A DNA stretch of 64,000 nt from Owenweeksia hongkongensis DSM 17368 (GTDB lineage: Bacteria > Bacteroidota > Bacteroidia > Flavobacteriales > Schleiferiaceae), in contig NC_016599.1 of NCBI RefSeq assembly GCF_000236705.1, positions 3,596,001-3,660,000 of the forward strand, given 5' to 3'. The notes beneath the pieces are model-generated. The model was not told the DNA's origin. It was given only the letters and a program-made list of their open reading frames with translations, and did no database searches. The position numbers and the translations under genes are program-made. Below are positions 1 through 64,000 of the stretch, piece by piece (the first letter of the stretch is position 1; each line of letters starts with the position of its first letter).

Positions 1-128
1 ATATCTGGGCTATTAAGAACCCTAGCAAAGTGTTTACTAAATACATAGCTGCTGATTTAATTGTTTATTTTATGGCAATTACAGAAAAAGCAATGGAGCT
101 GAATAGGTCACAAAAAAGAGGCTACTAG
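1..128 (+). CDS. 3' end of an unrecognised gene cut by the window edge
   Basis: An open frame enters from the left edge (first full codon at base 3) and ends at TAG 126-128, giving 41 C-terminal residues that finish NRSQKRGY. It contains one hydrophobic stretch (AADLIVYFMAITEKA) and a basic tail. It runs on the plus strand, towards the minus-strand phage-like operon, and its stop codon sits in the loop of the shared terminator hairpin. The function cannot be told from this fragment. Confidence 0.45.
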   Translation, partial: IWAIKNPSKVFTKYIAADLIVYFMAITEKAMELNRSQKRGY

Positions 129-135
129 GCCTCTT
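112..135 (-). terminator. Rho-independent terminator of the tail-fibre operon
   Basis: A 7-bp perfect stem (AAGAGGC/GCCTCTT) with a 6-nt loop is followed, read on the minus strand, by a run of six T. It lies 86 bases past the end of the last minus-strand gene of the tail-fibre operon. The plus-strand reading lacks a T run, so it works best for the minus strand. Confidence 0.7.
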
Positions 136-220
136 CAATTCTCACATTATGCCAAACACTTTCCTTTTTCTATGCTTCTGCTATTTCCTTAGCTTCTCTA
201 TTTATAATTAATCTTTAATT

Positions 221-598
221 CTACTGAATAACTGTGTCTCGCTCTGGGTGAAAATCCGACCAAAACAATGGCGAAAAACCTCCGTAGTTAAAATTTGGGT
301 ATTCTTCTAAAACAGGCTCTGTATAGGCATTAAATAGCAAGAAGTCTCCCTCTTGTACGTCCTTATATATTCCCATGTCTTTACGGGTGGCAAACCTGTT
401 TATTTGCACATCACTAACATCCCTCTCTATAATCATTTTACTTAAAGTTAAAGACTCACAGTCATAAACAGTCTCACGCATAATGTTATAGGTGCCCTCA
501 CCCATAAAGTTCTGGACTATAACCGCACTATCCTGACTTGTACATTGAAAGGCAATACACATAAACATTCCAACTAAAAAAACTACACCCTTTTTCAT
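221..598 (-). CDS. Small putative lipoprotein
   Basis: This 125-aa protein begins with a basic start (MKKG), a hydrophobic core and a lipobox-like IAFQC with Cys19, so it is probably exported and lipid-anchored. No known domain is recognised in the mature part, which is polar and rich in Asp and Glu. It is the last gene of the minus-strand operon that also holds the tail-fibre-like proteins. A lipoprotein at this place in a phage-derived operon could be a lysogenic-conversion or superinfection-exclusion factor, but that is inference from position only. Confidence 0.6.
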   Translation of the reverse strand: MKKGVVFLVGMFMCIAFQCTSQDSAVIVQNFMGEGTYNIMRETVYDCESLTLSKMIIERDVSDVQINRFATRKDMGIYKDVQEGDFLLFNAYTEPVLEEYPNFNYGGFSPLFWSDFHPERDTVIQ

Positions 599-623
599 AT
601 TTGGTTATAATTAATTTTTTTCA

Positions 624-2957
624 CTACATATTCAATCCCATGCCCTTCACTTCATAATCAGTGCCTTCTACCAGCCTAAAGTCATAAGGGGGATTTACAT
701 CCGAATCAGGGCCATAATACAATATATTCCAGTAGTCTTGCCAATATTCATCAGCTCCAGGTTCTACACCGTGATGTTTAGTTGTACACTTATATACTAC
801 TGTTCTGTATGCAGAATCTAAATGTGAGTGATTAATTAATTGCCTGTAAGGCACTACATCACCGACTCTGAAGTACATAGGGTCACCATCGTAATAACAC
901 CCCTCACAGTTGTGGCTCTGTGGTCCCTTTATCGCAGTCCAATGATAGAATCTATGTGGGTCAAATTCATGATTTCCAAAAGCATTTATAAAATTTGGAG
1001 ACGAAATAGTATCTACCCTACTACCTCCTATTACAGTCACATTCTCTATTGTGTTGGCTGATGATTGTAAGGTTTTATCAAAAGTCATTCGTTCTACTAT
1101 AATCGGGTTTATAGTATTGGCGGAATAAATAGCTACACCGCCTGTTGTATCAAAACCAACTTTAAAACTGTCTAAGTCATATCCAATCTCGCCAAAATAA
1201 AGGTCAGATATTTTTATAGGGGTTATTGAATCACCGCTAGAATGTATATAAGCTCCGCTGTGACCTCTGCCTTTCCAGTATAGGTTGTTCCTAACATAAT
1301 TTGTATCTCCATTGACTGGTGCTTCTCCAGCGTTAAAATAAAGGAATAAGCCTAACTCAGCGAATCCCATTGCTATGTTATTCTCACTCGTATTGCCTCC
1401 ATTGGGATAACTATGCTGCTCAGCGTTACTTTGGTTAAATTGAAAAGAGTTAGATATAGAGAGTCCAGTAAATGTTACATTGTTCCGTAGAATGTTACCT
1501 CCATTAAGCCTTTGACATTGCGTTTCGCTTCCATTAGCTATGAAGAGATTATTCTCTACGATGGTGTTTGAGATTAGCTGCTGCGGTGGCGCTTTTGTGT
1601 TTCCCAAATATAAGCCTTCATTTATGCAGTTTTTAACCAGGTTATTATGGATGTGGTTACTATCTGGATTTCCAATACCATTATCTTGTTTTATATTGAA
1701 CCCTGTGGTAAACGCCCCATCAATTTCTACGTGGTCAATCTCTACTTTAGACCACTCTCCGCCAACCGCAAAGGCGTGTATACCGTTCATCCACATATTG
1801 TTTGCGTAAAAGCCAAACTGTCGCGCTTGATAAGAACTATCCACATCGCCTCTGTAGTTTATATTACCTGTTCTATTTTCTGCTGAATACTCCCCTGTAA
1901 ATCTCACAGCATAAGCATTTATGAAACCAAACCCTTGTGCAGATTCTACCTGACCAAGCCAATTAGTTACTGTCAATCTTCGTGAAGCAAAATCACCTTG
2001 AGCAATATCAAGATTCATGGCAATACCCCTCCAAAATCCACCCCTTATCTTTATCTGACTGCCACTTGCAACTGTATCAGGTAGGGAGTTGGCCGCCATA
2101 TAATAAATTTGGTTACTTGCATTGGTTGGCTGTACTATCAATAAGTCTCCTATTTCTACGTCATAGTATTTTGCAGCTAAATCGGCATCTGCTTTTACAT
2201 TACTATCCCACTTACCTGTAAGATTATCTATATCTACCCTCAGGGTTTTGAATTCAGAACCGTTAAAGACACTTAAATCGTAAGATTCTTTAAGCTCGTA
2301 GTCAAACGATGTCATGGTGAATAATGAATCATTGGAAACTCTAAACCAATAATTGTCCGCAAAAGAATATCCGTCAACCAAATCATATCCAGCAGGAACA
2401 TCCCCTAAATATGTTCCCGCATACCAGTTTTCCTCTACGCTATACTCTGCATCATATTCAGGAGGGGTAGGGATAACTGCTGTGGGGGTATAGTTGTAGT
2501 AAAAAATAACATAATCTATACCGACATAGTTAGCAATACAGCGAATGCGCAGAACATCTCCAGCATCAAGGGAAATCTTAACACCTATTAGTTCATAACT
2601 ACTCGCTTGAAAACTTTCCGATTCTGTAGAGTCAACACCATTCACAATATTCCTTACGATAGTGCCTGCGTTTGGAGCTTGAATCATATACGCAATAGAA
2701 TCTACTGGAAAATTTACGGTGGTTTCTATATAATTAGCTGGGGAGGTGTTTAAATTACCGATTACGGTGTCATTAGACAACCCCGACCCGCTATACTTTA
2801 TGCCCGTAATCGTTTCAAAATGTTCGGCTTCAATAAACACTGAGTCAACAACGGGCGGAATCACCCCACCCGTATCGATATTCCAGGAGCTGTACTCGTA
2901 TTGCCCAAAAGTGATGAACGAAAAAGCAATTAATATGAAAGTAAAAATCTTACTCAT
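624..2957 (-). CDS. Secreted right-handed beta-helix protein
   Basis: I start it at the ATG at 2957, not at the upstream start at 2990, because that ATG overlaps the stop of the preceding gene and opens a clean signal peptide (MSKIFTFILIAFSFITFGQ). The protein has about 777 aa. After the signal comes a carbohydrate-binding-like stretch (VFIEAEHFE, typical of CBM6/CBM35 starts). The centre has Asn-rich repeats such as NHIHNNLVKNC, ISNTIVENNLF and GNILRNNVTF, the pattern of a parallel beta-helix, as in tailspikes and polysaccharide lyases. It is coupled to a fibre-like protein upstream. It may bind or cleave a surface polysaccharide. The signal peptide is odd for a virion part and suggests export by the host cell instead. 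Confidence 0.6.
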   Translation of the reverse strand: MSKIFTFILIAFSFITFGQYEYSSWNIDTGGVIPPVVDSVFIEAEHFETITGIKYSGSGLSNDTVIGNLNTSPANYIETTVNFPVDSIAYMIQAPNAGTIVRNIVNGVDSTESESFQASSYELIGVKISLDAGDVLRIRCIANYVGIDYVIFYYNYTPTAVIPTPPEYDAEYSVEENWYAGTYLGDVPAGYDLVDGYSFADNYWFRVSNDSLFTMTSFDYELKESYDLSVFNGSEFKTLRVDIDNLTGKWDSNVKADADLAAKYYDVEIGDLLIVQPTNASNQIYYMAANSLPDTVASGSQIKIRGGFWRGIAMNLDIAQGDFASRRLTVTNWLGQVESAQGFGFINAYAVRFTGEYSAENRTGNINYRGDVDSSYQARQFGFYANNMWMNGIHAFAVGGEWSKVEIDHVEIDGAFTTGFNIKQDNGIGNPDSNHIHNNLVKNCINEGLYLGNTKAPPQQLISNTIVENNLFIANGSETQCQRLNGGNILRNNVTFTGLSISNSFQFNQSNAEQHSYPNGGNTSENNIAMGFAELGLFLYFNAGEAPVNGDTNYVRNNLYWKGRGHSGAYIHSSGDSITPIKISDLYFGEIGYDLDSFKVGFDTTGGVAIYSANTINPIIVERMTFDKTLQSSANTIENVTVIGGSRVDTISSPNFINAFGNHEFDPHRFYHWTAIKGPQSHNCEGCYYDGDPMYFRVGDVVPYRQLINHSHLDSAYRTVVYKCTTKHHGVEPGADEYWQDYWNILYYGPDSDVNPPYDFRLVEGTDYEVKGMGLNM

Positions 2958-5900
2958 TGCTAATAGAGAATAAACTATTACCTGATCCATCTTCCCCTTC
3001 GTACATCATCACCCTTGTCTGGACACCCTCTGACGTGGATTCCAGTAACATACCTCCAGTACCAGCAGCGGAATTGTTTATCTTTACATTACTACCGGCT
3101 AAAATCTCCAGATCACCACCGTAGCGAGCTTGAATGATTATCCTAGTGTTAACATCAAAACCTAGATTATCATTAATCGTTATTATGTTTCCACCACCTT
3201 CAGATCGAAGCGTTCGCCAACCATCGGATAAATCTAAGTTTCGTGTGGTGGTGACGTCTTTTGGTATAAAGTCCAGTTTTTTTATGTAGCTGTGCAAAAA
3301 TGTAATACTGTCTTGCAGGAACTGAACATTAGCAATGCTAAACACTTGTCCTGTGTCTATTTTTGCACCTATCTCAACTCCTATTGAATCAACTACAAAC
3401 TGCTTGATGCTGTCTACATAGAGCTCACTAATGACATCCCCATATACGTTATCAATACTCACCTTCCCAAACAAAGTGTCTGATGTAATATTTGCTGGAA
3501 ACTCAACGTCTCCACTTGGGTAGAATTTAGTGTTTAATGGGTTTAGATATTGTGAAACATCCTTGTTTGTACCAAGTGGGCATATGTACATATAATCAAC
3601 ATTTGCATTTGTTCCCGAAATCCCAAACTCACCGCCTTTATAGCTCACCCCGCTATCGGCTGTATTATACCATCCAATTCTTCTAGGCCACACCCCTGAT
3701 ACAACACTCATAACTGTGGTGTAATACCCTCCATTTATATTGGTAGGAGTTGTGCTTCCCTGAGTTAGTCTTCCTGTAAATGTGTAATTACCATCCCCAA
3801 TTTGAGGACCCGTATTTCTAAGGTTGTCAGATGCGTTTTTGTCCCATCCGTTAAAGGCGGGTTCATTCCCTGTAATAATGAAATCTGATGCACCATCTTC
3901 TTGCGGTGTACATTTTAATATTAAGTACCCTTTACCAGTGACATATACAACATTGTTGTTGATATACGGATCACTAACTACACTAAGACTTCCCTTGTTA
4001 GAAACTGTTCCTAAGAAGTATCCGTTCACTATTTCAGGAACTACCACCTTTTGATTATGAACGCTATCATGAGCGTCAATAAATAAGATATATGAGTTGT
4101 TCTCCTTAGAAAGATATACACTTGTAAAGTTGGGGTTAGTTTCAGGGTCAAAAAATGAGAAGTACCCTTTTAGCTCAATTAGTGGGTTTTCTTCAGTGTC
4201 ATATCTACTAATAGCCCTTGGATAACTCTTTTTGCTGGTAGCAATTTGCCAATATTGCTCATTTTCCCTACCTCTTATTGAGGGTTTCGTTTGGCCGCTA
4301 GTAAAGGCAAATCCTTCCGCCATGCCCACAATCCTTTCACCACTGGTTTTCTTAGCTATCTGAATATATCTATTGGCTGGTTTAGTCGTGTCAGGGCTAT
4401 TTGCTTTGGTGAAATTAAACTCTGTTCCCGTTAGTGTGGTTATGTTTTCAACATTAGCAAAATCATATCCATTTAATGTGTCAACATCAGGTAAGTATGC
4501 CAATATACTATCAGTGTTAGTTGCGCTTAGATATTGAGCTTGATTGATTCCGAATAAATCAATGAACCACGGGCTGTAAAAATTAAAAGTGTAATCCCAT
4601 TCCGAGCTGCCAGATGCATCGTAAGTTACCACTGAACTAACACCTACTAATGAATCTGCATTGGTAGGTGTGAATGGTGTATCCGTGGGTATGTATCTGA
4701 GGTCTACTATATCATAGTTACTCACCACTTTTATTCTTTCCCCATACCACGTCCCGTCATTTGCAATTTCCTTTCCGTCAATCAGGAATTTATTGACAAC
4801 ATTCTTATGTACGGGAAACAATTGATTGAAAGACCTTGACCCCCAATACACCGCGCCTGTATTAGTTCCCCCTGATTGATGCACCAATAATCCATCTGCT
4901 GAAGCTGACCTATCTAAAGTAAATCCGTTTCCGTCATTAAAAGTCTTAGAATACAGTACCAATGTGGTGTTGTCAGGGACATCAACAATATACCATTCAT
5001 GTGTACCGTCAGAGTATACAGAACCAATATCGCTATAGTCTTTAGTATGGGTGGGCGTTGGAGCTCTTAACGTAATTACTGATAACAGGAATCCATGATT
5101 TCCAGAAGTTGTACCGAACTCATCAAACCAAATCGGAGCAACGTTATCTGAGAATGAAGCCGCCCAATCTGCTGCATTAAAACTAGCAACTGTTAGCTCT
5201 GTTGTTTTGTCCAAAAACTTGACACCCGTATAATTAGGAGATACATTAACTCCCACTTCTTGCCATCTATGAACTAAATCTGTGGTAGTGTTGAAGGGGG
5301 TTCTTATATACAGATTTCCAGATATTCTACTTGCGCTAATTAACCCTTTCTCACTTCCCGGGTTAGCTTCTAAAGCTTCAATCCTAGCTAAGTGGGCGGC
5401 AGCGGTGTCATTTAGGGCGGTGTCATCATAAGAAGCGCCTGAGCCCAGGTCATTACTATCTCTTATTTCTTTCCCATCAGGAAGAATGAGGCCTGTGTTG
5501 AGTTCCAGATCTGTTGTGGCTCTAATTATACCATTGGGGGCATTGAGGCTTACATTCTCACTGGTAGATGTAATGGCTACATCATTTTGTCCTGAAAAGC
5601 CAAGCTCAAATTGAGAGTAGATGGAGAAATCATCTTTACTATAAATGTCAGCTCCTGAGGGGAGGGTGTCATTTATAGCAATGGTTTGTGCAAGAGATTG
5701 AATTTCATTGGTAGGATCTGCATCAGCATCATCTGCAGATATGTTTCCCAACTTTACTTGCATTACCCAATAGAGCAGACTATCTGCTGGCATAATGTAG
5801 TTGGTGGTTTTGAAATAGCTTTCAAAATCTGCTGTGTCCAGAAATAGAGCTACATCATAAAAGTTTTGCTCCCTCATTTTCTTTTCTGGAGGAGAATTGC

Positions 5901-5970
5901 CCTCTTGTGCAAATGCTTGGCTTCCTAAAATAAGGCAGATGGTGAAGGCTAAAATTTTTATTGTATTCAT
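2950..5970 (-). CDS. Large secreted fibre-like protein
   Basis: This 1006-aa protein starts with a clear signal peptide ending QAFAQ. The region up to about residue 200 carries phage-fibre-like phrases: GIIRATTDLELNTGLILPDG, then a short coiled stretch (AAAHLARIEALEAN). The long middle is beta-rich and unlike anything I recognise; the C-terminal part (from about residue 900) looks like a repeat-poor fibre tip. It lies 3 bases downstream of the tail-fibre gene at 5974-6918 and overlaps the beta-helix gene by 8 bases, so the three are made together. A role as a receptor-binding fibre or adhesin is inferred from neighbours and composition. The signal peptide argues for surface display by the host. 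Confidence 0.55.
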   Translation of the reverse strand: MNTIKILAFTICLILGSQAFAQEGNSPPEKKMREQNFYDVALFLDTADFESYFKTTNYIMPADSLLYWVMQVKLGNISADDADADPTNEIQSLAQTIAINDTLPSGADIYSKDDFSIYSQFELGFSGQNDVAITSTSENVSLNAPNGIIRATTDLELNTGLILPDGKEIRDSNDLGSGASYDDTALNDTAAAHLARIEALEANPGSEKGLISASRISGNLYIRTPFNTTTDLVHRWQEVGVNVSPNYTGVKFLDKTTELTVASFNAADWAASFSDNVAPIWFDEFGTTSGNHGFLLSVITLRAPTPTHTKDYSDIGSVYSDGTHEWYIVDVPDNTTLVLYSKTFNDGNGFTLDRSASADGLLVHQSGGTNTGAVYWGSRSFNQLFPVHKNVVNKFLIDGKEIANDGTWYGERIKVVSNYDIVDLRYIPTDTPFTPTNADSLVGVSSVVTYDASGSSEWDYTFNFYSPWFIDLFGINQAQYLSATNTDSILAYLPDVDTLNGYDFANVENITTLTGTEFNFTKANSPDTTKPANRYIQIAKKTSGERIVGMAEGFAFTSGQTKPSIRGRENEQYWQIATSKKSYPRAISRYDTEENPLIELKGYFSFFDPETNPNFTSVYLSKENNSYILFIDAHDSVHNQKVVVPEIVNGYFLGTVSNKGSLSVVSDPYINNNVVYVTGKGYLILKCTPQEDGASDFIITGNEPAFNGWDKNASDNLRNTGPQIGDGNYTFTGRLTQGSTTPTNINGGYYTTVMSVVSGVWPRRIGWYNTADSGVSYKGGEFGISGTNANVDYMYICPLGTNKDVSQYLNPLNTKFYPSGDVEFPANITSDTLFGKVSIDNVYGDVISELYVDSIKQFVVDSIGVEIGAKIDTGQVFSIANVQFLQDSITFLHSYIKKLDFIPKDVTTTRNLDLSDGWRTLRSEGGGNIITINDNLGFDVNTRIIIQARYGGDLEILAGSNVKINNSAAGTGGMLLESTSEGVQTRVMMYEGEDGSGNSLFSISNE

Positions 5971-5973
5971 TAT

Positions 5974-6918
5974 TTATTGGGGTATTCTGGTAATTACTAT
6001 TTCATTTCCATCATATTGGGTGTGGGGGAAGGTGATGGTGGTATCTGAAAAGGCTTTTGCCATCATGGCTCCTACCATTCTTTCTCCATTTACAAATACA
6101 TCACAGGAGTCAATGTCTATATCTTCCAGTCTGGCATCATCAAATTCATCACTGGTAACCACTGATCTTATTCTGAAGCCTTTGTCCTGCTTATTATTCT
6201 GTAAATCTGTGATGTTACTTTTAGCAGTTGCTAAATCAGTTTCTAGCACTACCACTCTTGCAGTAAGGGCTACAATAAGGTCATATAGTGCTTTACCTTG
6301 CCTGGCATCCAGCTGGTAGCCGGGATTAGTTTGGTCTAATGCATTGTAAGTGTTTACTGCAGCTGCTGGGATTTTTTCCCAGGCATTATTGATGTACAAG
6401 ACCCTGTCACTTACTGCCCAGCTATTGATACCATTTAGATTGTAGGTGCCAGCTACCTTTACAATCCAGTAATCTTGATTAGAGGGATTGGCACTTGGGG
6501 GTGATCCTGCAGAAGCATCCCAAACTCCTTTTGCTGGGCTTCCATCAAAATCAATAATGGAAGGATCCAACTTTCCATTGGGAAGAATAAGCCCATAGCC
6601 TCCTGGCTGATTGGCTGTAGACTTTTGTACATAATCATTTTGAAGGACATTGAGCTGATTGAGATAATCAAAAAGCACTTTTACTGTACGAGCAGAGGCT
6701 GCTTTAGTAGTTGATGAAGAGTTAAAATTATCTACCACTTCTACTTGTGCTAATGGCCCCCAATAGCCTTTAGTATGATCTAACCAACCTATAAGCTGAC
6801 CGGTAGTAGCATTGGTTTTTGCCCAAAGAAGTAAAGGGTTATCTGGCTCAGTGGGACCTATGTGAATGGCTCCTATTTGACCAAGTCTATTGAGTATAAG
6901 TTGAAGTATTGGATTCAT
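5974..6918 (-). CDS. Phage tail-fibre-like protein
   Basis: This 314-aa protein has phrases common in tail fibres of Bacteroidota prophages: GYGLILPNGKLDPSII (about 128-143), a VWDASAGSPPSANPSNQDYW block with a carbohydrate-binding look, and NPGYQLDARQGKALYDL (about 205-220), a fibre trimerisation-type motif. Then follow a short coiled coil (VVVLETDLATAKSNITDLQN) and a beta-rich C-terminal tip. It has no signal peptide, unlike the two proteins downstream. Its start overlaps the stop of the gene at 6915-7523 (ATGA). The role, host-receptor binding at a tail tip, is inferred from the family look. Confidence 0.65.
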   Translation of the reverse strand: MNPILQLILNRLGQIGAIHIGPTEPDNPLLLWAKTNATTGQLIGWLDHTKGYWGPLAQVEVVDNFNSSSTTKAASARTVKVLFDYLNQLNVLQNDYVQKSTANQPGGYGLILPNGKLDPSIIDFDGSPAKGVWDASAGSPPSANPSNQDYWIVKVAGTYNLNGINSWAVSDRVLYINNAWEKIPAAAVNTYNALDQTNPGYQLDARQGKALYDLIVALTARVVVLETDLATAKSNITDLQNNKQDKGFRIRSVVTSDEFDDARLEDIDIDSCDVFVNGERMVGAMMAKAFSDTTITFPHTQYDGNEIVITRIPQ

Positions 6919-7523
6919 TTTTTTATCAGGTATCCTTCTTTATATTCAAGTTTGTCTGCTTCAGGGCCATAGGCATCAAAGGTTTTATCAGCATTGAGGG
7001 TATAATCAATATTGGTTTCAAACCTTTGTACCAGGTATTGATCAGTATTCACAAAAAATTGGGTGATATAGCCTAAGTTTTGGGCAGGCTTGGTATCTGT
7101 CATTTGCCATGAAATGGAGAATCCACTAGTGGTAGAAGAGTTGCCTTCATTCCAAAAGAATTCTAGGCCCTGAGCTACTGATCCGATGGTCCTCATTTTG
7201 CCATCAGAGTACACCAGACAGATAATCCACCTATGCTGATCTAGTGCTGCAAACTGATGTGGTAATTCATGATTATCATCAATACCGGGAAACTTGTGGG
7301 TAAGGGAATAATTGTAAAGGCTACCATGCTTGGTGCTTTCTTGCTTTCCACCAATGTATTCTAAGCTACCTGAGGTAAAATAGAAGGGCTGCCAGTTGCC
7401 AGTGCCTAAAATGGGCATACTGGCAGTAGCTGACTCTTGCACATATCCCATTACCTGATCAGTAGTGGCATAGTATATCTCACAGATGTGAGGAAGGAGT
7501 TGTATGTTTTTGGTGAATCCCAC
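6915..7523 (-). CDS. Phage-like structural protein, function unknown
   Basis: This 202-aa protein is soluble and mixed alpha/beta, with no signal peptide or membrane segment. I do not recognise a family. It is directly coupled (ATGA overlap) to the tail-fibre gene, so a tail-tip or adaptor role is plausible. The C-terminus is charged (KLEYKEGYLIKK). Confidence 0.5.
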   Translation of the reverse strand: MGFTKNIQLLPHICEIYYATTDQVMGYVQESATASMPILGTGNWQPFYFTSGSLEYIGGKQESTKHGSLYNYSLTHKFPGIDDNHELPHQFAALDQHRWIICLVYSDGKMRTIGSVAQGLEFFWNEGNSSTTSGFSISWQMTDTKPAQNLGYITQFFVNTDQYLVQRFETNIDYTLNADKTFDAYGPEADKLEYKEGYLIKK

Positions 7524-7582
7524 ATTGCTAAAATGCTATGTGGGTGTGAATGGGAAAAGGACAAGGTGAAAATGCCCTTTGA

Positions 7583-7607
7583 TTTTCCCTCCAGAGAAGG
7601 AGGGAAA
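7583..7607. other. Strong hairpin between two operon genes
   Basis: The stem TTTCCCTCC/GGAGGGAAA closes a 6-nt loop (AGAGAA). It has no T run on either strand, so it is not a standard terminator. It lies in the 88-base gap between 7612-7863 and 6915-7523, the only real gap in this part of the operon, and could be a processing or stability element separating membrane genes from fibre genes. Confidence 0.4.
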
Positions 7608-7611
7608 GGAT

Positions 7612-7863
7612 TTAGGCTACCAGATCCTCTAATTCAGGATGGTTGTATTTTTTATGTGCTAGATGTAGGGCAAAAAGTTCATTCTTCACATCTTCTGGCA
7701 AAAATTCTTCTACCAGCAGTACCATGCATTTTACCTGTAGGGCTCTTTGTTCAGCATCAGAAAAATTGGATTCAATTTCTCTTCTTACCAATTCTTGGTA
7801 TTCAGCTCTTTTTTGTTGCCTTAGCTTATTAGTTATGGGGTTTTTAAGGTCATCACTCATCAT
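7612..7863 (-). CDS. Small helical phage protein
   Basis: This 83-aa protein is almost all helical and highly charged (for example RQQKRAEYQELVRREIESNF). No family is recognised. The start overlaps the stop of the membrane protein gene upstream (ATGATGA; either ATG could serve), which makes co-translation with it likely. Confidence 0.5.
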   Translation of the reverse strand: MMSDDLKNPITNKLRQQKRAEYQELVRREIESNFSDAEQRALQVKCMVLLVEEFLPEDVKNELFALHLAHKKYNHPELEDLVA

Positions 7864-8522
7864 TTGTTGCTAGTTTTTAAAGTTGTCAATTTATTGATAG
7901 TTTCTGCTGTGATGATTTTGTTTTGATCCAAATTTTGTTTGAGCATTTTTTTGATGGCCCATACAAAGTCTGTTTCTTTCATTTCATCAGTTGTCATTTC
8001 AATGTCCATAAGGCCACTGAAAATAGCAGGAAGATCTTCTTTGGTAAGTTGATCAATAGCATAGAGTAGTGCTTCTTTCTTTTCCCTTTCGGTTTTTTGG
8101 CGTTTTTTCCATAGTAGCATAATTGCAGCTACAGTGGTACTGGTGATTAGTATTGCTGTGAGATAACTGTGGCCATCAACATATTGTTGCCTTGCCAAAA
8201 GTCTATCAATGTTGAACATCATCAAGATTAATAATTCAAGGAGAATAGCAAATACCTGCCAGGGGGTGCTGGATCTGGATAATGTGAATAGTAAGGTAAT
8301 TGCCACCAAAGCAGGAACTACTAATAATGAAAGCATCCAAGTGAAGGTATCCCAGCTATCAGGATAGTTTACCACCAAGCTATGACCATTGAGATACAGT
8401 ACTGGACCTGATGGCATGTAAAAATAGAGGGTAGCCAGCAGTGGAACTGCTAAGGCTACCATCCATAATATTACATTCTTTAGTACCATTAAGCTGTAGC
8501 TGCTGGTATTTTGATTTTGCAT
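7860..8522 (-). CDS. Membrane protein with four predicted transmembrane helices
   Basis: This 220-aa protein has hydrophobic segments at about 13-31, 57-76, 86-103 and 121-139 (for example LLVVPALVAITLLFTL), then a cytoplasmic-looking charged helical tail of about 80 residues. Place (between small operon genes and tail fibres) and layout recall holin or phage membrane proteins, but the length is more than most holins and no holin family is recognised. The start lies within the end of 8489-8719 in another frame. Confidence 0.5.
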   Translation of the reverse strand: MQNQNTSSYSLMVLKNVILWMVALAVPLLATLYFYMPSGPVLYLNGHSLVVNYPDSWDTFTWMLSLLVVPALVAITLLFTLSRSSTPWQVFAILLELLILMMFNIDRLLARQQYVDGHSYLTAILITSTTVAAIMLLWKKRQKTEREKKEALLYAIDQLTKEDLPAIFSGLMDIEMTTDEMKETDFVWAIKKMLKQNLDQNKIITAETINKLTTLKTSNK

Positions 8523-8719
8523 TTATCCGGTTCACCAGCTGCATTGGTAGGTATGGTGTACACCAGTTGATTTTCTTCATTATAGAACTGGGTACCAACC
8601 GGTAGTTTTAATAGCATTTCTGCTTCTGCACTGGTACTATTGTTTGATCCTTCTACTTCAAATTGATTATCACCATTACATGATGTATTGAAGTTTCCGT
8701 TTCCGCATTCTTGTGACAT
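8489..8719 (-). CDS. Small protein, first gene of the fibre operon
   Basis: This 76-aa protein has an N-terminal half rich in Asn, Gly and Ser with two Cys (MSQECGNGNFNTSC), then a short beta-type segment (VGTQFYNEENQLVYTIP). No family is recognised. It overlaps the membrane protein gene by 34 bases. It follows the iteron-rich gap, so the operon promoter is expected in 8720-8860. Confidence 0.45.
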   Translation of the reverse strand: MSQECGNGNFNTSCNGDNQFEVEGSNNSTSAEAEMLLKLPVGTQFYNEENQLVYTIPTNAAGEPDKCKIKIPAATA

Positions 8720-8857
8720 AATTATAGTTTTTAGTGTTTAAAAATTAGCTAAGCAATATACTGTATTGTAGTGATTTTCTGTACTGCCAAAGCAGGAAAA
8801 TGGGTGAATGGTAGGTTTTTTTTAGGGAGTAAATATTGTACAAAGTGTGGAAAATAC

Positions 8858-9090
8858 TGTAACTGTGTAACCCTTACTTTTTTGGATAGGTAACATTCTG
8901 ATATTCAATTTTCTAATAAGTTGAAATGTAACTGTAACCAATGGGGAAATCAGTTTTTTAGAATTGTAACCGGCTTTACTACTCTTATAGAGTTACATTT
9001 TTTTTGTAACCAAATAAAAGAGTAACCAAAATATGTAACTGTCCAAATAGCTTATATATAGAACTTTACCCAAGAGGTTACAGAGTTACA
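8858..9090. repeat. GTAAC iteron cluster, candidate replication origin or operator
   Basis: The 593-base gap 8720-9312 holds no gene. Within 233 bases I count twelve copies of (T/A/G)GTAAC: plus-strand copies at 8858, 8866, 8889, 8927, 8933, 8965, 9005, 9021 and 9034, and inverted copies (GTTACA) at 8992, 9077 and 9085. The pair at 8927-8938 is a tandem TGTAACTGTAAC, and the same tandem is repeated upstream of the primase-helicase gene (13346-13357). T-rich and A-rich tracts lie between the copies. Short iterons beside a phage replication module fit an origin bound by a replication protein; a repressor operator array is the alternative. Confidence 0.6.
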
Positions 9091-9171
9091 CTTTTTTTTA
9101 CAAATATTGACCTAATGAGGGTTGTAAGGGATTGGCGGCCTCAGGAGATGGGAATAGTGGTGGGTTAAAAC

Positions 9172-9205
9172 AAAAAATCCCACCAGGAATTAACCTAGCG
9201 GGATT
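9172..9205 (-). terminator. Terminator after the truncated recombinase gene
   Basis: On the minus strand an interrupted stem (AATCCC with GGGATT, inner TAGG with CCTG) closes on TTAATT and is followed by TTTTTTG. It lies about 110 bases past the stop of the gene at 9313-9603. Confidence 0.6.
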
Positions 9206-9312
9206 GGCTATGAGGTATGTGATAGATAATCTAAGTATTAAGGGGGATTTGAGAAGTTTGATAAGGGGAGTAGTGAGGGATGATTAAAGCTGGTGACGCA
9301 GAACGTAATTTT

Positions 9313-9603
9313 TCAGCCAGCGTAGAAACCGACATGTGCAGGTACTTTATTCATCTTTTGATGATTACCCAGCATAAAATAAAGCTTAGCAATAGCCGCC
9401 CGCGCCTGCTTTCTACTCACAGGAGAAGAAATGGTAACCAGGTAGCTTATTATTTGCGAAGTGCTTATTCTGTCCGCTCCACATTTATGGTAATTCAAAA
9501 AGTACTTTGTCATACAGCAATATTGCTCTACTGTGCTTTTCGCCAGCTGCTCAGCTTGCAGGTATTTTCTAAATCTTGTAAGTAATTCATTTGGATTGTA
9601 CAT
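9313..9603 (-). CDS. N-terminal fragment of a tyrosine recombinase
   Basis: This 96-aa protein matches the SAM-like core-binding domain of XerC/integron-type tyrosine recombinases: LLTRFRKYLQAEQLAKSTVE, then KYFLNYHK, SQIISYLV and ARAAIAKLYFMLGN. Full-length relatives go on with a linker and a catalytic domain of about 180 aa that holds R-K-H-R-H-Y. Here the frame stops after NKVPAHVGFYAG and I see no catalytic domain in the next bases in any frame. It is therefore a relic, or a stand-alone DNA-binding piece. It sits next to a palindrome and a cassette-like gene. Confidence 0.55.
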   Translation of the reverse strand: MYNPNELLTRFRKYLQAEQLAKSTVEQYCCMTKYFLNYHKCGADRISTSQIISYLVTISSPVSRKQARAAIAKLYFMLGNHQKMNKVPAHVGFYAG

Positions 9604-9639
9604 AGTATAAGGGTTTTAAGGTGTTGGGTTTATCGGGGA

Positions 9640-9703
9640 GTTATGTTTAATTGCGCCAATGTTTACGCAAGTGTTACGCTTTAGGGCGCGACTAAAACAT
9701 AAC
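9640..9703. repeat. Imperfect inverted repeat between cassette gene and recombinase fragment
   Basis: The arms GTTATGTTT and AAACATAAC form a perfect 9-bp outer stem; after a short mismatch an inner GCGCC/GGCGC stem follows, around a 27-base centre. The folded form resembles the large hairpins of gene-cassette recombination sites, but the outer bases do not match the attC rule (AAC outward on the left, GTT on the right), so the likeness is structural only. Confidence 0.45.
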
Positions 9704-9720
9704 AATGCATAAAAATAATG

Positions 9721-10029
9721 CTAAGCGAAAGTGCTATAATCAAAGGTCTGTTCTTTCTCGTTAGAGAAAAAATTAATCATTTCCTTTAAGTGGTCTAAGT
9801 TCTTAATAGGTAGTTCAGCACCTATATCACCTGTCTTTGGTTTTGATAATCTAACCATTTTACATAGTTTAGTGTCTTTTTGCCAATCTAAGTAAATCTT
9901 CTTAGTTAGTTGTTTAGTAATTATGCAATAGCTATAACCGTGTTCAGCTTCATAAACACTATCGCTTTGTACATCTTCGGTAAAACCCAAAGCCATAATT
10001 TTGTCGTAATTAATTTTTTCTTGTTCCAT
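9721..10029 (-). CDS. Cassette-like gene of unknown function
   Basis: This 102-aa soluble protein has a mixed alpha/beta make-up, with YDKIMALGFTEDVQSDSVYE near the start. No family is recognised. It stands apart from the coupled operon: its own 5' gap (34 bases to the stop of the 49-aa gene), AT-rich flanks, and a large palindrome right after its 3' end. This looks like a small gene inserted after the early operon. Confidence 0.5.
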   Translation of the reverse strand: MEQEKINYDKIMALGFTEDVQSDSVYEAEHGYSYCIITKQLTKKIYLDWQKDTKLCKMVRLSKPKTGDIGAELPIKNLDHLKEMINFFSNEKEQTFDYSTFA

Positions 10030-10063
10030 TCTATTAAGTTTTGTTATTATTTCCGCACTATTC

Positions 10064-10213
10064 TTATGCTAAACGTTCCCTACGGGGGCAACTAGGTATG
10101 CAACAGGTGGGTTCTGGTAAAGGGGTTTCCCAGCACTCATAACCACACACCACTTTCTCTCTTCTACCTATGCAGCCACATTCTTTTTTCTTGAGGTGAG
10201 TAATGGTGTTCAT
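10064..10213 (-). CDS. Tiny Cys-rich protein (49 aa), coupled to the upstream gene
   Basis: The frame starts with ATG at 10213, which overlaps the TGA of the gene at 10210-10467 (ATGA), and ends with TAA at 10064-10066. The product has seven Cys in 49 residues: CGC near residue 12, CGYEC at 23-27, CC at 37-38 and SC at 42. This looks metal-binding (zinc-ribbon-like). The coupling and the Cys pattern make it more than a chance frame. The C-terminal end may have been changed by the cassette-like insertion next to it. Confidence 0.5.
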   Translation of the reverse strand: MNTITHLKKKECGCIGRREKVVCGYECWETPLPEPTCCIPSCPRRERLA

Positions 10214-10467
10214 CTTTTATATTCTGTTACAGTCATTGTTTTGCTGGTATCCCGGATGTAGATTCTGCCTTCTTTGATTTCTTTTTTGAGGGCTGCATCA
10301 TCAGTTCTGGCACTTATGAAGTTGAATACCATCATGCCATCATCACATCTATACCAATAGGGCATCATCATTATTCTTTGGGCTTTTTCCATGTCTACAA
10401 AATCCCTAAGGGTTTTGCTCTGGATAAGGACCAGCTCCTGGACTACTGTATGGGGGAAGGTGCTCAT
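10210..10467 (-). CDS. Small phage protein
   Basis: This 85-aa protein has an alpha/beta look (VVQELVLIQSKTLRDFVDME, then YWYRCDDGMMVFNFISA). No family is recognised. It begins 15 bases after the primase-helicase gene and is coupled to the 49-aa Cys-rich gene, so it belongs to the replication end of the early operon. Confidence 0.5.
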   Translation of the reverse strand: MSTFPHTVVQELVLIQSKTLRDFVDMEKAQRIMMMPYWYRCDDGMMVFNFISARTDDAALKKEIKEGRIYIRDTSKTMTVTEYKR

Positions 10468-10482
10468 GGTATATGCTTTAAA

Positions 10483-13338
10483 TTAAAATGGTAAGTCATC
10501 ATCATCATCCTGATCTGTAAGGGCCTGCCCTAGCTTGGCTTGTGTTTGCTTAGATGGGGTGAAGGCTGTTCCTTCTCCTTTTTCATCATTGATGGTGGTA
10601 TCAAAAGCCTTGATGTAAATGTGCTCTTCTGCTTTGCCTTCATGTTTTCTGATGATTCTACCTCCACTGTTTTTTAGTGAAGGTGGATTGAGCTCATATT
10701 CATGGTATCTGCAGAAAGCTTTGAGGGCTATGGTAAATTTGTTGGTACTCCACTTGTGCCTGTCTCTAGGGTTGTGATTGAAATAATTATCCATGGCCAC
10801 ACTCTTAGGGATAAGGGTGTCACAGTTTACTGAGCTTTCTGAGAAATACACTTCTGCCCACTCTTTAAATGGATCTGTCATGGCTACTACCAAATTCCTC
10901 TTGTGTACATTTTCCATTGGTGGATCTATCTTATCATTATTGAGATAGCACACCAGTGCATGGGCCATGGTATTGAAGAATAGGTCCCACTCATTTTTAT
11001 CAAAATCCTGAAAGAGGTTTTTGCCAAACTCCAGAGCTGGACTCCAGTCTCTTTCATACTCACCATCTTTATTAAAGTGGTAATAGTCTGAGAATACTGT
11101 GTAGAGAATCCTTCTTACTGTGGATGAATCTGTATTTCTAAGGCCAAAGTTGGAGGTGATGGCAATTTTTGGAACTTCCTCAAAGGGCAGCTCATATTGC
11201 TTACCATGCTTGGGGTTTACATTCATTTCTCCTGTAAGTGCACTGTAGAAAAAATCAAACTTGAGGTACTGATTAGCATCATCTACCAGTACATAATCTG
11301 TATGGCTGGTCACATTTTCCCAGATGTGTGGGTTTTCTGTAAGCCTTGGGTTTCTACCTTCCAGGGTAACATATTTCATAAAGTACCTGATGGCTTTGTA
11401 GGCTATGGATTTACCTGATCCACCACTGGACTCACCATCATCACTTATCTTATTATCCATAGCATATACTGCCCATGGCCTGTTGCTATCCTTATACCTG
11501 TGCAGAAGGTAGCCCAGTGAGTATAGCTTATTGATAAGGTGCAGCCTTTGCTCATACAGCATATCATCAGATAGCTTAAGGCCATCAGCATGTAGCTTTT
11601 CCTGTTCTTTCCAGTAAATTCTGGAGGTATTGATAAGGTACTTGAGGAACAGACAATCTGTTTTATGGATTTTGATATCCAATCTGCCTTTGGCATCATC
11701 AAAATACACTTCATAGGGTGGAGTATCCAGCACTTTTACTTTGTGCTTCATTACTTCATCAGCCCACACAAACTTTTTTACCTCTCCTGGCTTGTACTCT
11801 TTTATTCCATTTTGATCTACCTCCCATGTGCTTTGCTCAAAAAAGAAGTATTGGCTCTTGCTGGTATAGTCTGTAAAGTCAATTTCTATAAGAGAAAGGT
11901 TGCTGAGGGACTGCTCACCTAGCTTGTTTGGTGAATTGTAAAAGGTGTTTCTGATATCCGGATCCACTTTTCTTTCTTCCAGAAACTTGTTTACAAAGTT
12001 TTTGATTTCAACCGGGTCAATTTCCTGCACCTGATTGCCTTCTATATGAATATAGATGTAGCCAGTTTTGGTATTGGGCAACCTAAACCTATAGTATCCA
12101 TTGGCTTCAAGAAAGGTGTAGAGCTGCAGTGGATTGATAGCATAGGTTTTGTACCTCAGTTTTTTGGCAGTGTCATACTTCCACTTTACATCCCACATTC
12201 TATAAGGGATGGCCAGCTTTATGAGCTCTCTAAGTTCATAAGACCTGTAGTGCTGCAGAAAATCTCTTACATCCTTACAGGGGTTTCCTCTGTGGTCTCT
12301 CTTTTGGGTGAGCTCTTCTGGCAGTTTTACATTATGCAAATCCAAAAACTGCATACACAGCCTGTGGCTTTGCCTTATACCAGGTGCGTCAATATCTCCT
12401 ATCCTGCATATTTTCCAGCCCCATTTTTCTAGCTGGGCAAACTGGCTTTCTTTAAGGATGGCACTTTCACTATTGAGCCAAATAACCGGAAAACCTAATG
12501 CCATTACTGAAAGGGCATCTCTATCACCAGAACACCAAACAATTTCAGGGATTTTTTTGGTTTTTCTTTCTTCCTTTTGCTTATCAGGATCATCACTCTG
12601 GTAGTCATCATCCTCAGCTTCATTGAGCTTGTCATAGGCTTTTCTTACCAAGTGTAAGCCCATGATGAAATCCTTTGGTCTGGTGCCAAAGTATCTAAAC
12701 CTATCTGCCTTATTATGGGCTTTGGGTTCCAGCCTTTTTCCCCATCTGCCCTTTACTTTATCATCAAATACAAACTGAAAAATGGGGTACTGTGCAGTAC
12801 TTTTATTGATGTACTGCATTAGCTCACCAGTGCTTTTGCTTTTTCTTACATAGGTGTAGCTTTTTAGAGAATACAAAAACTGCTTGGCAGCCATTTCTGC
12901 AGTAAACATTTTACCACCTACCAGTTCAAGCTCTTGTGGTGTCCAGTCTTTATCTTCATAAAAATAATCACCTTCATTTTGGTCAGCAGTAGCTGGCTTT
13001 ATTTCAAAATCAGCTTTTATGAGTGGTTTTTCATCAGCCCCTTTTACATTGAAATGAGCTGCCAAAAACTGTAGTGCTTCTTTATACTCCATGCCTTCTT
13101 CCAGCATATAGCATTGCACTCCATTTCTTGGTTTTTGGTCTCCCCCAAAATCTGTTACTACCCAGTTGCCATCCTCTAGCTTTTTGATAGCAGCTGAGGC
13201 AGTTTTTTCAGTACCTCTACATTTAAATTTTTTCCTTTTATCACTTTCACAACCATGGGCTTGTGGGTACACCATAAAGATGATTTCCAGTCCACCATTG
13301 GTAGCTTCCAGTAGTTCTTCTTGAGATATGTATGCCAT
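10483..13338 (-). CDS. Phage-type primase-helicase (Toprim-like plus SF3-type ATPase)
   Basis: This 951-aa protein is the replication protein of the element. The first 100 residues look like a worn CHC2-type zinc-binding primase domain (Cys29, Cys39). At about 271 comes GDRDALSV, and later IGDIDAPG, which fit a Toprim-like fold. At about 637-644 lies the Walker A GGSGKS, followed by YVLVDDA (Walker B) and KIAITSNF (sensor), as in superfamily 3 helicases of phages and satellites (D5/DUF5906 type). The C-terminal tail is acidic (DQDDDDDLPF), like tails that bind SSB-type partners. A tandem GTAAC iteron pair lies 8-19 bases before its start codon, shared with the array at 8858-9090, which suggests it binds there or is controlled there. 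Confidence 0.8.
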   Translation of the reverse strand: MAYISQEELLEATNGGLEIIFMVYPQAHGCESDKRKKFKCRGTEKTASAAIKKLEDGNWVVTDFGGDQKPRNGVQCYMLEEGMEYKEALQFLAAHFNVKGADEKPLIKADFEIKPATADQNEGDYFYEDKDWTPQELELVGGKMFTAEMAAKQFLYSLKSYTYVRKSKSTGELMQYINKSTAQYPIFQFVFDDKVKGRWGKRLEPKAHNKADRFRYFGTRPKDFIMGLHLVRKAYDKLNEAEDDDYQSDDPDKQKEERKTKKIPEIVWCSGDRDALSVMALGFPVIWLNSESAILKESQFAQLEKWGWKICRIGDIDAPGIRQSHRLCMQFLDLHNVKLPEELTQKRDHRGNPCKDVRDFLQHYRSYELRELIKLAIPYRMWDVKWKYDTAKKLRYKTYAINPLQLYTFLEANGYYRFRLPNTKTGYIYIHIEGNQVQEIDPVEIKNFVNKFLEERKVDPDIRNTFYNSPNKLGEQSLSNLSLIEIDFTDYTSKSQYFFFEQSTWEVDQNGIKEYKPGEVKKFVWADEVMKHKVKVLDTPPYEVYFDDAKGRLDIKIHKTDCLFLKYLINTSRIYWKEQEKLHADGLKLSDDMLYEQRLHLINKLYSLGYLLHRYKDSNRPWAVYAMDNKISDDGESSGGSGKSIAYKAIRYFMKYVTLEGRNPRLTENPHIWENVTSHTDYVLVDDANQYLKFDFFYSALTGEMNVNPKHGKQYELPFEEVPKIAITSNFGLRNTDSSTVRRILYTVFSDYYHFNKDGEYERDWSPALEFGKNLFQDFDKNEWDLFFNTMAHALVCYLNNDKIDPPMENVHKRNLVVAMTDPFKEWAEVYFSESSVNCDTLIPKSVAMDNYFNHNPRDRHKWSTNKFTIALKAFCRYHEYELNPPSLKNSGGRIIRKHEGKAEEHIYIKAFDTTINDEKGEGTAFTPSKQTQAKLGQALTDQDDDDDLPF

Positions 13339-13345
13339 TATGAGG

Positions 13346-13357
13346 GTTACAGTTACA
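13346..13357. promoter_or_regulatory. Tandem GTTACA pair before the primase-helicase start
   Basis: Two copies of GTTACA in direct tandem end upstream of the ATG at 13338. On the minus strand they read TGTAACTGTAAC, identical to the pair at 8927-8938 of the iteron cluster. The place, right at the ribosome-binding region, suits control of the replication gene by a protein that also binds the cluster. Confidence 0.5.
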
Positions 13358-13441
13358 CTTTGTTAATCAAAAAAATGGGGAGGCAGAGGGGCCATCCATT
13401 TGGTAAAATTGGGTGGTATAGGGTTGGTGGAAAAGGACTCC

Positions 13442-13639
13442 TTATGAGATAAAAGTCTGTAGATTGTAACCTAGTTTCTGCAATTCATTCAGGTATTTTT
13501 TCTGAATGGGATCGCACTTCTCGAGTATTTCATCATTTACTAAAACCTCTTTTCTTCTCGCATATACCTTGGTAATAGATTTTAGCTTTTGATGCAGGTA
13601 ATACCTCCTCCTTTTGGATTTTTTAGTTTCTGATTTCAT
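13442..13639 (-). CDS. Small basic protein
   Basis: This 65-aa protein has a strongly basic start (KSETKKSKRRRYYLHQKLK) and a helical second half. It is probably a nucleic-acid-binding accessory protein; no family is recognised. It follows 13647-14153 by 7 bases. Confidence 0.45.
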   Translation of the reverse strand: MKSETKKSKRRRYYLHQKLKSITKVYARRKEVLVNDEILEKCDPIQKKYLNELQKLGYNLQTFIS

Positions 13640-13646
13640 ATCTCTC

Positions 13647-14153
13647 TTATTTTCCTGTTCTTAATTTTTCCCACTCAGTTCTAGTTATCTCTATCACATT
13701 AGGATCCTTTGGATGGAGGTTGTTATCTAAAAAAAGGATGATTACCTCTCCTACTATTTCTACAAATGGTAGATGGAACCTTCCATATATTTCTAATCCA
13801 AGGATGTCAAGTGGAGTCTGAAACCAGCTTTTTTGCAGGCCATTTGACAGGAATTTATACATCTCCTTTCCTGCCTTAGTTCTTCTATTTGGCACATGCA
13901 CCTCAGGATGTTTCTCACTTATTTTCCATGCCTTTAGGTCTATGTTTTCAGAGTTTAGGAACTTGAAACCATCATAAGTTGATACTCTACTAAATCCACT
14001 TTGGCCATGATGACCAAGAAAGCTATCAAAAGCACTACCTGTCTTTTCTTCAATGGCTGCCTCATTTTCTTGCTTCATCTTTATTTCAGCAGTTCTCATG
14101 TCATGAAGCTTTTGGTATACTTCACATTCTGTGTTTTCTATTTTGTAGTACAT
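13647..14153 (-). CDS. Phage protein of unknown function
   Basis: This 168-aa soluble protein has a helical N-terminal third (EVYQKLHDMRTAEIKMKQEN) and a mixed C-terminal part with a hydrophobic strand (VEIVGEVIILFLDNN). No family is recognised. It lies in the early operon between small basic proteins. Confidence 0.5.
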   Translation of the reverse strand: MYYKIENTECEVYQKLHDMRTAEIKMKQENEAAIEEKTGSAFDSFLGHHGQSGFSRVSTYDGFKFLNSENIDLKAWKISEKHPEVHVPNRRTKAGKEMYKFLSNGLQKSWFQTPLDILGLEIYGRFHLPFVEIVGEVIILFLDNNLHPKDPNVIEITRTEWEKLRTGK

Positions 14154-14159
14154 ACTGTA

Positions 14160-14288
14160 TTATTTTCTCTTACTGTATTTGAACCCAATTCTTTTTTCTT
14201 CAGCTTCTAGCTTGTCAAGCTTTTCCTTGTAATACTTTTTCCTTCTTTCATGGTATTCCATCTTCTTTTTGGCTTCTGCTTTATCCAT
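14160..14288 (-). CDS. Tiny coiled-coil protein (42 aa)
   Basis: I start it at the ATG at 14288, which overlaps the end of the gene at 14281-14616 (ATGGATAA), not at the longer upstream start at 14351. The product is a single charged helix (DKAEAKKKMEYHERRKKYY). It may bind a nucleic acid or a partner protein; this is inference. Confidence 0.4.
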   Translation of the reverse strand: MDKAEAKKKMEYHERRKKYYKEKLDKLEAEEKRIGFKYSKRK

Positions 14289-14616
14289 GATGGTTACCGG
14301 TATCCTGAAATTGAATTTGTTCCCTGAGAAGGGTTTCACCTCTTCTGGCATTTTCTACTTCATAAAAGGCATCTCTGAGGGCTTTTTCTTTTTGGCCATA
14401 GTGGGCAATGGCTTTTCCTGCTTTGGTGATGGAGTACAGGCCACCATCATACTGGGTAAGGGTGATGGTATCTCCAATTTTGGCAATGCCAGTGAGGGTA
14501 GATTCTTTGTATAAGTTGTGGATGATAGTTTCTCCAGCTTTTTCTTCTGTGATTTCTGTGCATCTTTTGTCTTTATTGTAGCTCATGGCTACTATGGTAA
14601 ATGTGGCTACTGTCAT
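14281..14616 (-). CDS. Early-operon protein of unknown function
   Basis: This 111-aa protein has a beta-rich N-terminal part (GDTITLTQYDGGLYSITKAG, a small barrel-like pattern) and a helical C-terminal half. No family is recognised. It is coupled to neighbours on both sides by stop/start overlaps. Confidence 0.45.
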   Translation of the reverse strand: MTVATFTIVAMSYNKDKRCTEITEEKAGETIIHNLYKESTLTGIAKIGDTITLTQYDGGLYSITKAGKAIAHYGQKEKALRDAFYEVENARRGETLLREQIQFQDTGNHHG

Positions 14617-14798
14617 GAGTTGATATTATTAAGGGTTTTGAATTTGTATTGCAGGGCTTTGCTTATGAGCATAAAATCAAATGGCTGGTATTGCTTGGCT
14701 ATGGGGTATAACTGATGCATTACTTCATCTAAGTCTTCTGGTGTGTGGGTGTGCCTAATGATGGTAATGGCTTCCCAAATGGTGTAGAGGGGTTTCAT
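14613..14798 (-). CDS. Small helical protein
   Basis: This 61-aa protein is helical (IWEAITIIRHTHTPEDLDEV). Its ATG overlaps the stop of the ASCH-like gene and its stop overlaps the next start. No family is recognised. Confidence 0.45.
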   Translation of the reverse strand: MKPLYTIWEAITIIRHTHTPEDLDEVMHQLYPIAKQYQPFDFMLISKALQYKFKTLNNINS

Positions 14799-15571
14799 TG
14801 CTTGAGATTTGAAGGTTTACCTGTGGTGCTGAGCACTTCAAATTCTACTACCCAAACCCAAGGATTTAAAGACCATGATGATTCACCATTGATGGATTGC
14901 CAGAGTGATTTGAAAGAACCATCAGGGTGTTTAAAAAATCTATTAGGAAAATCTCCAATCAAATAATCTTTATACCGTCTTGTGTGAAATGTATCTTCAT
15001 CAAACAGCACACCTTCTGCTACTGCATCCACTTCACAGATATCCTGCAGCCTTTCCACTCTCACCTCTTTCACTTTTAGCCAAATTCTGGCAGCAGCTTT
15101 GGGCATGTGGATAGAGGGTTTCCAAGGGTTTGGTTTTACAAAGGAGAAGCTCTCATCATCATCAAACTTTATGATTCCTTTATTCTCAAGCTGTTCTATG
15201 TAGTTGAGCATCCATAATTGATCTTCAGTAGGATCATAGGCAGGTAACCAACATTGGGCTTGGTCCTTATATTCATATAAAGCGGTTCCATCTTCCCAGT
15301 CCCATCCTGAAATTTTCCAAGATTCTCTTACATAAAGGATTTCACCAGCTGAGTAAGGGATTTTGAAGAATGATTCTCCAAACTTACCTGATGGGTGATG
15401 TTTTCCCCTTACAGAAAAAGAGCCTTTAGGAGTGAAAGCCGTGAAGCCAATTTGCGCATCAGTAATATTCTTATTGCCAAATTTTACTATCCTCCTGGTC
15501 TGAGTTTTTCTACCATCCAAAATGGCTTGGATCATAGAGGATTGGAAGAAGATGTATTTTTGATTTTTCAT
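14795..15571 (-). CDS. ASCH-like phage protein
   Basis: This 258-aa protein begins with IQAILDGRKTQTRRIVKFG, and later has AGEILYVRESWKI, KPSIHMPKAAARIWLKVKEV and RVERLQDICEVDAVAEG. This series is the hallmark of a phage family with an ASCH-type (PUA-like) fold, often noted as morphogenesis or RNA-binding proteins. The fold binds nucleic acids, and some members of the wider superfamily act on modified bases. It lies next to a DNA methyltransferase, so a link with modified DNA is possible but not shown. Confidence 0.7.
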   Translation of the reverse strand: MKNQKYIFFQSSMIQAILDGRKTQTRRIVKFGNKNITDAQIGFTAFTPKGSFSVRGKHHPSGKFGESFFKIPYSAGEILYVRESWKISGWDWEDGTALYEYKDQAQCWLPAYDPTEDQLWMLNYIEQLENKGIIKFDDDESFSFVKPNPWKPSIHMPKAAARIWLKVKEVRVERLQDICEVDAVAEGVLFDEDTFHTRRYKDYLIGDFPNRFFKHPDGSFKSLWQSINGESSWSLNPWVWVVEFEVLSTTGKPSNLKQ

Positions 15572-15572
15572 G

Positions 15573-15851
15573 CTACTTGCATTTATTTATTATCATTCTG
15601 GCTACCCCAAACACATTAATGGATTGATGGGTAGGCCATACGGCATGGTCTACCCTTAGGGGCTTGCACCTTGGGTAGCTATCTTCTAGTATTTGTATGG
15701 ATGATTTGATGTTTTGCACAAACTCATCTTTGAGCCTATCGCTTGTAAGAAGCTTCCTGTCATGAGTGGCAAATAGGGATTTGATATCAGCATCCAATTG
15801 TTTTTTGGTTGTGAAATGGTCTTGATCTATGAGGATGAAGTGGTGTGTCAT
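15573..15851 (-). CDS. Small protein between methyltransferase and ASCH-like gene
   Basis: This 92-aa protein (for example HFTTKKQLDADIKSLFATHD) has no family that I recognise. Its ATG overlaps the TGA of the methyltransferase gene, so it is translated with it. Confidence 0.45.
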   Translation of the reverse strand: MTHHFILIDQDHFTTKKQLDADIKSLFATHDRKLLTSDRLKDEFVQNIKSSIQILEDSYPRCKPLRVDHAVWPTHQSINVFGVARMIINKCK

Positions 15852-17416
15852 GCTACAGCTTCTTTAAGGTTTTGTAATCCTGTGGCCTGAGCTGCTATTA
15901 GAGCAAAGCCCATATTTACTTCTACAGCATTGCCAATAAATTTCTTTTGATCTGCCTGAGTGCCATTGAGGATATATCCTTTGGGGAACCCCTGTATGGC
16001 CAGTAGCTCATCTACTCTGAGCATTCTCATGTAGATATCACTGATACCATAAGCAGCCATAAAGAGCTTTATCTTCTTTAGGGTTTCTGAATCTTCCGGA
16101 TAAATAAGAATGGCCACTTGCATGGTATCTTCTACCTGCACCAAATAGGGAGGCATTTTATCCATTCTGGCAATAAGAGTAAAGCAGGGCTTGTCTACAT
16201 CACTACCTTTATTGTTGTACTGAGGGTTTACCAAAAACTCAGCTTGGGCAATGTTTAGTTTTGGATTAGTAGTTAAGGTGCCTGCTGGTGATTGTACTGA
16301 TTGATGATTGAGTTCACCTGAGTACTGCTTATCTACCCATACAGCTGCAACTCTGTCTTTTGTAGTAACAGTGGTGCATGGAGCATCAGGGCTAAGTAAG
16401 TTTGGACCATTACCATGATACCGGTATAGAAATTCAGGCTGAACTAAAGCATGATGATCTTTTGTGAGGATTGTAGGAGCAGGATTCTCTAATGTTCTGG
16501 CTGAACTATTATATTGATAATCTATTAGGAAATCAGGCTGAACTAAAGCATGTCTATTGTTGGTAGAAATACTGGTCAATGGCCTATCCTCACCATACAC
16601 TCTTTGGTCATGCCCACCACCATTGTACTGGGCTAAAAAGCTTTCATCACCACCAGCTACATACTTTACCAGTCCTGCATATATTCTTTTCAGGGTATTT
16701 TCTACCAGTGGTTTTTTTCTGGTAAAGATGCTTTGGCCTTTATCTGTAAAGTCTAGTACTGATTTTACAGCTTTCCACTTGGGGAGTGTACCATTAGTTT
16801 TGGAGTGGGTAGGCTGTGGCCAAATGATGGGCAGGCCCTCTCTCATAAACTGAGCAAAGAATCTTTTTCTGGAAGTAAAAGCACCATAGTCAGCTGCATT
16901 GAAAATACCATATTCATAGGCAAAGCCCATATCAATGATGGTATCTCGCCAATTGATGTAATCTTCACCTTTGTTTCTGGATAGAGGTTTGCCATTATCA
17001 TCTAATGGCCCCCAAGCCATAAACTCTTCTACATTTTCAATCCACAATCCATCAGGATTGAGTTCATCTATGTAAGTGTAAAGGCATTCAGCAAGGGTTC
17101 TGCTATCAGCATCCCTTGGTAGTCCACCTTTGGCTTTGCTAAAATTGGTGCACTCCAGGCTTGCCCATACTAATATGATGCAATCGGGATCAAGCTCTCT
17201 TTCATGCTGCACCATCTTTGCTAAGGCATGAATCATTTCAGGGTTTCTTACATCTTCAGTAAAATGAACAACCTCAGGATGATTGGCTTTGTGGCTTTCA
17301 ATGGCTTTAGCATCATGATTTACACAGGCTATTACCTGCACATTATCTACTTTACTGGCACCAGATGTAAGGCCACCAGCCCCACAGAAGAGGTCAATTA
17401 TTTTGATGTTAATCAT
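15848..17416 (-). CDS. DNA (cytosine-5) methyltransferase
   Basis: This 522-aa enzyme would transfer a methyl group from S-adenosylmethionine to C5 of cytosine in DNA. Motif I is DLFCGAGGLTSGA (about 7-19). Motif IV is SLECTNFSKAKGG, which holds the catalytic Cys but with Glu where most enzymes have Pro. Motif VI is WIENVEEF, motif VIII is SRKRFFAQF, and motifs IX/X are near the end (RMLRVDELLAIQGFPKGY, then KKFIGNAVEVNMGFAL). Between VIII and IX the target-recognition region has about four imperfect repeats (TTKDRHALVQxxFL type). No matching restriction gene is near, so it is an orphan that probably protects the element from host restriction. Confidence 0.85.
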   Translation of the reverse strand: MINIKIIDLFCGAGGLTSGASKVDNVQVIACVNHDAKAIESHKANHPEVVHFTEDVRNPEMIHALAKMVQHERELDPDCIILVWASLECTNFSKAKGGLPRDADSRTLAECLYTYIDELNPDGLWIENVEEFMAWGPLDDNGKPLSRNKGEDYINWRDTIIDMGFAYEYGIFNAADYGAFTSRKRFFAQFMREGLPIIWPQPTHSKTNGTLPKWKAVKSVLDFTDKGQSIFTRKKPLVENTLKRIYAGLVKYVAGGDESFLAQYNGGGHDQRVYGEDRPLTSISTNNRHALVQPDFLIDYQYNSSARTLENPAPTILTKDHHALVQPEFLYRYHGNGPNLLSPDAPCTTVTTKDRVAAVWVDKQYSGELNHQSVQSPAGTLTTNPKLNIAQAEFLVNPQYNNKGSDVDKPCFTLIARMDKMPPYLVQVEDTMQVAILIYPEDSETLKKIKLFMAAYGISDIYMRMLRVDELLAIQGFPKGYILNGTQADQKKFIGNAVEVNMGFALIAAQATGLQNLKEAVA

Positions 17417-17753
17417 GACTCACCTCCCATTCTATTCTTCTGTTATCAATTTGATTTTGGGTAAGGATTTCTTTTAGGGATGAAGCCCATCCATCTTTAA
17501 AGTCCATACCTGGTTTGCGGGATAGCTGTATGGCATCTGGCCTTAAGAAGTGATAGTCCAGCATCTGAGCATAACCCAGCACCTGATGATCCTCAATTTC
17601 TTCCTTATTGATGGTAATGGAGGCTTGGTGTGCTGTAATGCCCATTTCATTGGCCATATCCTGCACCAGCTTATTGATAATTACCCCTACAGGGATTTTG
17701 AACATGGTGCCATCAGATAGTGTGGCTACTAAGTATGTATTGTGGATGTCCAT
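17409..17753 (-). CDS. Small protein upstream of the methyltransferase
   Basis: This 114-aa protein starts with beta strands (NTYLVATLSDGTMFKIPVGV) and continues helical. No family is recognised. Its stop overlaps the methyltransferase start by 8 bases, so its translation may set methyltransferase output. Confidence 0.45.
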   Translation of the reverse strand: MDIHNTYLVATLSDGTMFKIPVGVIINKLVQDMANEMGITAHQASITINKEEIEDHQVLGYAQMLDYHFLRPDAIQLSRKPGMDFKDGWASSLKEILTQNQIDNRRIEWEVSHD

Positions 17754-17834
17754 ATGGGTACTGTATTTTGAAGTTTTAAACCTCCCTGCCTTTCAGGCAC
17801 TCCCTCTGGCTAGAGGAAAAATGGAGGGGGAAAA

Positions 17835-17857
17835 GAACCCCACTGCCCTGGGGTTTC
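17835..17857. other. Hairpin in the gap after the 45-aa gene
   Basis: The stem AACCCC/GGGGTT closes an 8-nt loop. On the minus strand it is followed by CTTTTC, a weak T run. It lies in the largest gap (17754-17922) of the early operon and could be a partial terminator or attenuator. Confidence 0.35.
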
Positions 17858-17922
17858 ACACTTAAACCAAACCAAATGATAGAAGAGGGGCAGCTCTCCA
17901 TGGTCTTTTTAAAATCTCACTT

Positions 17923-18060
17923 TTAGAAAGGCCCGAAATAATCTTTATAGAAGTAAATGCCTCCCGCTAGTGCCATGAGGTGGATAAATACCACCCACAA
18001 GGCAAATAGTATTGCCTTGATCTTATTCTCTGTATGTATTGATACCAGGTGTACTTTCAT
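17923..18060 (-). CDS. Tiny single-pass membrane protein (45 aa)
   Basis: The ATG at 18060 overlaps the TGA of the gene at 18057-18266 (ATGA) and the frame ends with TAA at 17923-17925. The product has one strong hydrophobic segment, about 18-39 (AILFALWVVFIHLMALAG), with a basic N-terminal side. The coupling supports a real gene. Tiny membrane proteins of prophages are often exclusion or lysis factors, but nothing here decides that. Confidence 0.5.
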   Translation of the reverse strand: MKVHLVSIHTENKIKAILFALWVVFIHLMALAGGIYFYKDYFGPF

Positions 18061-18266
18061 GGCTGGAGTTTGTTAAAGGGTTTATTAATGATTGCATCAC
18101 TTAGCTTTTGCCTCTTCTGAAGATGTTTGGCTATAGCTGCTTTTTCAGCTTCAGTAAAGTCACTATCAAAGGGGAGGGCTTCTATTTGGTTTTTATTCTT
18201 AATAAAATCCAGCATAGCCAGATCTCTGATATACCGAGCTTCTTCTGGGGTAAGTAATTCAGCCAT
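18057..18266 (-). CDS. Small helical protein
   Basis: This 69-aa protein is helical and charged (LTPEEARYIRDLAMLDFIKN). No family is recognised. It overlaps the gene upstream by 8 bases and is coupled to the 45-aa membrane protein. Confidence 0.45.
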   Translation of the reverse strand: MAELLTPEEARYIRDLAMLDFIKNKNQIEALPFDSDFTEAEKAAIAKHLQKRQKLSDAIINKPFNKLQP

Positions 18267-18564
18267 AAATGAGGTTATTTAGTTCTGTGGAAATATCTTC
18301 TACCTCTAGTATGGTTTGAATGGCATCAAGCAGGCTATCCCATGCTGGGGCAAATCTGCCAGTGGTAGGGGCCAAGTAGCTGCCTATCTGATAGCGCCTT
18401 TGCCTAACCATGGCAATAATTTTGGTATGCACCATTTTTTGAAAAATGTACTGAGCATACTGTGGCTTGGTGGTAGTAGACTTAAGGAAGCCTTTGGTAA
18501 GTTCAAACCTGATAGCAATACTTGACCTTGCATGTATTACCTGAATACGATCTTTAAATTGCAT
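18259..18564 (-). CDS. Early-operon protein of unknown function
   Basis: This 101-aa protein is basic and helical (KGFLKSTTTKPQYAQYIFQK). No family is recognised. It overlaps the LuxR-type regulator gene by 11 bases, so the two are co-translated. Confidence 0.45.
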   Translation of the reverse strand: MQFKDRIQVIHARSSIAIRFELTKGFLKSTTTKPQYAQYIFQKMVHTKIIAMVRQRRYQIGSYLAPTTGRFAPAWDSLLDAIQTILEVEDISTELNNLIYG

Positions 18565-19141
18565 AGCTGGGCTGGATTATATTGTGAGTAATAGCCCAGT
18601 GTGTAAGGCCTATGGAACTTTGTACACCTATTTTATTGAAAAGTGCTTTTCTATGCTTTGCTACTCCAGTTTGAGTGATCTCAAGCTTCTCAGCAATCTC
18701 TTTTTCCATGTAGTCCATGGCAATTAGCTTGAGTACTTCCATTTCTCTTGGAGAAATTTCACCATTTACTCCTGCTGGTTTTACACATATAACTCCATTA
18801 AATGGACAGCTGGAACGGGAAGGGCAGTCATGATGGTCAGGAGTGAGTTCACCACAGGTATTTACATCAGGAAATAGATCAATACCGCCAAATCTGCAAG
18901 AGGCATACTTTTCAAGTCTTTCTGATTCATCACTGTATCCCCATTGAATAAGTGCTTTCTGAGCTCTTTCATTTAGGGCTAAATCCATTCTAATAAGATT
19001 TAGAATGTGATTGGGGAGGTCTTTAAACTTGTAGGTGTGGCCGGCATAAGTAGCCAGTGTTCTATCACCTTGATTAAAGATTTCAAGTCCACGGTCTGCA
19101 ACACCGGCCTGAATTTGATTAGTATTTGACATATCACTCAT
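18554..19141 (-). CDS. LuxR-type HTH regulator with a Cys-rich middle
   Basis: This 195-aa protein ends with a LuxR/GerE helix-turn-helix (about 130-185: ISPREMEVLKLIAMDYMEKE, then IAEKLEITQTGVAKHRKALF). Before it lies a cluster of Cys and His (CGELTPDHHDCPSRSSCPF, then CVKP), which looks metal-binding. No receiver domain is present, so it is not a standard response regulator. As the second gene of the early operon it probably controls early or late transcription of the element. The lone HTH placed after a Cys cluster recurs in Bacteroidota prophages. Confidence 0.7.
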   Translation of the reverse strand: MSDMSNTNQIQAGVADRGLEIFNQGDRTLATYAGHTYKFKDLPNHILNLIRMDLALNERAQKALIQWGYSDESERLEKYASCRFGGIDLFPDVNTCGELTPDHHDCPSRSSCPFNGVICVKPAGVNGEISPREMEVLKLIAMDYMEKEIAEKLEITQTGVAKHRKALFNKIGVQSSIGLTHWAITHNIIQPSYAI

Positions 19142-19150
19142 TTTTAATTG

Positions 19151-19372
19151 TTACAATTTGATGGGTTCACCCTTGGTGGCCATGGCTTTTTTTGCCAGTT
19201 CACCTTGTTCAATCAGCTCAAGTGCAGCTATTTCAATTTTTCTACTTGACCTATTGGAGTCATTCCACCATTTGCTAATGTTTGCCCTACTTCCTTTTGT
19301 CTTCTCCCACAGCTTAGTTTTAGGATGTGTAAAGAGCTGTTCTAGTTTGATTATGATCTCTGATTTTGTCAT
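19151..19372 (-). CDS. Small putative DNA-binding protein, first gene of the early operon
   Basis: This 73-aa protein is helical and basic (KTKGSRANISKWWNDSNRSS), with a turn typical of small HTH proteins. It is the first gene after the divergent promoter region, the place of Cro-like or antirepressor proteins. No family is recognised. Confidence 0.5.
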   Translation of the reverse strand: MTKSEIIIKLEQLFTHPKTKLWEKTKGSRANISKWWNDSNRSSRKIEIAALELIEQGELAKKAMATKGEPIKL

Positions 19373-19527
19373 GTATAGATATCTGTACTTGATTTCGATA
19401 GGTCAAAGGAACATATTTGTTTCCAATTAAGCAACAAAAAATGACTAATGAGTCAATAAAAGTTGAATGAAAGTTCATCAAAAAATATCTAAAAGGTGTA
19501 TAAACATTGACCAATAAACCAATTACT
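19373..19527. promoter_or_regulatory. Divergent control region of element 1
   Basis: This stretch separates the minus-strand early operon from the plus-strand repressor-like gene. It holds several short inverted repeats: GGAAC-N6-GTTCC-like (around 19409-19425), TGACT-N4-AGTCA (around 19441-19454) and TGAA-N6-TTCA (around 19467-19480). These are fit operators for a lysogeny switch. No single promoter stands out. Confidence 0.45.
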
Positions 19528-19995
19528 ATGTGCCAAATTTGTCAAGTGAATTATGGAAGTCATATGGGGGAGTACATCCGGTATAAGCTGGATGTGCTTG
19601 GAATAAAGCAGCGGTGGTTGTCAAATAAGATTCAACGCGAGGGAGGTTCTATGAGCCCATCCTACTTGAGCAAACTCCTCAGTAATAAAGCTGAGCTACT
19701 ACCCAGTGAGATGGCAATGTTTTCTAAGCATCTGCCTTCTGATTTTTTTGATGAGTATTATGAGACAAACCCAAAACTGAAACCGTACCACCACAGTAGA
19801 TTGGAAGTGGTGCTACCAGGAGTAGAGGAAGAAAGAGTGCCTTATGAAACTAAAGGCACCGGGTATAGAATAACACTGGAAATTGATCCAATAGATTTTG
19901 ATCCTGATTTACTGGATCCACTTTCTGAAAGCTTGAAATCAGCACTAAAAGATTTTCATTCACGCTTACAAGAGGACAAAAAACGGACGAAATAA
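19528..19995 (+). CDS. HTH repressor-like protein
   Basis: This protein of about 155 aa has a helix-turn-helix-like start (MGEYIRYKLDVLGIKQRWLS, then SPSYLSKLLSNKAELLPSEM) as in Xre/Cro-type regulators, and an acidic middle (EIDPIDFDPDLLDPLSES). I use the ATG at 19528; a TTG at 19507 and an ATG at 19564 (with GGAAG ahead of it) are options, the last fitting the domain start best. It is the only plus-strand gene of element 1 on this side and faces the early operon, the typical place of a lysogeny repressor. Confidence 0.6.
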   Translation: MCQICQVNYGSHMGEYIRYKLDVLGIKQRWLSNKIQREGGSMSPSYLSKLLSNKAELLPSEMAMFSKHLPSDFFDEYYETNPKLKPYHHSRLEVVLPGVEEERVPYETKGTGYRITLEIDPIDFDPDLLDPLSESLKSALKDFHSRLQEDKKRTK

Positions 19996-20065
19996 GGACG
20001 AGAGCTAGCGCTGTTGCCTCGTGGAAGTAGATAAATAGCGTGTTTGTGATGGATGGAACAGGGTT

Positions 20066-20078
20066 CCGTCCAGACCGC
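20066..20078 (+). other. Att core at the junction of element 1 and element 2
   Basis: The 13-mer CCGTCCAGACCGC is identical to part of the tRNA-Asp 3' end at 35981-35993. The bases before it do not fit the rest of a tRNA, so it is a junction between two integrated elements and not the gene itself. Confidence 0.6.
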
Positions 20079-20095
20079 TTAGTAAAAGCGTAAAA

Positions 20096-20127
20096 GCCTG
20101 ATTATCAATGATAGTCAGGCTTTTTTT
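20096..20127 (+). terminator. Strong terminator right after the left att core
   Basis: A perfect 12-bp stem (GCCTGATTATCA with TGATAGTCAGGC, one G-T pair) is followed by TTTTTTT. It sits at the same place relative to the att core as the terminator of the right copy (36007-36036), so the element seems to carry its own stop for the transcript that enters from the tRNA side. Confidence 0.8.
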
Positions 20128-20131
20128 GTGC

Positions 20132-20155
20132 AAATTAGTACAGTTTTAGAATAGT
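20132..20155 (+). repeat. Left copy of the 24-bp direct repeat of element 2
   Basis: A 24-base sequence starting AAATTAGTACAG is identical to bases 35852-35875 and in the same direction. It lies 53 bases inside the left att core. Identical repeats inside both ends of an element next to att cores are typical of arm-type recombinase sites. Confidence 0.65.
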
Positions 20156-20203
20156 GGTTTCTCTTGTTTCATGTTGTAAAACCAAAAATTGTCATTTGTA
20201 AGC

Positions 20204-20650
20204 TCATGCGCTTTGAAGTCCTGCGATGTAGTTTGCAAGATCACTAGCCCTGATTTTCTTATTTCCTTTTTTACCGGCTGGGTAAACAACTTTTAATCCT
20301 TCAGGGATATGACGTTTATATACGGTTTGCCTTGTGCATCCTAGTCGGTCAGCTGCTTGCACAACGGAAAGTAATTCATCATTTGCCGCTGGAAGCTGAA
20401 TAAGCTTTCCGGTTCGACCTGGATTTTCAGATTGTGAGCCCTTGTCTGTGATAAAATCATCCTTTTGATCCTGGACTATTCTCTTCATTGATTTAAGATC
20501 GCTTTCAAAAATGGCCAGTCTTGCTACTACAAGGTTGCAGGATTCTATGTCGGGAAGGTTTCCTGGAATAAGAAGGTCTTCTGATAAGAACTGAATTTCT
20601 TCCTTAAGCACATCAAAGTCTTCATTGATGTTAGGGGTTAATTTTTTCAT
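20204..20650 (-). CDS. HTH-type DNA-binding protein (excisionase-like C-terminus)
   Basis: This 148-aa protein has a helical first half and a C-terminal helix-turn-helix (about 92-145: VVQAADRLGCTRQTVYKRHI) with a basic wing (YPAGKKGNKKIRASDL). This is the HTH_17/excisionase type common near integrases. It is paralogous with 20731-21171. Next to the left att site it may act as a recombination directionality factor; a simple regulator is the alternative. Confidence 0.6.
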   Translation of the reverse strand: MKKLTPNINEDFDVLKEEIQFLSEDLLIPGNLPDIESCNLVVARLAIFESDLKSMKRIVQDQKDDFITDKGSQSENPGRTGKLIQLPAANDELLSVVQAADRLGCTRQTVYKRHIPEGLKVVYPAGKKGNKKIRASDLANYIAGLQSA

Positions 20651-20730
20651 TTATCAATTTTTATGGATTAAAATTTTTGAAGACTTAGCTCAATCGGTGA
20701 TGAAAGTGCTAAGTTGTGATTAGCTTTTAT

Positions 20731-21171
20731 CTATGCTGCTTGCTGAATTCGTCCCATATATAGATCAAGGTCTTTTTTGCTAACCTTCGGACTGCCTTTT
20801 GGGCCCTTTGGGTAGCTAAGTTTAAGTCCATTTGGAATATGTTTGCGATAAATGGTGCTTCTATTGCATCCGAGTTTGATGGCCGTACTTGTAAGGGTGA
20901 AAAAAATCTCTTGATCGTTTGAATTTTGGCTAAATGATTGTTGTGTTACATGAGCACTTAGTAAATCGTTCTTGCGTTTCTGCATCTTGTCCGCAAGTCC
21001 CGATAAATCACTAACGCATTTTGAGGCCATGCTTAATAGTATTTTGGATTCTTTGAATTCAATTTGTGCTTTTGTTTCTGTGATTCTATCAATAACCTGA
21101 TCAGTAGCCATGTCTAAAATTCCAAGCATTTCTTCGGAGGTCCAGGATTCTATAGTTTTTTGCTTTTCCAT
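20731..21171 (-). CDS. Paralogous HTH-type DNA-binding protein
   Basis: This 146-aa protein shares with 20204-20650 the C-terminal pattern (AIKLGCNRSTIYRKHIPNGL, YPKGPKGSPKVSKKDLDLY). Its N-terminal half (TIESWTSEEMLGILDMATDQ, later SDLSGLADKMQKRKNDLL) matches the short protein at 21217-21450. So the three genes form a family by duplication. Confidence 0.6.
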   Translation of the reverse strand: MEKQKTIESWTSEEMLGILDMATDQVIDRITETKAQIEFKESKILLSMASKCVSDLSGLADKMQKRKNDLLSAHVTQQSFSQNSNDQEIFFTLTSTAIKLGCNRSTIYRKHIPNGLKLSYPKGPKGSPKVSKKDLDLYMGRIQQAA

Positions 21172-21216
21172 AATAGATAGTTTTAAAATTTGAAAATGAT
21201 TTTTCGATTTATGTTC

Positions 21217-21450
21217 TTAGTGATTATTACTGTTTGCTAGATGAAATGAGTCTTTGTGATTCTGAAGAATGTTGGAGAGGCTTGTTAGGTCACTAATAAT
21301 TTCAGTGACATGACCGAGTTGTTCGTTAACCTCGTCAAAGGTCATTTGATCTACTGGGGCGATTGACTTGCTCACTGTTAGTTCAGTAACGACATTCAAA
21401 AACTCAAGGCATTCGAATGGAGTAAATGATTCTATTGTCTGATCTTTCAT
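21217..21450 (-). CDS. Short paralogue without the HTH domain
   Basis: This 77-aa protein resembles only the N-terminal half of 20731-21171 (TIESFTPFECLEFLNVVTEL; SDLTSLSNILQNHKDSFHL). It lacks the DNA-binding part. If the shared half is a dimer domain, it could form inactive mixed dimers and so tune its paralogue; this is inference. Confidence 0.5.
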   Translation of the reverse strand: MKDQTIESFTPFECLEFLNVVTELTVSKSIAPVDQMTFDEVNEQLGHVTEIISDLTSLSNILQNHKDSFHLANSNNH

Positions 21451-21618
21451 AATAATTGATTTTTGGTGTTAAGAAATAATTGAATTCATTGTTTTTAGGA
21501 CATAGGTATTCTTTACCGGCTCCTAAAGCTTTTGGCTTTAAGGCAGTCTCCAAAGTGTATTTTAAAGTAAAATGGAGTTAAAAGGAAGGGTGTTGGTCCC
21601 TAGTCTAGGTTGCTCTTG

Positions 21619-21801
21619 TTACGCTGAAATAGGGAGGTTTTCTGGATTGTCTCCTGATTGATCCTTTCCTAATTCTGAAAGACAATGAAGTGCGTTTGTG
21701 ATTAGCAGCATTTCAGGGATAAGTGCTCCCATGTTTTGCAATTCAGCTTCTTGTTGTTCTGGGGTGTAGAGTAGGTTTACTCGTTGTGCTAGTGCATCCA
21801 T
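21619..21801 (-). CDS. Tiny protein of a second paralogous pair
   Basis: This 60-aa protein starts MDALAQRVNLLYTPEQQEAE, nearly the same as the gene at 21964-22167. It is helical, with no known family. Its place in a ladder of tiny minus-strand genes at the element end is the only clue. Confidence 0.5.
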   Translation of the reverse strand: MDALAQRVNLLYTPEQQEAELQNMGALIPEMLLITNALHCLSELGKDQSGDNPENLPISA

Positions 21802-21963
21802 ACTTTTTAATTTTTGACGGTTATTAATAATTCATATTAGGGTTTTACTTGTTTCAGGCTGTAAAGATATGTGTTATTTATTGGGAAATGCAAATCAATC
21901 ACCTGTTTATCAAGTAGTTACGGTGAAACAGTTGTTTCACCAAAAAATTGCCTTTAACTTGAT

Positions 21964-22167
21964 TTAGAGAGGTTTGAGATTTTGTTGTGGGCAATTTGGT
22001 GAGTGAAAAAAAGTTGAATTTTCTTCATTTTGGCTGAGTTGACCGAAGAGCTTGAGTAGCTGAAAGTGGTCTTTCATGTCCAAAATTGTGGTCGTTAGTA
22101 TTGCAAGTTCTGCTTGCTGTTGTTCCGGTGTATAAAGACTATTGATCTTCTGAGTTAGTGCATCCAT
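21964..22167 (-). CDS. Tiny protein of a second paralogous pair
   Basis: I start it at the ATG at 22167 because the following residues (MDALTQKINSLYTPEQQQAE) match the start of the paralogue at 21619-21801; the longer upstream frame to 22251 has no match. The product has 67 aa and is helical. It is the first gene of the minus-strand ladder; the TGTATACA sites lie about 140 bases upstream. Confidence 0.5.
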   Translation of the reverse strand: MDALTQKINSLYTPEQQQAELAILTTTILDMKDHFQLLKLFGQLSQNEENSTFFHSPNCPQQNLKPL

Positions 22168-22302
22168 AGTAATGGGGTTTTTGAAATTAGTAATTGTTTT
22201 TATCGAGCTCGTTCTGCGGCAAATGTAAAGTCGTTTAAAGCAATTCTGCAAGCGTTTTGAAGAGAAATATTTTTTGTAACAAACTGAAATTCAAAATGTT
22301 GG

Positions 22303-22436
22303 TGTATACAAATTATCGAAGTACTCATGTATACAGAATTGAATTTAAGACCTTGAAACTCCTTTTAATCGTGGAAATGGGGATGAAGGAGTCTTGTATA
22401 CAAACGGCCTAAAATGAGTTAGTTTGCTTGTATACA
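22303..22436. repeat. Four TGTATACA sites
   Basis: The palindrome TGTATACA occurs at 22303, 22328, 22395 and 22429. The second and fourth are both followed by GAATTG, so the repeat unit is longer than the palindrome. They lie upstream of the minus-strand ladder of tiny genes and at the start of a 1.2-kb gene-free stretch, fit for operators of one of the HTH proteins or for an origin. Confidence 0.5.
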
Positions 22437-23446
22437 GAATTGGCTTTTTATGGAAAAAAAAAGTTTAGGATTTTGCTTAGAAAGTAAAATTGGATAGACA
22501 AGAGGTAAGGAGGAAGGGTGTAATCGTTCAAAAGGAATCATGTCAATAGGGTAGTACGTCTTTGTTTAAGGCTAAGGGTGTGAGTCCTTTTGATCTCGTG
22601 AGTGCGCTCTTTTAGATGAATTGCATGCTATCCTGTATGTAAGTTGAAGCTGGGTTGAGAAAAAAAAACAACTTTTCGCTTGCCGGAATAAAATATTGTA
22701 TTATATTCGCAAATTGATTCAGGTTTTATAAACCTTGGTGCAATTTCATTACTATACTATAGGGTCATTTGCGATCTGGCCGGACGCATCCATGAAAATA
22801 TGGAATAGACGACAATACCAGCCAAGTGACATCGAAGAGGCGCGCTCGCTTCATCTACCAGAGCGCACGAAGATAATCTAGCTCCGCCTGCGCGTATATC
22901 AGGTAATTTTCATTCAAACATAAAATTGGTTTCCTGAAGGTGGTTTTCCTTAAAACCCAATCTGGATGTTTCGTCCCCAGACTTACTTCTATACTTGCAG
23001 AGCCGTATCGGTGCAACGCTGCTTGGACCGAGCAATTGGTTTTTGTGAAAATGAAAGAAACCCTTTTATTTTTATTTTTGGGAAGATAGCTTTCAGCTCC
23101 TTCCTTTAATTTTTGTCTATTATTTAATTTTCTTTTACCTGAAGATTATATCCTTCTTACTTTATAAGGCCATAAAATAATTAGAGACCAAAGTACCTCA
23201 TCCCATAAAAGACAAGGACATAGGCTCAAGATAGTTTAGTTAGCCTAATAATCTTATTCAGTAGTGACATAATTAAGAATAATAGAAGTCCTTAAATTAT
23301 CTGTAATTAGTTTTTGTTATTAATAGACTCATCCAATCCTGAATTAGACCTCTTTCTAAACTTTATGAAGAAAATTGTAGAAAGTGTATCAAATCCGTAA
23401 ACCTTTCGGAAACTCTTTTACTATACTTATGTGAGTAGAAATAGCT
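22437..23446. other. Gene-free stretch with a candidate structured RNA
   Basis: No convincing gene is seen in about 1 kb. At 22680-22710 lies a promoter-like TTG and TATATTCG pair on the plus strand, followed by a more GC-rich stretch (to about 23,050) with stems such as AGGTTT-TAT-AAACCT. A 29-codon frame at 22792-22881 (MKIWNRRQYQPS start) is open but may be chance. From 23,060 to 23,446 the sequence is AT-rich with nothing clear. A non-coding RNA is possible; the sequence alone does not prove it. Confidence 0.35.
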
Positions 23447-23794
23447 GTGCTACTCGTGTTATTGATTAGTTTGTTAATAGCTACCACCTGCATTTATTTC
23501 ATAGTTCGTGTGGGTGGTAGTTTTCAAAATTACAAGGGTATGAGTAATGAAGAGAGAGTAAAAGGATTCTATAGAAAGATTATAGAATATCAGGTTTTTT
23601 ATGGGTGGTCGGTTCCCAAAGCCTTTACGGAAACAAAGGAAGAAATGCCGGGGATAGAATGTAGCAGTTCAATCTCAAGAGTACATCGAAAACTCAAAGA
23701 GTATGAACAACAACTATATCGTCACAGGCTCTACGCGGCAATTCAGAAGAGCAAGGAACTAATTAAATACCACGTTGAGAATGGAGGAGAGTAG
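23447..23794 (+). CDS. Membrane-anchored small protein
   Basis: This 115-aa protein probably starts with GTG at 23447 (a stop lies four codons upstream). One N-terminal membrane helix (LLVLLISLLIATTCIYFIV) is followed by a helical basic domain (NEERVKGFYRKIIEYQVFYG). No family is recognised. It overlaps the start of the next gene. Confidence 0.45.
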   Translation: MLLVLLISLLIATTCIYFIVRVGGSFQNYKGMSNEERVKGFYRKIIEYQVFYGWSVPKAFTETKEEMPGIECSSSISRVHRKLKEYEQQLYRHRLYAAIQKSKELIKYHVENGGE

Positions 23795-24587
23795 AATATT
23801 GGTGCAGCGGGATGATGCCCGCATAGAGTCCCTTAATGTCATTCATGAAGCCTTTGTGATTAATGCGAATCGCATTGTTGAAATGGTAAAAGAAGAGCTT
23901 CAGCTTTCGTTTGATTTTAATGCTGAGTTTCTATTGAAGGTTTTCAAAGGTGAAGTGAAGCTAAAAGGTGAAGAAGAGAAGAGAGACTATGTGAACTTTG
24001 GAGCATACGCACCTCAAGGGTTCTTCAGGTATCGTCAAATCATTTCAGAGACTGAAATCTACACAAGATTTGGAGGCAATGGATTAGTGCTGGACTTAGC
24101 GGCGGCTCTTAGAATGTACAAGCTGCCAGAGTTCAGCGTTGACCTTGCTGAAGCCATGAGTAGCTGCTTTCAAGGTCTCAAAGCAAACGTTGATTTGCGT
24201 TTCGTAGCCATAGAGGATAATCGGTTTGTATTCAGTGAATCCGGTAAACGCGAAATTGAGAGTAAGTACAGCCGTGAATTATTGGGGGAGGACGTAGTGA
24301 TCTACAATAAGTTTGCTTCTATTGCTGGACAGCTCACTGAACTTATCAAGGAAGTGAATGGTGGTAATATGCCGTTTAACGTCACAATTGACAATTTCTT
24401 GGATTTTGACAGAGACGAGAACGGAGAAGTAGCTGTTTTAGCGGTTCCTACTTGTGTACCAAGTGAACTAGAAAGAATGGGTGCTCTTCGGGTAGCCATG
24501 TATGGCGGTCGAGCTCCTGAGCATAGGGATAGTGAAGGCGAAGCGAATAGGCTTTTCAGGGAGCTTAACGGCAAATTCTTACAGTAG
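23781..24587 (+). CDS. Unrecognised protein of the phage-remnant operon
   Basis: This 268-aa protein (ATG at 23781, in frame with a TTG at 23775) is soluble and mixed alpha/beta. Phrases such as NFGAYAPQGFFRYRQIISET and PEFSVDLAEAMSSCFQGLKA suggest a compact fold, but I cannot name a family. It is 2 bases from the gpD-like gene, so it is likely part of the same tail-type module. Confidence 0.5.
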   Translation: MEESRILVQRDDARIESLNVIHEAFVINANRIVEMVKEELQLSFDFNAEFLLKVFKGEVKLKGEEEKRDYVNFGAYAPQGFFRYRQIISETEIYTRFGGNGLVLDLAAALRMYKLPEFSVDLAEAMSSCFQGLKANVDLRFVAIEDNRFVFSESGKREIESKYSRELLGEDVVIYNKFASIAGQLTELIKEVNGGNMPFNVTIDNFLDFDRDENGEVAVLAVPTCVPSELERMGALRVAMYGGRAPEHRDSEGEANRLFRELNGKFLQ

Positions 24588-24589
24588 GG

Positions 24590-25783
24590 ATGAGTTGGGG
24601 ATTCAATAAGCTGACATGTGAAGTAATGATTAAGGGAACGGGTGGTGTTACTGCTCGTTTCCTTGCTGTCAATAAGGTTAAGGTATTTCAGTCCTATAAA
24701 ACCCTTACTGACACGGCAGAGCTTACCATGCCTTTTGATGATAGATGGAAGGTGAAGACTCAGGACGGCAAACAAACGCTTTATATCCTTGGTAGGGATG
24801 GTATAGAATCGGTTTTCCCTCATGGATCAGCAATTGAAATCAAGTTGGGGTACGACTTCAAGAATGAGCTTGTCTTTTCAGGCTTTATCACAGGGATTAA
24901 ACCACAAGCTCCCTTTGTTCTATTTTGTGAAGATGCTGCATGGAAGCTGAAGCAAAACCTTTTGAATTTCTCAACTCGCAATGGTGTAACATTGGAAGGC
25001 GTAATTGATCAGCTTTTGGATGGTACAGGTGTAGAGCTACATGAAGATGTAAAGGCAAGTGAAATTGTATTTCCGGCTGGGCTTTATGTGAATCGCATGA
25101 GTACTGCACAATTGCTTCACCAATGGAAAGAAAAGCAAGGTCTGAATTCATTTATCAAGGATGGTAAGCTGATGATAGGTAGAGGCTTTTTTGAGATAGA
25201 TAACTCAGTTTTCAAATCTTCATTGGATATCGATTATTCACCACCTACAATCAATATTGACGAAGATATCCCAAGGGGAAAAGACAGGCTCGACCTTCAA
25301 AGTTTGACGGCTGAATCATTGGCAATACGTGCAGTTTCAATTTTTAAAACGAATAAAAGCCTTGAATTGACCATTGTACTACATCCAGACAAGAAAGATG
25401 AGGTTTTGGTGATTGAGGAGATTGACACACGAAAGACGAGAGCAAAGCAAGAGCAGGATGCAAAAGAACTAAGACAGGCAATTGGTGGAAGATCAATCTT
25501 CCCAGAACGGCTACAAACTCAAAGCAGGCACCATTACAACCTTGAGAGGGAAGAGCTACTGGATAGGGCTAAGGCAGCTTTGTTTGATTATGCTCAAAAT
25601 GGACTCACGGGAAGCTTTACCACGTTTGGCGATCATAATTTACAATCTGGGCAATCAATAATTATGGTTGATCCAATGAACAAAGAGAAGGAGGGCGAAT
25701 ACCTCATGCAGGATGTAACAAAAATATTTGGAAAAGATGGCTATCGTCAAGAGGTGACCATACCACACAAGATTAACGATTAA
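24590..25783 (+). CDS. Phage gpD-like baseplate hub / late-control protein
   Basis: This 397-aa protein has the layout of the gpD/VgrG N-terminal family: strand-rich start (ELTMPFDDRWKVK), then LVFSGFITGIKP, FCEDAAWKLKQNLLNF and GVIDQLLDGTGVEL, and at the end HNLQSGQSIIMVDPMNKEKE and TKIFGKDGYRQEVTIPH. Such proteins form the hub of contractile tails. Here there are no sheath, tube or baseplate neighbours, so it is either a relic or a protein that interferes with, or joins, the tail of another phage, as a satellite might do. Confidence 0.65.
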   Translation: MSWGFNKLTCEVMIKGTGGVTARFLAVNKVKVFQSYKTLTDTAELTMPFDDRWKVKTQDGKQTLYILGRDGIESVFPHGSAIEIKLGYDFKNELVFSGFITGIKPQAPFVLFCEDAAWKLKQNLLNFSTRNGVTLEGVIDQLLDGTGVELHEDVKASEIVFPAGLYVNRMSTAQLLHQWKEKQGLNSFIKDGKLMIGRGFFEIDNSVFKSSLDIDYSPPTINIDEDIPRGKDRLDLQSLTAESLAIRAVSIFKTNKSLELTIVLHPDKKDEVLVIEEIDTRKTRAKQEQDAKELRQAIGGRSIFPERLQTQSRHHYNLEREELLDRAKAALFDYAQNGLTGSFTTFGDHNLQSGQSIIMVDPMNKEKEGEYLMQDVTKIFGKDGYRQEVTIPHKIND

Positions 25784-25795
25784 TGAAGATGGAAG

Positions 25796-25972
25796 ATGGA
25801 AGGAATAGTATTAAGAACTAAGATGGCCAGTGGCCAAGAGAGAAAAGAAGTGGTTCCGGTATCAAAGGCCACTTTTAAGGTATATCAGGCCTTAGTGTCT
25901 GGTGGGTTGACAATTTCTGAGATAGATAGCGCAATTGAATTATTTAAACTCAATAAGGAAGATGACCAATAA
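25796..25972 (+). CDS. Small protein (58 aa) before the terminase-like gene
   Basis: The frame ATG 25796 to TAA 25970-25972 lies between two genes of the same operon and overlaps the next start by 11 bases. The product is MEGIVLRTKMASGQERKEVV and onwards, with a C-terminal helix pair (TISEIDSAIELFKLNKED). The packed place supports it as a gene. No family is recognised. Confidence 0.45.
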   Translation: MEGIVLRTKMASGQERKEVVPVSKATFKVYQALVSGGLTISEIDSAIELFKLNKEDDQ

Positions 25973-26579
25973 AGAGGAAGCATTCCTTCAGTATTATATT
26001 GCCAACGGCTCAAATACAGGCCGCAAAGCAGAGCTTTATAGATTAGCATTTGGAAAGGAAGCTGAAGGTAAGAAAGACAGTAGTTTAGAGACTTACGCAA
26101 AACGTCTTTTGGCTACTAAGGAAGCAAAGGACTACATTAAGCAGCATAGGCCTAATGACGTAGTACGGAGTGAGCAATTGCTAGATGCGATAAGGGATTT
26201 GAAAGAGCTTGAGCAGGCCAAGGATCATAAGGTTGCTGATGTGTTGGCTATCAAGCGCGAAATAAGGCTTCATCTGTCGGACTTGGCCAAATGCATTGAT
26301 GTGGTAGAGCAAAGCAGGAAGGAGGAGTATAGCATCAGTAATGTGAGATTCACCCTCACCATCCCATTAAAAGGGCAAGAAGGTAAAGAGGAGCAGTGTT
26401 ATTTAGCGTCTTATATCCAAGAGCTGATAAAAGCCAATAAATCAAAGCTACTTCTGGTAAATGCAGGAGAGGTAAAAGAAATTAAATTCATGGGCAATAC
26501 GAGTGGTGAAATGACAGCGCAAGACGTTGAAGAATCTTTAAAAGAAGAGACCTTTAGTTTTGCCCTTAAAGCCTCGTAA
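25962..26579 (+). CDS. Small-terminase-like protein (tentative)
   Basis: I start it at the ATG at 25962. The 205-aa product opens with TNKEEAFLQYYIANGSNTGR and KAELYRLAFG, which recalls the HTH start of phage small terminase subunits (KQ-x-FV-x-Y pattern), followed by a long helical part. No large terminase is present. Satellites often keep a lone small terminase to redirect packaging. A different HTH protein is possible. Confidence 0.4.
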   Translation: MTNKEEAFLQYYIANGSNTGRKAELYRLAFGKEAEGKKDSSLETYAKRLLATKEAKDYIKQHRPNDVVRSEQLLDAIRDLKELEQAKDHKVADVLAIKREIRLHLSDLAKCIDVVEQSRKEEYSISNVRFTLTIPLKGQEGKEEQCYLASYIQELIKANKSKLLLVNAGEVKEIKFMGNTSGEMTAQDVEESLKEETFSFALKAS

Positions 26580-26611
26580 TTTGAAGTAATTAAAATTTTC
26601 ATTGTCCTGGT

Positions 26612-26655
26612 GCCCTGCTGCCTTTACTATCAATAAGATAGTAGGGAAGCAGGGC
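26612..26655 (+). terminator. Strong terminator of the phage-remnant operon
   Basis: A near-perfect 19-bp stem (GCCCTGCT...AGCAGGGC) with a AATAA loop is followed by TTCTTATTTTTATT. It lies 33 bases after the stop of the terminase-like gene and ends the plus-strand operon 23447-26579. Confidence 0.8.
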
Positions 26656-27540
26656 TTCTTATTTTTATTGCAGTCTATGCCCATTTTGGTAATTGGTATT
26701 AAGTCGATTTTGAAACAATGCCTATACCTTGAGTCACTTGTGAATAAAGGCTTTTCAGTTGTTTTGTGGTGGTGCTGGCGCTTGGTTGTTATCCAGTAAT
26801 ACCTTATTGCCATCAAAGCAATGAAGATCATTCTTGATCAATTCTAGGTTAATTTATAAATATCTATTAATCAGTAGCTTGTGGATTGCTTAAGGCTGTT
26901 GCTGGCCTGAGACCCCGATCTTGCGTGTATGGTCATTGCTATTGCAGCGAAATGTTCAATTCTATACCTATTGATACCTCCGGACCGGCAGTTTTGAGGT
27001 GCAGACTGGATAAGGTAAATTCACTATGATTATAAGATCAATGGTAGGGTGGGGGAGAGGCCTTTAATAGGCACGGTTTAACTCTATTTGACATAAGGTT
27101 AATTATAAAACGAAATAGGCTGGTATTTCAGGCCGCTGAGGTAAGTCTAGGTTCATGATGAATGCTGATGTAGTGTAGGTCTGAAGATATTCAATCCTTC
27201 AACTTGAAGGAGCCCTTTGTTTATGGGCGTTTGGCGAAGGGTGGAAGAATATAACACCTCACAGACGACCGTTCAAGGGGTGTTACCTTAGCCAAGGTTC
27301 AGGTTTTACGAAGCCTGCACTGGTGTCTTGAAAAAAAAATGACCCCCGTACCTCTATTGTTCGTTAATGTGTGAATATTAGGATTACTCATTTAAAATTA
27401 TTGAAATCACAAAATAACCCTTGCCAGGAGGTATAGATGAGGTGTTTTTGGAGTTTTTTTTTATTAGAGTCGACTATTCTAATCTTTGTGAGATTTTTTT
27501 AATTTAACCTAAATAATTCCAAACCAACCAAACCTTAATC
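26656..27540. other. Gene-free stretch between phage remnant and cargo block
   Basis: No frame longer than about 25 codons with gene character was found on a read of this stretch. A hairpin-rich part at about 27,200-27,330 holds AACACC...GGTGTT and a TTCAGGTTTTACGAAGCCTG stem-loop that resembles TTCAGGTTTTATAAACCT near 22,727. It could hold a small RNA or a relic. Upstream of 27,541 the DNA is AT-rich and probably contains the promoter of the LpxR-like gene. Confidence 0.35.
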
Positions 27541-28971
27541 ATGAAAAAATCACTTATTGTTTTGCTTTTTTGCGCCTTGCAAAATGCATATTGTCAAGAG
27601 CAATTGGATAGTTCCAAGACTAAGATTCTTAAAGAAATTGTTAAAGAGAATTTTCAAACTCTTGATTCAACTCAACTGTACGTATTGGGTGAAATTTCAG
27701 CTTCGTCAGTTAGTGAAGTTCAACACAACATTGATAAACAAGTTCAAGGTAATTTTGGGGTAGTTATAGAGCAGGATTGGTTTGTTGATTGGTTGCCAGA
27801 TAAGAATTTTGACCGAAACTATACTCAAGGAACAATGTTTTACTACTCTAAGCCGAGCTTAAGGGAAAATCCTTTATTTATTCCAATAAATGCTTTCGAG
27901 TGGTTAGCATCCAAACTAGGCGGAGGACACTCGCAAAATGTAAACGTTGCTTCAACTCTAAAATTTGGGTTAACAGCTTTTACTCCTTTAGTAATAGACA
28001 GTGTCGTTCCTGTGGTTGGAGATAGGCCATTTTCAAATATTGCCTTTTTGACAACTCAAAAATCTTGGTACAATCTGAAAACCGGAGTTTATTCAGAGCA
28101 TTCGTTCAATTTTGGATGGATGGGAAGTAATATTGCTTATACATTTCAGTCATGGGCTCATAAGTCACTTGTGCTAGGGCGTCCAACTCAAATATCTTGG
28201 GATCATCAGGTATCAAGAGGAGGTAGTTTTGCCTTTATGTATACTTTGTCAGGCGCAAAAACGATACTGGATAATCCATTAAAAGGAAATGATAAAAAGA
28301 ACGTATTTGATTTGGGGTTAGGGTATAAAGTCAATATAGGGTGGTATACAGGTGTAGGTACCTCCTTGGTACTTAGGATAGGGTCAATATCAAAAGGTAA
28401 TCTAGGGGGAGTTGGTTCCAATTCAGATATGACCAACTACAATAAGTCAAATATTACTGCTTCAAGTCGAGAGAAGTTCCGAAAGCAATTTAAGCCTGCA
28501 ACTGATGCAATGTATAAAGAACAACAACAATATAAGAGTAATTCGGAGTTGACTGTTTTAAAAGAGGAGAATGACGAGAAAATAAATCGAGCGTACTTAG
28601 AAAGTGTTCAGGCTAGAAGTAATTTCGCTGGTGGGCGGATTAAAAAAAATGGGGAGCGTGCTATTTTCGATTGCTATGCATTTGGAAAGGTTGCCCCTCG
28701 ACTTACGCCCTATAATGCAGCTATATTGGGGCAGGTAGGAAGAGAATCATTATATACGCTCCCATATGAAGATTATAATCCATTTATACTGGATGTTGAG
28801 TATGGTTTGGTTCTTAGCTGGCTAAGAACAAATGATAGAGTTCTTGTGCCGGTACGAAGGTGGGATATTTTGCTTTCCCTTAATCACAGATCACCAGAAA
28901 TAAGACCTGATAATGAGTATAAGAGATGGCATCATTGGGGTAAAGTAGCCTTTGACTTTGCTTTGTTCTAA
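27541..28971 (+). CDS. LpxR-like outer-membrane protein (lipid A deacylase family, DUF2219)
   Basis: This 476-aa protein begins with a signal peptide (MKKSLIVLLFCALQNAYC). Two family landmarks are visible: FDRNYTQGTMFYYS (residues 90-103) and DRPFSNIAFL (161-170), which match the DRxYTxG and DRPYxG motifs of LpxR, a beta-barrel that removes a 3'-acyloxyacyl chain from lipid A. The rest is rich in strands that suit a barrel (FNFGWMGSNIAYTFQSW). It is longer than LpxR (about 320 aa), with an inserted charged stretch at about 310-370. Next to a defence-like block it might alter the surface as a phage barrier; that is inference. Confidence 0.6.
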   Translation: MKKSLIVLLFCALQNAYCQEQLDSSKTKILKEIVKENFQTLDSTQLYVLGEISASSVSEVQHNIDKQVQGNFGVVIEQDWFVDWLPDKNFDRNYTQGTMFYYSKPSLRENPLFIPINAFEWLASKLGGGHSQNVNVASTLKFGLTAFTPLVIDSVVPVVGDRPFSNIAFLTTQKSWYNLKTGVYSEHSFNFGWMGSNIAYTFQSWAHKSLVLGRPTQISWDHQVSRGGSFAFMYTLSGAKTILDNPLKGNDKKNVFDLGLGYKVNIGWYTGVGTSLVLRIGSISKGNLGGVGSNSDMTNYNKSNITASSREKFRKQFKPATDAMYKEQQQYKSNSELTVLKEENDEKINRAYLESVQARSNFAGGRIKKNGERAIFDCYAFGKVAPRLTPYNAAILGQVGRESLYTLPYEDYNPFILDVEYGLVLSWLRTNDRVLVPVRRWDILLSLNHRSPEIRPDNEYKRWHHWGKVAFDFALF

Positions 28972-29066
28972 ACGTTGGTTCGAATCATTCTGCTTGTCTT
29001 GTCTGATTTTAATCAGTTCATTAAATCCATAGGAGAAAAATGCAGTGTTAAACATATTGGTGATTT

Positions 29067-29723
29067 ATGAATAGTAAATGGGAAGAGTTTGTTGAAGGAC
29101 GCTTAGTCTATAAGGAGAAAATAGAGGCTTCGCCTGATTTAATTGAAAGGTATATAGAAGAGCATCAAAAACAGTTGGATTTATTGTTTGAACTTCATGA
29201 ATTAGCCGATGAGTGGGTTGAGATAAGAGACCCTGATGATATGTCAGTTTTTCTTTTAGACAGGCTCAGATTGGTTGCATATTTCTGTTTTCTTACTAGC
29301 TCTTTTTTGGATCACATGACTTGTGTCAGAGGATTGATTAAGAGTCAGGATAATTGGCAAAAAGTGTTTTATGCTGGGAAGGCGGCATTAGTTATGTATG
29401 AAACATTCGTTTCATATAATGATTACCAAAAACACTTTTCTCAGTTGATAAATGAGGGTTATCCCGATTTAAGTGATAGGTACAAAGATGTGGGGCACTT
29501 AATCAGGAGTTTTAAGAAACATCGAAAGTATGACCAAGAATTAAAGATAATAAGGCATTGCGTTTCGGGGCATTACCACAAGCAATTCAATCAATATTAC
29601 AGGATGGTAAGAGATATGAATATTGAGGATTTCGAATTGTCGTTGTACCTTTCAATGGGTATACTGAAAATTAAGATGAACTTGATATATGATATAATGA
29701 ATTTAGACGAAGACGGAGGTTAG
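29067..29723 (+). CDS. HEPN-like helical protein (tentative)
   Basis: This 218-aa protein is all-helical and soluble. Near the C-terminus ELKIIRHCVSGHYHKQF gives an R-x5-H spacing, which fits the Rx4-6H motif of HEPN ribonucleases; the helices around it match the four-helix layout only loosely. HEPN proteins are common toxins or effectors in defence islands. It is 95 bases after the LpxR-like gene and ahead of the HExxH-SIR2 operon. It may be a part of that system or an unrelated cargo gene. Confidence 0.45.
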   Translation: MNSKWEEFVEGRLVYKEKIEASPDLIERYIEEHQKQLDLLFELHELADEWVEIRDPDDMSVFLLDRLRLVAYFCFLTSSFLDHMTCVRGLIKSQDNWQKVFYAGKAALVMYETFVSYNDYQKHFSQLINEGYPDLSDRYKDVGHLIRSFKKHRKYDQELKIIRHCVSGHYHKQFNQYYRMVRDMNIEDFELSLYLSMGILKIKMNLIYDIMNLDEDGG

Positions 29724-29906
29724 GTTTTGTGTCATTTTTGATATAGTCGTTATTATCATGCGTGAATATTATTGTTGAATACGGTTTATGTTCAGTATAC
29801 CTAAATCTATAGGTTCTATAGTATGAATTTTCGGTTACTTTAGTGATGTTTTCGTATTTTTTTGGAAATTCTCTGCTATATTATTGACGCGGTGGAGGTT
29901 TTTTAA

Positions 29907-30080
29907 ATGTTAGTTTGTAACGATTGCAGCTATTTATCTGGCTTTTCTTGCCAGCGGCATTGCTTTATTGTAGAAGTTTATTGGTGTTTGTTGGTGCTTG
30001 ATAGGGATGATAAAACCAGATTTGACCAAAAATTGATATGTCTTAAAGCTTTGAGAAAATATCGATTTGATCTTTGGTGA
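29907..30080 (+). CDS. 57-aa Cys-rich protein with a strong ribosome-binding site
   Basis: The frame runs from ATG 29907 to TGA 30078-30080. A GGTGGAGG Shine-Dalgarno sequence lies just before it, which is rare in this window. The product has C-x2-C-x7-C-x3-C at residues 4-19 (VCNDCSYLSGFSCQRHC), a zinc-knuckle-like pattern, and two further Cys. The C-terminal half is charged (DRDDKTRFDQK). It lies 105 bases upstream of the HExxH gene, on the same strand, and may belong to that operon. Confidence 0.5.
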   Translation: MLVCNDCSYLSGFSCQRHCFIVEVYWCLLVLDRDDKTRFDQKLICLKALRKYRFDLW

Positions 30081-30185
30081 GGGGTATTTGGATAGTTTGT
30101 TGAATGAAGAAGTATGCTAAAATTTTAGGATTAAGAATAAAAGTCGTTTTTTTATCGGATATAGTATAAAATATTGCAATTGTTA

Positions 30186-32402
30186 ATGAGGTGGTTGAAG
30201 GTAACCTTTCTGGAAAATGAGCACCATGAGTTGGGCGGGCAGATTAAGAATGCAAGTGTTGAGCTGTTAAAGGGTAGGTGTTTGCCGGGAGATATGGAAA
30301 GGTCATTTAGAGTCAGTCCAATTTTTCCTTTAGACTCTGATTCAGTCTTGATTGATGAAAATTTTCATGTGAGTTTTTATCATTTTGAAAAGCCTTATCA
30401 AATACTCTCACGGATTAAGGAGGCAAATAAAGATTTGGCTAAACTAACTTGGTACAGTGTAGGGATTAATGCAGTACTGGTATTTGCAGAAAGTAGGGCT
30501 CACCTGGAACGGGTTTCAAGGGGTTTTTTGGAAGAGCCAATCTCACATGAATACTGGAAAGTTACCAACAGTTGTCTCGATGAGGTTAGTTTTAAGATTA
30601 GCCAAAGACAAGATGTAAACTTAAATGAGTTTAAGATTTATGAGTATACGGATTTAGAGTTGAGTCAACGATCTGTGATTGATGAGTTTGTTGCGTGTGT
30701 AGATTTGTTAGTTTCTCAATTTGCTAAGCATCAGCCTTATGAGTTAGGAACGTTAAAGTGTCTAATTGCAGAAATGAATGAACTAATCCTGGAACTCAAT
30801 TATGTTAATTATCTCAATAGAAAGGCTAGCTTATTTTTTACTGATGGTAAGGCAAGCGATGTGAGCATTATTAAGCCGGATAGCTTAGAGGAGTTTTCGG
30901 AAGATGAACTTCTAAGGGATGTTTTAGTTCGGGAGGGATTAAAGCATCAATGTTTAGACAGAGTGATACAGGTGAATGCGGCGTTGTCCTATGTGTCGAC
31001 ACAAACATTCTCGGGTGTTACTCCTATTTTAGAGCGGCGCAGCATATTAAGAAGACACTCACTTTTAGGTGTTGGGTCTGCGGTAAAGGGTGTTACAAAA
31101 ACAATTCGGTTTATTGAGGACGCTTTTAATGGGCTTAATATAGATGAGATTATTAACAACTCATTTAAGAATTCACCAAAATTGAGTGGTATTGAAGAGC
31201 CCTTAGTTCAGATTAACACAAAAAAGTGGTCTGAACAATATGGTGTGGATAAATGGTTTGGGCAGGGGGCTAATGAAAATCAATTCCCGAAATTGGCTTA
31301 TTTCAGTGGGAGATTGGGATTTCGAGAAGCTGAATACTCTATTTCAGCTGCTAATCAAGCTTTGACATGTGGAGGTGGGTTGGATTGGAGCATACTTACA
31401 ATTACACATGAAATGACTCATGGTCATGTGCGGGATATCTTGAAATATGTTCTTTCGGGTGATCTCAGACATAATGTAGATGATGAGTTTAAACAAATGC
31501 ATGCGTGTTTTCGTAAGTTTTGTCAAAATCCAAAAAGTGATGGTTTTACCCAGTTAGAGTCGATTCGGAATCTGTTTTTTTTGTATTTGAGTTTGAGTTT
31601 GACTCATGGGTCCTTGACTTTCCGAGGTATGGGGAGGGTAGAGAATAGACAGGTGGTTGAGTTGGTTGATCTTTCTACCGAGGATCTGAGAGGTCAATTG
31701 CAAAACGAGAATAGAAATATTAATGAGATAATGGTTCACGTTTTGGATCTTAAATACTTTTACGCTAACCGATTAAAACCATATATAGCGTTGATATGGA
31801 ATTCATGGTCTCAGGTATCTCATGTAAAAGCGGATTTGAGACAATATGTGTTGAGGAGTTTGTTGTCAATTGCCTCTAAAGAGAAGGGTGATGATCATAA
31901 GAGATTCGAAGCATCGGTTAATAAATTTATTGATATTGTACTTGAATATCAATTGAAAATAGGTGTTAATCTGGTTTCGGAGATTCTATTTGAGCTGGGG
32001 CAGCCAAATATCATTAGTGAAACCGAAGAGGGTGTGCTAGTAAGGTTAGAAGATAAGTCAGGATTGAAAAAACAGCATAAAGAGCAGTTATACGATACGG
32101 AGAAAAGATTGTTTTTGGCTTTTAAGCCCTCGTTGATTATTGTTGATTTGGCAGGTGAGATATTCTTTTCAAAAAAGGTTCTGTCAAAGTTGTATGACGA
32201 TGAAAATATTCATTTTGAAAATACAGCTGAAGGGGATTTTGAGGATCATTTTAACTATGATAATGCTGAGAGCTGGAGTGAGGTTGATATCAAGAGTAGA
32301 ACAGGTTACTTGTTACATTGTAAGGAGTTGATACTTGAGCATGGGATGAATGATGATTTATTGGAAGAAATTACTGCTATGCGATACATTGCCTGTATTT
32401 AA
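30186..32402 (+). CDS. HExxH metallopeptidase-like protein of a SIR2 operon
   Basis: I start this gene at the ATG at 30186 (a TTG lies at 30174); the product has 738 aa. The zinc-protease motif HEMTHGHVRD is at 408-412, set in a helix (ILTITHEMTHGHVRDIL). About 100 residues later NEIMVHVLDLKYFY offers a Glu that could be the third zinc ligand, as in gluzincins. The N-terminal 280 residues and the C-terminal 200 do not match a family I know. No signal peptide is present, so it acts in the cytosol. It is first of three tightly spaced genes, 23 bases from the next. A protease gene joined to a SIR2 gene suggests that cleavage and NAD depletion are linked. Confidence 0.6.
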   Translation: MRWLKVTFLENEHHELGGQIKNASVELLKGRCLPGDMERSFRVSPIFPLDSDSVLIDENFHVSFYHFEKPYQILSRIKEANKDLAKLTWYSVGINAVLVFAESRAHLERVSRGFLEEPISHEYWKVTNSCLDEVSFKISQRQDVNLNEFKIYEYTDLELSQRSVIDEFVACVDLLVSQFAKHQPYELGTLKCLIAEMNELILELNYVNYLNRKASLFFTDGKASDVSIIKPDSLEEFSEDELLRDVLVREGLKHQCLDRVIQVNAALSYVSTQTFSGVTPILERRSILRRHSLLGVGSAVKGVTKTIRFIEDAFNGLNIDEIINNSFKNSPKLSGIEEPLVQINTKKWSEQYGVDKWFGQGANENQFPKLAYFSGRLGFREAEYSISAANQALTCGGGLDWSILTITHEMTHGHVRDILKYVLSGDLRHNVDDEFKQMHACFRKFCQNPKSDGFTQLESIRNLFFLYLSLSLTHGSLTFRGMGRVENRQVVELVDLSTEDLRGQLQNENRNINEIMVHVLDLKYFYANRLKPYIALIWNSWSQVSHVKADLRQYVLRSLLSIASKEKGDDHKRFEASVNKFIDIVLEYQLKIGVNLVSEILFELGQPNIISETEEGVLVRLEDKSGLKKQHKEQLYDTEKRLFLAFKPSLIIVDLAGEIFFSKKVLSKLYDDENIHFENTAEGDFEDHFNYDNAESWSEVDIKSRTGYLLHCKELILEHGMNDDLLEEITAMRYIACI

Positions 32403-32425
32403 AGAATAATTTAAAGATTAATGTT

Positions 32426-33310
32426 ATGGTTTCTCGACAAACTGAAAAAAGAGATAGGCTTTCTTTTAATGTTTCGGCTGTAGAAAAAACCTATTACTCG
32501 GTTGTTTTACGTAAGGTTGAAGCTGTAAGCTTATTGGACAAAGTCCTTGATCATCTAGGTGTTGATACTATTGTAGAAAAGTTTGTTATCCAAGACCAAG
32601 ATACTTCTGTGGTTCATGGTCTGTTAAAAACAAATGTCAGGTACTCCAATAGTTTGAAACTGGATTTTTCAGCGAATGGGGATGATAAGCCTCCATACAA
32701 TTATGATGTTTTTTTATGTGAAAGAAAGATGAGAAGCGGTGTATACGTAGTAGTTAGTTTTCCGTTTCATAAACTTGCTATTGTGAAGATGGGGGCTGTT
32801 ATAGAGGCTATGAATATTTCTGGTGGGCTAAGGTTTGTTAAAGTAGATACAAATAAGATAGTGGCTGCATATCAGCATAGGAATGATTCATTGGGAATGC
32901 TGGGGGAGGTAGATGTTCTAAGTCAGGCTGAAGAGAGTTGTTCAATGACTACAGATATTAGAGCAGTTCATATAAGGAGTAGTGTTCCTGGAGCGCTTAG
33001 TTCCATTGGATTTGCTGGGGATGACCCATTATCTTCAGAAATATATCAAGATTATATTAAGAAGAAATTATTAAAGAATGAATTTAAGGCTAATATGGTA
33101 TCGGTCTATGCTAAAGTTAATAGGAGTACAGAGCCTTTTGTGCCTTATTTTAGGTCAAGTATATCTATTGATAAACATGGTAATTTTCAATTTTATCTTG
33201 GTAAGAACGGTGCCAATGCGCATTGTGTATCTTCCTTACTTCCTCTATTGGAAGAAATCGATTGCTTAAGTGCTAATTTTTCAAATCCTTTAAGTAAAAA
33301 TGAGTTTTGA
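32426..33310 (+). CDS. Unrecognised middle protein of the HExxH-SIR2 operon
   Basis: This 294-aa protein is soluble and mixed alpha/beta, with several buried strand-like segments (SGVYVVVSFPFHKLAIVKMG, NMVSVYAKVN). No known domain or catalytic motif is seen. The gene is held between the HExxH gene (23-base gap) and the SIR2 gene (11-base overlap, ATGAGTTTTGA), so its product is probably made in step with SIR2. It could be a sensor or an inhibitor of the SIR2 protein that the protease releases; this is inference. Confidence 0.55.
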   Translation: MVSRQTEKRDRLSFNVSAVEKTYYSVVLRKVEAVSLLDKVLDHLGVDTIVEKFVIQDQDTSVVHGLLKTNVRYSNSLKLDFSANGDDKPPYNYDVFLCERKMRSGVYVVVSFPFHKLAIVKMGAVIEAMNISGGLRFVKVDTNKIVAAYQHRNDSLGMLGEVDVLSQAEESCSMTTDIRAVHIRSSVPGALSSIGFAGDDPLSSEIYQDYIKKKLLKNEFKANMVSVYAKVNRSTEPFVPYFRSSISIDKHGNFQFYLGKNGANAHCVSSLLPLLEEIDCLSANFSNPLSKNEF

Positions 33311-34184
33311 GTATTTAACGAATAAGAGAATGGCCTTGGATGTTTTATCAGGTTCTCTTAAGGATGGTGGACTAATTATTTTTATTGGGGCTGGAGCGTC
33401 CAAAGATATGGGGTTGCCTTCTTGGTTTGAGTTGGTAAATGCCTTGCGAAAACATCAGGGTTTAGTGGAGCTCACAGGGGGTAAGACGGCAACAGAGTTA
33501 CATATGGCAGCTGATGAAGTTAGGGATGAGGTTGGTGATGAAATGCAGTTTAAGAAGATTTTGCAAGAGGTTTTGTATGAATTTCAGCTAGAAGATTTTG
33601 TTAAAAAAGTTTATGATTACAAACTCTTGATCTCCTTATCTGCATTGTTGATGGGAAGCACTAGGGGTAGGGTGACAAAAGTTTTTACATTTAATTTTGA
33701 TAGCATGCTTCAGTGGTATCTGTCTGTTTTTGGTTTCACATTGAACGTTGTTTCGGCTCTCCCGTATAAAGAAAAATCTGTAGATGTCACCATCTTTCAT
33801 CCGCATGGCTATGTTCCACATCCAGAAATTTCACATCAGTTTAGTAGAGAGATAATTTTAGGTTTGGAGGAAATGGATAAAAGATTAGGTTTAGGTCACC
33901 CTTGGTTTGAAGTTTTGAAAGTTAATTTAAGATCGAATTTGGCGATATTTATTGGTCTGTCTGAGGATACTTTTTTTGACAGGGCATTAAGTCCAGTTGT
34001 GTCGGATGTTGTTAATCATGTTGGTGGAGAAAGGCCAGTTGGTTTTTGGTTGTTTGGAGGAGATAAAGATGAAGCAGTGAAGAAAGCAATGCTTCGTAAG
34101 AACGTAATTCCAATTACACTAGATTCTTATGATGAGATTCCGGAGTATTTACTTGAGATTTGTCAAAAAGCAAGTAAAATGTAA
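33300..34184 (+). CDS. SIR2-domain protein, probable NAD-degrading effector
   Basis: This 294-aa protein has the SIR2_2 landmarks: IFIGAGASKDMGLPSW (28-42) that binds NAD, TFNFDSML with Asn132 and Asp134, and FHPHGYV with His169-Gly170. The Asn/His pair is the active pair in defence NADases such as ThsA. The zinc site of deacylating sirtuins is absent, so NAD breakdown is more likely than deacetylation. The domain makes up most of the protein, with no extra sensor domain visible, so the trigger must come from a partner. Its ATG overlaps the stop of the middle gene. It is the last gene of the operon. Confidence 0.75.
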   Translation: MSFEYLTNKRMALDVLSGSLKDGGLIIFIGAGASKDMGLPSWFELVNALRKHQGLVELTGGKTATELHMAADEVRDEVGDEMQFKKILQEVLYEFQLEDFVKKVYDYKLLISLSALLMGSTRGRVTKVFTFNFDSMLQWYLSVFGFTLNVVSALPYKEKSVDVTIFHPHGYVPHPEISHQFSREIILGLEEMDKRLGLGHPWFEVLKVNLRSNLAIFIGLSEDTFFDRALSPVVSDVVNHVGGERPVGFWLFGGDKDEAVKKAMLRKNVIPITLDSYDEIPEYLLEICQKASKM

Positions 34185-34212
34185 GGGGTATTTATTTTTA
34201 TTACAAACATTT

Positions 34213-34240
34213 TTGTGTTAATAATTTTTTTTTAATTTTG
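34213..34240 (+). promoter_or_regulatory. Bacteroidota-type promoter
   Basis: TTG at 34213-34215 and TAATTTTG at 34233-34240 fit the -33 TTG and -7 TAnnTTTG elements with a 17-bp gap. The ATG of the 75-aa gene follows 25 bases later, so the small gene has its own promoter apart from the SIR2 operon. Confidence 0.6.
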
Positions 34241-34265
34241 ACGCCCTCCTTAAAAAGCAAAACCT

Positions 34266-34493
34266 ATGAGTAAATCCTTTAGAGCAAATCGTCGGTACGA
34301 GCGTCTCGTATTCAGAGGTACTCATGAAACGCCAGAGTCTACATTTGGAAGGGATTCTAATGGGTATTTTTATGATAGACCTACTGGTAGTGGTAGATCC
34401 GGGAATTCTTTGAATATCCACGATACCAGTAAATTAGGTGTTATTGCTCGGATTGAATACGATTTTGATAATCAAACGACAAAGTTGCTGTGA
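34266..34493 (+). CDS. Small protein (75 aa) between SIR2 and integrase
   Basis: The product is polar and rich in Arg, Ser, Gly and Asp (SKSFRANRRYERLVFRGTHE), with a C-terminal strand pair (IARIEYDFDNQTTKLL). It has its own promoter. No family is recognised. An opposite-strand frame over the same bases has a poorer protein composition and no promoter, so I prefer this one. Confidence 0.5.
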   Translation: MSKSFRANRRYERLVFRGTHETPESTFGRDSNGYFYDRPTGSGRSGNSLNIHDTSKLGVIARIEYDFDNQTTKLL

Positions 34494-34541
34494 TTTTGGC
34501 AAATGAGGGACTTTCTCTCGTTGTCTTTTGGAGTTGATGGT

Positions 34542-35849
34542 TTATATGTCCTTTTTAGGTTTTATAGGGGTAAAGCCTAGTATAGCTTCCCTTTTCGTGT
34601 GGTGATGAAGCTGAATGTAGTGGTCAATTACTTTATCATCTCTATGACCTGAAAAGCTCTTAATTACTTCCTTGGTGTATCCAAGCTCGACTAGCATTGA
34701 GATGAAGGTTTTCCTCATGTACTTACTAGATATGTTATCCTTGATGGCAACTTTAATTTTGGTAGGTCTTTTACTGTTTCCTCTATATTCATTGACTACC
34801 TCGGTACGTTCCCATCCGATCAAATTACCAATCTCCTTTAGCCGTCTGTTGAACTCTTGTTCAGTTGGCATCTTATGAAGGTTTTCTAAGTAGAACTCTA
34901 GATGAGGTTTAATGTATTCTTCGTTCAGGGGGTTATGCACATCACCACCAGTTTTGATCTGAGTAAAGCTTACACTGAAGTTTTGCATGTCAAAGCTTTC
35001 TTTGGTCAGATTATATAGGTCACTTATCCTGATGCCTCCGGCAGCGGTACCAATTATGAAAGCTGCTTGAGCAAGTCTGAGGTCAAAATTATTCTCAAGG
35101 TCAAAATAGAAGAACTCGTCAAACTCTTCTTTGGTTAGGGCTATAGTATCAGGTATTTCAGGGCTGGGAATTGAAAATGTGTAATCCCTAAAGCTTTGTT
35201 TGATTGGAAGCTCCAAGTCGGTCAAGTATTTTCCAAAGAACTTAAAGTGTTTCATGTGTTTCTTCAAAGCAGAATGCTTGAACATGATTCTTTCATCGCT
35301 AGAACGGCCTTTAGTTACTTCTCCATTTTCGATTCTCCTATTGTTTTGGATATAGCCGTTCTTCATTAAGTGAGCTTCAAATTCCTTCAGTAAGATTTTA
35401 CTGTATTCTTCTACTTGAAGTAAATTCCCTCTACTTTCTTTGAAATCTATAAGGTGCGGGAGGGTAGTTGAATAGACTTTACTGGTAGCTTCTGAGTCTG
35501 TCCATTGCTTATATAAGTCTATTAGGTCTGTGGCCTTTTTCTGCTTCTCTTCTTTGGGCTCCGCGAATAGTTTTGAGAAAAAGAATTTCGGTGCAGGGTC
35601 TTCATATTCAAGTAAGATAGAGGAGGCTCTTAGCTTTATCTCGGTAATCTTATTGTTAATGCCTCTAAGGGTTTCTTTGTCAAAACCTTTTGTGACTTGC
35701 TGGGCAAAGGGATCAAGATCATCTTTCTTACAGTGAAGTCCAAGGATTTTTTTAGAATAGTGCTTACCTTCCCAAGTATATCGAACGATTATCTGTGAAG
35801 TGCCATCTTTCCTTTCAAATTGCTTGTTTGTGATTACGAAGTGAGCCAT
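34542..35849 (-). CDS. Tyrosine recombinase (integrase) of element 2
   Basis: This 435-aa protein inserts and excises the element. It has an N-terminal arm-binding domain (MAHFVITNKQFERKDGTSQI), a SAM-like core-binding domain (about 105-225) and a catalytic domain with Arg274 (GGIRISDL), Lys299 (QIKTGG), Arg379 (KYMRKTF, where Lys376 takes the place of the usual His), His402 (SGHRD) and the nucleophile Tyr411 (IDHYIQ). The set is complete apart from that His-to-Lys change, which is common in Bacteroidota integrases. It lies 126 bases from the right att core and reads inward. The 24-bp repeat begins 3 bases upstream of its start codon, so binding there could also repress the gene. Confidence 0.85.
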   Translation of the reverse strand: MAHFVITNKQFERKDGTSQIIVRYTWEGKHYSKKILGLHCKKDDLDPFAQQVTKGFDKETLRGINNKITEIKLRASSILLEYEDPAPKFFFSKLFAEPKEEKQKKATDLIDLYKQWTDSEATSKVYSTTLPHLIDFKESRGNLLQVEEYSKILLKEFEAHLMKNGYIQNNRRIENGEVTKGRSSDERIMFKHSALKKHMKHFKFFGKYLTDLELPIKQSFRDYTFSIPSPEIPDTIALTKEEFDEFFYFDLENNFDLRLAQAAFIIGTAAGGIRISDLYNLTKESFDMQNFSVSFTQIKTGGDVHNPLNEEYIKPHLEFYLENLHKMPTEQEFNRRLKEIGNLIGWERTEVVNEYRGNSKRPTKIKVAIKDNISSKYMRKTFISMLVELGYTKEVIKSFSGHRDDKVIDHYIQLHHHTKREAILGFTPIKPKKDI

Positions 35850-35851
35850 GA

Positions 35852-35875
35852 AAATTAGTACAGTTTTAGAATAGT
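35852..35875 (+). repeat. Right copy of the 24-bp direct repeat of element 2
   Basis: It is identical to 20132-20155. It covers the leader and ribosome-binding region of the integrase gene and lies about 105 bases from the att core. In the circular form the two copies would flank the joined att site on both sides, as arm sites do. Confidence 0.65.
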
Positions 35876-35975
35876 AACTGGCGTAAAACTACGAAAATTC
35901 CGTAAAGTGAAAAATCATAAAATATTGATAATCAAGAAATATGTGTAATATTTGAAAGGTGATGTGGTGTACTGA

Positions 35976-35995
35976 GAGTCCCGTCCAGACCGCCA
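35976..35995 (+). other. tRNA-Asp 3' end, right attachment site
   Basis: GAGTCCCGTCCAGACCGCCA reads as the second half of a T loop and T stem (GAGT CCCGT), the acceptor strand CCAGACC, a discriminator G and an encoded CCA. It fits a bacterial tRNA whose 5' end is GGTCTGG, which I take as tRNA-Asp. The first part of the T arm and the rest of the tRNA are missing, so this is the displaced 3' end left by integration. The full gene should lie to the left of the window. Confidence 0.6.
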
Positions 35996-36006
35996 ACATT
36001 GCAAAA

Positions 36007-36036
36007 GCCTCTTCGAGAAATCGGAGAGGCTTTTTT
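36007..36036 (+). terminator. Terminator of the original tRNA transcript
   Basis: GCCTCTTCGA-GAAA-TCGGAGAGGC forms a 10-bp stem (one mismatch) with a GAAA loop, followed by TTTTTT. It lies 11 bases after the tRNA 3' end and would have ended the tRNA transcript before the elements came in. Confidence 0.75.
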
Positions 36037-36124
36037 CGTTTTTAGGATGCCAAATTAGAGTTTTTCGTTGAGTTTAGGTTTTGTGAGTGGCCATTAGATT
36101 GAACTAATTTTAAAACTCACCCCT

Positions 36125-36148
36125 GCCATCACTACTTGTAGTGATGGC
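36125..36148. promoter_or_regulatory. Operator-like palindrome 1 (TCACTA-N4-TAGTGA)
   Basis: Two perfect 10-base arms (GCCATCACTA/TAGTGATGGC) flank CTTG. It lies about 120 bases upstream of the first gene of the kinase operon. The same core is found at 39230-39249 and 39937-39952. Confidence 0.65.
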
Positions 36149-36266
36149 TATTAGTGCTTTTTGTGTAATATTTGTGTAGGTTTGAGGGTACGGCACTGCT
36201 AATCAGTAGTGTTAGTTTAAAATCCTTCTTTTAATTTCATAAATAATTAATAAACAATAATTAGCA

Positions 36267-36647
36267 ATGGCTCAATTCGATTTACTCTCTCTACAATTCA
36301 ATTTTGATTCCTCAGGTGAAGCTTTCACAGAATTAACTGTGGTAATAGACAATCCAAATAATATGCAGTTAGACGGTGCTCCCGAGCATAGTGTTCCTGA
36401 AGATGTGGAAATAGTTGCTCCTGGTCAGTTACCAACTCAAGAGTTTTGGGTGTATGCGGATCATTATCATTTAACGATTACACTAGAGTCTGGTGGTAGC
36501 TCCAATCCACTTGAAGTGAATAATACCGGATATTTTAATCAGGGAGATAACCCTAAAGCTTTGGACGTAATAGTGGCCGAAAAAACAGCAGAAGGTAAAA
36601 AGAAGACAAGGAAGATAAGACGTGATGGTGTTATTTTAAGTGAGTAG
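36267..36647 (+). CDS. Small protein, first gene of the kinase operon
   Basis: This 126-aa protein has no signal peptide or membrane helix. The sequence is beta-rich and acidic (FDLLSLQFNFDSSGEAFTEL; EFWVYADHYHLTITLESG), with a basic tail (KKKTRKIRRDG). No family is recognised. It lies 23 bases ahead of the sensor kinase gene, so it may modulate the signal or be the operon's target. Confidence 0.5.
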   Translation: MAQFDLLSLQFNFDSSGEAFTELTVVIDNPNNMQLDGAPEHSVPEDVEIVAPGQLPTQEFWVYADHYHLTITLESGGSSNPLEVNNTGYFNQGDNPKALDVIVAEKTAEGKKKTRKIRRDGVILSE

Positions 36648-36670
36648 AGGTGCGGTAATTTGTTTTTTCT

Positions 36671-38548
36671 ATGATCACTCCTAAGTCTTCATTGTTTATT
36701 TTGTTTTTAGTTGGTTTTTTGGGATCAATGGCTAATACTTCAAAAGACTCTTTGAAAGTTTTTGCTGATGTAGAAAGATGTCGACTCTATTTAAAGGTCG
36801 ATTTAGATTCAGCGCTTTTTTTTATCAAGAAAGCTGAGAATGAGTTGAAAAATATAAGCTCGCCCTATTTAGAAGCGCTCATTAGTGATGTAAATGCCGT
36901 AGTTGTCGAAAAAAAAGGGGATTGGACAGAGGCTGTTCAAGGATTTAAACGAGCTATAGATATTCGACTCCAAGGACACTGGCATTCAGAAGCAGGTCAG
37001 TCGTATTTACACTTAGGGAATTTGTACTATAGAGAAGGGGAGATGCATGAGTTGTCTTCAAGGTTTGATTTGGCGGATAGTAGTTTTATTCTCGCACTAA
37101 GAGCCTATCAGCATGGTTTGGAGCAAGAGATACTGGCTGCTGACTCACTTTGGATGGCTCATTCATTTCTTAATATTGGGGCTGTAAACTATAAACTGTT
37201 TAGAGATCGTGAGGCACTAAGGAATTATAAGTCAGCCATGTTGATTTTTGAAAAGACTAATCAATATTCTTTTGTTACAGATGTGTGGTCTAATATGGCG
37301 TTAGTTTATAAAAATAGAGGAGAAATAGATAGTGCTTCGTATTATTTTAAGTCAGCCCGTGAATCCTATAAATTCTCTGAAAACATAAAGAACTGGATAA
37401 GTGCTAACTTGAATTTGTCATCTTTATATTTTTATGATGCACCACTTCAGTCAATTACCTACCTCATGGAAGCTGATAGTCTTTCTATTCATTTAGGAGG
37501 GGTGGTTCAGCAGGCTCAGGTTTATGAGCAACTTTACAGATTGCATGATTCTCTTGGAAACTTAGAAAAAGCTTTATTATACCTACAAAATTATATATCG
37601 ATAAAAGATAGTCTGTTAACCAAAGATTTTAAATCAGAAGAACTCAGTGTTCGCTATGAATCTGGACGGCAGAAGGAGCTTATTGAGAAACAGAGAAACG
37701 AAAACCTGCGAAAGGAGTTAGCGCTGTCAAAGTCAAAGTCTGAAAAACAAATACTGTGGGTGGGATTGACAATCGCACTTGTAAGTGTTGGCTCTCTTTT
37801 GGCTTTGGGGTGGTATAAAAAACGCGTAAGATTTGTTATTCAAAAGCAAAGGGAGAAGATAAGTGCTCAAAAAATTGATCAGCTCAAAAAAGAGCAGGCT
37901 GTAAAGACAATTGAAGCCCTCTTACAAGGGCAGGAAAAGGAGAGGGGGCGGATCTCTGAAGATTTACATGATCGTTTGGGAAGTACTTTGTCTGCTGTGA
38001 GAATGCAAATTGAAGCTTATGGCGAAAGCGTTGACACCAGCGATTCCGAAAGTGTAAAAAAGCTCTTAGCTTTGGTGGATAGAGCAATTGAAGAAACAAG
38101 GTCTATTTCGCATAACTTAATCTCGGGTGTGTTGGCTCGATTTGGCCTGGAAGCTGCTTTAAAAGAGTTGCAAGAAAATTTCAATGTTTCTCAACGTGTT
38201 AAGGTTCACTTAAAAATAGGTGAACTGAACTCGATGGAGTCAGAGTTTGAAGTTGTAGTTTTTAGAATTGTACAAGAAATTTTAAATAATGCTCTTAGGC
38301 ACTCGGATGCTGAGAATATTTGGATTGACGTAGGAATGAGGGGGGATACCTTGCGGCTGGAGATAAAGGATGACGGTTCTGGTTTTGACTTGGAGCAGAA
38401 GAGCACGGGTATGGGGTTGAAAAATATTAATACTCGCGTGACGAGATTGGAAGGAAACTTGAATATTGCATCGCATCTTGGGGGAGGGACATGCTTTAAA
38501 ATTCAAATACCTTTAAAAAATGAAACAAGTAAATATCTTAATTGCTGA
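36671..38548 (+). CDS. TPR-containing sensor histidine kinase
   Basis: This 625-aa protein has an N-terminal signal-type segment, about 330 residues of TPR-like repeats (for example SYYFKSARESYKFSEN, KALLYLQNYISIKDSLL), one membrane helix at about 360-380 (ILWVGLTIALVSVGSLLALG) and a coiled linker. The HisKA_3 domain has the phospho-accepting His433 in ISEDLHDRLGSTLSAVR, and the HATPase has NNALRHSDAEN and DDGSGFD. This is the NarX/DesK-like class, which pairs with LuxR-type regulators, here the next gene (29-base overlap). The TPR part in the periplasm probably binds a protein or peptide. Confidence 0.85.
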   Translation: MITPKSSLFILFLVGFLGSMANTSKDSLKVFADVERCRLYLKVDLDSALFFIKKAENELKNISSPYLEALISDVNAVVVEKKGDWTEAVQGFKRAIDIRLQGHWHSEAGQSYLHLGNLYYREGEMHELSSRFDLADSSFILALRAYQHGLEQEILAADSLWMAHSFLNIGAVNYKLFRDREALRNYKSAMLIFEKTNQYSFVTDVWSNMALVYKNRGEIDSASYYFKSARESYKFSENIKNWISANLNLSSLYFYDAPLQSITYLMEADSLSIHLGGVVQQAQVYEQLYRLHDSLGNLEKALLYLQNYISIKDSLLTKDFKSEELSVRYESGRQKELIEKQRNENLRKELALSKSKSEKQILWVGLTIALVSVGSLLALGWYKKRVRFVIQKQREKISAQKIDQLKKEQAVKTIEALLQGQEKERGRISEDLHDRLGSTLSAVRMQIEAYGESVDTSDSESVKKLLALVDRAIEETRSISHNLISGVLARFGLEAALKELQENFNVSQRVKVHLKIGELNSMESEFEVVVFRIVQEILNNALRHSDAENIWIDVGMRGDTLRLEIKDDGSGFDLEQKSTGMGLKNINTRVTRLEGNLNIASHLGGGTCFKIQIPLKNETSKYLNC

Positions 38549-39173
38549 TGATCATGATTTAGTATTGGATGGTATTCATGCCTTACTTTCACCAGTAGAG
38601 CATGTTACAATTGTGGGGCGTGCTTCCAACGGTCTGGAAGTAATGGATCGTATGCAAAAACTACCTGATTTGGATTTATTGATTTTGGATATCAATATGC
38701 CAGAGATGGATGGAATTGAGGTTACGCAAGAAGTGAAGAGTCGTGGACTTCCAATTAAGGTGTTGATTTTGAGTATGCACAACAGGCCTGAGTTTATAAA
38801 TAAACTTATTGAGGTAGGTGCGGATGGGTACTTGTTAAAGAATTCAGGTAAGGTTGAATTGGTAAAAGCTATAGATAAAGTGAGTAGCGGAGGTAAGTAC
38901 TTCTGTAGCGAAATTGTGAAGTCCAATTTTAATGAAAAGCTTTATGCCCTGGATTCGCATCAGTCAGAATTGTCTCCTAGAGAAAAAGAGGTGGTTCAAT
39001 ATATAGCTAAGGGGTATTCAAGTCAACAGATTGCACAGGTGCTAGAGTTAAGTCCACATACCATTGATTCTCATAGGAAGAAAATCTTGTCAAAACTCGG
39101 TGTGAGAAATTCGGTTGAAATAGCTAAGTATGCTTTAAAGAAAGGTATTTTAAAAGGTTTTGATATTGTGTAA
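38520..39173 (+). CDS. LuxR/NarL-type response regulator
   Basis: This 217-aa protein has a receiver domain (1-120) with the acidic pair DD at 10-11, Asp57 (LLILDINMPEMDG) and Lys at about 105, and a C-terminal LuxR HTH (about 145-205: LSPREKEVVQYIAKGYSSQQ, then HTIDSHRKKILSKLGV). It should be phosphorylated by the kinase encoded just upstream. Three TCACTA-N4-TAGTGA palindromes lie upstream of its own operon, the SRPBCC gene and the PKD gene; these are fit binding sites for a dimer of this regulator. Confidence 0.85.
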   Translation: MKQVNILIADDHDLVLDGIHALLSPVEHVTIVGRASNGLEVMDRMQKLPDLDLLILDINMPEMDGIEVTQEVKSRGLPIKVLILSMHNRPEFINKLIEVGADGYLLKNSGKVELVKAIDKVSSGGKYFCSEIVKSNFNEKLYALDSHQSELSPREKEVVQYIAKGYSSQQIAQVLELSPHTIDSHRKKILSKLGVRNSVEIAKYALKKGILKGFDIV

Positions 39174-39229
39174 CAATTCCCTGATAAACTTCAGTTGAAC
39201 GTTTTGCAGTGCTAAGTTTTATTCCTACA

Positions 39230-39249
39230 AATCACTAATTGTAGTGATT
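39230..39249. promoter_or_regulatory. Operator-like palindrome 2 (TCACTA-N4-TAGTGA)
   Basis: Perfect 8-base arms (AATCACTA/TAGTGATT) flank ATTG. It lies between the response regulator and the SRPBCC gene, about 100 bases before the start of the latter. Confidence 0.65.
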
Positions 39250-39351
39250 AGTTATTTCGTTGGATTCCCGATATTTAGGCTTAAGCTTGCTCTTTTCAGG
39301 TAATTACTATAATTCACTTTGAATAAGGTTAGAGCATAAAGGCCTATTCAA

Positions 39352-39816
39352 ATGTCAATAATCTTTCTTGAAACAAAAATAAGCGCACCCATCGATCGGG
39401 TGTTTGATCTTTCGCGCAGAGTAGAGTTTCAACTTGCTTATTTCATTCGCAGTAAGGTAAAAATCATCAAAGGAAAAAAATTAGGCCCCCTTGATTCAAG
39501 CGAAAGCACAATCTGGCGAGTTCATCATTTTGGTTTTCAGCAGCAATACACATTGACTATTACTGATTTTTACAAGCCTACATATTTTGTGTATCAATTG
39601 AAGGGGGGTATTTTCAAAAGCTTTAGGCATGAATATCATTTTTCATTTAAGGATGGAACAACTACTATGAGTAGTGTCCTAAGATTTTCCCCTCGTACAG
39701 GTTTGATGGGAATGCTGATCAATTTCTTTTTTCTAAGAGTTTATTTGACACACCTCGTCATGAGACAAAATATGATGATCAAAAAAAACGCAGAATCTCC
39801 AAAAGAAAGCGTTTAA
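39352..39816 (+). CDS. SRPBCC (START-like) family protein
   Basis: This 154-aa protein has the pattern of a helix-grip lipid-binding fold: IIFLETKISAPIDRVFDLSR at the start, then TIWRVHHFGFQQQYTLTITD and FVYQLKGGIFKSFRHEYHFS. Such proteins (polyketide cyclase/dehydrase group) bind a hydrophobic ligand in a deep cavity. No membrane segment is certain, though a hydrophobic stretch is at about 120-132. It has a palindromic operator upstream and is probably in the regulon of the nearby regulator. Confidence 0.65.
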   Translation: MSIIFLETKISAPIDRVFDLSRRVEFQLAYFIRSKVKIIKGKKLGPLDSSESTIWRVHHFGFQQQYTLTITDFYKPTYFVYQLKGGIFKSFRHEYHFSFKDGTTTMSSVLRFSPRTGLMGMLINFFFLRVYLTHLVMRQNMMIKKNAESPKESV

Positions 39817-39933
39817 AGAAATTCGTGGGTGGCGTTATTTCTCTCAAAAAACACTTCTTCACATCAAGTATTTGTCATCGATATGTAACAACTTATTTCG
39901 GTAAAATGATGATTTCGGGAAAATCGTTAGAAT

Positions 39934-39955
39934 AAGTCACTACTTATAGTGATTT
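39934..39955. promoter_or_regulatory. Operator-like palindrome 3 (TCACTA-N4-TAGTGA)
   Basis: The core TCACTA-CTTA-TAGTGA (39937-39952) is perfect, with partial matches beyond. It lies in the gene-free stretch 39817-40201 about 250 bases before the first PKD gene; the rest of that stretch is AT-rich and holds no other clear feature. Confidence 0.65.
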
Positions 39956-40201
39956 ATATTAACTAGACATGATGATTTTTAATAGCAAATTTTTCGTAAA
40001 AACTTGTTTTTATTGTGATAGCAAATATTGTGCTATAATTTTTTTATATCTATAAATTAGGTAGCTTAAGTTTTGTAATTGCTTTTGGATAAAGAGATTG
40101 AGTGATGTGAGATTATTCTGCAATGCCATGGATTTACTTTTTGAACATGTATTTAGGTTGGGAAATTGATATTTTCAGGTAACAATTTAAACCACTTAAA
40201 T

Positions 40202-43200
40202 ATGAGAACGAATTTTTACAAAATTTGGTTAGTGACATTATTAGCCATTGTGAGTTTTGCCAATGTATTGGCTCAAAGCCAACCAGCAGATCAGCGTTAC
40301 AAAGCAATGCTTGCTGAAGAGGTCAAAATCACCGAGTATATAGAAATACATATGAGTGATGATATCCCCAAAGAGGTATATGATCTTTTTGCGCAGTATC
40401 AGGAAAAGCATGGTCATGATCATGAGCGTAATATTGAGTTGGAAAAGGTTAGTCAGGAAGATTTGGACAGAGGGGTGAAGCGCCTTTATTTGCGAGCACT
40501 TTATTTTAAGGAAAATCCCAAGGCTTTAGAAGTTTTCCAACCCATGGTTCTAGGGCCGTGTGTAAATGGGGATTTGGAACTGGGAAATTATGCGGGCTTT
40601 TCTGTAGAATCAGGATTATACGGGGTAGGGGAATGTACTATTGCTGGGATAACCTTTGTGCCTGAAACACCAGGAACGCTTGAAACACCAAATACAATTG
40701 ACCCAGGTATAAACAGTCAAATTATGAATGTTGGGCCAGACCCTATAGTTGCAAGCTATGGAGGTAGTTTAGCTCAGGTTCATGCTGGTAATCATTCATT
40801 GAGGGTAAATCAGAGTAATAGAGGATTAGGCGTTAATAGAGTTATATATCCAGTGGTATTAACTCAGCCTAATGAAGATATAGCCTTCTGGTATTCATTT
40901 GTTTTGCAAAACCCTAACAACCATGTCAATTCCCAGCCTTTTTTTCGAGCTCGGGCGGTACATCAGACGACCAATGTAGAGCAGGATTTTTTTTGTGAGA
41001 CAGGGTTGCAACGAAACAATTTTACAACTGCAGTGCAAGTGTCAGGAAATGATTCGTTGATTTGGACTGTGTGGCGCTGTGCAGAGTTAGAAGTTTCAGG
41101 AAACATTGGAGATACAGTTCTTTTGGATATAACTACTGCCGACTGTGGAGCGAGTGCGCATTGGGGATATTCATACATAGACGATATATGTACGGAGTGT
41201 GTTGCTGATTCATGCAATTATCAAGGTTCTATTGATCTTGATCCAACAGACACCTGCTCCAATATTACTCAGGTATGCGGATCATATGACTTAGCGGCAT
41301 TTCAGTGTACTACGGCTACTGTAAATAATTTGACTCTTAATATTTATCAAGGAGGTATACTTGTAAATACCTTAACAAGTCCTACAATAGATCTTGTAAA
41401 CCAGACTTTTTGCTTTAATATTTCTCCGGGAGATTTTGGAGCTTACACCGGAGGTTTTGATTTTGAGGCAAATATCACCTTTGATATCAATGGCTCTTTA
41501 AATACAGAAACAGATCTTAACACTAATCCTGGGCCTGATAATGATTATCTGACCGACCCGGATTGTTGTCCACAGTACAGAATTTTGGACTGCTGTGAAT
41601 ATTGGGACTTGAGTGGAAGATCATCTCAGGTAGATAGAAAAATACAGGAGGTTGTGGCTAAATACAAGAGCAACCTTAGAACCAAGTATGGTGCCTGGGT
41701 AGATACTGTAGGATGTAGCCCGTGTACCTTCCCGAATGACATATTCCCGATTTTTATTGTGGATGACAATAATATGTTGATTGATGATTCATACTTTGAT
41801 ATCAACTGGAGTCACCACCCAGGATGGACAGCTGCTTATGATTGGATAATGCCAAATCAAGGGACCATTGTAACGGTTGAAGATTCTCTCTTAGGATGTA
41901 GCTGGACAGATAGCTTCTACTACGATTGCTGTGATTTAGACGTGAATATTGTTCCGTTGTGTACTACCTGCGATCCATGTAGTAATCCTGGTCAACCCTT
42001 CTTTATGGTTGTGGAAGATCAAAATGGAAACCCGTTAAGTACTTCAGGATATAGTTTCTTGTGGAGCAATGCATCTACGGCAAGTGGAATCAACGGAACT
42101 GTAAATACTGAGTACTGGGTAGAGGTTACTGACCTGCAAACTGGCTGTGTAGCTCTAGATACATTTGAAATAGAATGTTGTGACTGCGAGGCAAAAGCAG
42201 ACTTTACTTTTTCAGTAGGAAAATGTGATGTAAAATTCGTTAATGAATCAGCTACCAATAGTTGCTCTCAAATAACTGATTATATGTGGGATTTTGGTGA
42301 TGGAAATACAAGTACTGTTGCTAATCCAAATCATAGTTATTCAGCCAATGGCACCTACAATGTTTGTTTGATTACGGTGGCATATGATGGTACTACACGC
42401 TGTACAGATACTGTTTGTCAAAAAGTGACCATAAAAGATTGTGATCCTTGCCATTGTACGTTGGCTCCATATATGGATCTTTCTATAGAGGAGTGCGAAG
42501 TGAAGTTTGAGGGATTTGCTGGTAATAATGCCTGTACTCAAGTGCTGCAGTACTATTGGAGTTTTGGTGACGGTACCAATAGTAGTGCTCAAAACCCGGT
42601 TCATACGTATCCTTCAAATGGTACTTACACAGTATGCTTTACCGTAGAAGGTACCGATGGTAACGATGTATGTAAACAAACGATTTGTAAGGAAATCGAG
42701 ATCAAGGATTGTAAGGATTGTCCTTGTGACTTTGAACCTAAGATGGATTACCAGATTGAAAAATGTGAAGTAAGATTTGCTGGCGAAGCAAATGCTAACT
42801 CATGTACCAAAGTGGATAAGTATTATTGGGACTTTGGTGACGGAACTACTTCTACATTGCAAAACCCAGTGCATACTTATGCTACCAATGGCAGTTATAC
42901 CGTATGCTTTACGGTAGAGGGTAATAATGGACAGGTAAAATGTAAAGAAGAAGTTTGCGAGGTGATAAACATTCAAGATTGTAAGGATTGTGAATGTAAA
43001 GTTGAATCCAATTTTATAGGCCTGTTTGGAATTCAGGATCCATGCACCGTATTCTTCAATGAATCGGCAATGACAAATGAGTGTACCCAAATCACTGGTT
43101 ATAAGTGGGATTTTGGTGACGGAACGGGTTCTACATCGGCCAATCCAAGTCATAGTTTCCCTGGGGATGGTGTTTATAAAGTTTGTTTAACGGTATATGG

Positions 43201-43573
43201 ATCTAATGGTACCGTAGGTTGTAAAGACGAATTCTGTAAAGAAATAACCATCCAAGGGTGTAAGCCTGTTATTAAGAAATCAGGATCCTCTTCAGAGGAT
43301 GAGCTTAATGACTTCGGGGCATCGGTATACCCAAATCCATTTAATGATGAGTTGTCTATCAACTTTGTGAATCCATCTGAGCAAAATGTGGAGATAACAA
43401 TCCTCAATGCCAGTGGTAAGCAAATCGCTCTGATCTCAAATGAAAAGAGAGCAGCTGGCAAGCATGAAATACAATTCAATGGAGCCGAAATGAATTTGGC
43501 ACATGGAGTTTATTTTGTGGTAATCCGCAGTAATAATTTCTTAAGCTATAAGAAAGTAGTGTTCAATAAATAA
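40202..43573 (+). CDS. Secreted multi-PKD protein with T9SS sorting domain
   Basis: I start it at the ATG at 40202, where a signal peptide begins (MRTNFYKIWLVTLLAIVSFA, cut after NVLAQ). The 1123-aa protein has a long N-terminal part, then Cys-rich segments (CCEYWDLSG, CCDLDVNIVPLC) and four PKD domains in tandem, each with a W-x-FGDG motif (YMWDFGDGNTST, YYWSFGDGTNSS, YYWDFGDGTTST, YKWDFGDGTGST) and joined by Cys-rich links (CKDCPC). The end (VYPNPFNDELSIN to FNK) is a type A T9SS sorting domain, so it is exported by the type IX system and fixed to the surface or released. The paired Cys probably form disulfides. The family role is adhesion or structural. Confidence 0.85.
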   Translation: MRTNFYKIWLVTLLAIVSFANVLAQSQPADQRYKAMLAEEVKITEYIEIHMSDDIPKEVYDLFAQYQEKHGHDHERNIELEKVSQEDLDRGVKRLYLRALYFKENPKALEVFQPMVLGPCVNGDLELGNYAGFSVESGLYGVGECTIAGITFVPETPGTLETPNTIDPGINSQIMNVGPDPIVASYGGSLAQVHAGNHSLRVNQSNRGLGVNRVIYPVVLTQPNEDIAFWYSFVLQNPNNHVNSQPFFRARAVHQTTNVEQDFFCETGLQRNNFTTAVQVSGNDSLIWTVWRCAELEVSGNIGDTVLLDITTADCGASAHWGYSYIDDICTECVADSCNYQGSIDLDPTDTCSNITQVCGSYDLAAFQCTTATVNNLTLNIYQGGILVNTLTSPTIDLVNQTFCFNISPGDFGAYTGGFDFEANITFDINGSLNTETDLNTNPGPDNDYLTDPDCCPQYRILDCCEYWDLSGRSSQVDRKIQEVVAKYKSNLRTKYGAWVDTVGCSPCTFPNDIFPIFIVDDNNMLIDDSYFDINWSHHPGWTAAYDWIMPNQGTIVTVEDSLLGCSWTDSFYYDCCDLDVNIVPLCTTCDPCSNPGQPFFMVVEDQNGNPLSTSGYSFLWSNASTASGINGTVNTEYWVEVTDLQTGCVALDTFEIECCDCEAKADFTFSVGKCDVKFVNESATNSCSQITDYMWDFGDGNTSTVANPNHSYSANGTYNVCLITVAYDGTTRCTDTVCQKVTIKDCDPCHCTLAPYMDLSIEECEVKFEGFAGNNACTQVLQYYWSFGDGTNSSAQNPVHTYPSNGTYTVCFTVEGTDGNDVCKQTICKEIEIKDCKDCPCDFEPKMDYQIEKCEVRFAGEANANSCTKVDKYYWDFGDGTTSTLQNPVHTYATNGSYTVCFTVEGNNGQVKCKEEVCEVINIQDCKDCECKVESNFIGLFGIQDPCTVFFNESAMTNECTQITGYKWDFGDGTGSTSANPSHSFPGDGVYKVCLTVYGSNGTVGCKDEFCKEITIQGCKPVIKKSGSSSEDELNDFGASVYPNPFNDELSINFVNPSEQNVEITILNASGKQIALISNEKRAAGKHEIQFNGAEMNLAHGVYFVVIRSNNFLSYKKVVFNK

Positions 43574-43599
43574 GGATTGTGTGCGAGGTTGAAGTGAAA

Positions 43600-43627
43600 G
43601 GCTACCCTAAAAAGGGTAGCCTTTTTT
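43600..43627 (+). terminator. Rho-independent terminator after the first PKD gene
   Basis: The stem GGCTACCC/GGGTAGCC with loop TAAAAA is followed by TTTTTT. It lies 26 bases after the stop codon. Confidence 0.9.
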
Positions 43628-43676
43628 GATGTCTATTACTTGTGTTTCTATAATGGATTTTGGTAATTGGTATTAG

Positions 43677-43726
43677 CTATTTGTAGTGATGATTTTTTGG
43701 TAGTCAATTATTTACTTTATAGTGAT
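43677..43726. promoter_or_regulatory. Two half-sites TAGTGAT before the second PKD gene
   Basis: TAGTGAT occurs at 43684-43690 (with CTA-TTTG before it, a partial left arm) and at 43720-43726. These match one arm of the three palindromes upstream. They lie 30-80 bases before the gene at 43754, so weaker binding by the same regulator is possible. Confidence 0.4.
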
Positions 43727-43753
43727 CAATTATAATAGCTAAAAATTACTTCT

Positions 43754-46700
43754 ATGAAAAAAGTATTATTTTTTCTTGCTACTTTTCTTCTATTTGGATT
43801 AGGGTATGAAGCAAAAGGACAACACATTACTACTGATACTGAGGTGGGATGTTCTCTCGACTCCCCTCCAGAGCCAAATCCTGATGACAGTACAAGTTGC
43901 ATAAGAGTTTGTAGCGGCAGTCAAGTAAAGTTTGACGCAAATACCACCGCAGCAGCAAATGATATCACTTGGTCAGTAGTTGGTGGGACCATTCTTGCTG
44001 ACAATGGTGATAAGGTAACCGTAGGTTGGTTCTCAGCGGGTGCTGGTTCAATTGCGGTGAAGGTAATTACTGATGATGGTGTTGTCACCGACACTAAATG
44101 CATTGAAATCCTACAAGGGCCAGAAGCTCGTTTTGGAGTGCTTCCAGATACACTGCAATCCTTTATTAGTACCTGTACTTACCGCGAACTTCAATTTAAA
44201 GATATGTCTATGCCTTTGGGAACTTCACCCATTGTGGCTTGGAACTGGAGTTTTGGAGATGGAACGTACTCCAATGTGCCCAACCCCAGTCACGAGTATA
44301 CCAGTGGCGGGCACTATGAGGTAATTCTTGAGGTAGTAAATTCCTGTAATTGCAGGAGCGAATATATGATTGAGATAACTGTAGATGAAGCTGAGCAGCT
44401 AATAATTGACTGCCCTTCTGTGGTATGTGAAGGTGAACAGGCACGCTATACAGTGCAAAAAAGTTGCGGTAAGTATGACTGGAAAGCAGTGGGAGGTACT
44501 TTTCAAACTCCATCGAATGGAGTAGGTTATGTTGATGTGATATGGGACCAAGTTGGTAGTGATGGATTTGGATACCTTTCTGTATATAATAGATACTGTG
44601 GAGATGGATGTGAAGCTCCAACCACAATAAAGGTTCCGGTGATAAAAAGTCTAGGAACTATTGAAGGGCCAACAGAAATTTGCGAAGGAAGCAGTTATTT
44701 ATACCGATTGCCTCAATGGCCAGCCACTGAATTTACATGGAGCAAAACTGGGGCAGATATTGATATCCAGCCCTCTGATCAACCCAATGAAATAATAGTA
44801 ACTGTAAATAGTGCCACTACCGGCACTGCCACTTTAAGATGTGCTTACAACAATGATCTTGTGAACTGCGGTGGTAAGGCTATTAAGGAATTAACAATTA
44901 GACCAAGTGCATCTATTTCTGGCCCTAAATTACTTTGTGCAGATGAGCCCTATAATTTTGAGCTCAGCAATGGATTTTCTGGGAATTGGAAAGTTTATAA
45001 AGAAGGTAGTCTAATTGTTGCGCACCAAGGTGGGCCAACAAACTCATTTCCTATTACTATAAATGACCCAGGAAACTACACGGTAACGGTAACACGGCAG
45101 AGTTTCTGCAGTCCTGATCCATTTTCATTTGAGGTTCTCGAAAAGCCCGCTGCTCCAGCAGATCTTGATGGACCTACCTCTGTGTGTCCAGGCATTCCAT
45201 ATAGCTATAATACCTACCCTGAAATACCCGGAACAACTTTTAACTGGAAGATTGTAAATGGTAGTTTTTCTAATGGACAGAGTATAACATCCGGTTCCGA
45301 TGCGAGTGCCACCTTTAGTGGAAATGGCCCTTATGCCTTGAAAATTTGGCGGAAGTATAAAAATGGAACAGGCTGTGTTTCGGATACTTTTACTCAAGTG
45401 ATTACACGCGAAATTGTGGAGCCCAATATTGGTGGTGCTGATACCTCATGCGACAATAGCTACTCGCTTTACACCGCTGCCTATTCTCAGGGAGAGTTAT
45501 ATGAATGGTCTATTATTCCTGAAACGCATGGTAGTGTAACCTCAGGCGATGGTAGTCAAAGTGTAGATATTTTATGGAACAGTCTTGCTTCACCTCAATA
45601 TGTAGACGTAGTGGTAAAGGTTAGGAAATGTGGTTCTTCTTATTATGATACTATGTCTGTTCATGTGGTGCCTGTGTCTAATGTTTCCATAAATGCACCT
45701 GACTCAGTATGCTCGGGGTATAACATTAATATTTCGATGAATGCAGGTGTTCCTATTAATAGTTTTACAAATATTGAGTGGGATTTTGGGGATGGAACTA
45801 CTACGACAAGCACTACGGCAAGCACAAGCCATACCTATGAAAGTGGCGCGAGCACTCCATTGAGTTATACTATAATTATGAAGCTCAATAACCCGAATGG
45901 ATGTGGTACCAGCGTGGTAAAAACAAAAACAATCACGATAAATCCAAGTCCCATTGCTAGTGCCTTTACCAACGGGCCAATCTGCGCTTCGCAGCCTGGT
46001 GATACTATGTATGCTGTAATACAAAGTGGTGCCGGTGCAACCGCAACATTTGCTTGGTATGAGGAAGGAGATACAAGTAAGCTAAATAGCACACCAAAAT
46101 ATGTAGCACCAGGTTATGGTACTTATTTTTGCGTGGTAACCGGGAATAATGGTTGCGTTGATACGACCAACTTTGTTTATGTTGATGCAAACCCTTGTGC
46201 TCCAAGTACTGGGCAAGACTCAATAGGTTGCGATTTATGTATTGGAGATGCTTTTAGTCAGTATCCTATTACACTTTCATATACAGTGTCAGGTTGCCAG
46301 GAAGTTACAATTACGGCCAGTCCACAGTATCCTGCTACCTATTTAGTGGGTGAGAACTGGAAATGGGGCGCTAATCCTGTTTCGTACAATGTTTCTACAC
46401 CATATGAGGCGGTAATGAAATTTGATCAGGTTGGTACCTATAAAGTTACTTATCGCGCTTGTCATTTCTATGGAAAGGGGGCATTTGATCCCGATTCTGT
46501 TTGCTACACCTTTCATGATATTTATGTAGAAGTACCCTATGTGCCCGATTTCAAATTTGACATTACTTGTCAATCCAATGGGGTTTACCAAGTGAATGTG
46601 GTAGATCATTCAAATTATCACCCTAATGCTTCTATTGATACTTACAGCTTCTATGTAGATAATAACCCCGTTCAGTCGGGAAGTAATATCATGTACACCA

Positions 46701-48682
46701 ATACATTCACTCCGGGTTCTTATGAAATAAAGATGGAAATAGAAGGAAGTGGACACCCAAAGTGTACCATTATTGACACCCTCGAATTACCTGCCTTCCC
46801 GGTTGCGGATTTCAGCTTTAATTTTGACGGTGCCTGCATGGGTTACCCAATCGAGTTTACCAATTTGAGTACGCCAAGTACGGGGTTGACTTATGAATGG
46901 GACTTTGGTGATCAGGCAAAATCTGCGGTTTTCAATCCAAGTAGGGTATATGCTGGATCAGGAGGTAAAGCAGTGTCTCTCACAGTAACAAATTCACTGG
47001 GCTGCAGTAGCACATTCATTGATACAGTAAATGTTTCGCCAAATGATCTTGATCCGAATATTAGTTCCAATAAGATCATTGAATGTGACAATGGGACTAT
47101 TGTTTTAACAGGAATACAACAAAATACATCCGGGGTTCCAACTGAAGCTGTTTTTCAGCCCAATGACTTTGCGGTTGTTACTTGGCCAGGTACTGGTAAT
47201 TCGGTAACTACTTCGGTATTTGAGTCTGGGTCTTACTTTGTGATCTTAAAAGATGCCAATGAGTGTAGGGAAGCTTCTGCTTCAACAACGGTAGAGTTTG
47301 TGCCCTCACCCAACCCTCAAATTGAAGGCCCAACAGATGTGTGCCTTGGAGATAGTATACGTTTACTTGGTGATTTAGGCGAAGGTGATTTTAGTTATAA
47401 TTGGACTTTACAAGGTACCCCAGGATCATTGGGTACGGATCCAAATCTGACGGTATATGCTGGATCTACAGGTATTAGAAACTATGTGCTAAATGTGTCA
47501 AGGAATAGTGTCCCACAGTGTTTCACCAATGATGTTTTTCAGGTTGAGGTTCATGCACCACCAGCTTCTCCTAATATTAGTTTCAGTCTGGTTACTTGTC
47601 AGCCTTATACCATAGAGTTGAATGCTACAGCCAGTGGAACCGGAACGTATACCTGGAGTGATGGACAAAGTGGGCCGAATATTGAAGTGACCGAAGGCGG
47701 AAACTTTACGGTGACTTATACCAATGATTGGGGATGTACCAGCGAGGCAATGGTGTATGTTCCAAAGTCGCCAGAAGAGTATATTTGGATATATCCGCTT
47801 GGTTGTTATGAGCTATGTCCTGCACAGGTAGATGGTAGTGAAGAGTTTGATTTGCCAGACCCTATCATTTCATTTACCAACTGGAGCCTAAATGACCCGA
47901 TAGACCCTGTGACGTATGGAGCTGCTGGAAGTGGTTCTATTCCTGATATTTATCTCCAAACGCCTTATAATGGTCAGTATAGCTTTACCCTTGAAAATGA
48001 TTTTTGCGACTATACTGCACGTTATTTTGATTTGAGAATCAGTGAGCGTTGTGAGTGTGAAGTAAGGGTAGATTTCCACGGTTCCTACTACGATGGTAGT
48101 CCCGGGGATTGCCGTAACTATGTGGATTTCTATATAGATAACCCTTATGGACAACCCATCACGGTTAACCTGAATTCGCCAAATGGAATTTTTGTACCAT
48201 CATCTATTTTGGTGCCTCCTGGTGGAACATCGGTGACCGTTGAGTTTATCCCAAATCCAGGCTATACAGGGCCAATGGATACATGGATGGCTTCAACCCA
48301 TAATCCGGATGATTTCTCTCCCTGCTATATGGAAGGAGAGTATGAATTGCCGCAGCCACTTTGCAATGATACCAGCTGGTACAAGCAGGCAGCGGCCCGA
48401 ACAGCTGATGATACGGATGCGGAGCACAGCTTTAGCCTGGCACCCAACCCAGCTATCACCGAAGTTGGTGTGATCTATGACCTTCGGATGTGGGTAGAAG
48501 GCTCAAAAGGAACCATTGAGGTGTATAACCTACAGGGGGTTTTGATGGGTGAATACGAGGTAGTCCAAGCCAGTGGAACCCAAACGGTGCAAACCGAAAA
48601 GTGGAGCCCAAGCGTGTATATAGTTTTAATACGCGTAAATGATCGTGTGGTTGATTACAGACGATTGGCAATTCAGCGATAA
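43754..48682 (+). CDS. Giant secreted PKD/Ig-like protein with T9SS sorting domain
   Basis: This 1642-aa protein starts with a signal peptide (MKKVLFFLATFLLFGLGYEA). Many Ig-like or PKD-like domains follow: clear W-x-FGDG motifs are at about 160 (AWNWSFGDGTYSN), 680 (IEWDFGDGTTTT) and 1055 (YEWDFGDQAKSA), between PKD-like domains without the motif (IEGPTEICEGSSYLYRLP, ISGPKLLCADEPYNFEL) that recur from about 310 on. The C-terminal end (LAPNPAITEVGVIYDLRMWV to AIQR) is a T9SS type A sorting domain. It is most likely a surface adhesin or structural protein. A stub of its 3' end is found again at 51210-51272. Confidence 0.85.
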   Translation: MKKVLFFLATFLLFGLGYEAKGQHITTDTEVGCSLDSPPEPNPDDSTSCIRVCSGSQVKFDANTTAAANDITWSVVGGTILADNGDKVTVGWFSAGAGSIAVKVITDDGVVTDTKCIEILQGPEARFGVLPDTLQSFISTCTYRELQFKDMSMPLGTSPIVAWNWSFGDGTYSNVPNPSHEYTSGGHYEVILEVVNSCNCRSEYMIEITVDEAEQLIIDCPSVVCEGEQARYTVQKSCGKYDWKAVGGTFQTPSNGVGYVDVIWDQVGSDGFGYLSVYNRYCGDGCEAPTTIKVPVIKSLGTIEGPTEICEGSSYLYRLPQWPATEFTWSKTGADIDIQPSDQPNEIIVTVNSATTGTATLRCAYNNDLVNCGGKAIKELTIRPSASISGPKLLCADEPYNFELSNGFSGNWKVYKEGSLIVAHQGGPTNSFPITINDPGNYTVTVTRQSFCSPDPFSFEVLEKPAAPADLDGPTSVCPGIPYSYNTYPEIPGTTFNWKIVNGSFSNGQSITSGSDASATFSGNGPYALKIWRKYKNGTGCVSDTFTQVITREIVEPNIGGADTSCDNSYSLYTAAYSQGELYEWSIIPETHGSVTSGDGSQSVDILWNSLASPQYVDVVVKVRKCGSSYYDTMSVHVVPVSNVSINAPDSVCSGYNINISMNAGVPINSFTNIEWDFGDGTTTTSTTASTSHTYESGASTPLSYTIIMKLNNPNGCGTSVVKTKTITINPSPIASAFTNGPICASQPGDTMYAVIQSGAGATATFAWYEEGDTSKLNSTPKYVAPGYGTYFCVVTGNNGCVDTTNFVYVDANPCAPSTGQDSIGCDLCIGDAFSQYPITLSYTVSGCQEVTITASPQYPATYLVGENWKWGANPVSYNVSTPYEAVMKFDQVGTYKVTYRACHFYGKGAFDPDSVCYTFHDIYVEVPYVPDFKFDITCQSNGVYQVNVVDHSNYHPNASIDTYSFYVDNNPVQSGSNIMYTNTFTPGSYEIKMEIEGSGHPKCTIIDTLELPAFPVADFSFNFDGACMGYPIEFTNLSTPSTGLTYEWDFGDQAKSAVFNPSRVYAGSGGKAVSLTVTNSLGCSSTFIDTVNVSPNDLDPNISSNKIIECDNGTIVLTGIQQNTSGVPTEAVFQPNDFAVVTWPGTGNSVTTSVFESGSYFVILKDANECREASASTTVEFVPSPNPQIEGPTDVCLGDSIRLLGDLGEGDFSYNWTLQGTPGSLGTDPNLTVYAGSTGIRNYVLNVSRNSVPQCFTNDVFQVEVHAPPASPNISFSLVTCQPYTIELNATASGTGTYTWSDGQSGPNIEVTEGGNFTVTYTNDWGCTSEAMVYVPKSPEEYIWIYPLGCYELCPAQVDGSEEFDLPDPIISFTNWSLNDPIDPVTYGAAGSGSIPDIYLQTPYNGQYSFTLENDFCDYTARYFDLRISERCECEVRVDFHGSYYDGSPGDCRNYVDFYIDNPYGQPITVNLNSPNGIFVPSSILVPPGGTSVTVEFIPNPGYTGPMDTWMASTHNPDDFSPCYMEGEYELPQPLCNDTSWYKQAAARTADDTDAEHSFSLAPNPAITEVGVIYDLRMWVEGSKGTIEVYNLQGVLMGEYEVVQASGTQTVQTEKWSPSVYIVLIRVNDRVVDYRRLAIQR

Positions 48683-48704
48683 GAGTTGTTTAGTTTAGAA
48701 AATG

Positions 48705-48738
48705 AGCCCGGCATTGTTAGGATGTCGGGCTTATTTTT
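48705..48738 (+). terminator. Terminator after the giant PKD gene
   Basis: An interrupted stem AGCCCGGCAT/ATGTCGGGCT (one G-T pair) is followed by TATTTTT. A copy lies at 51298-51322 in the duplicated block. Confidence 0.75.
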
Positions 48739-48821
48739 CTCTAACTAATTGCAAATAGGAAATCTCTTATTAAATTTTAATTTTTGTGTTAAACCCTTTT
48801 ACTAAACATTAAACAGACTCT

Positions 48822-50828
48822 ATGCTTAAAAAACTACTCATTCTTACGCTCATCTTTTCACTTACTTCTCCTACTGTTGTCGCTCAATGGGATTGGGCTA
48901 TTAGTGGTGGGTCGGTGAATACTTTTAGCAGAACTACAGACTACAATAATGTGAATCATATCACCACAGATCAAGCGGGTAATGTTTACATTCTATCCCA
49001 GGTTGGGGGGGCGGGTCTTAAAGTAGCCGAGAACTCGCTCATCGCCTATTCTGAATATGGAACTTACAACTCATTGGATATGGTCCTTTCAAGTTTTACA
49101 AGTGATGGGAACTATAGATGGTCAAAAGTAATTGGAGGACGATTATATGACGTTGGTTATGCCTTGAAGGCGGATAATAGTGGTAGTTTATATGTAACTG
49201 GTCGAATTCGAAATGTAGATGATAATCCTGTAGGGCCGCCTAATACGGCTGTGCATTTTGATACAGACACGGTGCTTCCAAAAATCCCGTATGATACGCT
49301 AACATGGAGCTTGATACAAGATACTTTAAACCAAAGTATGTTTATAGTAAGGTATGATACTTCTGGTGTCTTTAAGTGGTTAACAATGCCAGAGCCTGAT
49401 ACAACCAGTAAGTTTCGTGGCAATACACCCATTAACTTGGATGTTGATGCCAATGGAGACGCTTATTGGCTGTGTTACCTTTTGCCTGGTGAATATAGAT
49501 GGGCCACTAATAATATTATTACCCAGGCGGGTACTTATGTAGTAAAATACAGTAGCCAGGGAAATCAAATCGGAATAACTCGATTGGGCTTGGATGTTGC
49601 TCATGGAGACTATTTAACTTCCATTTGGGGAGGGCTTACACACTTTGCTCGAAACCCAATGAACGGCAATTACTATATCGCTGGTACAAACAAGGCCAAA
49701 CAAAATTTATATCTGTTAATAGACGGAGATACAATCTCCTCCACAATGTACATCGCATGTTTTTCATCTTCAGGCCAACTATTATGGAAAGAGGAAAGTG
49801 GGGGCTATGATAAGGGTGCAATCAATAGGCTTGAGATTGATAATAGCGGTAACTTGTTCATCACAGGTTTTGTACATAATAGTACTTCTTTAGGAGGTCA
49901 CACTTATAGTTCACCGCGATCTCATGCATCACCTTATGTTAGTGCATTTAGTTCCAGTGGTAATCACATATGGTCAAGTATGGCAGTTGTAGATGCGGCT
50001 TCTGATGCACTTGATGTTGCAGTAAGCGATACCGAGATAGCAATAGCAGGTTACGGTTCAAGTTTGTACTGGCCAAGCAATACAGATTCTGTTAAAACAC
50101 AAGCTAACCAAGGCTACGATGCCTTTCTTGCCCGTTTCAACAAAAGCAATGGTGAGCTCATCACCATGGAGCGTACTAACACACCTTTTGGTGGCGCAAG
50201 CTATGGCAACGCCATTGCAGCCGGCCCACAAAATACCTACTATATGGGAGGTAACTTTAGCATGTCTATGTTTTTGGGGCAGGATACTTTGTACAAAGTA
50301 GGCAGCCAGCGGAGCTTTTTCCTTACCAAATATGAGTGTGATGTGCCGGAGGCCAGCATGAGTGTGAGCGGCATAAATGCTAGCAATACGATAAACCTTA
50401 CCTACACCGGAGATCCGGCAGATAGTGTAAAATGGTACTTAGGAGATGGCACTCAGGTATGGGGAGATAGTATTCAGCATAGCTATGCCAGAAAAGGAAA
50501 ATATAGAGTGTGTGCAATGGCTTATTTTGAGTGTACAGAGGTTACAGTGTGTGATAGCTTAGTAGCCGGGGAAATCAGTCTCACTGAAGAAAGCTTGGCC
50601 GAAATAGCGATTTATCCCAATCCTACCAATGGTGTTTTGAACTTAGAGAATTTGCCAAAGCATAGCTCCGTAAAACTTTATAACCTTAATGGAAAATTGC
50701 TTTTGCAAAAACAATTTAAAGATATGAAGGCTTCCTTAGATTTAAGTCAATTTAGCAAAGGAGTCTATCTGCTGGAGCTACAGAATGGTGCTGGGGAGAG
50801 AGCTTTTAGGAAAGTGATGAAGGATTGA
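48822..50828 (+). CDS. T9SS-secreted protein, duplicate A
   Basis: This 668-aa protein has a signal peptide (MLKKLLILTLIFSLTSPTVV), then repeats of a SBBP/beta-propeller-like kind (WAISGGSVNTFSRTTDYNNV; DQAGNVYILSQVGGAG; SFTSDGNYRWSKVIGG), one PKD-like domain near 540 (VKWYLGDGTQVWGDSIQHSY) and a T9SS type A domain (AEIAIYPNPTNGVLNLENLP to MKD). It is the left partner of a tandem duplication with 51414-53405. Most of the part from about 415 to 610 is identical at the protein level to its twin, while the N-terminal part is more diverged. Confidence 0.8.
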   Translation: MLKKLLILTLIFSLTSPTVVAQWDWAISGGSVNTFSRTTDYNNVNHITTDQAGNVYILSQVGGAGLKVAENSLIAYSEYGTYNSLDMVLSSFTSDGNYRWSKVIGGRLYDVGYALKADNSGSLYVTGRIRNVDDNPVGPPNTAVHFDTDTVLPKIPYDTLTWSLIQDTLNQSMFIVRYDTSGVFKWLTMPEPDTTSKFRGNTPINLDVDANGDAYWLCYLLPGEYRWATNNIITQAGTYVVKYSSQGNQIGITRLGLDVAHGDYLTSIWGGLTHFARNPMNGNYYIAGTNKAKQNLYLLIDGDTISSTMYIACFSSSGQLLWKEESGGYDKGAINRLEIDNSGNLFITGFVHNSTSLGGHTYSSPRSHASPYVSAFSSSGNHIWSSMAVVDAASDALDVAVSDTEIAIAGYGSSLYWPSNTDSVKTQANQGYDAFLARFNKSNGELITMERTNTPFGGASYGNAIAAGPQNTYYMGGNFSMSMFLGQDTLYKVGSQRSFFLTKYECDVPEASMSVSGINASNTINLTYTGDPADSVKWYLGDGTQVWGDSIQHSYARKGKYRVCAMAYFECTEVTVCDSLVAGEISLTEESLAEIAIYPNPTNGVLNLENLPKHSSVKLYNLNGKLLLQKQFKDMKASLDLSQFSKGVYLLELQNGAGERAFRKVMKD

Positions 50829-50852
50829 CGATTGTTTCCTTTCTTCATTTTG

Positions 50853-51190
50853 CCATGATGCAAAACGAAGCAAAAAATCTAGAACTTTTTAGGAACTTTT
50901 TGCTTTTCTGCTAAAAGCAAAACCACGGTTCATTCTGCATTTCATGCTTATCCCTCATGCTTCGGGATGCAATTCCATTTGAATGCCCGTTAGTTCTCGA
51001 AAAAGTTCATTGGCTAGCCGAGAGGTTTAGGGTTTAGGGACCGGCCTTTTGGATTTTTACGTAAAAACCAAGTGTAACGGAACGCAGAAAAATAAGCAGC
51101 CGCAGGCCTTTTATTTTTCAGTGAAGTGAAAAGTAGGTTTTAGAAAAAATCCAAGAAGCCTTGATTTTTTGGTTTCGTTTTCCATCAAGG
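50853..51190. repeat. 338-bp unit bounded by imperfect inverted repeats
   Basis: The ends (50853-50879, starting CCATGATGCAAAACGAAG, and 51163-51190, whose reverse starts CCTTGATGGAAAACGAAA) match at most positions over about 27 bases in inverted direction. The inside has no gene. It lies in the junction of the tandem duplication, so it may be a small non-autonomous mobile unit or a repeat that helped the rearrangement. No target-site repeat is clear. Confidence 0.45.
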
Positions 51191-51209
51191 GAAAAGGAAA
51201 GAAAAACTT

Positions 51210-51272
51210 ATACTTTTAATACGCGTAAATGATCGTGTGGTAGACTATAGACGCTTGGCCATTCAACGCTAA
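51210..51272 (+). pseudogene. Stub of the giant PKD gene's 3' end
   Basis: Twenty codons (ILLIRVNDRVVDYRRLAIQR) before a TAA match the last residues of the gene 43754-48682 (VLIRVNDRVVDYRRLAIQR). The DNA that follows, including the terminator and the leader up to the next ATG, is also a close copy of the 48683-48821 stretch. It is a relic of the duplication that made the twin genes. Confidence 0.85.
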
Positions 51273-51297
51273 AATGTTGAGTTAGTTTATAAAATGG

Positions 51298-51329
51298 GCC
51301 CGGCATTGTTAAGATGTCGGGCTTATTTT
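51298..51329 (+). terminator. Duplicated terminator copy
   Basis: The hairpin GCCCGGCAT/ATGTCGGGC plus TTATTTTT is a near-exact copy of that at 48705-48738. It would now stop any read-through from the repeat unit. Confidence 0.65.
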
Positions 51330-51413
51330 TCTCTAACTCATTACAAATAGGAAATCTCTTATTAAATTGTAATTTTTGTGTTAAACTCTTTTACTAAACA
51401 TTATTCAGACTCT

Positions 51414-53405
51414 ATGTTAAAAAAACTACTCTTTTTCTTCACGACCTTTTTGATGATTTTACCTACACTATTCGCTCAATGGAATTGGGGTGTAAGAGGA
51501 GGTTCAGTGAATACCATGCAGCGTCTGCAGGACTATAATAACATTACTCAAATAGTAACAGACGCTAATGGAAACATTTACACCATGGGACCCATAGGTG
51601 GTGCTGGTGTTAAGGTAGGAAGTCAATCACTCACGAGTTACTCAGGTTATGGCACGGGTAGTACAACAGATATTTTGATTTGCAGTTTTTCACCATCAGG
51701 ACAACTGAGATGGACAAAAGTTATCGGGGGTGCAGAAATGGATGTTGTTCAAGGTATTGAAACTGATCTTCAAGGTAATGTTTATTTACAGGGAAGAGTA
51801 TTAAACGTCTACGAGACATGGGTAGGAGTGCCTCCAACTGCTGTGCACTTTGATGCCGATACGGTACTTTCTATAGTACCCATTGACTCAACTACTTTAA
51901 TGTATAAGGATACCTTACAGCAAAGTATGTTTATGATAAAATATGATACCTCGGGTACACTTAAATGGCTGCGAATGCCGGAGCCAGATAGTACAAGTAT
52001 GTATCGTGGAAATTTTCCTTTTAGAATGGATGTTGACAATAGTGGAAATGTGCATTGGTGGTGTTATCTGAAACCAGGCCAGTTTCGTTGGGCCAATAAC
52101 AATGTGATTACACAAGAGGGAATGTTTATATTGAAGTACTCCACTCAAGGACAGGTGCTAAGTTGTACTTCATTAGACATGACTATTGATGGATTGCAAT
52201 TTTGGGGAGCGTTCGGCTCTGCAAAGTTTAAAGTAAATTCTGCAACCGGCAATTATTATATCGCTGGAACAAATGAAGGCAGTGCAACTATCAGTCTTGG
52301 GGGAGGTCCTGTAAACTCAAAAATGTATCTAGCAGCCTTTTCCCCAGCAGGTCAATTATTATGGAAAAAGGAAAGTGGGGGGGGTGACCTTGGTTCTATA
52401 GAGGATCTGGAATTGGATTTGAATGGCAATATCTATTTAGGGGGCTTAGTAAGGCCTGGAACGGAGTTTGGAGGTCACACATATACCTCTCCCAAAAGCA
52501 GTGGGGCTCCTTTCGTTAGCTCATTTGATTCAGGAGGAAACCATTTGTGGTCAGAAATGGCTGTTGTGGACGCAGTTTCAATTACTTATGATGTAGCGGT
52601 TAGCGACACCGAAATAGCTATTACTGGCTACGGTTCAAGTTTATACTGGCCCAACAACACAGATTCTGTAAAAACCCTGGGTAACCAAGGCTACGATGCC
52701 TTTCTTGCCCGCTTTAACAAAAGCAATGGTGAGCTTATTACTATGGAGCGCACTAATACACCCTTTGGCGGTGCAAGCTATGGCAATGCTATAGCAGCCG
52801 GCCCACAAAACACCTACTATATGGGAGGTAACTTTAGCATGTCTATGTTTTTGGGGCAGGATACTTTGTACAAAGTAGGCAGCCAGCGCAGCTTTTTCCT
52901 TACCAAGTATGAGTGTGATGTACCGGAGGCCAGCATGAGTGTGAGCGGCATAAATGCTAGCAATACGATAAACCTTACCTACACCGGAGATCCGGCAGAT
53001 AGCGTAAAGTGGTATTTGGGTGATGGCACCCAAGTGTGGGGTGACAGTATTCAGCATAGCTATGCTGCCAAAGGGAAATATAGAGTTTGTGCTATGGCCT
53101 ACTTTGAATGCACAGAGGTTACGGTGTGTGATAGCTTAGTAGCCGGGGAAATCAGCCTCATTGAAGAAAGCTTGGCCGAAATAGCGATTTATCCCAATCC
53201 TACCAATGATTTTTTGAACTTAGAGAATTTGTCCAAGGAAGGTCAAGTAACTTTATACAATCTTAGTGGGAAGCTCTTATTACAACAGCCCTTTAAAAAA
53301 GAAAACAACAAACTGGATTTATCCGATTTACCGAAAGGGGTGTATGTGCTGGAGCTGATTAGTAGGCAAGGGGTAAGGGTTTTTAGAAAGGTGATGAAAG
53401 AATAG
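51414..53405 (+). CDS. T9SS-secreted protein, duplicate B
   Basis: I start it at the ATG at 51414, which lines up with that of duplicate A (MLKKLLFFFTTFLMILPTLF); the frame is open 12 codons further up. The 663-aa protein has the same layout as duplicate A: signal peptide, propeller-like repeats (WGVRGGSVNTMQRLQDYNNI), PKD-like domain and T9SS type A end (IYPNPTNDFLNLENLSKEGQ to MKE). From about residue 415 to 610 it is nearly identical to A; before and after it is clearly diverged. Confidence 0.8.
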   Translation: MLKKLLFFFTTFLMILPTLFAQWNWGVRGGSVNTMQRLQDYNNITQIVTDANGNIYTMGPIGGAGVKVGSQSLTSYSGYGTGSTTDILICSFSPSGQLRWTKVIGGAEMDVVQGIETDLQGNVYLQGRVLNVYETWVGVPPTAVHFDADTVLSIVPIDSTTLMYKDTLQQSMFMIKYDTSGTLKWLRMPEPDSTSMYRGNFPFRMDVDNSGNVHWWCYLKPGQFRWANNNVITQEGMFILKYSTQGQVLSCTSLDMTIDGLQFWGAFGSAKFKVNSATGNYYIAGTNEGSATISLGGGPVNSKMYLAAFSPAGQLLWKKESGGGDLGSIEDLELDLNGNIYLGGLVRPGTEFGGHTYTSPKSSGAPFVSSFDSGGNHLWSEMAVVDAVSITYDVAVSDTEIAITGYGSSLYWPNNTDSVKTLGNQGYDAFLARFNKSNGELITMERTNTPFGGASYGNAIAAGPQNTYYMGGNFSMSMFLGQDTLYKVGSQRSFFLTKYECDVPEASMSVSGINASNTINLTYTGDPADSVKWYLGDGTQVWGDSIQHSYAAKGKYRVCAMAYFECTEVTVCDSLVAGEISLIEESLAEIAIYPNPTNDFLNLENLSKEGQVTLYNLSGKLLLQQPFKKENNKLDLSDLPKGVYVLELISRQGVRVFRKVMKE

Positions 53406-53461
53406 GTGGTTTAGCTAAAATGATTATTTTTAAAACAGTTAGTCCAAAGATCCTATAATAA

Positions 53462-53752
53462 ATGGCGCGCTGGCAGAGCACCAGGCAATATCGGCTTCGG
53501 CCGGGGTTCTTTGGATATCTCCATTTTCAGTTTCATGAGGTTGATATTTCCCGTTTCAAGCCGTTGATAGCCGTTGCTGAAAATCTTGATAACCCTTTGT
53601 CAATACCCGTTGATGCCGTTGCAACGGCTGATTTCGGTGGTGTGGGTTACTATTGTATTTCAATCTCTTCATTAAAAAGCAGTCCCTTGCGAGAATTTGC
53701 CGTTGCTATGTTAATGCAGGAGCCGTTGAAGTGGTTTCAACAGCAGCGGTGA
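53462..53752 (+). CDS. Doubtful small gene (96 aa)
   Basis: The frame is open from an ATG and gives a protein of mixed composition (RQYRLRPGFFGYLHFQFHEV). No family is recognised. Its DNA is rich in CCGTTG words, so the reading frame could be a by-product of that repeat. It has no clear ribosome-binding site. Confidence 0.3.
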   Translation: MARWQSTRQYRLRPGFFGYLHFQFHEVDISRFKPLIAVAENLDNPLSIPVDAVATADFGGVGYYCISISSLKSSPLREFAVAMLMQEPLKWFQQQR

Positions 53753-53945
53753 AAAAAGTGTAACTGTCTATAAATAGGGGGATTTGCTACGGATAGACTG
53801 TATCTCTGGTTTTGAGCAACGGTGCAACGGCTAAATTGAAACGGTAGTCTGATTGTTGAAAAAGCACATTGCCCCAAAAGATAAGTTAAGATCAACGGTT
53901 CTTAAAAGATTTGACTAATTTCAATGGTCACATTTATTCTAAAAA

Positions 53946-54584
53946 ATGTCAAATCAGATAGACTACAAAACCTATTACCGCAGCAAAGCTGCGGACAGCT
54001 TTAAGACTCGGTCAAAACTTTATATTTTTCAACAAGCGCTGCTGGGAAGAGAATTTAACTCAGAGAAAGTGAACACCTTTTTGGTTGAAAATGATTTGGT
54101 GAAAAAATATACCGCCCAATATTGGCAAAGAAATCACGAGGAAACAATTGATGGAAGTAGCTTATCAGTTGGTGAAGTTTATAATGAAATGGTTCGAATG
54201 GAGGTTGCTCACCTGGAGGAACTTAAAGTGCTACGTGATTGCTACATAAAGGAATTCTTTCCGGCTAAATTTGATTTTGATGAGTTTACAAAAATATGCG
54301 GTAGTGACCATTGTACTTATTGCAAGATCACTATGAGTGATATTGACACCCTTGCCAGCTGTTTGGAGCTTTTCAAAAAGAATGAACGGGGCTGGAAACT
54401 TGAAATGGATAGAAAGAATTCCAACTTTGAGTATTTACCAGAAAATGTGGTAATGGCTTGCTACTGGTGTAACAATGCCAAAACGGATGAATTTACCGAT
54501 GTGGAGTTTATGGTTGTGGGAGAAGCGATAGGTCAAGTTTGGAAGTCTCGATTGAATAAAGTTAAAAACAAGCCTAAGCTATAA
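53946..54584 (+). CDS. HNH-like nuclease-type protein at the type I RM locus
   Basis: This 212-aa protein ends with a pattern of HNH nucleases: CTYC at about 124-127, then LEMDRKNSNFEYLPENVV and ACYWCNNAKTDE, so two CxxC-type pairs frame a D-R-x-N core. The usual first His is replaced by Asp-Arg, so whether it cuts DNA is not certain. The N-terminal 110 residues are helical. It faces the hsdR gene, with 11 bases between the two stops, at the edge of a restriction locus; a defence role is plausible. Confidence 0.55.
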   Translation: MSNQIDYKTYYRSKAADSFKTRSKLYIFQQALLGREFNSEKVNTFLVENDLVKKYTAQYWQRNHEETIDGSSLSVGEVYNEMVRMEVAHLEELKVLRDCYIKEFFPAKFDFDEFTKICGSDHCTYCKITMSDIDTLASCLELFKKNERGWKLEMDRKNSNFEYLPENVVMACYWCNNAKTDEFTDVEFMVVGEAIGQVWKSRLNKVKNKPKL

Positions 54585-54595
54585 TAGCAAAGGAT

Positions 54596-57058
54596 TTACC
54601 CCGCTACATCCTGATACAAATGCTCTTGAAAACCTACGAAAGTTTCCCGAATACTTTTGATGTCTCCTAATTCCCGTTTTGCATCAGCAATGGCATTATA
54701 TTTCAAAATCAAAAGTGGTGTAAGCTTGGCATCATCCAACTCATTCACGCCCTCTTTTACATATTGTTCCAACACAAAATTCAAGAACTCTTGTTGCTTG
54801 GGGTCATAATCGCTTAGTTGAACTTTTGCCGATTCTGCCCGATCTAATCGAGGCACCAAATCTTTGTGATAAGCCACATAATTGAGAACATCGTATAGGT
54901 CACTATTCTCACCATGCACCAGTGCGCTTAAGTCATCCAGTTGCGCGCTGGTATATCCTTTTTCTTCAAGCTCCGTCATCAGTTTTTTTCGTGTGCCAGG
55001 TTGCGACCACAGTCGCCTCAATTCTTCTTCACTTCCGAAAAAAGAAGGAAGATCCCCGAATAACAACTTAATAAACTCGGATGCAGAAATAGGTTTTCCT
55101 TCAGGGCTCCAAAATGTGGTCTTAGCCGTTGCCGCAATCTCTAAAGCTTTACCGTTGGAGAGCTTCACTGTTACCATTTTCTTTGGAGGGTTTTCACACA
55201 CGCAAGGATCATTTCCGCACTCGCTACAAAGCTCTGGTTCTGGCTTCTCACAAATACATGGCTTCTGATCACAATTGTTGCATTGTGGACGTGTTCCTCC
55301 ACCCGTTGATGGTTCTGGTTCCAACGGTGGCCCATCCCATTCTGGATCTTTAAAATGTTGATGAGCTTTGGTAAAATCAAAAATGGTGAAGTAATCTTTA
55401 CCATCAAAAAGGCGGGTACCTCTACCTACAATCTGTTTAAACTCTACCATAGACTCTACAGGGCGAAGCAAAACGATGTTGCGAATTTCCGGTGCATCAA
55501 CCCCAGTGCTTAGCTTTTGCGAAGTAGTCAACACCGTTGGGATGCTTTTTTCATTGTCTTGAAAATCCCGCAAATGATTTTCGCCAATACTGCCATCATC
55601 AGCTGTTACACGATGACAATAATTAGAGTTATTACTATCCGCAATTTGGTTGATCAAATCTCTTATATAAGCTGCGTGAACCTGTGTGGCGCAAAACACC
55701 AAGGTCTTTTGATTTTGATTCAGCAAATCCATGAAATACTGAACTCGATAGCGCTCTACTTGCTCAATGATAATCTTGCGCCCATAATCCTTGTAAGTAA
55801 ATGTATCGCCTACTTCAGCTTCACCTTCTACTATATTGTCATCCTCAGTTATGGTGTACTCATCATAATTGGTTTGGATTTCTTTTACCCTGAAGGGGGA
55901 CAAGAAACCATCATTGATCCCTTCTTTTAGGGCATACTCATACACAGGGTCACCAAAGTATTTGTAGGTGTCACCGTTTACATCACGCTTGGGCGTGGCG
56001 GTTAATCCCAATTGAACTGCTGGTGAAAAGTAATCCATGATGGCACGCCACGAACTTTCATCATTGGCACCACCACGGTGGCACTCATCAATTACAATAA
56101 AATCAAAAAAATCTTTTGGGTATTGACCAAAGTTGAAGGATTTGTCATCATACTTTGCTTCGGGTTCAGCCGCCATGCCAAGCGTTTCATCATCCTGTTC
56201 TTTGTCTTCGCCATTTTGAGCGGAGGTCATAAACGTTTGGAAAATGGTAAAAAAGATGCTACCGTTTTTGGGAACCTTTCCTTTCTTCTTTATTTCCTTA
56301 GGGCTTATACGCACCTTTATGTTTTCGTCAATTGTATCAAAGGCATTGAATGCGTTAAATGCCTGATCGGCCAAAATATTTCTATCAGCTAAAAAGAGAA
56401 TGCGCGGTTTGCGCTGTCCGTCTCTTTTGAGGTTCCACGAAGCATGAAACAGTTTCCATGCAATTTGAAAGGACACGGCCGTTTTTCCGGTGCCCGTTGC
56501 TAAGGTCAAAAGTATTCTGTCTTTTTTGGTTGCAATAGCTTCCAGCACCTTAGTAATGGCATTGTCTTGATAATAGCGAGGCTGCCATGTGCCACTTCTA
56601 TCTTCGTAGGGAATGGCAAATAAACGCTCGGTCCAATTGGCTATTTCTACCTTGTATTCTTCTTTGGGTGTAGGGAAGGTCATTTCCCAAAGTTCATCAG
56701 GGGTAGGGAAGGTGCTAACATCTCCTTCACTGCCTTGCTCCATATCTACACCATATATTTTGAGGCCGTTGGTAGCATAGGTGTAACGAATTTTCAACCG
56801 CTCAGCATAATCTTTTGCTTGCCCTACACCATCGGTATAGTATATGTCCCTGGCCTTGGCTTCTACTATGCCAATTCTTCGATTTTTGTATTCAAGTACA
56901 TAATCCGCTTTTAAGGGCTGAGCTCTGCGGCTTTGGCCAATAAGCCGGCCTTGTGTAATAGGAAACTCCAAACGCAAACGACTACCTTCAACGGTACCCC
57001 AGCCTGCGGCTCTTAGGGCGGGTTCTATTAAATCATGTTTGGTTTGGGCTTCGTTCAT
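54596..57058 (-). CDS. hsdR: Type I restriction enzyme subunit R (HsdR)
   Basis: This 820-aa subunit translocates and cuts unmodified DNA in complex with HsdM and HsdS. It has a PD-(D/E)xK nuclease core (Asp52, EAK at 67-69), a Walker A GTGKT at about 189-193, DECH at 324-327, LGLTATPKRD as motif III, and VGRGTRLF as motif VI. It then has a double Cys cluster (CNNCDQKPCICE; CSECGNDPCVCE) at about 607-640, and a C-terminal helical EcoEI-type part that docks on HsdM. It is convergent with the HNH gene. It is split from hsdS/hsdM by the AlbA-type gene and a repeat-rich gap. Confidence 0.9.
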   Translation of the reverse strand: MNEAQTKHDLIEPALRAAGWGTVEGSRLRLEFPITQGRLIGQSRRAQPLKADYVLEYKNRRIGIVEAKARDIYYTDGVGQAKDYAERLKIRYTYATNGLKIYGVDMEQGSEGDVSTFPTPDELWEMTFPTPKEEYKVEIANWTERLFAIPYEDRSGTWQPRYYQDNAITKVLEAIATKKDRILLTLATGTGKTAVSFQIAWKLFHASWNLKRDGQRKPRILFLADRNILADQAFNAFNAFDTIDENIKVRISPKEIKKKGKVPKNGSIFFTIFQTFMTSAQNGEDKEQDDETLGMAAEPEAKYDDKSFNFGQYPKDFFDFIVIDECHRGGANDESSWRAIMDYFSPAVQLGLTATPKRDVNGDTYKYFGDPVYEYALKEGINDGFLSPFRVKEIQTNYDEYTITEDDNIVEGEAEVGDTFTYKDYGRKIIIEQVERYRVQYFMDLLNQNQKTLVFCATQVHAAYIRDLINQIADSNNSNYCHRVTADDGSIGENHLRDFQDNEKSIPTVLTTSQKLSTGVDAPEIRNIVLLRPVESMVEFKQIVGRGTRLFDGKDYFTIFDFTKAHQHFKDPEWDGPPLEPEPSTGGGTRPQCNNCDQKPCICEKPEPELCSECGNDPCVCENPPKKMVTVKLSNGKALEIAATAKTTFWSPEGKPISASEFIKLLFGDLPSFFGSEEELRRLWSQPGTRKKLMTELEEKGYTSAQLDDLSALVHGENSDLYDVLNYVAYHKDLVPRLDRAESAKVQLSDYDPKQQEFLNFVLEQYVKEGVNELDDAKLTPLLILKYNAIADAKRELGDIKSIRETFVGFQEHLYQDVAG

Positions 57059-57264
57059 CGTTGTTTTAGTTGAAAATCAAATAACCATCAAAAAGGAATG
57101 TACAGGTTATCAGTGCTTTTGCATAGTTATTAATATTTTTTGTCAAATGACCATCAAATAAGGCCCTTGTTAAAATCGAAACTGAACGCGAATTCTCTTC
57201 AAATACATTTTCAAGGATTTTATGTCACTTTGAGTTTGGTTCATTTTTACTTGTGACACATCAG

Positions 57265-57522
57265 TTGTGTTGCTTAGCTAGGGGTAAATGTTACTTGTTT
57301 TAGGTAAGTAGCTGAAAAACAATGGTTAATCCTTGATTGTTTTGTGTTGCTTAAGCAAGGTTTAATGTCACTTGAAGAAGTCTTTTTTGGGTCTGTTGCA
57401 CTCTTTTCATTTATAAATCAAAACACAATCAAGAAATAATAAGAAGTGAAGGGGGTTGTTTTTCAGTTGGTTGCATTCTTTTTAGTTCTTGTTTCTTAAT
57501 CGGAATCAAAACCCAATCAAGA
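57265..57522. repeat. Degenerate direct repeats in the hsdR upstream gap
   Basis: The 472-base gap 57059-57530 holds no gene. Two 33-base copies (57265-57297 and 57342-57374) share TTGTGTTGCTTA, then AATGT-ACTTG. A second pair (57416-57434 and 57504-57522) shares AATCAAAAC-CAATCAAGA. They are 77 and 88 bases apart and might be worn tandem copies or regulator sites for hsdR. Confidence 0.45.
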
Positions 57523-57530
57523 GATATCGC

Positions 57531-59000
57531 TTACGCCCAAATAGGTTCATAGCCACCTCGTGGATGCTCAGGGTCTGCTGCCTTTATTAGCTTGTTATCT
57601 AAAGCTTTCTTAATCACAGCAGATGCTTGAGCAGCATTGTGTTTTTCAATTCCAAATCGTTCGCATAGTGTTGAGTTTTTCATTTTTGCTCCTTCAAGAT
57701 ATTTCATAATGGAGTGTTGGTAGCAAGCTCGTGTTCGTTCAGAAACGGTCATGTCTGCAAATGTGCGAGGTGCAAACAAAATTACCCGCATAGAATGATC
57801 CATTTCCTGAAATTTTGGAGGAGGTAGTTGATTTACCTCCACACTCATGATTACTTTGTCCAGGCCGGTTCCTTGTTCTTCACACATGCCCATTCTTCGC
57901 ATAAGAGAGGCCAATGCCTCGTTTCTTGAACGGGGCGGCAAGTCGATCATTCTATCGGTTTGAACCAAAGATTTACCCGGGTTGGTAATTTCCAGACGTG
58001 TGTCAAAAAGTTCTACCAAAGGGCCAGTTCCGCTTATAGTCATGTCTTGATGTATCAGAGCGTTGGCTATGGTTTCGCGAATGGCTATTTCTGGAAACAA
58101 TAGTTGCTGGTTTCTTTGAGTACTACCTATATGTTCGTTTACAGGCAACAAGTTATTTATGTACGAAACAATTCCCGAAAAGGCATTTGCATAACCTTTC
58201 TTCCCGTCTATCCGTTGTTTTACCGTTGATGCTCTATTGTCTCCATCATAGGCTACAAACCGAATCCCTTTGCGAGAATGAGCTGAGCCAAAATCTTCCA
58301 GATTTTCAGCAAACAATATGGCGCCAAGATTGGTAATGTTCCAGTGTCCGCCCACATCTTTATTAATGATAGCATCTGCTGCCAGACGCTCTAAAATACC
58401 AGACCTGTTTTCTGGGAGGTTTTGTTTAGTAAGCTTAAAGTAAGAGGGATAGTCGATAAGTTTTACCACTTCATCTGCGGTAACAAATGATTTTGCTACT
58501 GCTTTTTCCCAATTGTAGGAACGCAGACTATTTATAAGTTTTTGATAATGCTCAGGGTAATCGGATAGGCGTGGTGTAGCGCTTCCAATTCGCAAATAGG
58601 CTGTTCTCTCAAACTCTACAGGTGTGGTATGTGTGGCCGGGATTTCTAATAGAACAAGTTTGCCGTCTGGGTGGTTTACTTGGCGAAAAGAAAAGGTGAT
58701 GCGCGGTGTAAGCATTTGTGACAGCCACATAGCTAAAACCTGATTGCCTTTAGTTTGAGTTTCGGGATTAAAAGTGGTGCCAACAATTTTTTGAGTGCCG
58801 TCCTCTACACCCCATAGCACATAAGCAAAATCTTTTTCTTGAATACGTGCTACATTAGATAGTGCAGAACATAGCTTACCGATCATTTCTGGTGATGCAT
58901 TATTATGCTTAAATTCTACACACCCGTTTTCAGTATTTCCAGATAGTAACTCATCTATCAATACAATGTCTCTGCGCATCTGTTGGTTTAAATCACTCAT
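57531..59000 (-). CDS. Schlafen/AlbA-type ATP-binding regulator-like protein
   Basis: This 489-aa protein has an N-terminal AlbA_2 (Schlafen-like) domain (GCVEFKHNNASPEMIGKLCS; then FAYVLWGVEDGTQKIVGTTF; AYLRIGSATPRLSDY) and, from about 300 on, a HATPase_c_4-type domain (EIAIRETIANALIHQDM, FDTRLEITNPGKSL, RNEALASLMRRMGMCEEQGT). A winged-helix end follows. Such proteins often lie in type I RM loci, where they are thought to control or add to restriction. Its ATG overlaps the stop of the hsdS remnant. Confidence 0.75.
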   Translation of the reverse strand: MSDLNQQMRRDIVLIDELLSGNTENGCVEFKHNNASPEMIGKLCSALSNVARIQEKDFAYVLWGVEDGTQKIVGTTFNPETQTKGNQVLAMWLSQMLTPRITFSFRQVNHPDGKLVLLEIPATHTTPVEFERTAYLRIGSATPRLSDYPEHYQKLINSLRSYNWEKAVAKSFVTADEVVKLIDYPSYFKLTKQNLPENRSGILERLAADAIINKDVGGHWNITNLGAILFAENLEDFGSAHSRKGIRFVAYDGDNRASTVKQRIDGKKGYANAFSGIVSYINNLLPVNEHIGSTQRNQQLLFPEIAIRETIANALIHQDMTISGTGPLVELFDTRLEITNPGKSLVQTDRMIDLPPRSRNEALASLMRRMGMCEEQGTGLDKVIMSVEVNQLPPPKFQEMDHSMRVILFAPRTFADMTVSERTRACYQHSIMKYLEGAKMKNSTLCERFGIEKHNAAQASAVIKKALDNKLIKAADPEHPRGGYEPIWA

Positions 59001-59080
59001 ATAGCACTTTCCTCTTTAATTAACTCTACCTGTACAAGCACCTTCTGTAAAAGGGTTTTTGAGGTTCTTAGGTTATTTAG
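58997..59080 (-). pseudogene. Remnant of a second hsdS 3' end
   Basis: In the frame that ends with the TGA overlapping the AlbA-type start, 27 codons read LNNLRTSKTLLQKVLV...ELIKEESAI. This matches the end of the intact HsdS (LNGLEDLKKSILQKAFAGEL IKEETE region). A stop precedes it in frame. It is the last piece of another hsdS copy, left by deletion or recombination. Confidence 0.75.
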
Positions 59081-59102
59081 TTAATTATCATTTACTTACC
59101 TG

Positions 59103-59130
59103 ATGTTCACGACATGCATGTCGTGAACAT
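59103..59130. repeat. 28-bp perfect palindrome between hsdS and its remnant
   Basis: The arm ATGTTCACGACATG is followed at once by its reverse complement, with no spacer. It begins 2 bases from the stop codon of the intact hsdS and ends 22 bases from the remnant. It might be a protein-binding or recombination site, or a cruciform-forming hairpin; it lacks a T run, so it is not a normal terminator. Confidence 0.6.
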
Positions 59131-59131
59131 A

Positions 59132-60430
59132 TTATTTAGTTTCATACTCCACACCCGGCTCTGCCGCCACCTGCAATATACTTTCAGTTTCCTCTTTTAT
59201 CAACTCCCCAGCAAAGGCTTTTTGTAAAATGGATTTTTTAAGGTCTTCTAAGCCATTTAGTTTAGCAGAATAATGACGAACCAATTGGTTGCGGTTATTT
59301 GATAATGCCTCAATCAATAATCTTAGCTCTCTTTGTCTTTCTACTGGTGGAAGTGGCACCGGCAGTTTCTTTAAATCACCAATAGATAAATTAGGTTGCA
59401 TTAGAGTATTTACGTTATCAAGTACATAGTTGTATACTCGATTAGAGCTGAAAAAATAGAATAGATAGTCTCTGTCAACTAATTCGAGGTTGGGAACAAT
59501 AGCTGCAACTCGTTGATTTAATAAAGAGTTATGATAGCTCTTTGGAACTTGGGCAACTTTTAACCCTCCTGAAATAATTGTACGAGTTAGTGCCAAAACT
59601 AAGTCGCCCTCATGAACTTTTACTTTTGAATATTCTTCTAAATATGAAGAAGGTAAGTTATTTGAGGAATCCTCCACAAATTCCATGATTCCAACATTGG
59701 TGATCTTAATTGCCTTTATATCATTCTCAGCTGAAAAATCTTTGCTCTTAAAGCTGTAGCCGTTTATTACTTCAGTTATATCCTCAATACTCTTCTCCTC
59801 CCAACCATCACCGTCCTGTCCTGAGCCTGTCGAAGGGTGGCTAAATATTTCATTGAGCTTGGATTGAAAAAGCTCTTTAGCGTTTTGGATGTTCTTTTCA
59901 ATATTGGCCTTGGCCTGGTCTATAGCCGCAAAGGCTTTGTCCAGTATCGCCACGATTTGTTTTTGCTCGGTGAGGGGTGGGATGGGAACAGGGAATTTTC
60001 TAACTGTTCCAACGTTAAGATTTCCAACACCTGAACTGGTGATGCTGTTTGTAGCAAGAGTTTTAACTTCATGAGAATTGAGATAATACTTTAAGAAGTA
60101 ACTGCTTAATATATCCTTTTTAGGTTTAATTAAGGTTAAACTAACGAATATGCTGAATTCAATCTCCTCTTCAATAACTGCCGCTTCACCGTAACTTCCT
60201 ACACGAGTATAGAGTATATCTCCAACTAAAGGTTTATTTTTCTTTGTTAGTTCGTGATGATTTTCCTCAGTTATACAATTGTAATCTTCATAAATAATCC
60301 GCCCTTCTTTTACATTCTTTGCAGACAAAAATGGAACTCCATCATCAACATATTTCGGTCTTGCCGCAACCCCGCATGTAATAAGGTTGCATGCCTCAAG
60401 CATTGTTATTCTTTTCCAGCCCTCTTTCAT
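59132..60430 (-). CDS. hsdS: Type I restriction specificity subunit (HsdS)
   Basis: This 432-aa subunit sets the DNA target. Two target-recognition domains are seen (about 1-150 and 220-370), each followed by a conserved helix: ILDKAFAAIDQAKANIEKNI (about 165-190) and the C-terminal LIEALSNNRNQLVRHYSAKL, then DLKKSILQKAFAGELI. The linker holds SHPSTGSGQDGDGW (about 198-211), coded by a dispersed-repeat-like word (59812-59839). Its start overlaps the end of hsdM by 4 bases. The paired remnant at 58997-59080 indicates past hsdS rearrangement. Confidence 0.9.
   Translation of the reverse strand: MKEGWKRITMLEACNLITCGVAARPKYVDDGVPFLSAKNVKEGRIIYEDYNCITEENHHELTKKNKPLVGDILYTRVGSYGEAAVIEEEIEFSIFVSLTLIKPKKDILSSYFLKYYLNSHEVKTLATNSITSSGVGNLNVGTVRKFPVPIPPLTEQKQIVAILDKAFAAIDQAKANIEKNIQNAKELFQSKLNEIFSHPSTGSGQDGDGWEEKSIEDITEVINGYSFKSKDFSAENDIKAIKITNVGIMEFVEDSSNNLPSSYLEEYSKVKVHEGDLVLALTRTIISGGLKVAQVPKSYHNSLLNQRVAAIVPNLELVDRDYLFYFFSSNRVYNYVLDNVNTLMQPNLSIGDLKKLPVPLPPVERQRELRLLIEALSNNRNQLVRHYSAKLNGLEDLKKSILQKAFAGELIKEETESILQVAAEPGVEYETK
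59812..59839. repeat. Short dispersed-type repeat inside hsdS
   Basis: The minus-strand word TTCGACAGGCTCAGGACAGG is a palindrome-rich motif that I know as a common short intergenic repeat in many bacterial genomes. Here it lies in frame in the central linker of HsdS and codes for the residues STGSGQDG. No second copy was noticed in this window. Confidence 0.5.
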
Positions 60431-61881
60431 ATCAATTCTTTAATTGATTGAAGAATTGAATTGGTTTCTGCATCCAGCATTTCCATTTCTGCTAAAATTT
60501 CAGCTGGCGCACGTAGCGGAGCTTCTTCAGGTGTGTTGGGGTTTTTTACGCTAAGGTCTGCCGTTGCTTCGTCAATGTCTGCTACTTTCAGATTCCAGCT
60601 TTTTTCAGTTTCCTCTTGTGTTTTCTGTAACTCTACAAACTCCGCCATGTCCTTGTCGTTCAGTGGGTTGGTTTTACCCATGTTTCGGCCGGGGTCAAGC
60701 TGGTAGTACCATATCTTTTTGGTGGGTTCACCCTTTTGAAAAAAGAGTACCACCGTTTTTACACCTGCTCCCAAAAAAGTGCCGCCCGGCATATCCAAAA
60801 TGGTGTGCAGGTTACAGCTATCCAACAGCAATTTGCGCAAAGCAACGGCTGCGTTGTCTGTGTTGCTCAGCACTGTGTTTTTAATAACAACGGCTGCACG
60901 GCCACCCGTTTTCAGGCTCTTAATAAAGTGCTGCATAAACAGGAAAGCGGTTTCTCCCGTTTTTATGTCAAAGTTTTGCTGCACCTCGGGGCGTTCCTTA
61001 CCACCAAACGGTGGGTTGGCCAGTATTACGTGGTAGCGGTTTTTCTCCTGTATGTCGCGTATGTTTTCGCCCAGCGTATTGGTGTGTATAATGTTGGGCG
61101 CCTCTATGCCGTGCAGTATCATGTTCATAATACCAATCACATAGGCCAGGTTCTTTTTTTCCTTTCCGTAAAGGGTGTTTTCTTGTAGGGTTTTCAGGTT
61201 GTCGGTGGTCTTTTCCATGCGCTCATACATATAGTCGTATGCTTCGCAGAGGAAGCCGCAAGAACCGGCCGCACCATCATAAATCTTTTCGCCAATTTGT
61301 GGGTCAATCACATTTATCATGGCCCTAATCAATGGGCGAGGCGTATAATATTGGCCACCGTTGCGGCCCGCATTGCCCATGTTTTTAATCTTGCTTTCGT
61401 ACAAGTGGCTCAGCTCATGCTTATCCTTTGAAGAGCGAAACGGCAGTGCATCGGCATATTCTAAAATCTCACGTAGGTTGTAACCACTCTGTATTTTGTT
61501 TTTAAGCTCAGAGAAGATTTCGCCAATCTTGTATTCAATAGTTTGAGCATTATCTGCGGTCTGCTTAAATTTTGCCAAATACGGGAAAAGCTGTCCATCT
61601 ACAAAGGCCACTAAGTCTGGCCCGGTCATAGCTACATGATGATCCAACTTTCCATCTGCATCTTTGGGCATGGCCCAATTAGCCCAGCGAAATTCTTCAT
61701 TCAGAATATAACTGTATTCTTCGCCACGCAGCTCAGCTTCATCGGCTTTGTCCTGTTCAAGTTCATCCAGGTATCTCAGGAACATTACCCATGAGGTTTG
61801 TCCTATATAATCCAGTTCACTATCCGCTCCTGAATCTTTGTACAGGAGGTCATCTATATTTTTGAATGTTTGTTCAAACAT
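60427..61881 (-). CDS. hsdM: Type I restriction modification methylase (HsdM)
   Basis: This 484-aa subunit methylates adenine (N6) in the target set by HsdS. It has the N-terminal HsdM helical domain (FKNIDDLLYKDSGADSELDY, then TSWVMFLRYLDELEQ), the S-adenosylmethionine motif I as KIYDGAAGSCGFLCEAYDYM (about 200-220), and motif IV NPPFGG (about 292-297). Length and order are normal for the family. The gene has the first place in the operon hsdM-hsdS; a promoter is expected in 61882-62098. Confidence 0.9.
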   Translation of the reverse strand: MFEQTFKNIDDLLYKDSGADSELDYIGQTSWVMFLRYLDELEQDKADEAELRGEEYSYILNEEFRWANWAMPKDADGKLDHHVAMTGPDLVAFVDGQLFPYLAKFKQTADNAQTIEYKIGEIFSELKNKIQSGYNLREILEYADALPFRSSKDKHELSHLYESKIKNMGNAGRNGGQYYTPRPLIRAMINVIDPQIGEKIYDGAAGSCGFLCEAYDYMYERMEKTTDNLKTLQENTLYGKEKKNLAYVIGIMNMILHGIEAPNIIHTNTLGENIRDIQEKNRYHVILANPPFGGKERPEVQQNFDIKTGETAFLFMQHFIKSLKTGGRAAVVIKNTVLSNTDNAAVALRKLLLDSCNLHTILDMPGGTFLGAGVKTVVLFFQKGEPTKKIWYYQLDPGRNMGKTNPLNDKDMAEFVELQKTQEETEKSWNLKVADIDEATADLSVKNPNTPEEAPLRAPAEILAEMEMLDAETNSILQSIKELI

Positions 61882-62098
61882 TTAATCTTGTATTTGGGGA
61901 AAGGCAAATCTAAGGGATAGCCTTTAAAATTAAGGGTATTAATAAGCAGCGGTTTTGCGGGGTCATTTAGCTATCTCATAGTAGCGACAGAAAATCTCCG
62001 ACCTTCATAAAATCGTATGTGTTTATTTACTTCATACTTGGTTTGAAGTTAATAGGTATAAGATTTTTGATAAATGTCAATTTTAAAAATAAGAGAGG

Positions 62099-62761
62099 AT
62101 GAAGAAGTTACTTGCGGTTTTAGCGGTTTTGGTAGTGTTTGCTTTTGCGAATAAAGGTGATGAAATAAAATATCTAGCCTTGGGAGATAGTTACACCATT
62201 GGCACCGCCATTGGAAAACAAAATGCCTACCCCGTTCTTCTAGTTGATTCAATGAAAAAAGGGATTCCAAATTTTTATGCAGACCTTGATGTGATTGCTG
62301 AAAACGGATGGACCACTCGTGATTTGCTTAATGGAATAGCGAAAGAAAACCCGAAGGGGCCTTATGATATGGTGTCTTTGCTAATTGGAGTAAACAATCA
62401 ATATCAGCATTTGAGTAAATCGCAGTATAAAACTGAATTTACCCAGCTATTAGAAAAAAGTATAGCCTTAGCAGGAGGAAAAAAGGAGAATGTATTTGTG
62501 ATAAGTATTCCTGATTATGGAGTGTGCACAGTGGCGGTAGAGAACATGAAAAGTATATCTCCCGATATTGATGCTTTTAATGAAATCAACAAATCCGTAG
62601 CTGAGGAATATAATGTAAGCTACGTTGACATTACAGAAATCAGTAGAACGGCAAAAGGAAATGAAAGTCTCATTGCTTCAGATGGCCTACATTTTTCTTC
62701 AAAAATGCATGAGCTTTGGGTGCGGGAAATAATGAGTGAATATTTGTTGGAGAGATTTTAG
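62099..62761 (+). CDS. SGNH/GDSL-family hydrolase (secreted)
   Basis: This 220-aa protein has a signal-like start (MKKLLAVLAVLVVFAFA). Block I is LALGDSYTIG with the nucleophile Ser31, block III is LIGVNNQYQ with the Asn, and block V is SDGLHFSSKMH with Asp and His. This set makes it an esterase or lipase of the SGNH fold, active outside the cytosol. The block I to V layout is complete. It runs opposite to hsdM and convergent with 62790-64000. Confidence 0.85.
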   Translation: MKKLLAVLAVLVVFAFANKGDEIKYLALGDSYTIGTAIGKQNAYPVLLVDSMKKGIPNFYADLDVIAENGWTTRDLLNGIAKENPKGPYDMVSLLIGVNNQYQHLSKSQYKTEFTQLLEKSIALAGGKKENVFVISIPDYGVCTVAVENMKSISPDIDAFNEINKSVAEEYNVSYVDITEISRTAKGNESLIASDGLHFSSKMHELWVREIMSEYLLERF

Positions 62762-62789
62762 CTTCAACTAGTGAATTGAGTTTTCCTTT

Positions 62790-64000
62790 TTACTTCAAGC
62801 CCACTTTTGCACTAATGTCGGTTTGAAGCTTTTTGAGGTCAACTTTGGTATTTACCTTATCACGCCACTTATATACCCATGATTTTTCCGAATAGGCTCG
62901 GTGCTTATTTTTGAGGTATGCCCTGTAGTTGTGAATATCCGTTTTTTGCAGGGCACTTAGTGTGTTTTCTGAAGGGTGTATTTCTTCAAGATTTAATGTG
63001 TCTACCTGACTTATAGAATCGACAAATGCAATGGTTGGGCTTATTACATATTTGATTGATTCAGAATTGAATTTTGCCGTGTCCGAGCCTAAGATGATGA
63101 GGTTTCGTTTTTCAAGAAACTGGAGCATCACATTATAATCTTCGGTAAACTGATAAGGGTTTACTATTTCTGATTTGTTTACAAACCAATGCTTTACCGT
63201 ATCAAAAGCAGGAGGGGCAAAAGTGGAATCACTTACGGCCCAGCGAGCTTCGGAGGTGACCTTTGAATAGTTTTTCTCACTAATTACACTATCCCTTATA
63301 ATTGGGAAAAGCTGATATGTGAAGTAGTTGAACGGAACTTCGGTGGAGTCTTTCATTCTGATATTTAGCTGGCACAGCTTGAAGAGTAAATCCTGAAACT
63401 GGATTTCGTAGGCACTTTTTAAAATTTCCCTCTTTGTGGTGTCTATCTTATGGCGGTACTCTTTTTCTATCACATTAATAAAAGTCATTTCTGCATAATC
63501 GATGATGCCGTCACTGGCTATTTGGTCATAATATTCTTTCTCCAAATCATCATGAAACCGAACCTCCATTACCTCACGATCGAGGATTAGAGAAAAGAAA
63601 CTTTTCATCACTTCCTCGCCATATCGCTGTGCTTCTTCGAGTATTCCAGCTTCCAGAGCCGAAGCTTTCAATTTATCACGGCAGTATGATTTTACTTTTA
63701 CAGCATCCAAAAAATTAGCTTTTCGCCCGGATTGCACGATGTCAAAACCAGGTACAGCTTGCTGCGGGATAAACCAAGGGTTGATATCGTAATTTAAAAT
63801 TGTGGGCGTGACACCAAAAATGTGAAGTATGTTCTTGCTTTCATCAAAGCGAAAGTTCCTCTCGGTAAGTGTGCTAAAATTAAATCCGGCTTTAACCGAT
63901 CCACGCCCAATCATAGCCAACTGCTCGCGGTTTTTTATTTCTTCTTCGGTTATATTGTAGTAGAAGCTGGAGAAATTAGACCTATCGCTAAACCCTTGAT
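62790..64000 (-). CDS. DUF4230-like protein, 5' end beyond the window
   Basis: The frame is open to the right edge (residues before the ATG at 63914 read QGFSDRSNFSSFYYNITEEE), so the start lies outside. The visible part, about 402 aa, shows GRGSVKAGFNFSTLTERNFR, then FGVTPTILNYDINPWF and KASALEAGILEEAQRYGEEV, the order seen in DUF4230 proteins, which are membrane-linked and of unknown function. The C-terminal half is charged and helical. I am moderately sure of the family. Confidence 0.5.
   Translation of the reverse strand, partial: QGFSDRSNFSSFYYNITEEEIKNREQLAMIGRGSVKAGFNFSTLTERNFRFDESKNILHIFGVTPTILNYDINPWFIPQQAVPGFDIVQSGRKANFLDAVKVKSYCRDKLKASALEAGILEEAQRYGEEVMKSFFSLILDREVMEVRFHDDLEKEYYDQIASDGIIDYAEMTFINVIEKEYRHKIDTTKREILKSAYEIQFQDLLFKLCQLNIRMKDSTEVPFNYFTYQLFPIIRDSVISEKNYSKVTSEARWAVSDSTFAPPAFDTVKHWFVNKSEIVNPYQFTEDYNVMLQFLEKRNLIILGSDTAKFNSESIKYVISPTIAFVDSISQVDTLNLEEIHPSENTLSALQKTDIHNYRAYLKNKHRAYSEKSWVYKWRDKVNTKVDLKKLQTDISAKVGLK

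Follow-up and report, generated by a model that had tools for sequence, protein, structure and literature searches.

A GTAAC iteron array as the proposed replication origin of a Bacteroidota tailed prophage, with words that covary with the wing of the phage primase-helicase

In a 64,000-nucleotide stretch of the Owenweeksia hongkongensis chromosome (hereafter the window), twelve copies of the word GTAAC form an array between the early and late genes of a tailed prophage, and we consider it very likely that this array is the replication origin of the prophage, bound by the phage's own primase-helicase through the wing of its C-terminal winged-helix domain. To our knowledge, most temperate phages of Bacteroidota lack an annotated origin, and a literature search on these arrays found nothing. 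The enzyme very probably binds the array, because the array word covaries with the wing across relatives and was predicted from the wing in loci held out beforehand. Origin activity is argued for in turn by the probable binding of a replication enzyme, by the position of the array, and by parallels with the replication systems of PICIs and phage P4. The array and its surroundings comprise the following features:

8858..9090, no strand assigned: GTAAC iteron array of 12 copies, proposed phage replication origin on the basis of the cluster count and a geometry kept in relatives
8858..8871, plus strand: outer direct pair on the late-operon side, 8-bp spacing, inverted relative to the other outer pair
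8991..9010, no strand assigned: central palindrome GTTAC-A/T tract-GTAAC (GTTAC-N9-GTAAC), 14-bp register
9077..9090, minus strand: outer direct pair on the early-operon side, GTAAC-N3-GTAAC, 8-bp spacing
8720..8857, no strand assigned: A+T-rich late-side flank with 70% AT (61% in the window), a candidate for the melting region, a late promoter or both
9176..9205, minus strand: terminator-like hairpin and T run that close the early operon immediately ahead of the array
8489..8719, minus strand: first gene past the array (76 aa), opening the late operon of fibre, lysis and structural genes

The twelve copies that the initial annotation had counted were all recovered at their positions, nine on the plus strand (8859, 8867, 8890, 8928, 8934, 8966, 9006, 9022 and 9035) and three on the minus strand (8992, 9077 and 9085). 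No other 233-bp segment of the 64-kb window is as dense in GTAAC, and among all pentamers compared only AAAAA clusters more tightly. The annotation had proposed counting the word against its background, and the outcome depends on scale: the gap at 8720-9312 (593 bp) holds 12 copies against 1.6 expected from 2,000 dinucleotide shuffles (sd 1.2, maximum 7), whereas the 109 copies in the whole window barely exceed the 93.6 expected, so the signal is the cluster and not the word. The tandem TGTAACTGTAAC occurs at four sites in the 4.0-Mb genome, namely in the array, at 13346-13357 just 5' of the primase-helicase gene, where it had also been reported, and twice in a repeat-rich frame at 2.276 Mb. 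The latter two, outside the prophage, are accounted for by a VTVT-like coding repeat; in this repeat-rich coding region of the host chromosome (L001, 1-3012), many GTAAC words arise from the codon usage of the repeat.

The early genes of the prophage (a LuxR-type regulator, small genes, a methylase and the primase-helicase) are on the minus strand, as are the late genes, which run past the window and encode fibres, lysis proteins, a conserved protein that we call D1, capsid protease, capsid, portal and a terminase-like protein. With early genes on one side and late structural genes on the other, the array lies intact inside a tailed prophage. The initial annotation had suggested that the array divides two operons. 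It does mark the boundary between early and late genes, but since the early operon also runs on the minus strand, the array comes, in transcription order, after the terminator at 9205-9176 and before the late operon. It sits where a late promoter would be, and a transcriptional role could coexist with one in replication. Beside the array, at 9313-9603, is a 96-aa ORF corresponding to the N-terminal SAM-like domain of a tyrosine integrase only, without the catalytic domain; the Polaribacter phage Leef_1 has a 287-aa integrase at the matching place. Elsewhere, at 22303-22436, four perfect TGTATACA palindromes (22303, 22328, 22395 and 22429) stand in the gap that bounds the early region of the prophage on the right, and are probably a separate operator array.

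The proposed initiator and the sites associated with it are arranged as follows:

10483..13338, minus strand: primase-helicase of 951 aa with a DnaG-like N-terminus, a TOPRIM primase, an SF3 helicase and a C-terminal winged helix, proposed initiator
10603..10923, minus strand: C-terminal winged-helix domain, residues 806-912
10609..10659, minus strand: wing, residues 894-910, beginning RIIRK, in which R894 and K898 covary with the word
13346..13357, minus strand: tandem TGTAACTGTAAC pair, sites 13346/13352, 8 bp 5' of the primase-helicase ATG, proposed autoregulatory site

An AlphaFold2 model of the enzyme has a mean pLDDT of 85.5, with 93 for the C-terminal winged helix. The TOPRIM part matches the T7 gp4 primase (Z 15.3), while the best match of the helicase part is the SaPI5 primase-helicase (7om0/7ola; Z 19.9, rmsd 4.3 over 343 residues, 10% identity), with the poxvirus D5/E5 helicases also matched. 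Pfam assigned no named domain to the window enzyme and found DUF5906 in 13 of 26 family members. A Foldseek search with the isolated C-terminal domain gave no significant match (best E 0.19). By VIA-align, the winged helix of RFX1 is among the better matches to this domain (1dp7, Z 6.2, rmsd 3.0, 70 residues; 8zjr, Z 6.6, rmsd 3.3, 76 residues), and the plasmid initiator RepE on its iteron scores low (Z 5.0). We treat both the RFX1 and the RepE matches as leads, not as proof. In the model, the first strand of the wing spans residues 895-899, which places R894 at the start of the strand and K898 within it.

Relatives of the enzyme were collected as 160 loci from viral contigs and Bacteroidota genomes in scans with a four-sequence enzyme alignment, to which the window, Bacteroides phage BT-TP2, Leef_1 and two elements of one same-family genome were added (about 165 in total). 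The alignment query was needed, as an exact-peptide scan of viral contigs with the window protein alone gave no match. BT-TP2 and Leef_1 are the annotated relatives. At least 8 GTAA[CT] words fall within 270 bp somewhere 3' of the gene in 92 of the 158 loci with enough downstream DNA, and the reversed word, used as a control, mostly gives 3 to 7. When all word types are considered, an array word could be assigned 3' of the gene in 110/145 loci with 5 kb or more of DNA downstream, and about a quarter of these relatives have no callable array. The expectation that homologous primase-helicase genes would have such arrays nearby is thus borne out for most relatives. The arrays are always 3' of the gene, 0.2 to 9 kb off, and other genes may intervene.

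The words used across the family are GTAAC, GTAAT, GTAAG, TTAAC, GCAAC, GTGA, TGTAT and CTGTA. De novo scans of loci without GTAAY arrays often found another word in the same layout; these scores partly overlap those of controls (upstream regions, 95th percentile 10.7, maximum 16), and weak cases were therefore left uncounted. In a divergent group of about 29% identity, arrays of the TGTAT type lie 150 to 430 bp beyond the 3' end of the gene. Some single loci have peculiarities of their own. BT-TP2 (L010) has an extra GTAAC pair with 8-bp spacing at 15131-15143, far from its array, and stray GTAAC pairs occur just 3' of the primase gene in L018, L019, L020 and L022. The same-family genome mentioned above (L013, 10070-12896) carries a pair of very similar prophages separated by about 28 kb, one of them with a primase-helicase frame split into parts of 520 and 456 aa.

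The layout of the words is conserved along with their presence. Neighbouring words in the same orientation are overwhelmingly spaced 8 bp apart in the relatives, and the array is opened by an outer plus-plus pair and closed by an outer minus-minus pair, both at this spacing. Both outer pairs are found in 49 of 80 distinct arrays, where random placement would yield 0.05, and a minus/plus palindrome at 13-15 bp in 51 of 80 (26/92 under random placement). From phage to phage, the gaps between the fixed sites change by roughly one helical turn (42 or 54, 8 or 17, 15 or 26), and the span of the array ranges from about 210 to 290 bp. A terminator-like hairpin lies on the early side of 35 of 79 arrays and on the late side of 4, with 4.7 expected at random. 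The arrays are 69.5% AT, compared with 57.5% for the whole loci, and an A+T-rich block extends about 100 bp further on the late side. Several copies of a short word in non-coding DNA near an initiator gene, next to an A+T-rich region, are features that these arrays have in common with iteron-type origins. DnaA boxes are mildly above expectation near the arrays (16 vs 8), and GC skew shows no sign change at the array over 59 distinct loci. A GC-skew switch is common at origins without defining them, and is often weak in temperate phages, which are mostly copied within the host chromosome.

The evidence that ties the array to the primase-helicase is covariation between the word and single residues of the wing. 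The array words were fixed first, and the protein columns were examined afterwards. In phylogenetically separate close pairs, the column of window residue K898 ranks top among all columns of the primase: residue 898 differs in 19/23 pairs with different words and in 9/33 pairs with the same word (p = 4.8e-5 uncorrected, 0.046 after correction for 951 columns). It is K or R in all 74 GTAAC loci and in one of the 15 GTAAT loci, the other 14 having N, S, T, L, Y or H, and it is W in both GTAAG loci of the first set. For pairs in which the word differs as C versus T, the residue changes in the expected direction in 12 of 13. The word and the residue agree in 48 of 49 cases in clades that contain both words, a level reached by none of 20,000 permutations; the sole exception, L035, has R898 with mostly GTAAT in an array of mixed C and T words. 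The first base of the word appears to be tied to a second position, since R894 is kept in 107/107 labelled loci with other words and lost in 6/6 TTAAC loci. Q896 marks the GCAAC and GTGA loci. Spirosoma arboris provides a natural near-isogenic case, with two prophages whose primase-helicases are 87.5% identical, one pairing K with GTAAC and the other S with GTAAT. Identity over the whole C-terminal domain discriminates weakly (the difference between same-word and different-word pairs is 0.034, about equal to that for residues 41-100), and only single columns, not the whole domain, resolve the word difference. One locus, L251, has a strong TGTAT-type array about 8.7 kb 3' of the primase gene, though its wing reads RIITH.

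With the rule fixed beforehand, we predicted words for a held-out set of 58 loci from two further scans of new contigs, from which duplicates of earlier loci had been removed. An array could be called in 37 of these, and a complete prediction was available for 31. The predicted word was right in 28 of the 31, where the best of 20,000 shuffles reached 19. GTAAG is the word in all six W898 loci, of which five are closely related, and TTAAC is that of three loci without R894. As for the misses, L190 has R898 with mostly GTAAT and the same loop type as L035, L322 has TTAAG where TTAAC was predicted, and in L257 the loop was misaligned.

Taken as a mechanism, these observations suggest that the primase-helicase binds GTAAC words through the wing of its C-terminal winged helix, in which R894 is predicted to recognise the first G and K898 the G opposite the last C. 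Multiple copies of the enzyme would load in the fixed layout of two inverted outer direct pairs and a central palindrome, probably assembling SF3 helicase rings that would open the A+T-rich flank and prime synthesis. Through the tandem copy 5' of its gene, the enzyme may dampen its own synthesis, and this pair looks autoregulatory. In 10 of 101 distinct loci, the 60 bp 5' of the enzyme start contain two or more copies of the word, always in gene orientation and usually 8 bp apart, at -7 to -31; the pair in the window has a 6-bp spacing instead. The initial annotation had read the array as an iteron-type origin with autoregulation of the primase-helicase, and this reading gains support from the retention of the array with the enzyme, from the covariation of words and wing, including in held-out loci, and from these 5' tandems. 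Neither ground for refutation that it had named, a lack of enrichment here over the background or a lack of such arrays in related elements, was borne out.

Parallels to several known replication systems are consistent with this proposal. The Rep (Pri-Rep) of PICIs, including SaPIs, is an SF3 initiator helicase, sometimes fused to a primase, with its ori immediately 3' of rep and consisting of repeated short sites in two sets and an A+T-rich region (PMC6092414). The window system shares the SF3 helicase (its closest match being that of SaPI5), the site 3' of the gene, the repeated short sites and the A+T-rich region. It differs in that its primase is of the TOPRIM type, its 5-bp words occur in both orientations with outer inverted 8-bp pairs, and the array can be separated from the 3' end of the gene by 0.2 to 9 kb that may include other genes. 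The element itself is a complete tailed temperate phage of Bacteroidota and no PICI, as it encodes a capsid protease, capsid, terminase and portal of its own. Satellite phage P4 has short sites at two places in its genome, and its alpha protein combines a primase and an SF3 helicase with a C-terminal DNA-binding domain. Alpha has both primase and helicase activity in one protein and replicates P4 from its own site (PMC6092414, PMC7145576). By description, which is how we compared it, alpha resembles the window enzyme in the fusion of a TOPRIM primase to an SF3 helicase and a C-terminal winged helix, whereas words and geometry differ from those of P4 ori and crr, and what stands as a second site here, a small tandem 5' of the gene, is confined to a minority of loci and is not a second array required in general. 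The crenarchaeal plasmid pRN1 encodes a primase-helicase replication protein, ORF904, and has an essential origin downstream of its gene (PMC4234260), the same arrangement as in the window; in pRN1, however, the element is an iteron-free stem-loop of 100 nt, and in the window it is a repeat array. The best reading of these comparisons is that the array and the enzyme would work like the Rep-ori of PICIs and the alpha-ori of P4.

For the wing, the comparison of interest is RFX1, a winged-helix protein that reads the major groove of the X-box half-site mainly with wing W1 (PMC8998557, PMC2533330), such half-sites being, for example, GTTACC and RRNRAC (PMC2375033). Reading of a half-site by the wing and the place of RFX1 among the better structural matches raise the possibility that the phage wing reads its word in an RFX1-like mode. 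RFX1 is a eukaryotic transcription factor, and a Z below 8 at 14-16% identity does not imply a shared ancestor.

If the primase-helicase does bind the array, it could do so mainly as a transcription switch that blocks or activates the late operon, with replication starting elsewhere. The array is always placed after the terminator-like end of the early operon and before the late operon, a regulatory capacity of the enzyme is suggested by the pair 5' of its gene, and GC skew gives no origin signal. We nevertheless find this improbable, as about 12 sites in a fixed 220-260-bp layout far exceed what a switch needs, SF3 initiators with a C-terminal DNA-binding domain bind origins in PICIs and P4, and the array travels with the replication enzyme while the genes past it differ (in the window, fibre and lysis genes lie between the array and D1).

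Less probable still, by about half, is that the array separates the operons as an operator array for another phage protein, the candidates being D1 and the LuxR-type regulator. D1, usually the first gene after the array (as in L014, 4133-4723) and without a Pfam or PHROG match, is present in 98/116 labelled loci, and a LuxR-type gene in 59. Neither protein has a column comparable to primase 898, that is, one that splits GTAAC from GTAAT with sensible residues; moreover, the LuxR-type gene is absent from half of the loci, and in the window D1 is about 10 kb from the array. The initial annotation had offered a repressor operator array as its second reading, which may stand as an extra role of the array, but the conserved reader is the replication enzyme, and no other tested gene covaries with the word.

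The size of the array (233 bp) and its outer inverted pairs also resemble the arm-site region of a phage attachment site for a tyrosine integrase, and both the integrase N-terminal-domain gene at 9313-9603 and the Leef_1 integrase adjoin arrays. This explanation is largely refuted and very unlikely: the array stays whole in the interior of the integrated prophage, with no division into attL and attR, the gene families that flank most arrays include no recurrent tyrosine integrase, and the word covaries with the primase-helicase. Chance or compositional clustering in an A+T-rich gap, which the 70% AT of the array and the slight window-wide enrichment of GTAAC might suggest, has a negligible probability and is refuted by the shuffles (12 copies against 1.6 expected, maximum 7), the conserved geometry and the prediction of words in unseen loci.

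Returning to the array as an origin read by the primase-helicase, a broader proposal, for and against which we see about equal odds, is that these loci form a phylum-wide family of phage origins in which R894 would set the first base of the word (G, or T if R is lost) and residue 898 the last (C for K or R, T for small or polar residues, G for W), with the geometry fixed, such that related phages would keep mutually exclusive origins. The wing would then read DNA like that of RFX1, and the inverted outer pairs would place two opposing helicase rings. New elements are the scale and host range of the family, the displacement of the origin from the gene, the two-sided layout that is conserved, and the wing code. 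With the rule, such origins can be located in sequence data, their reader can be named, and two amino acids suffice to predict the word. The rule makes testable, within one family and with natural near-isogenic pairs, how SF3 initiators may change origin specificity without loss of function, and the family offers small replicons for Bacteroidota genetics.
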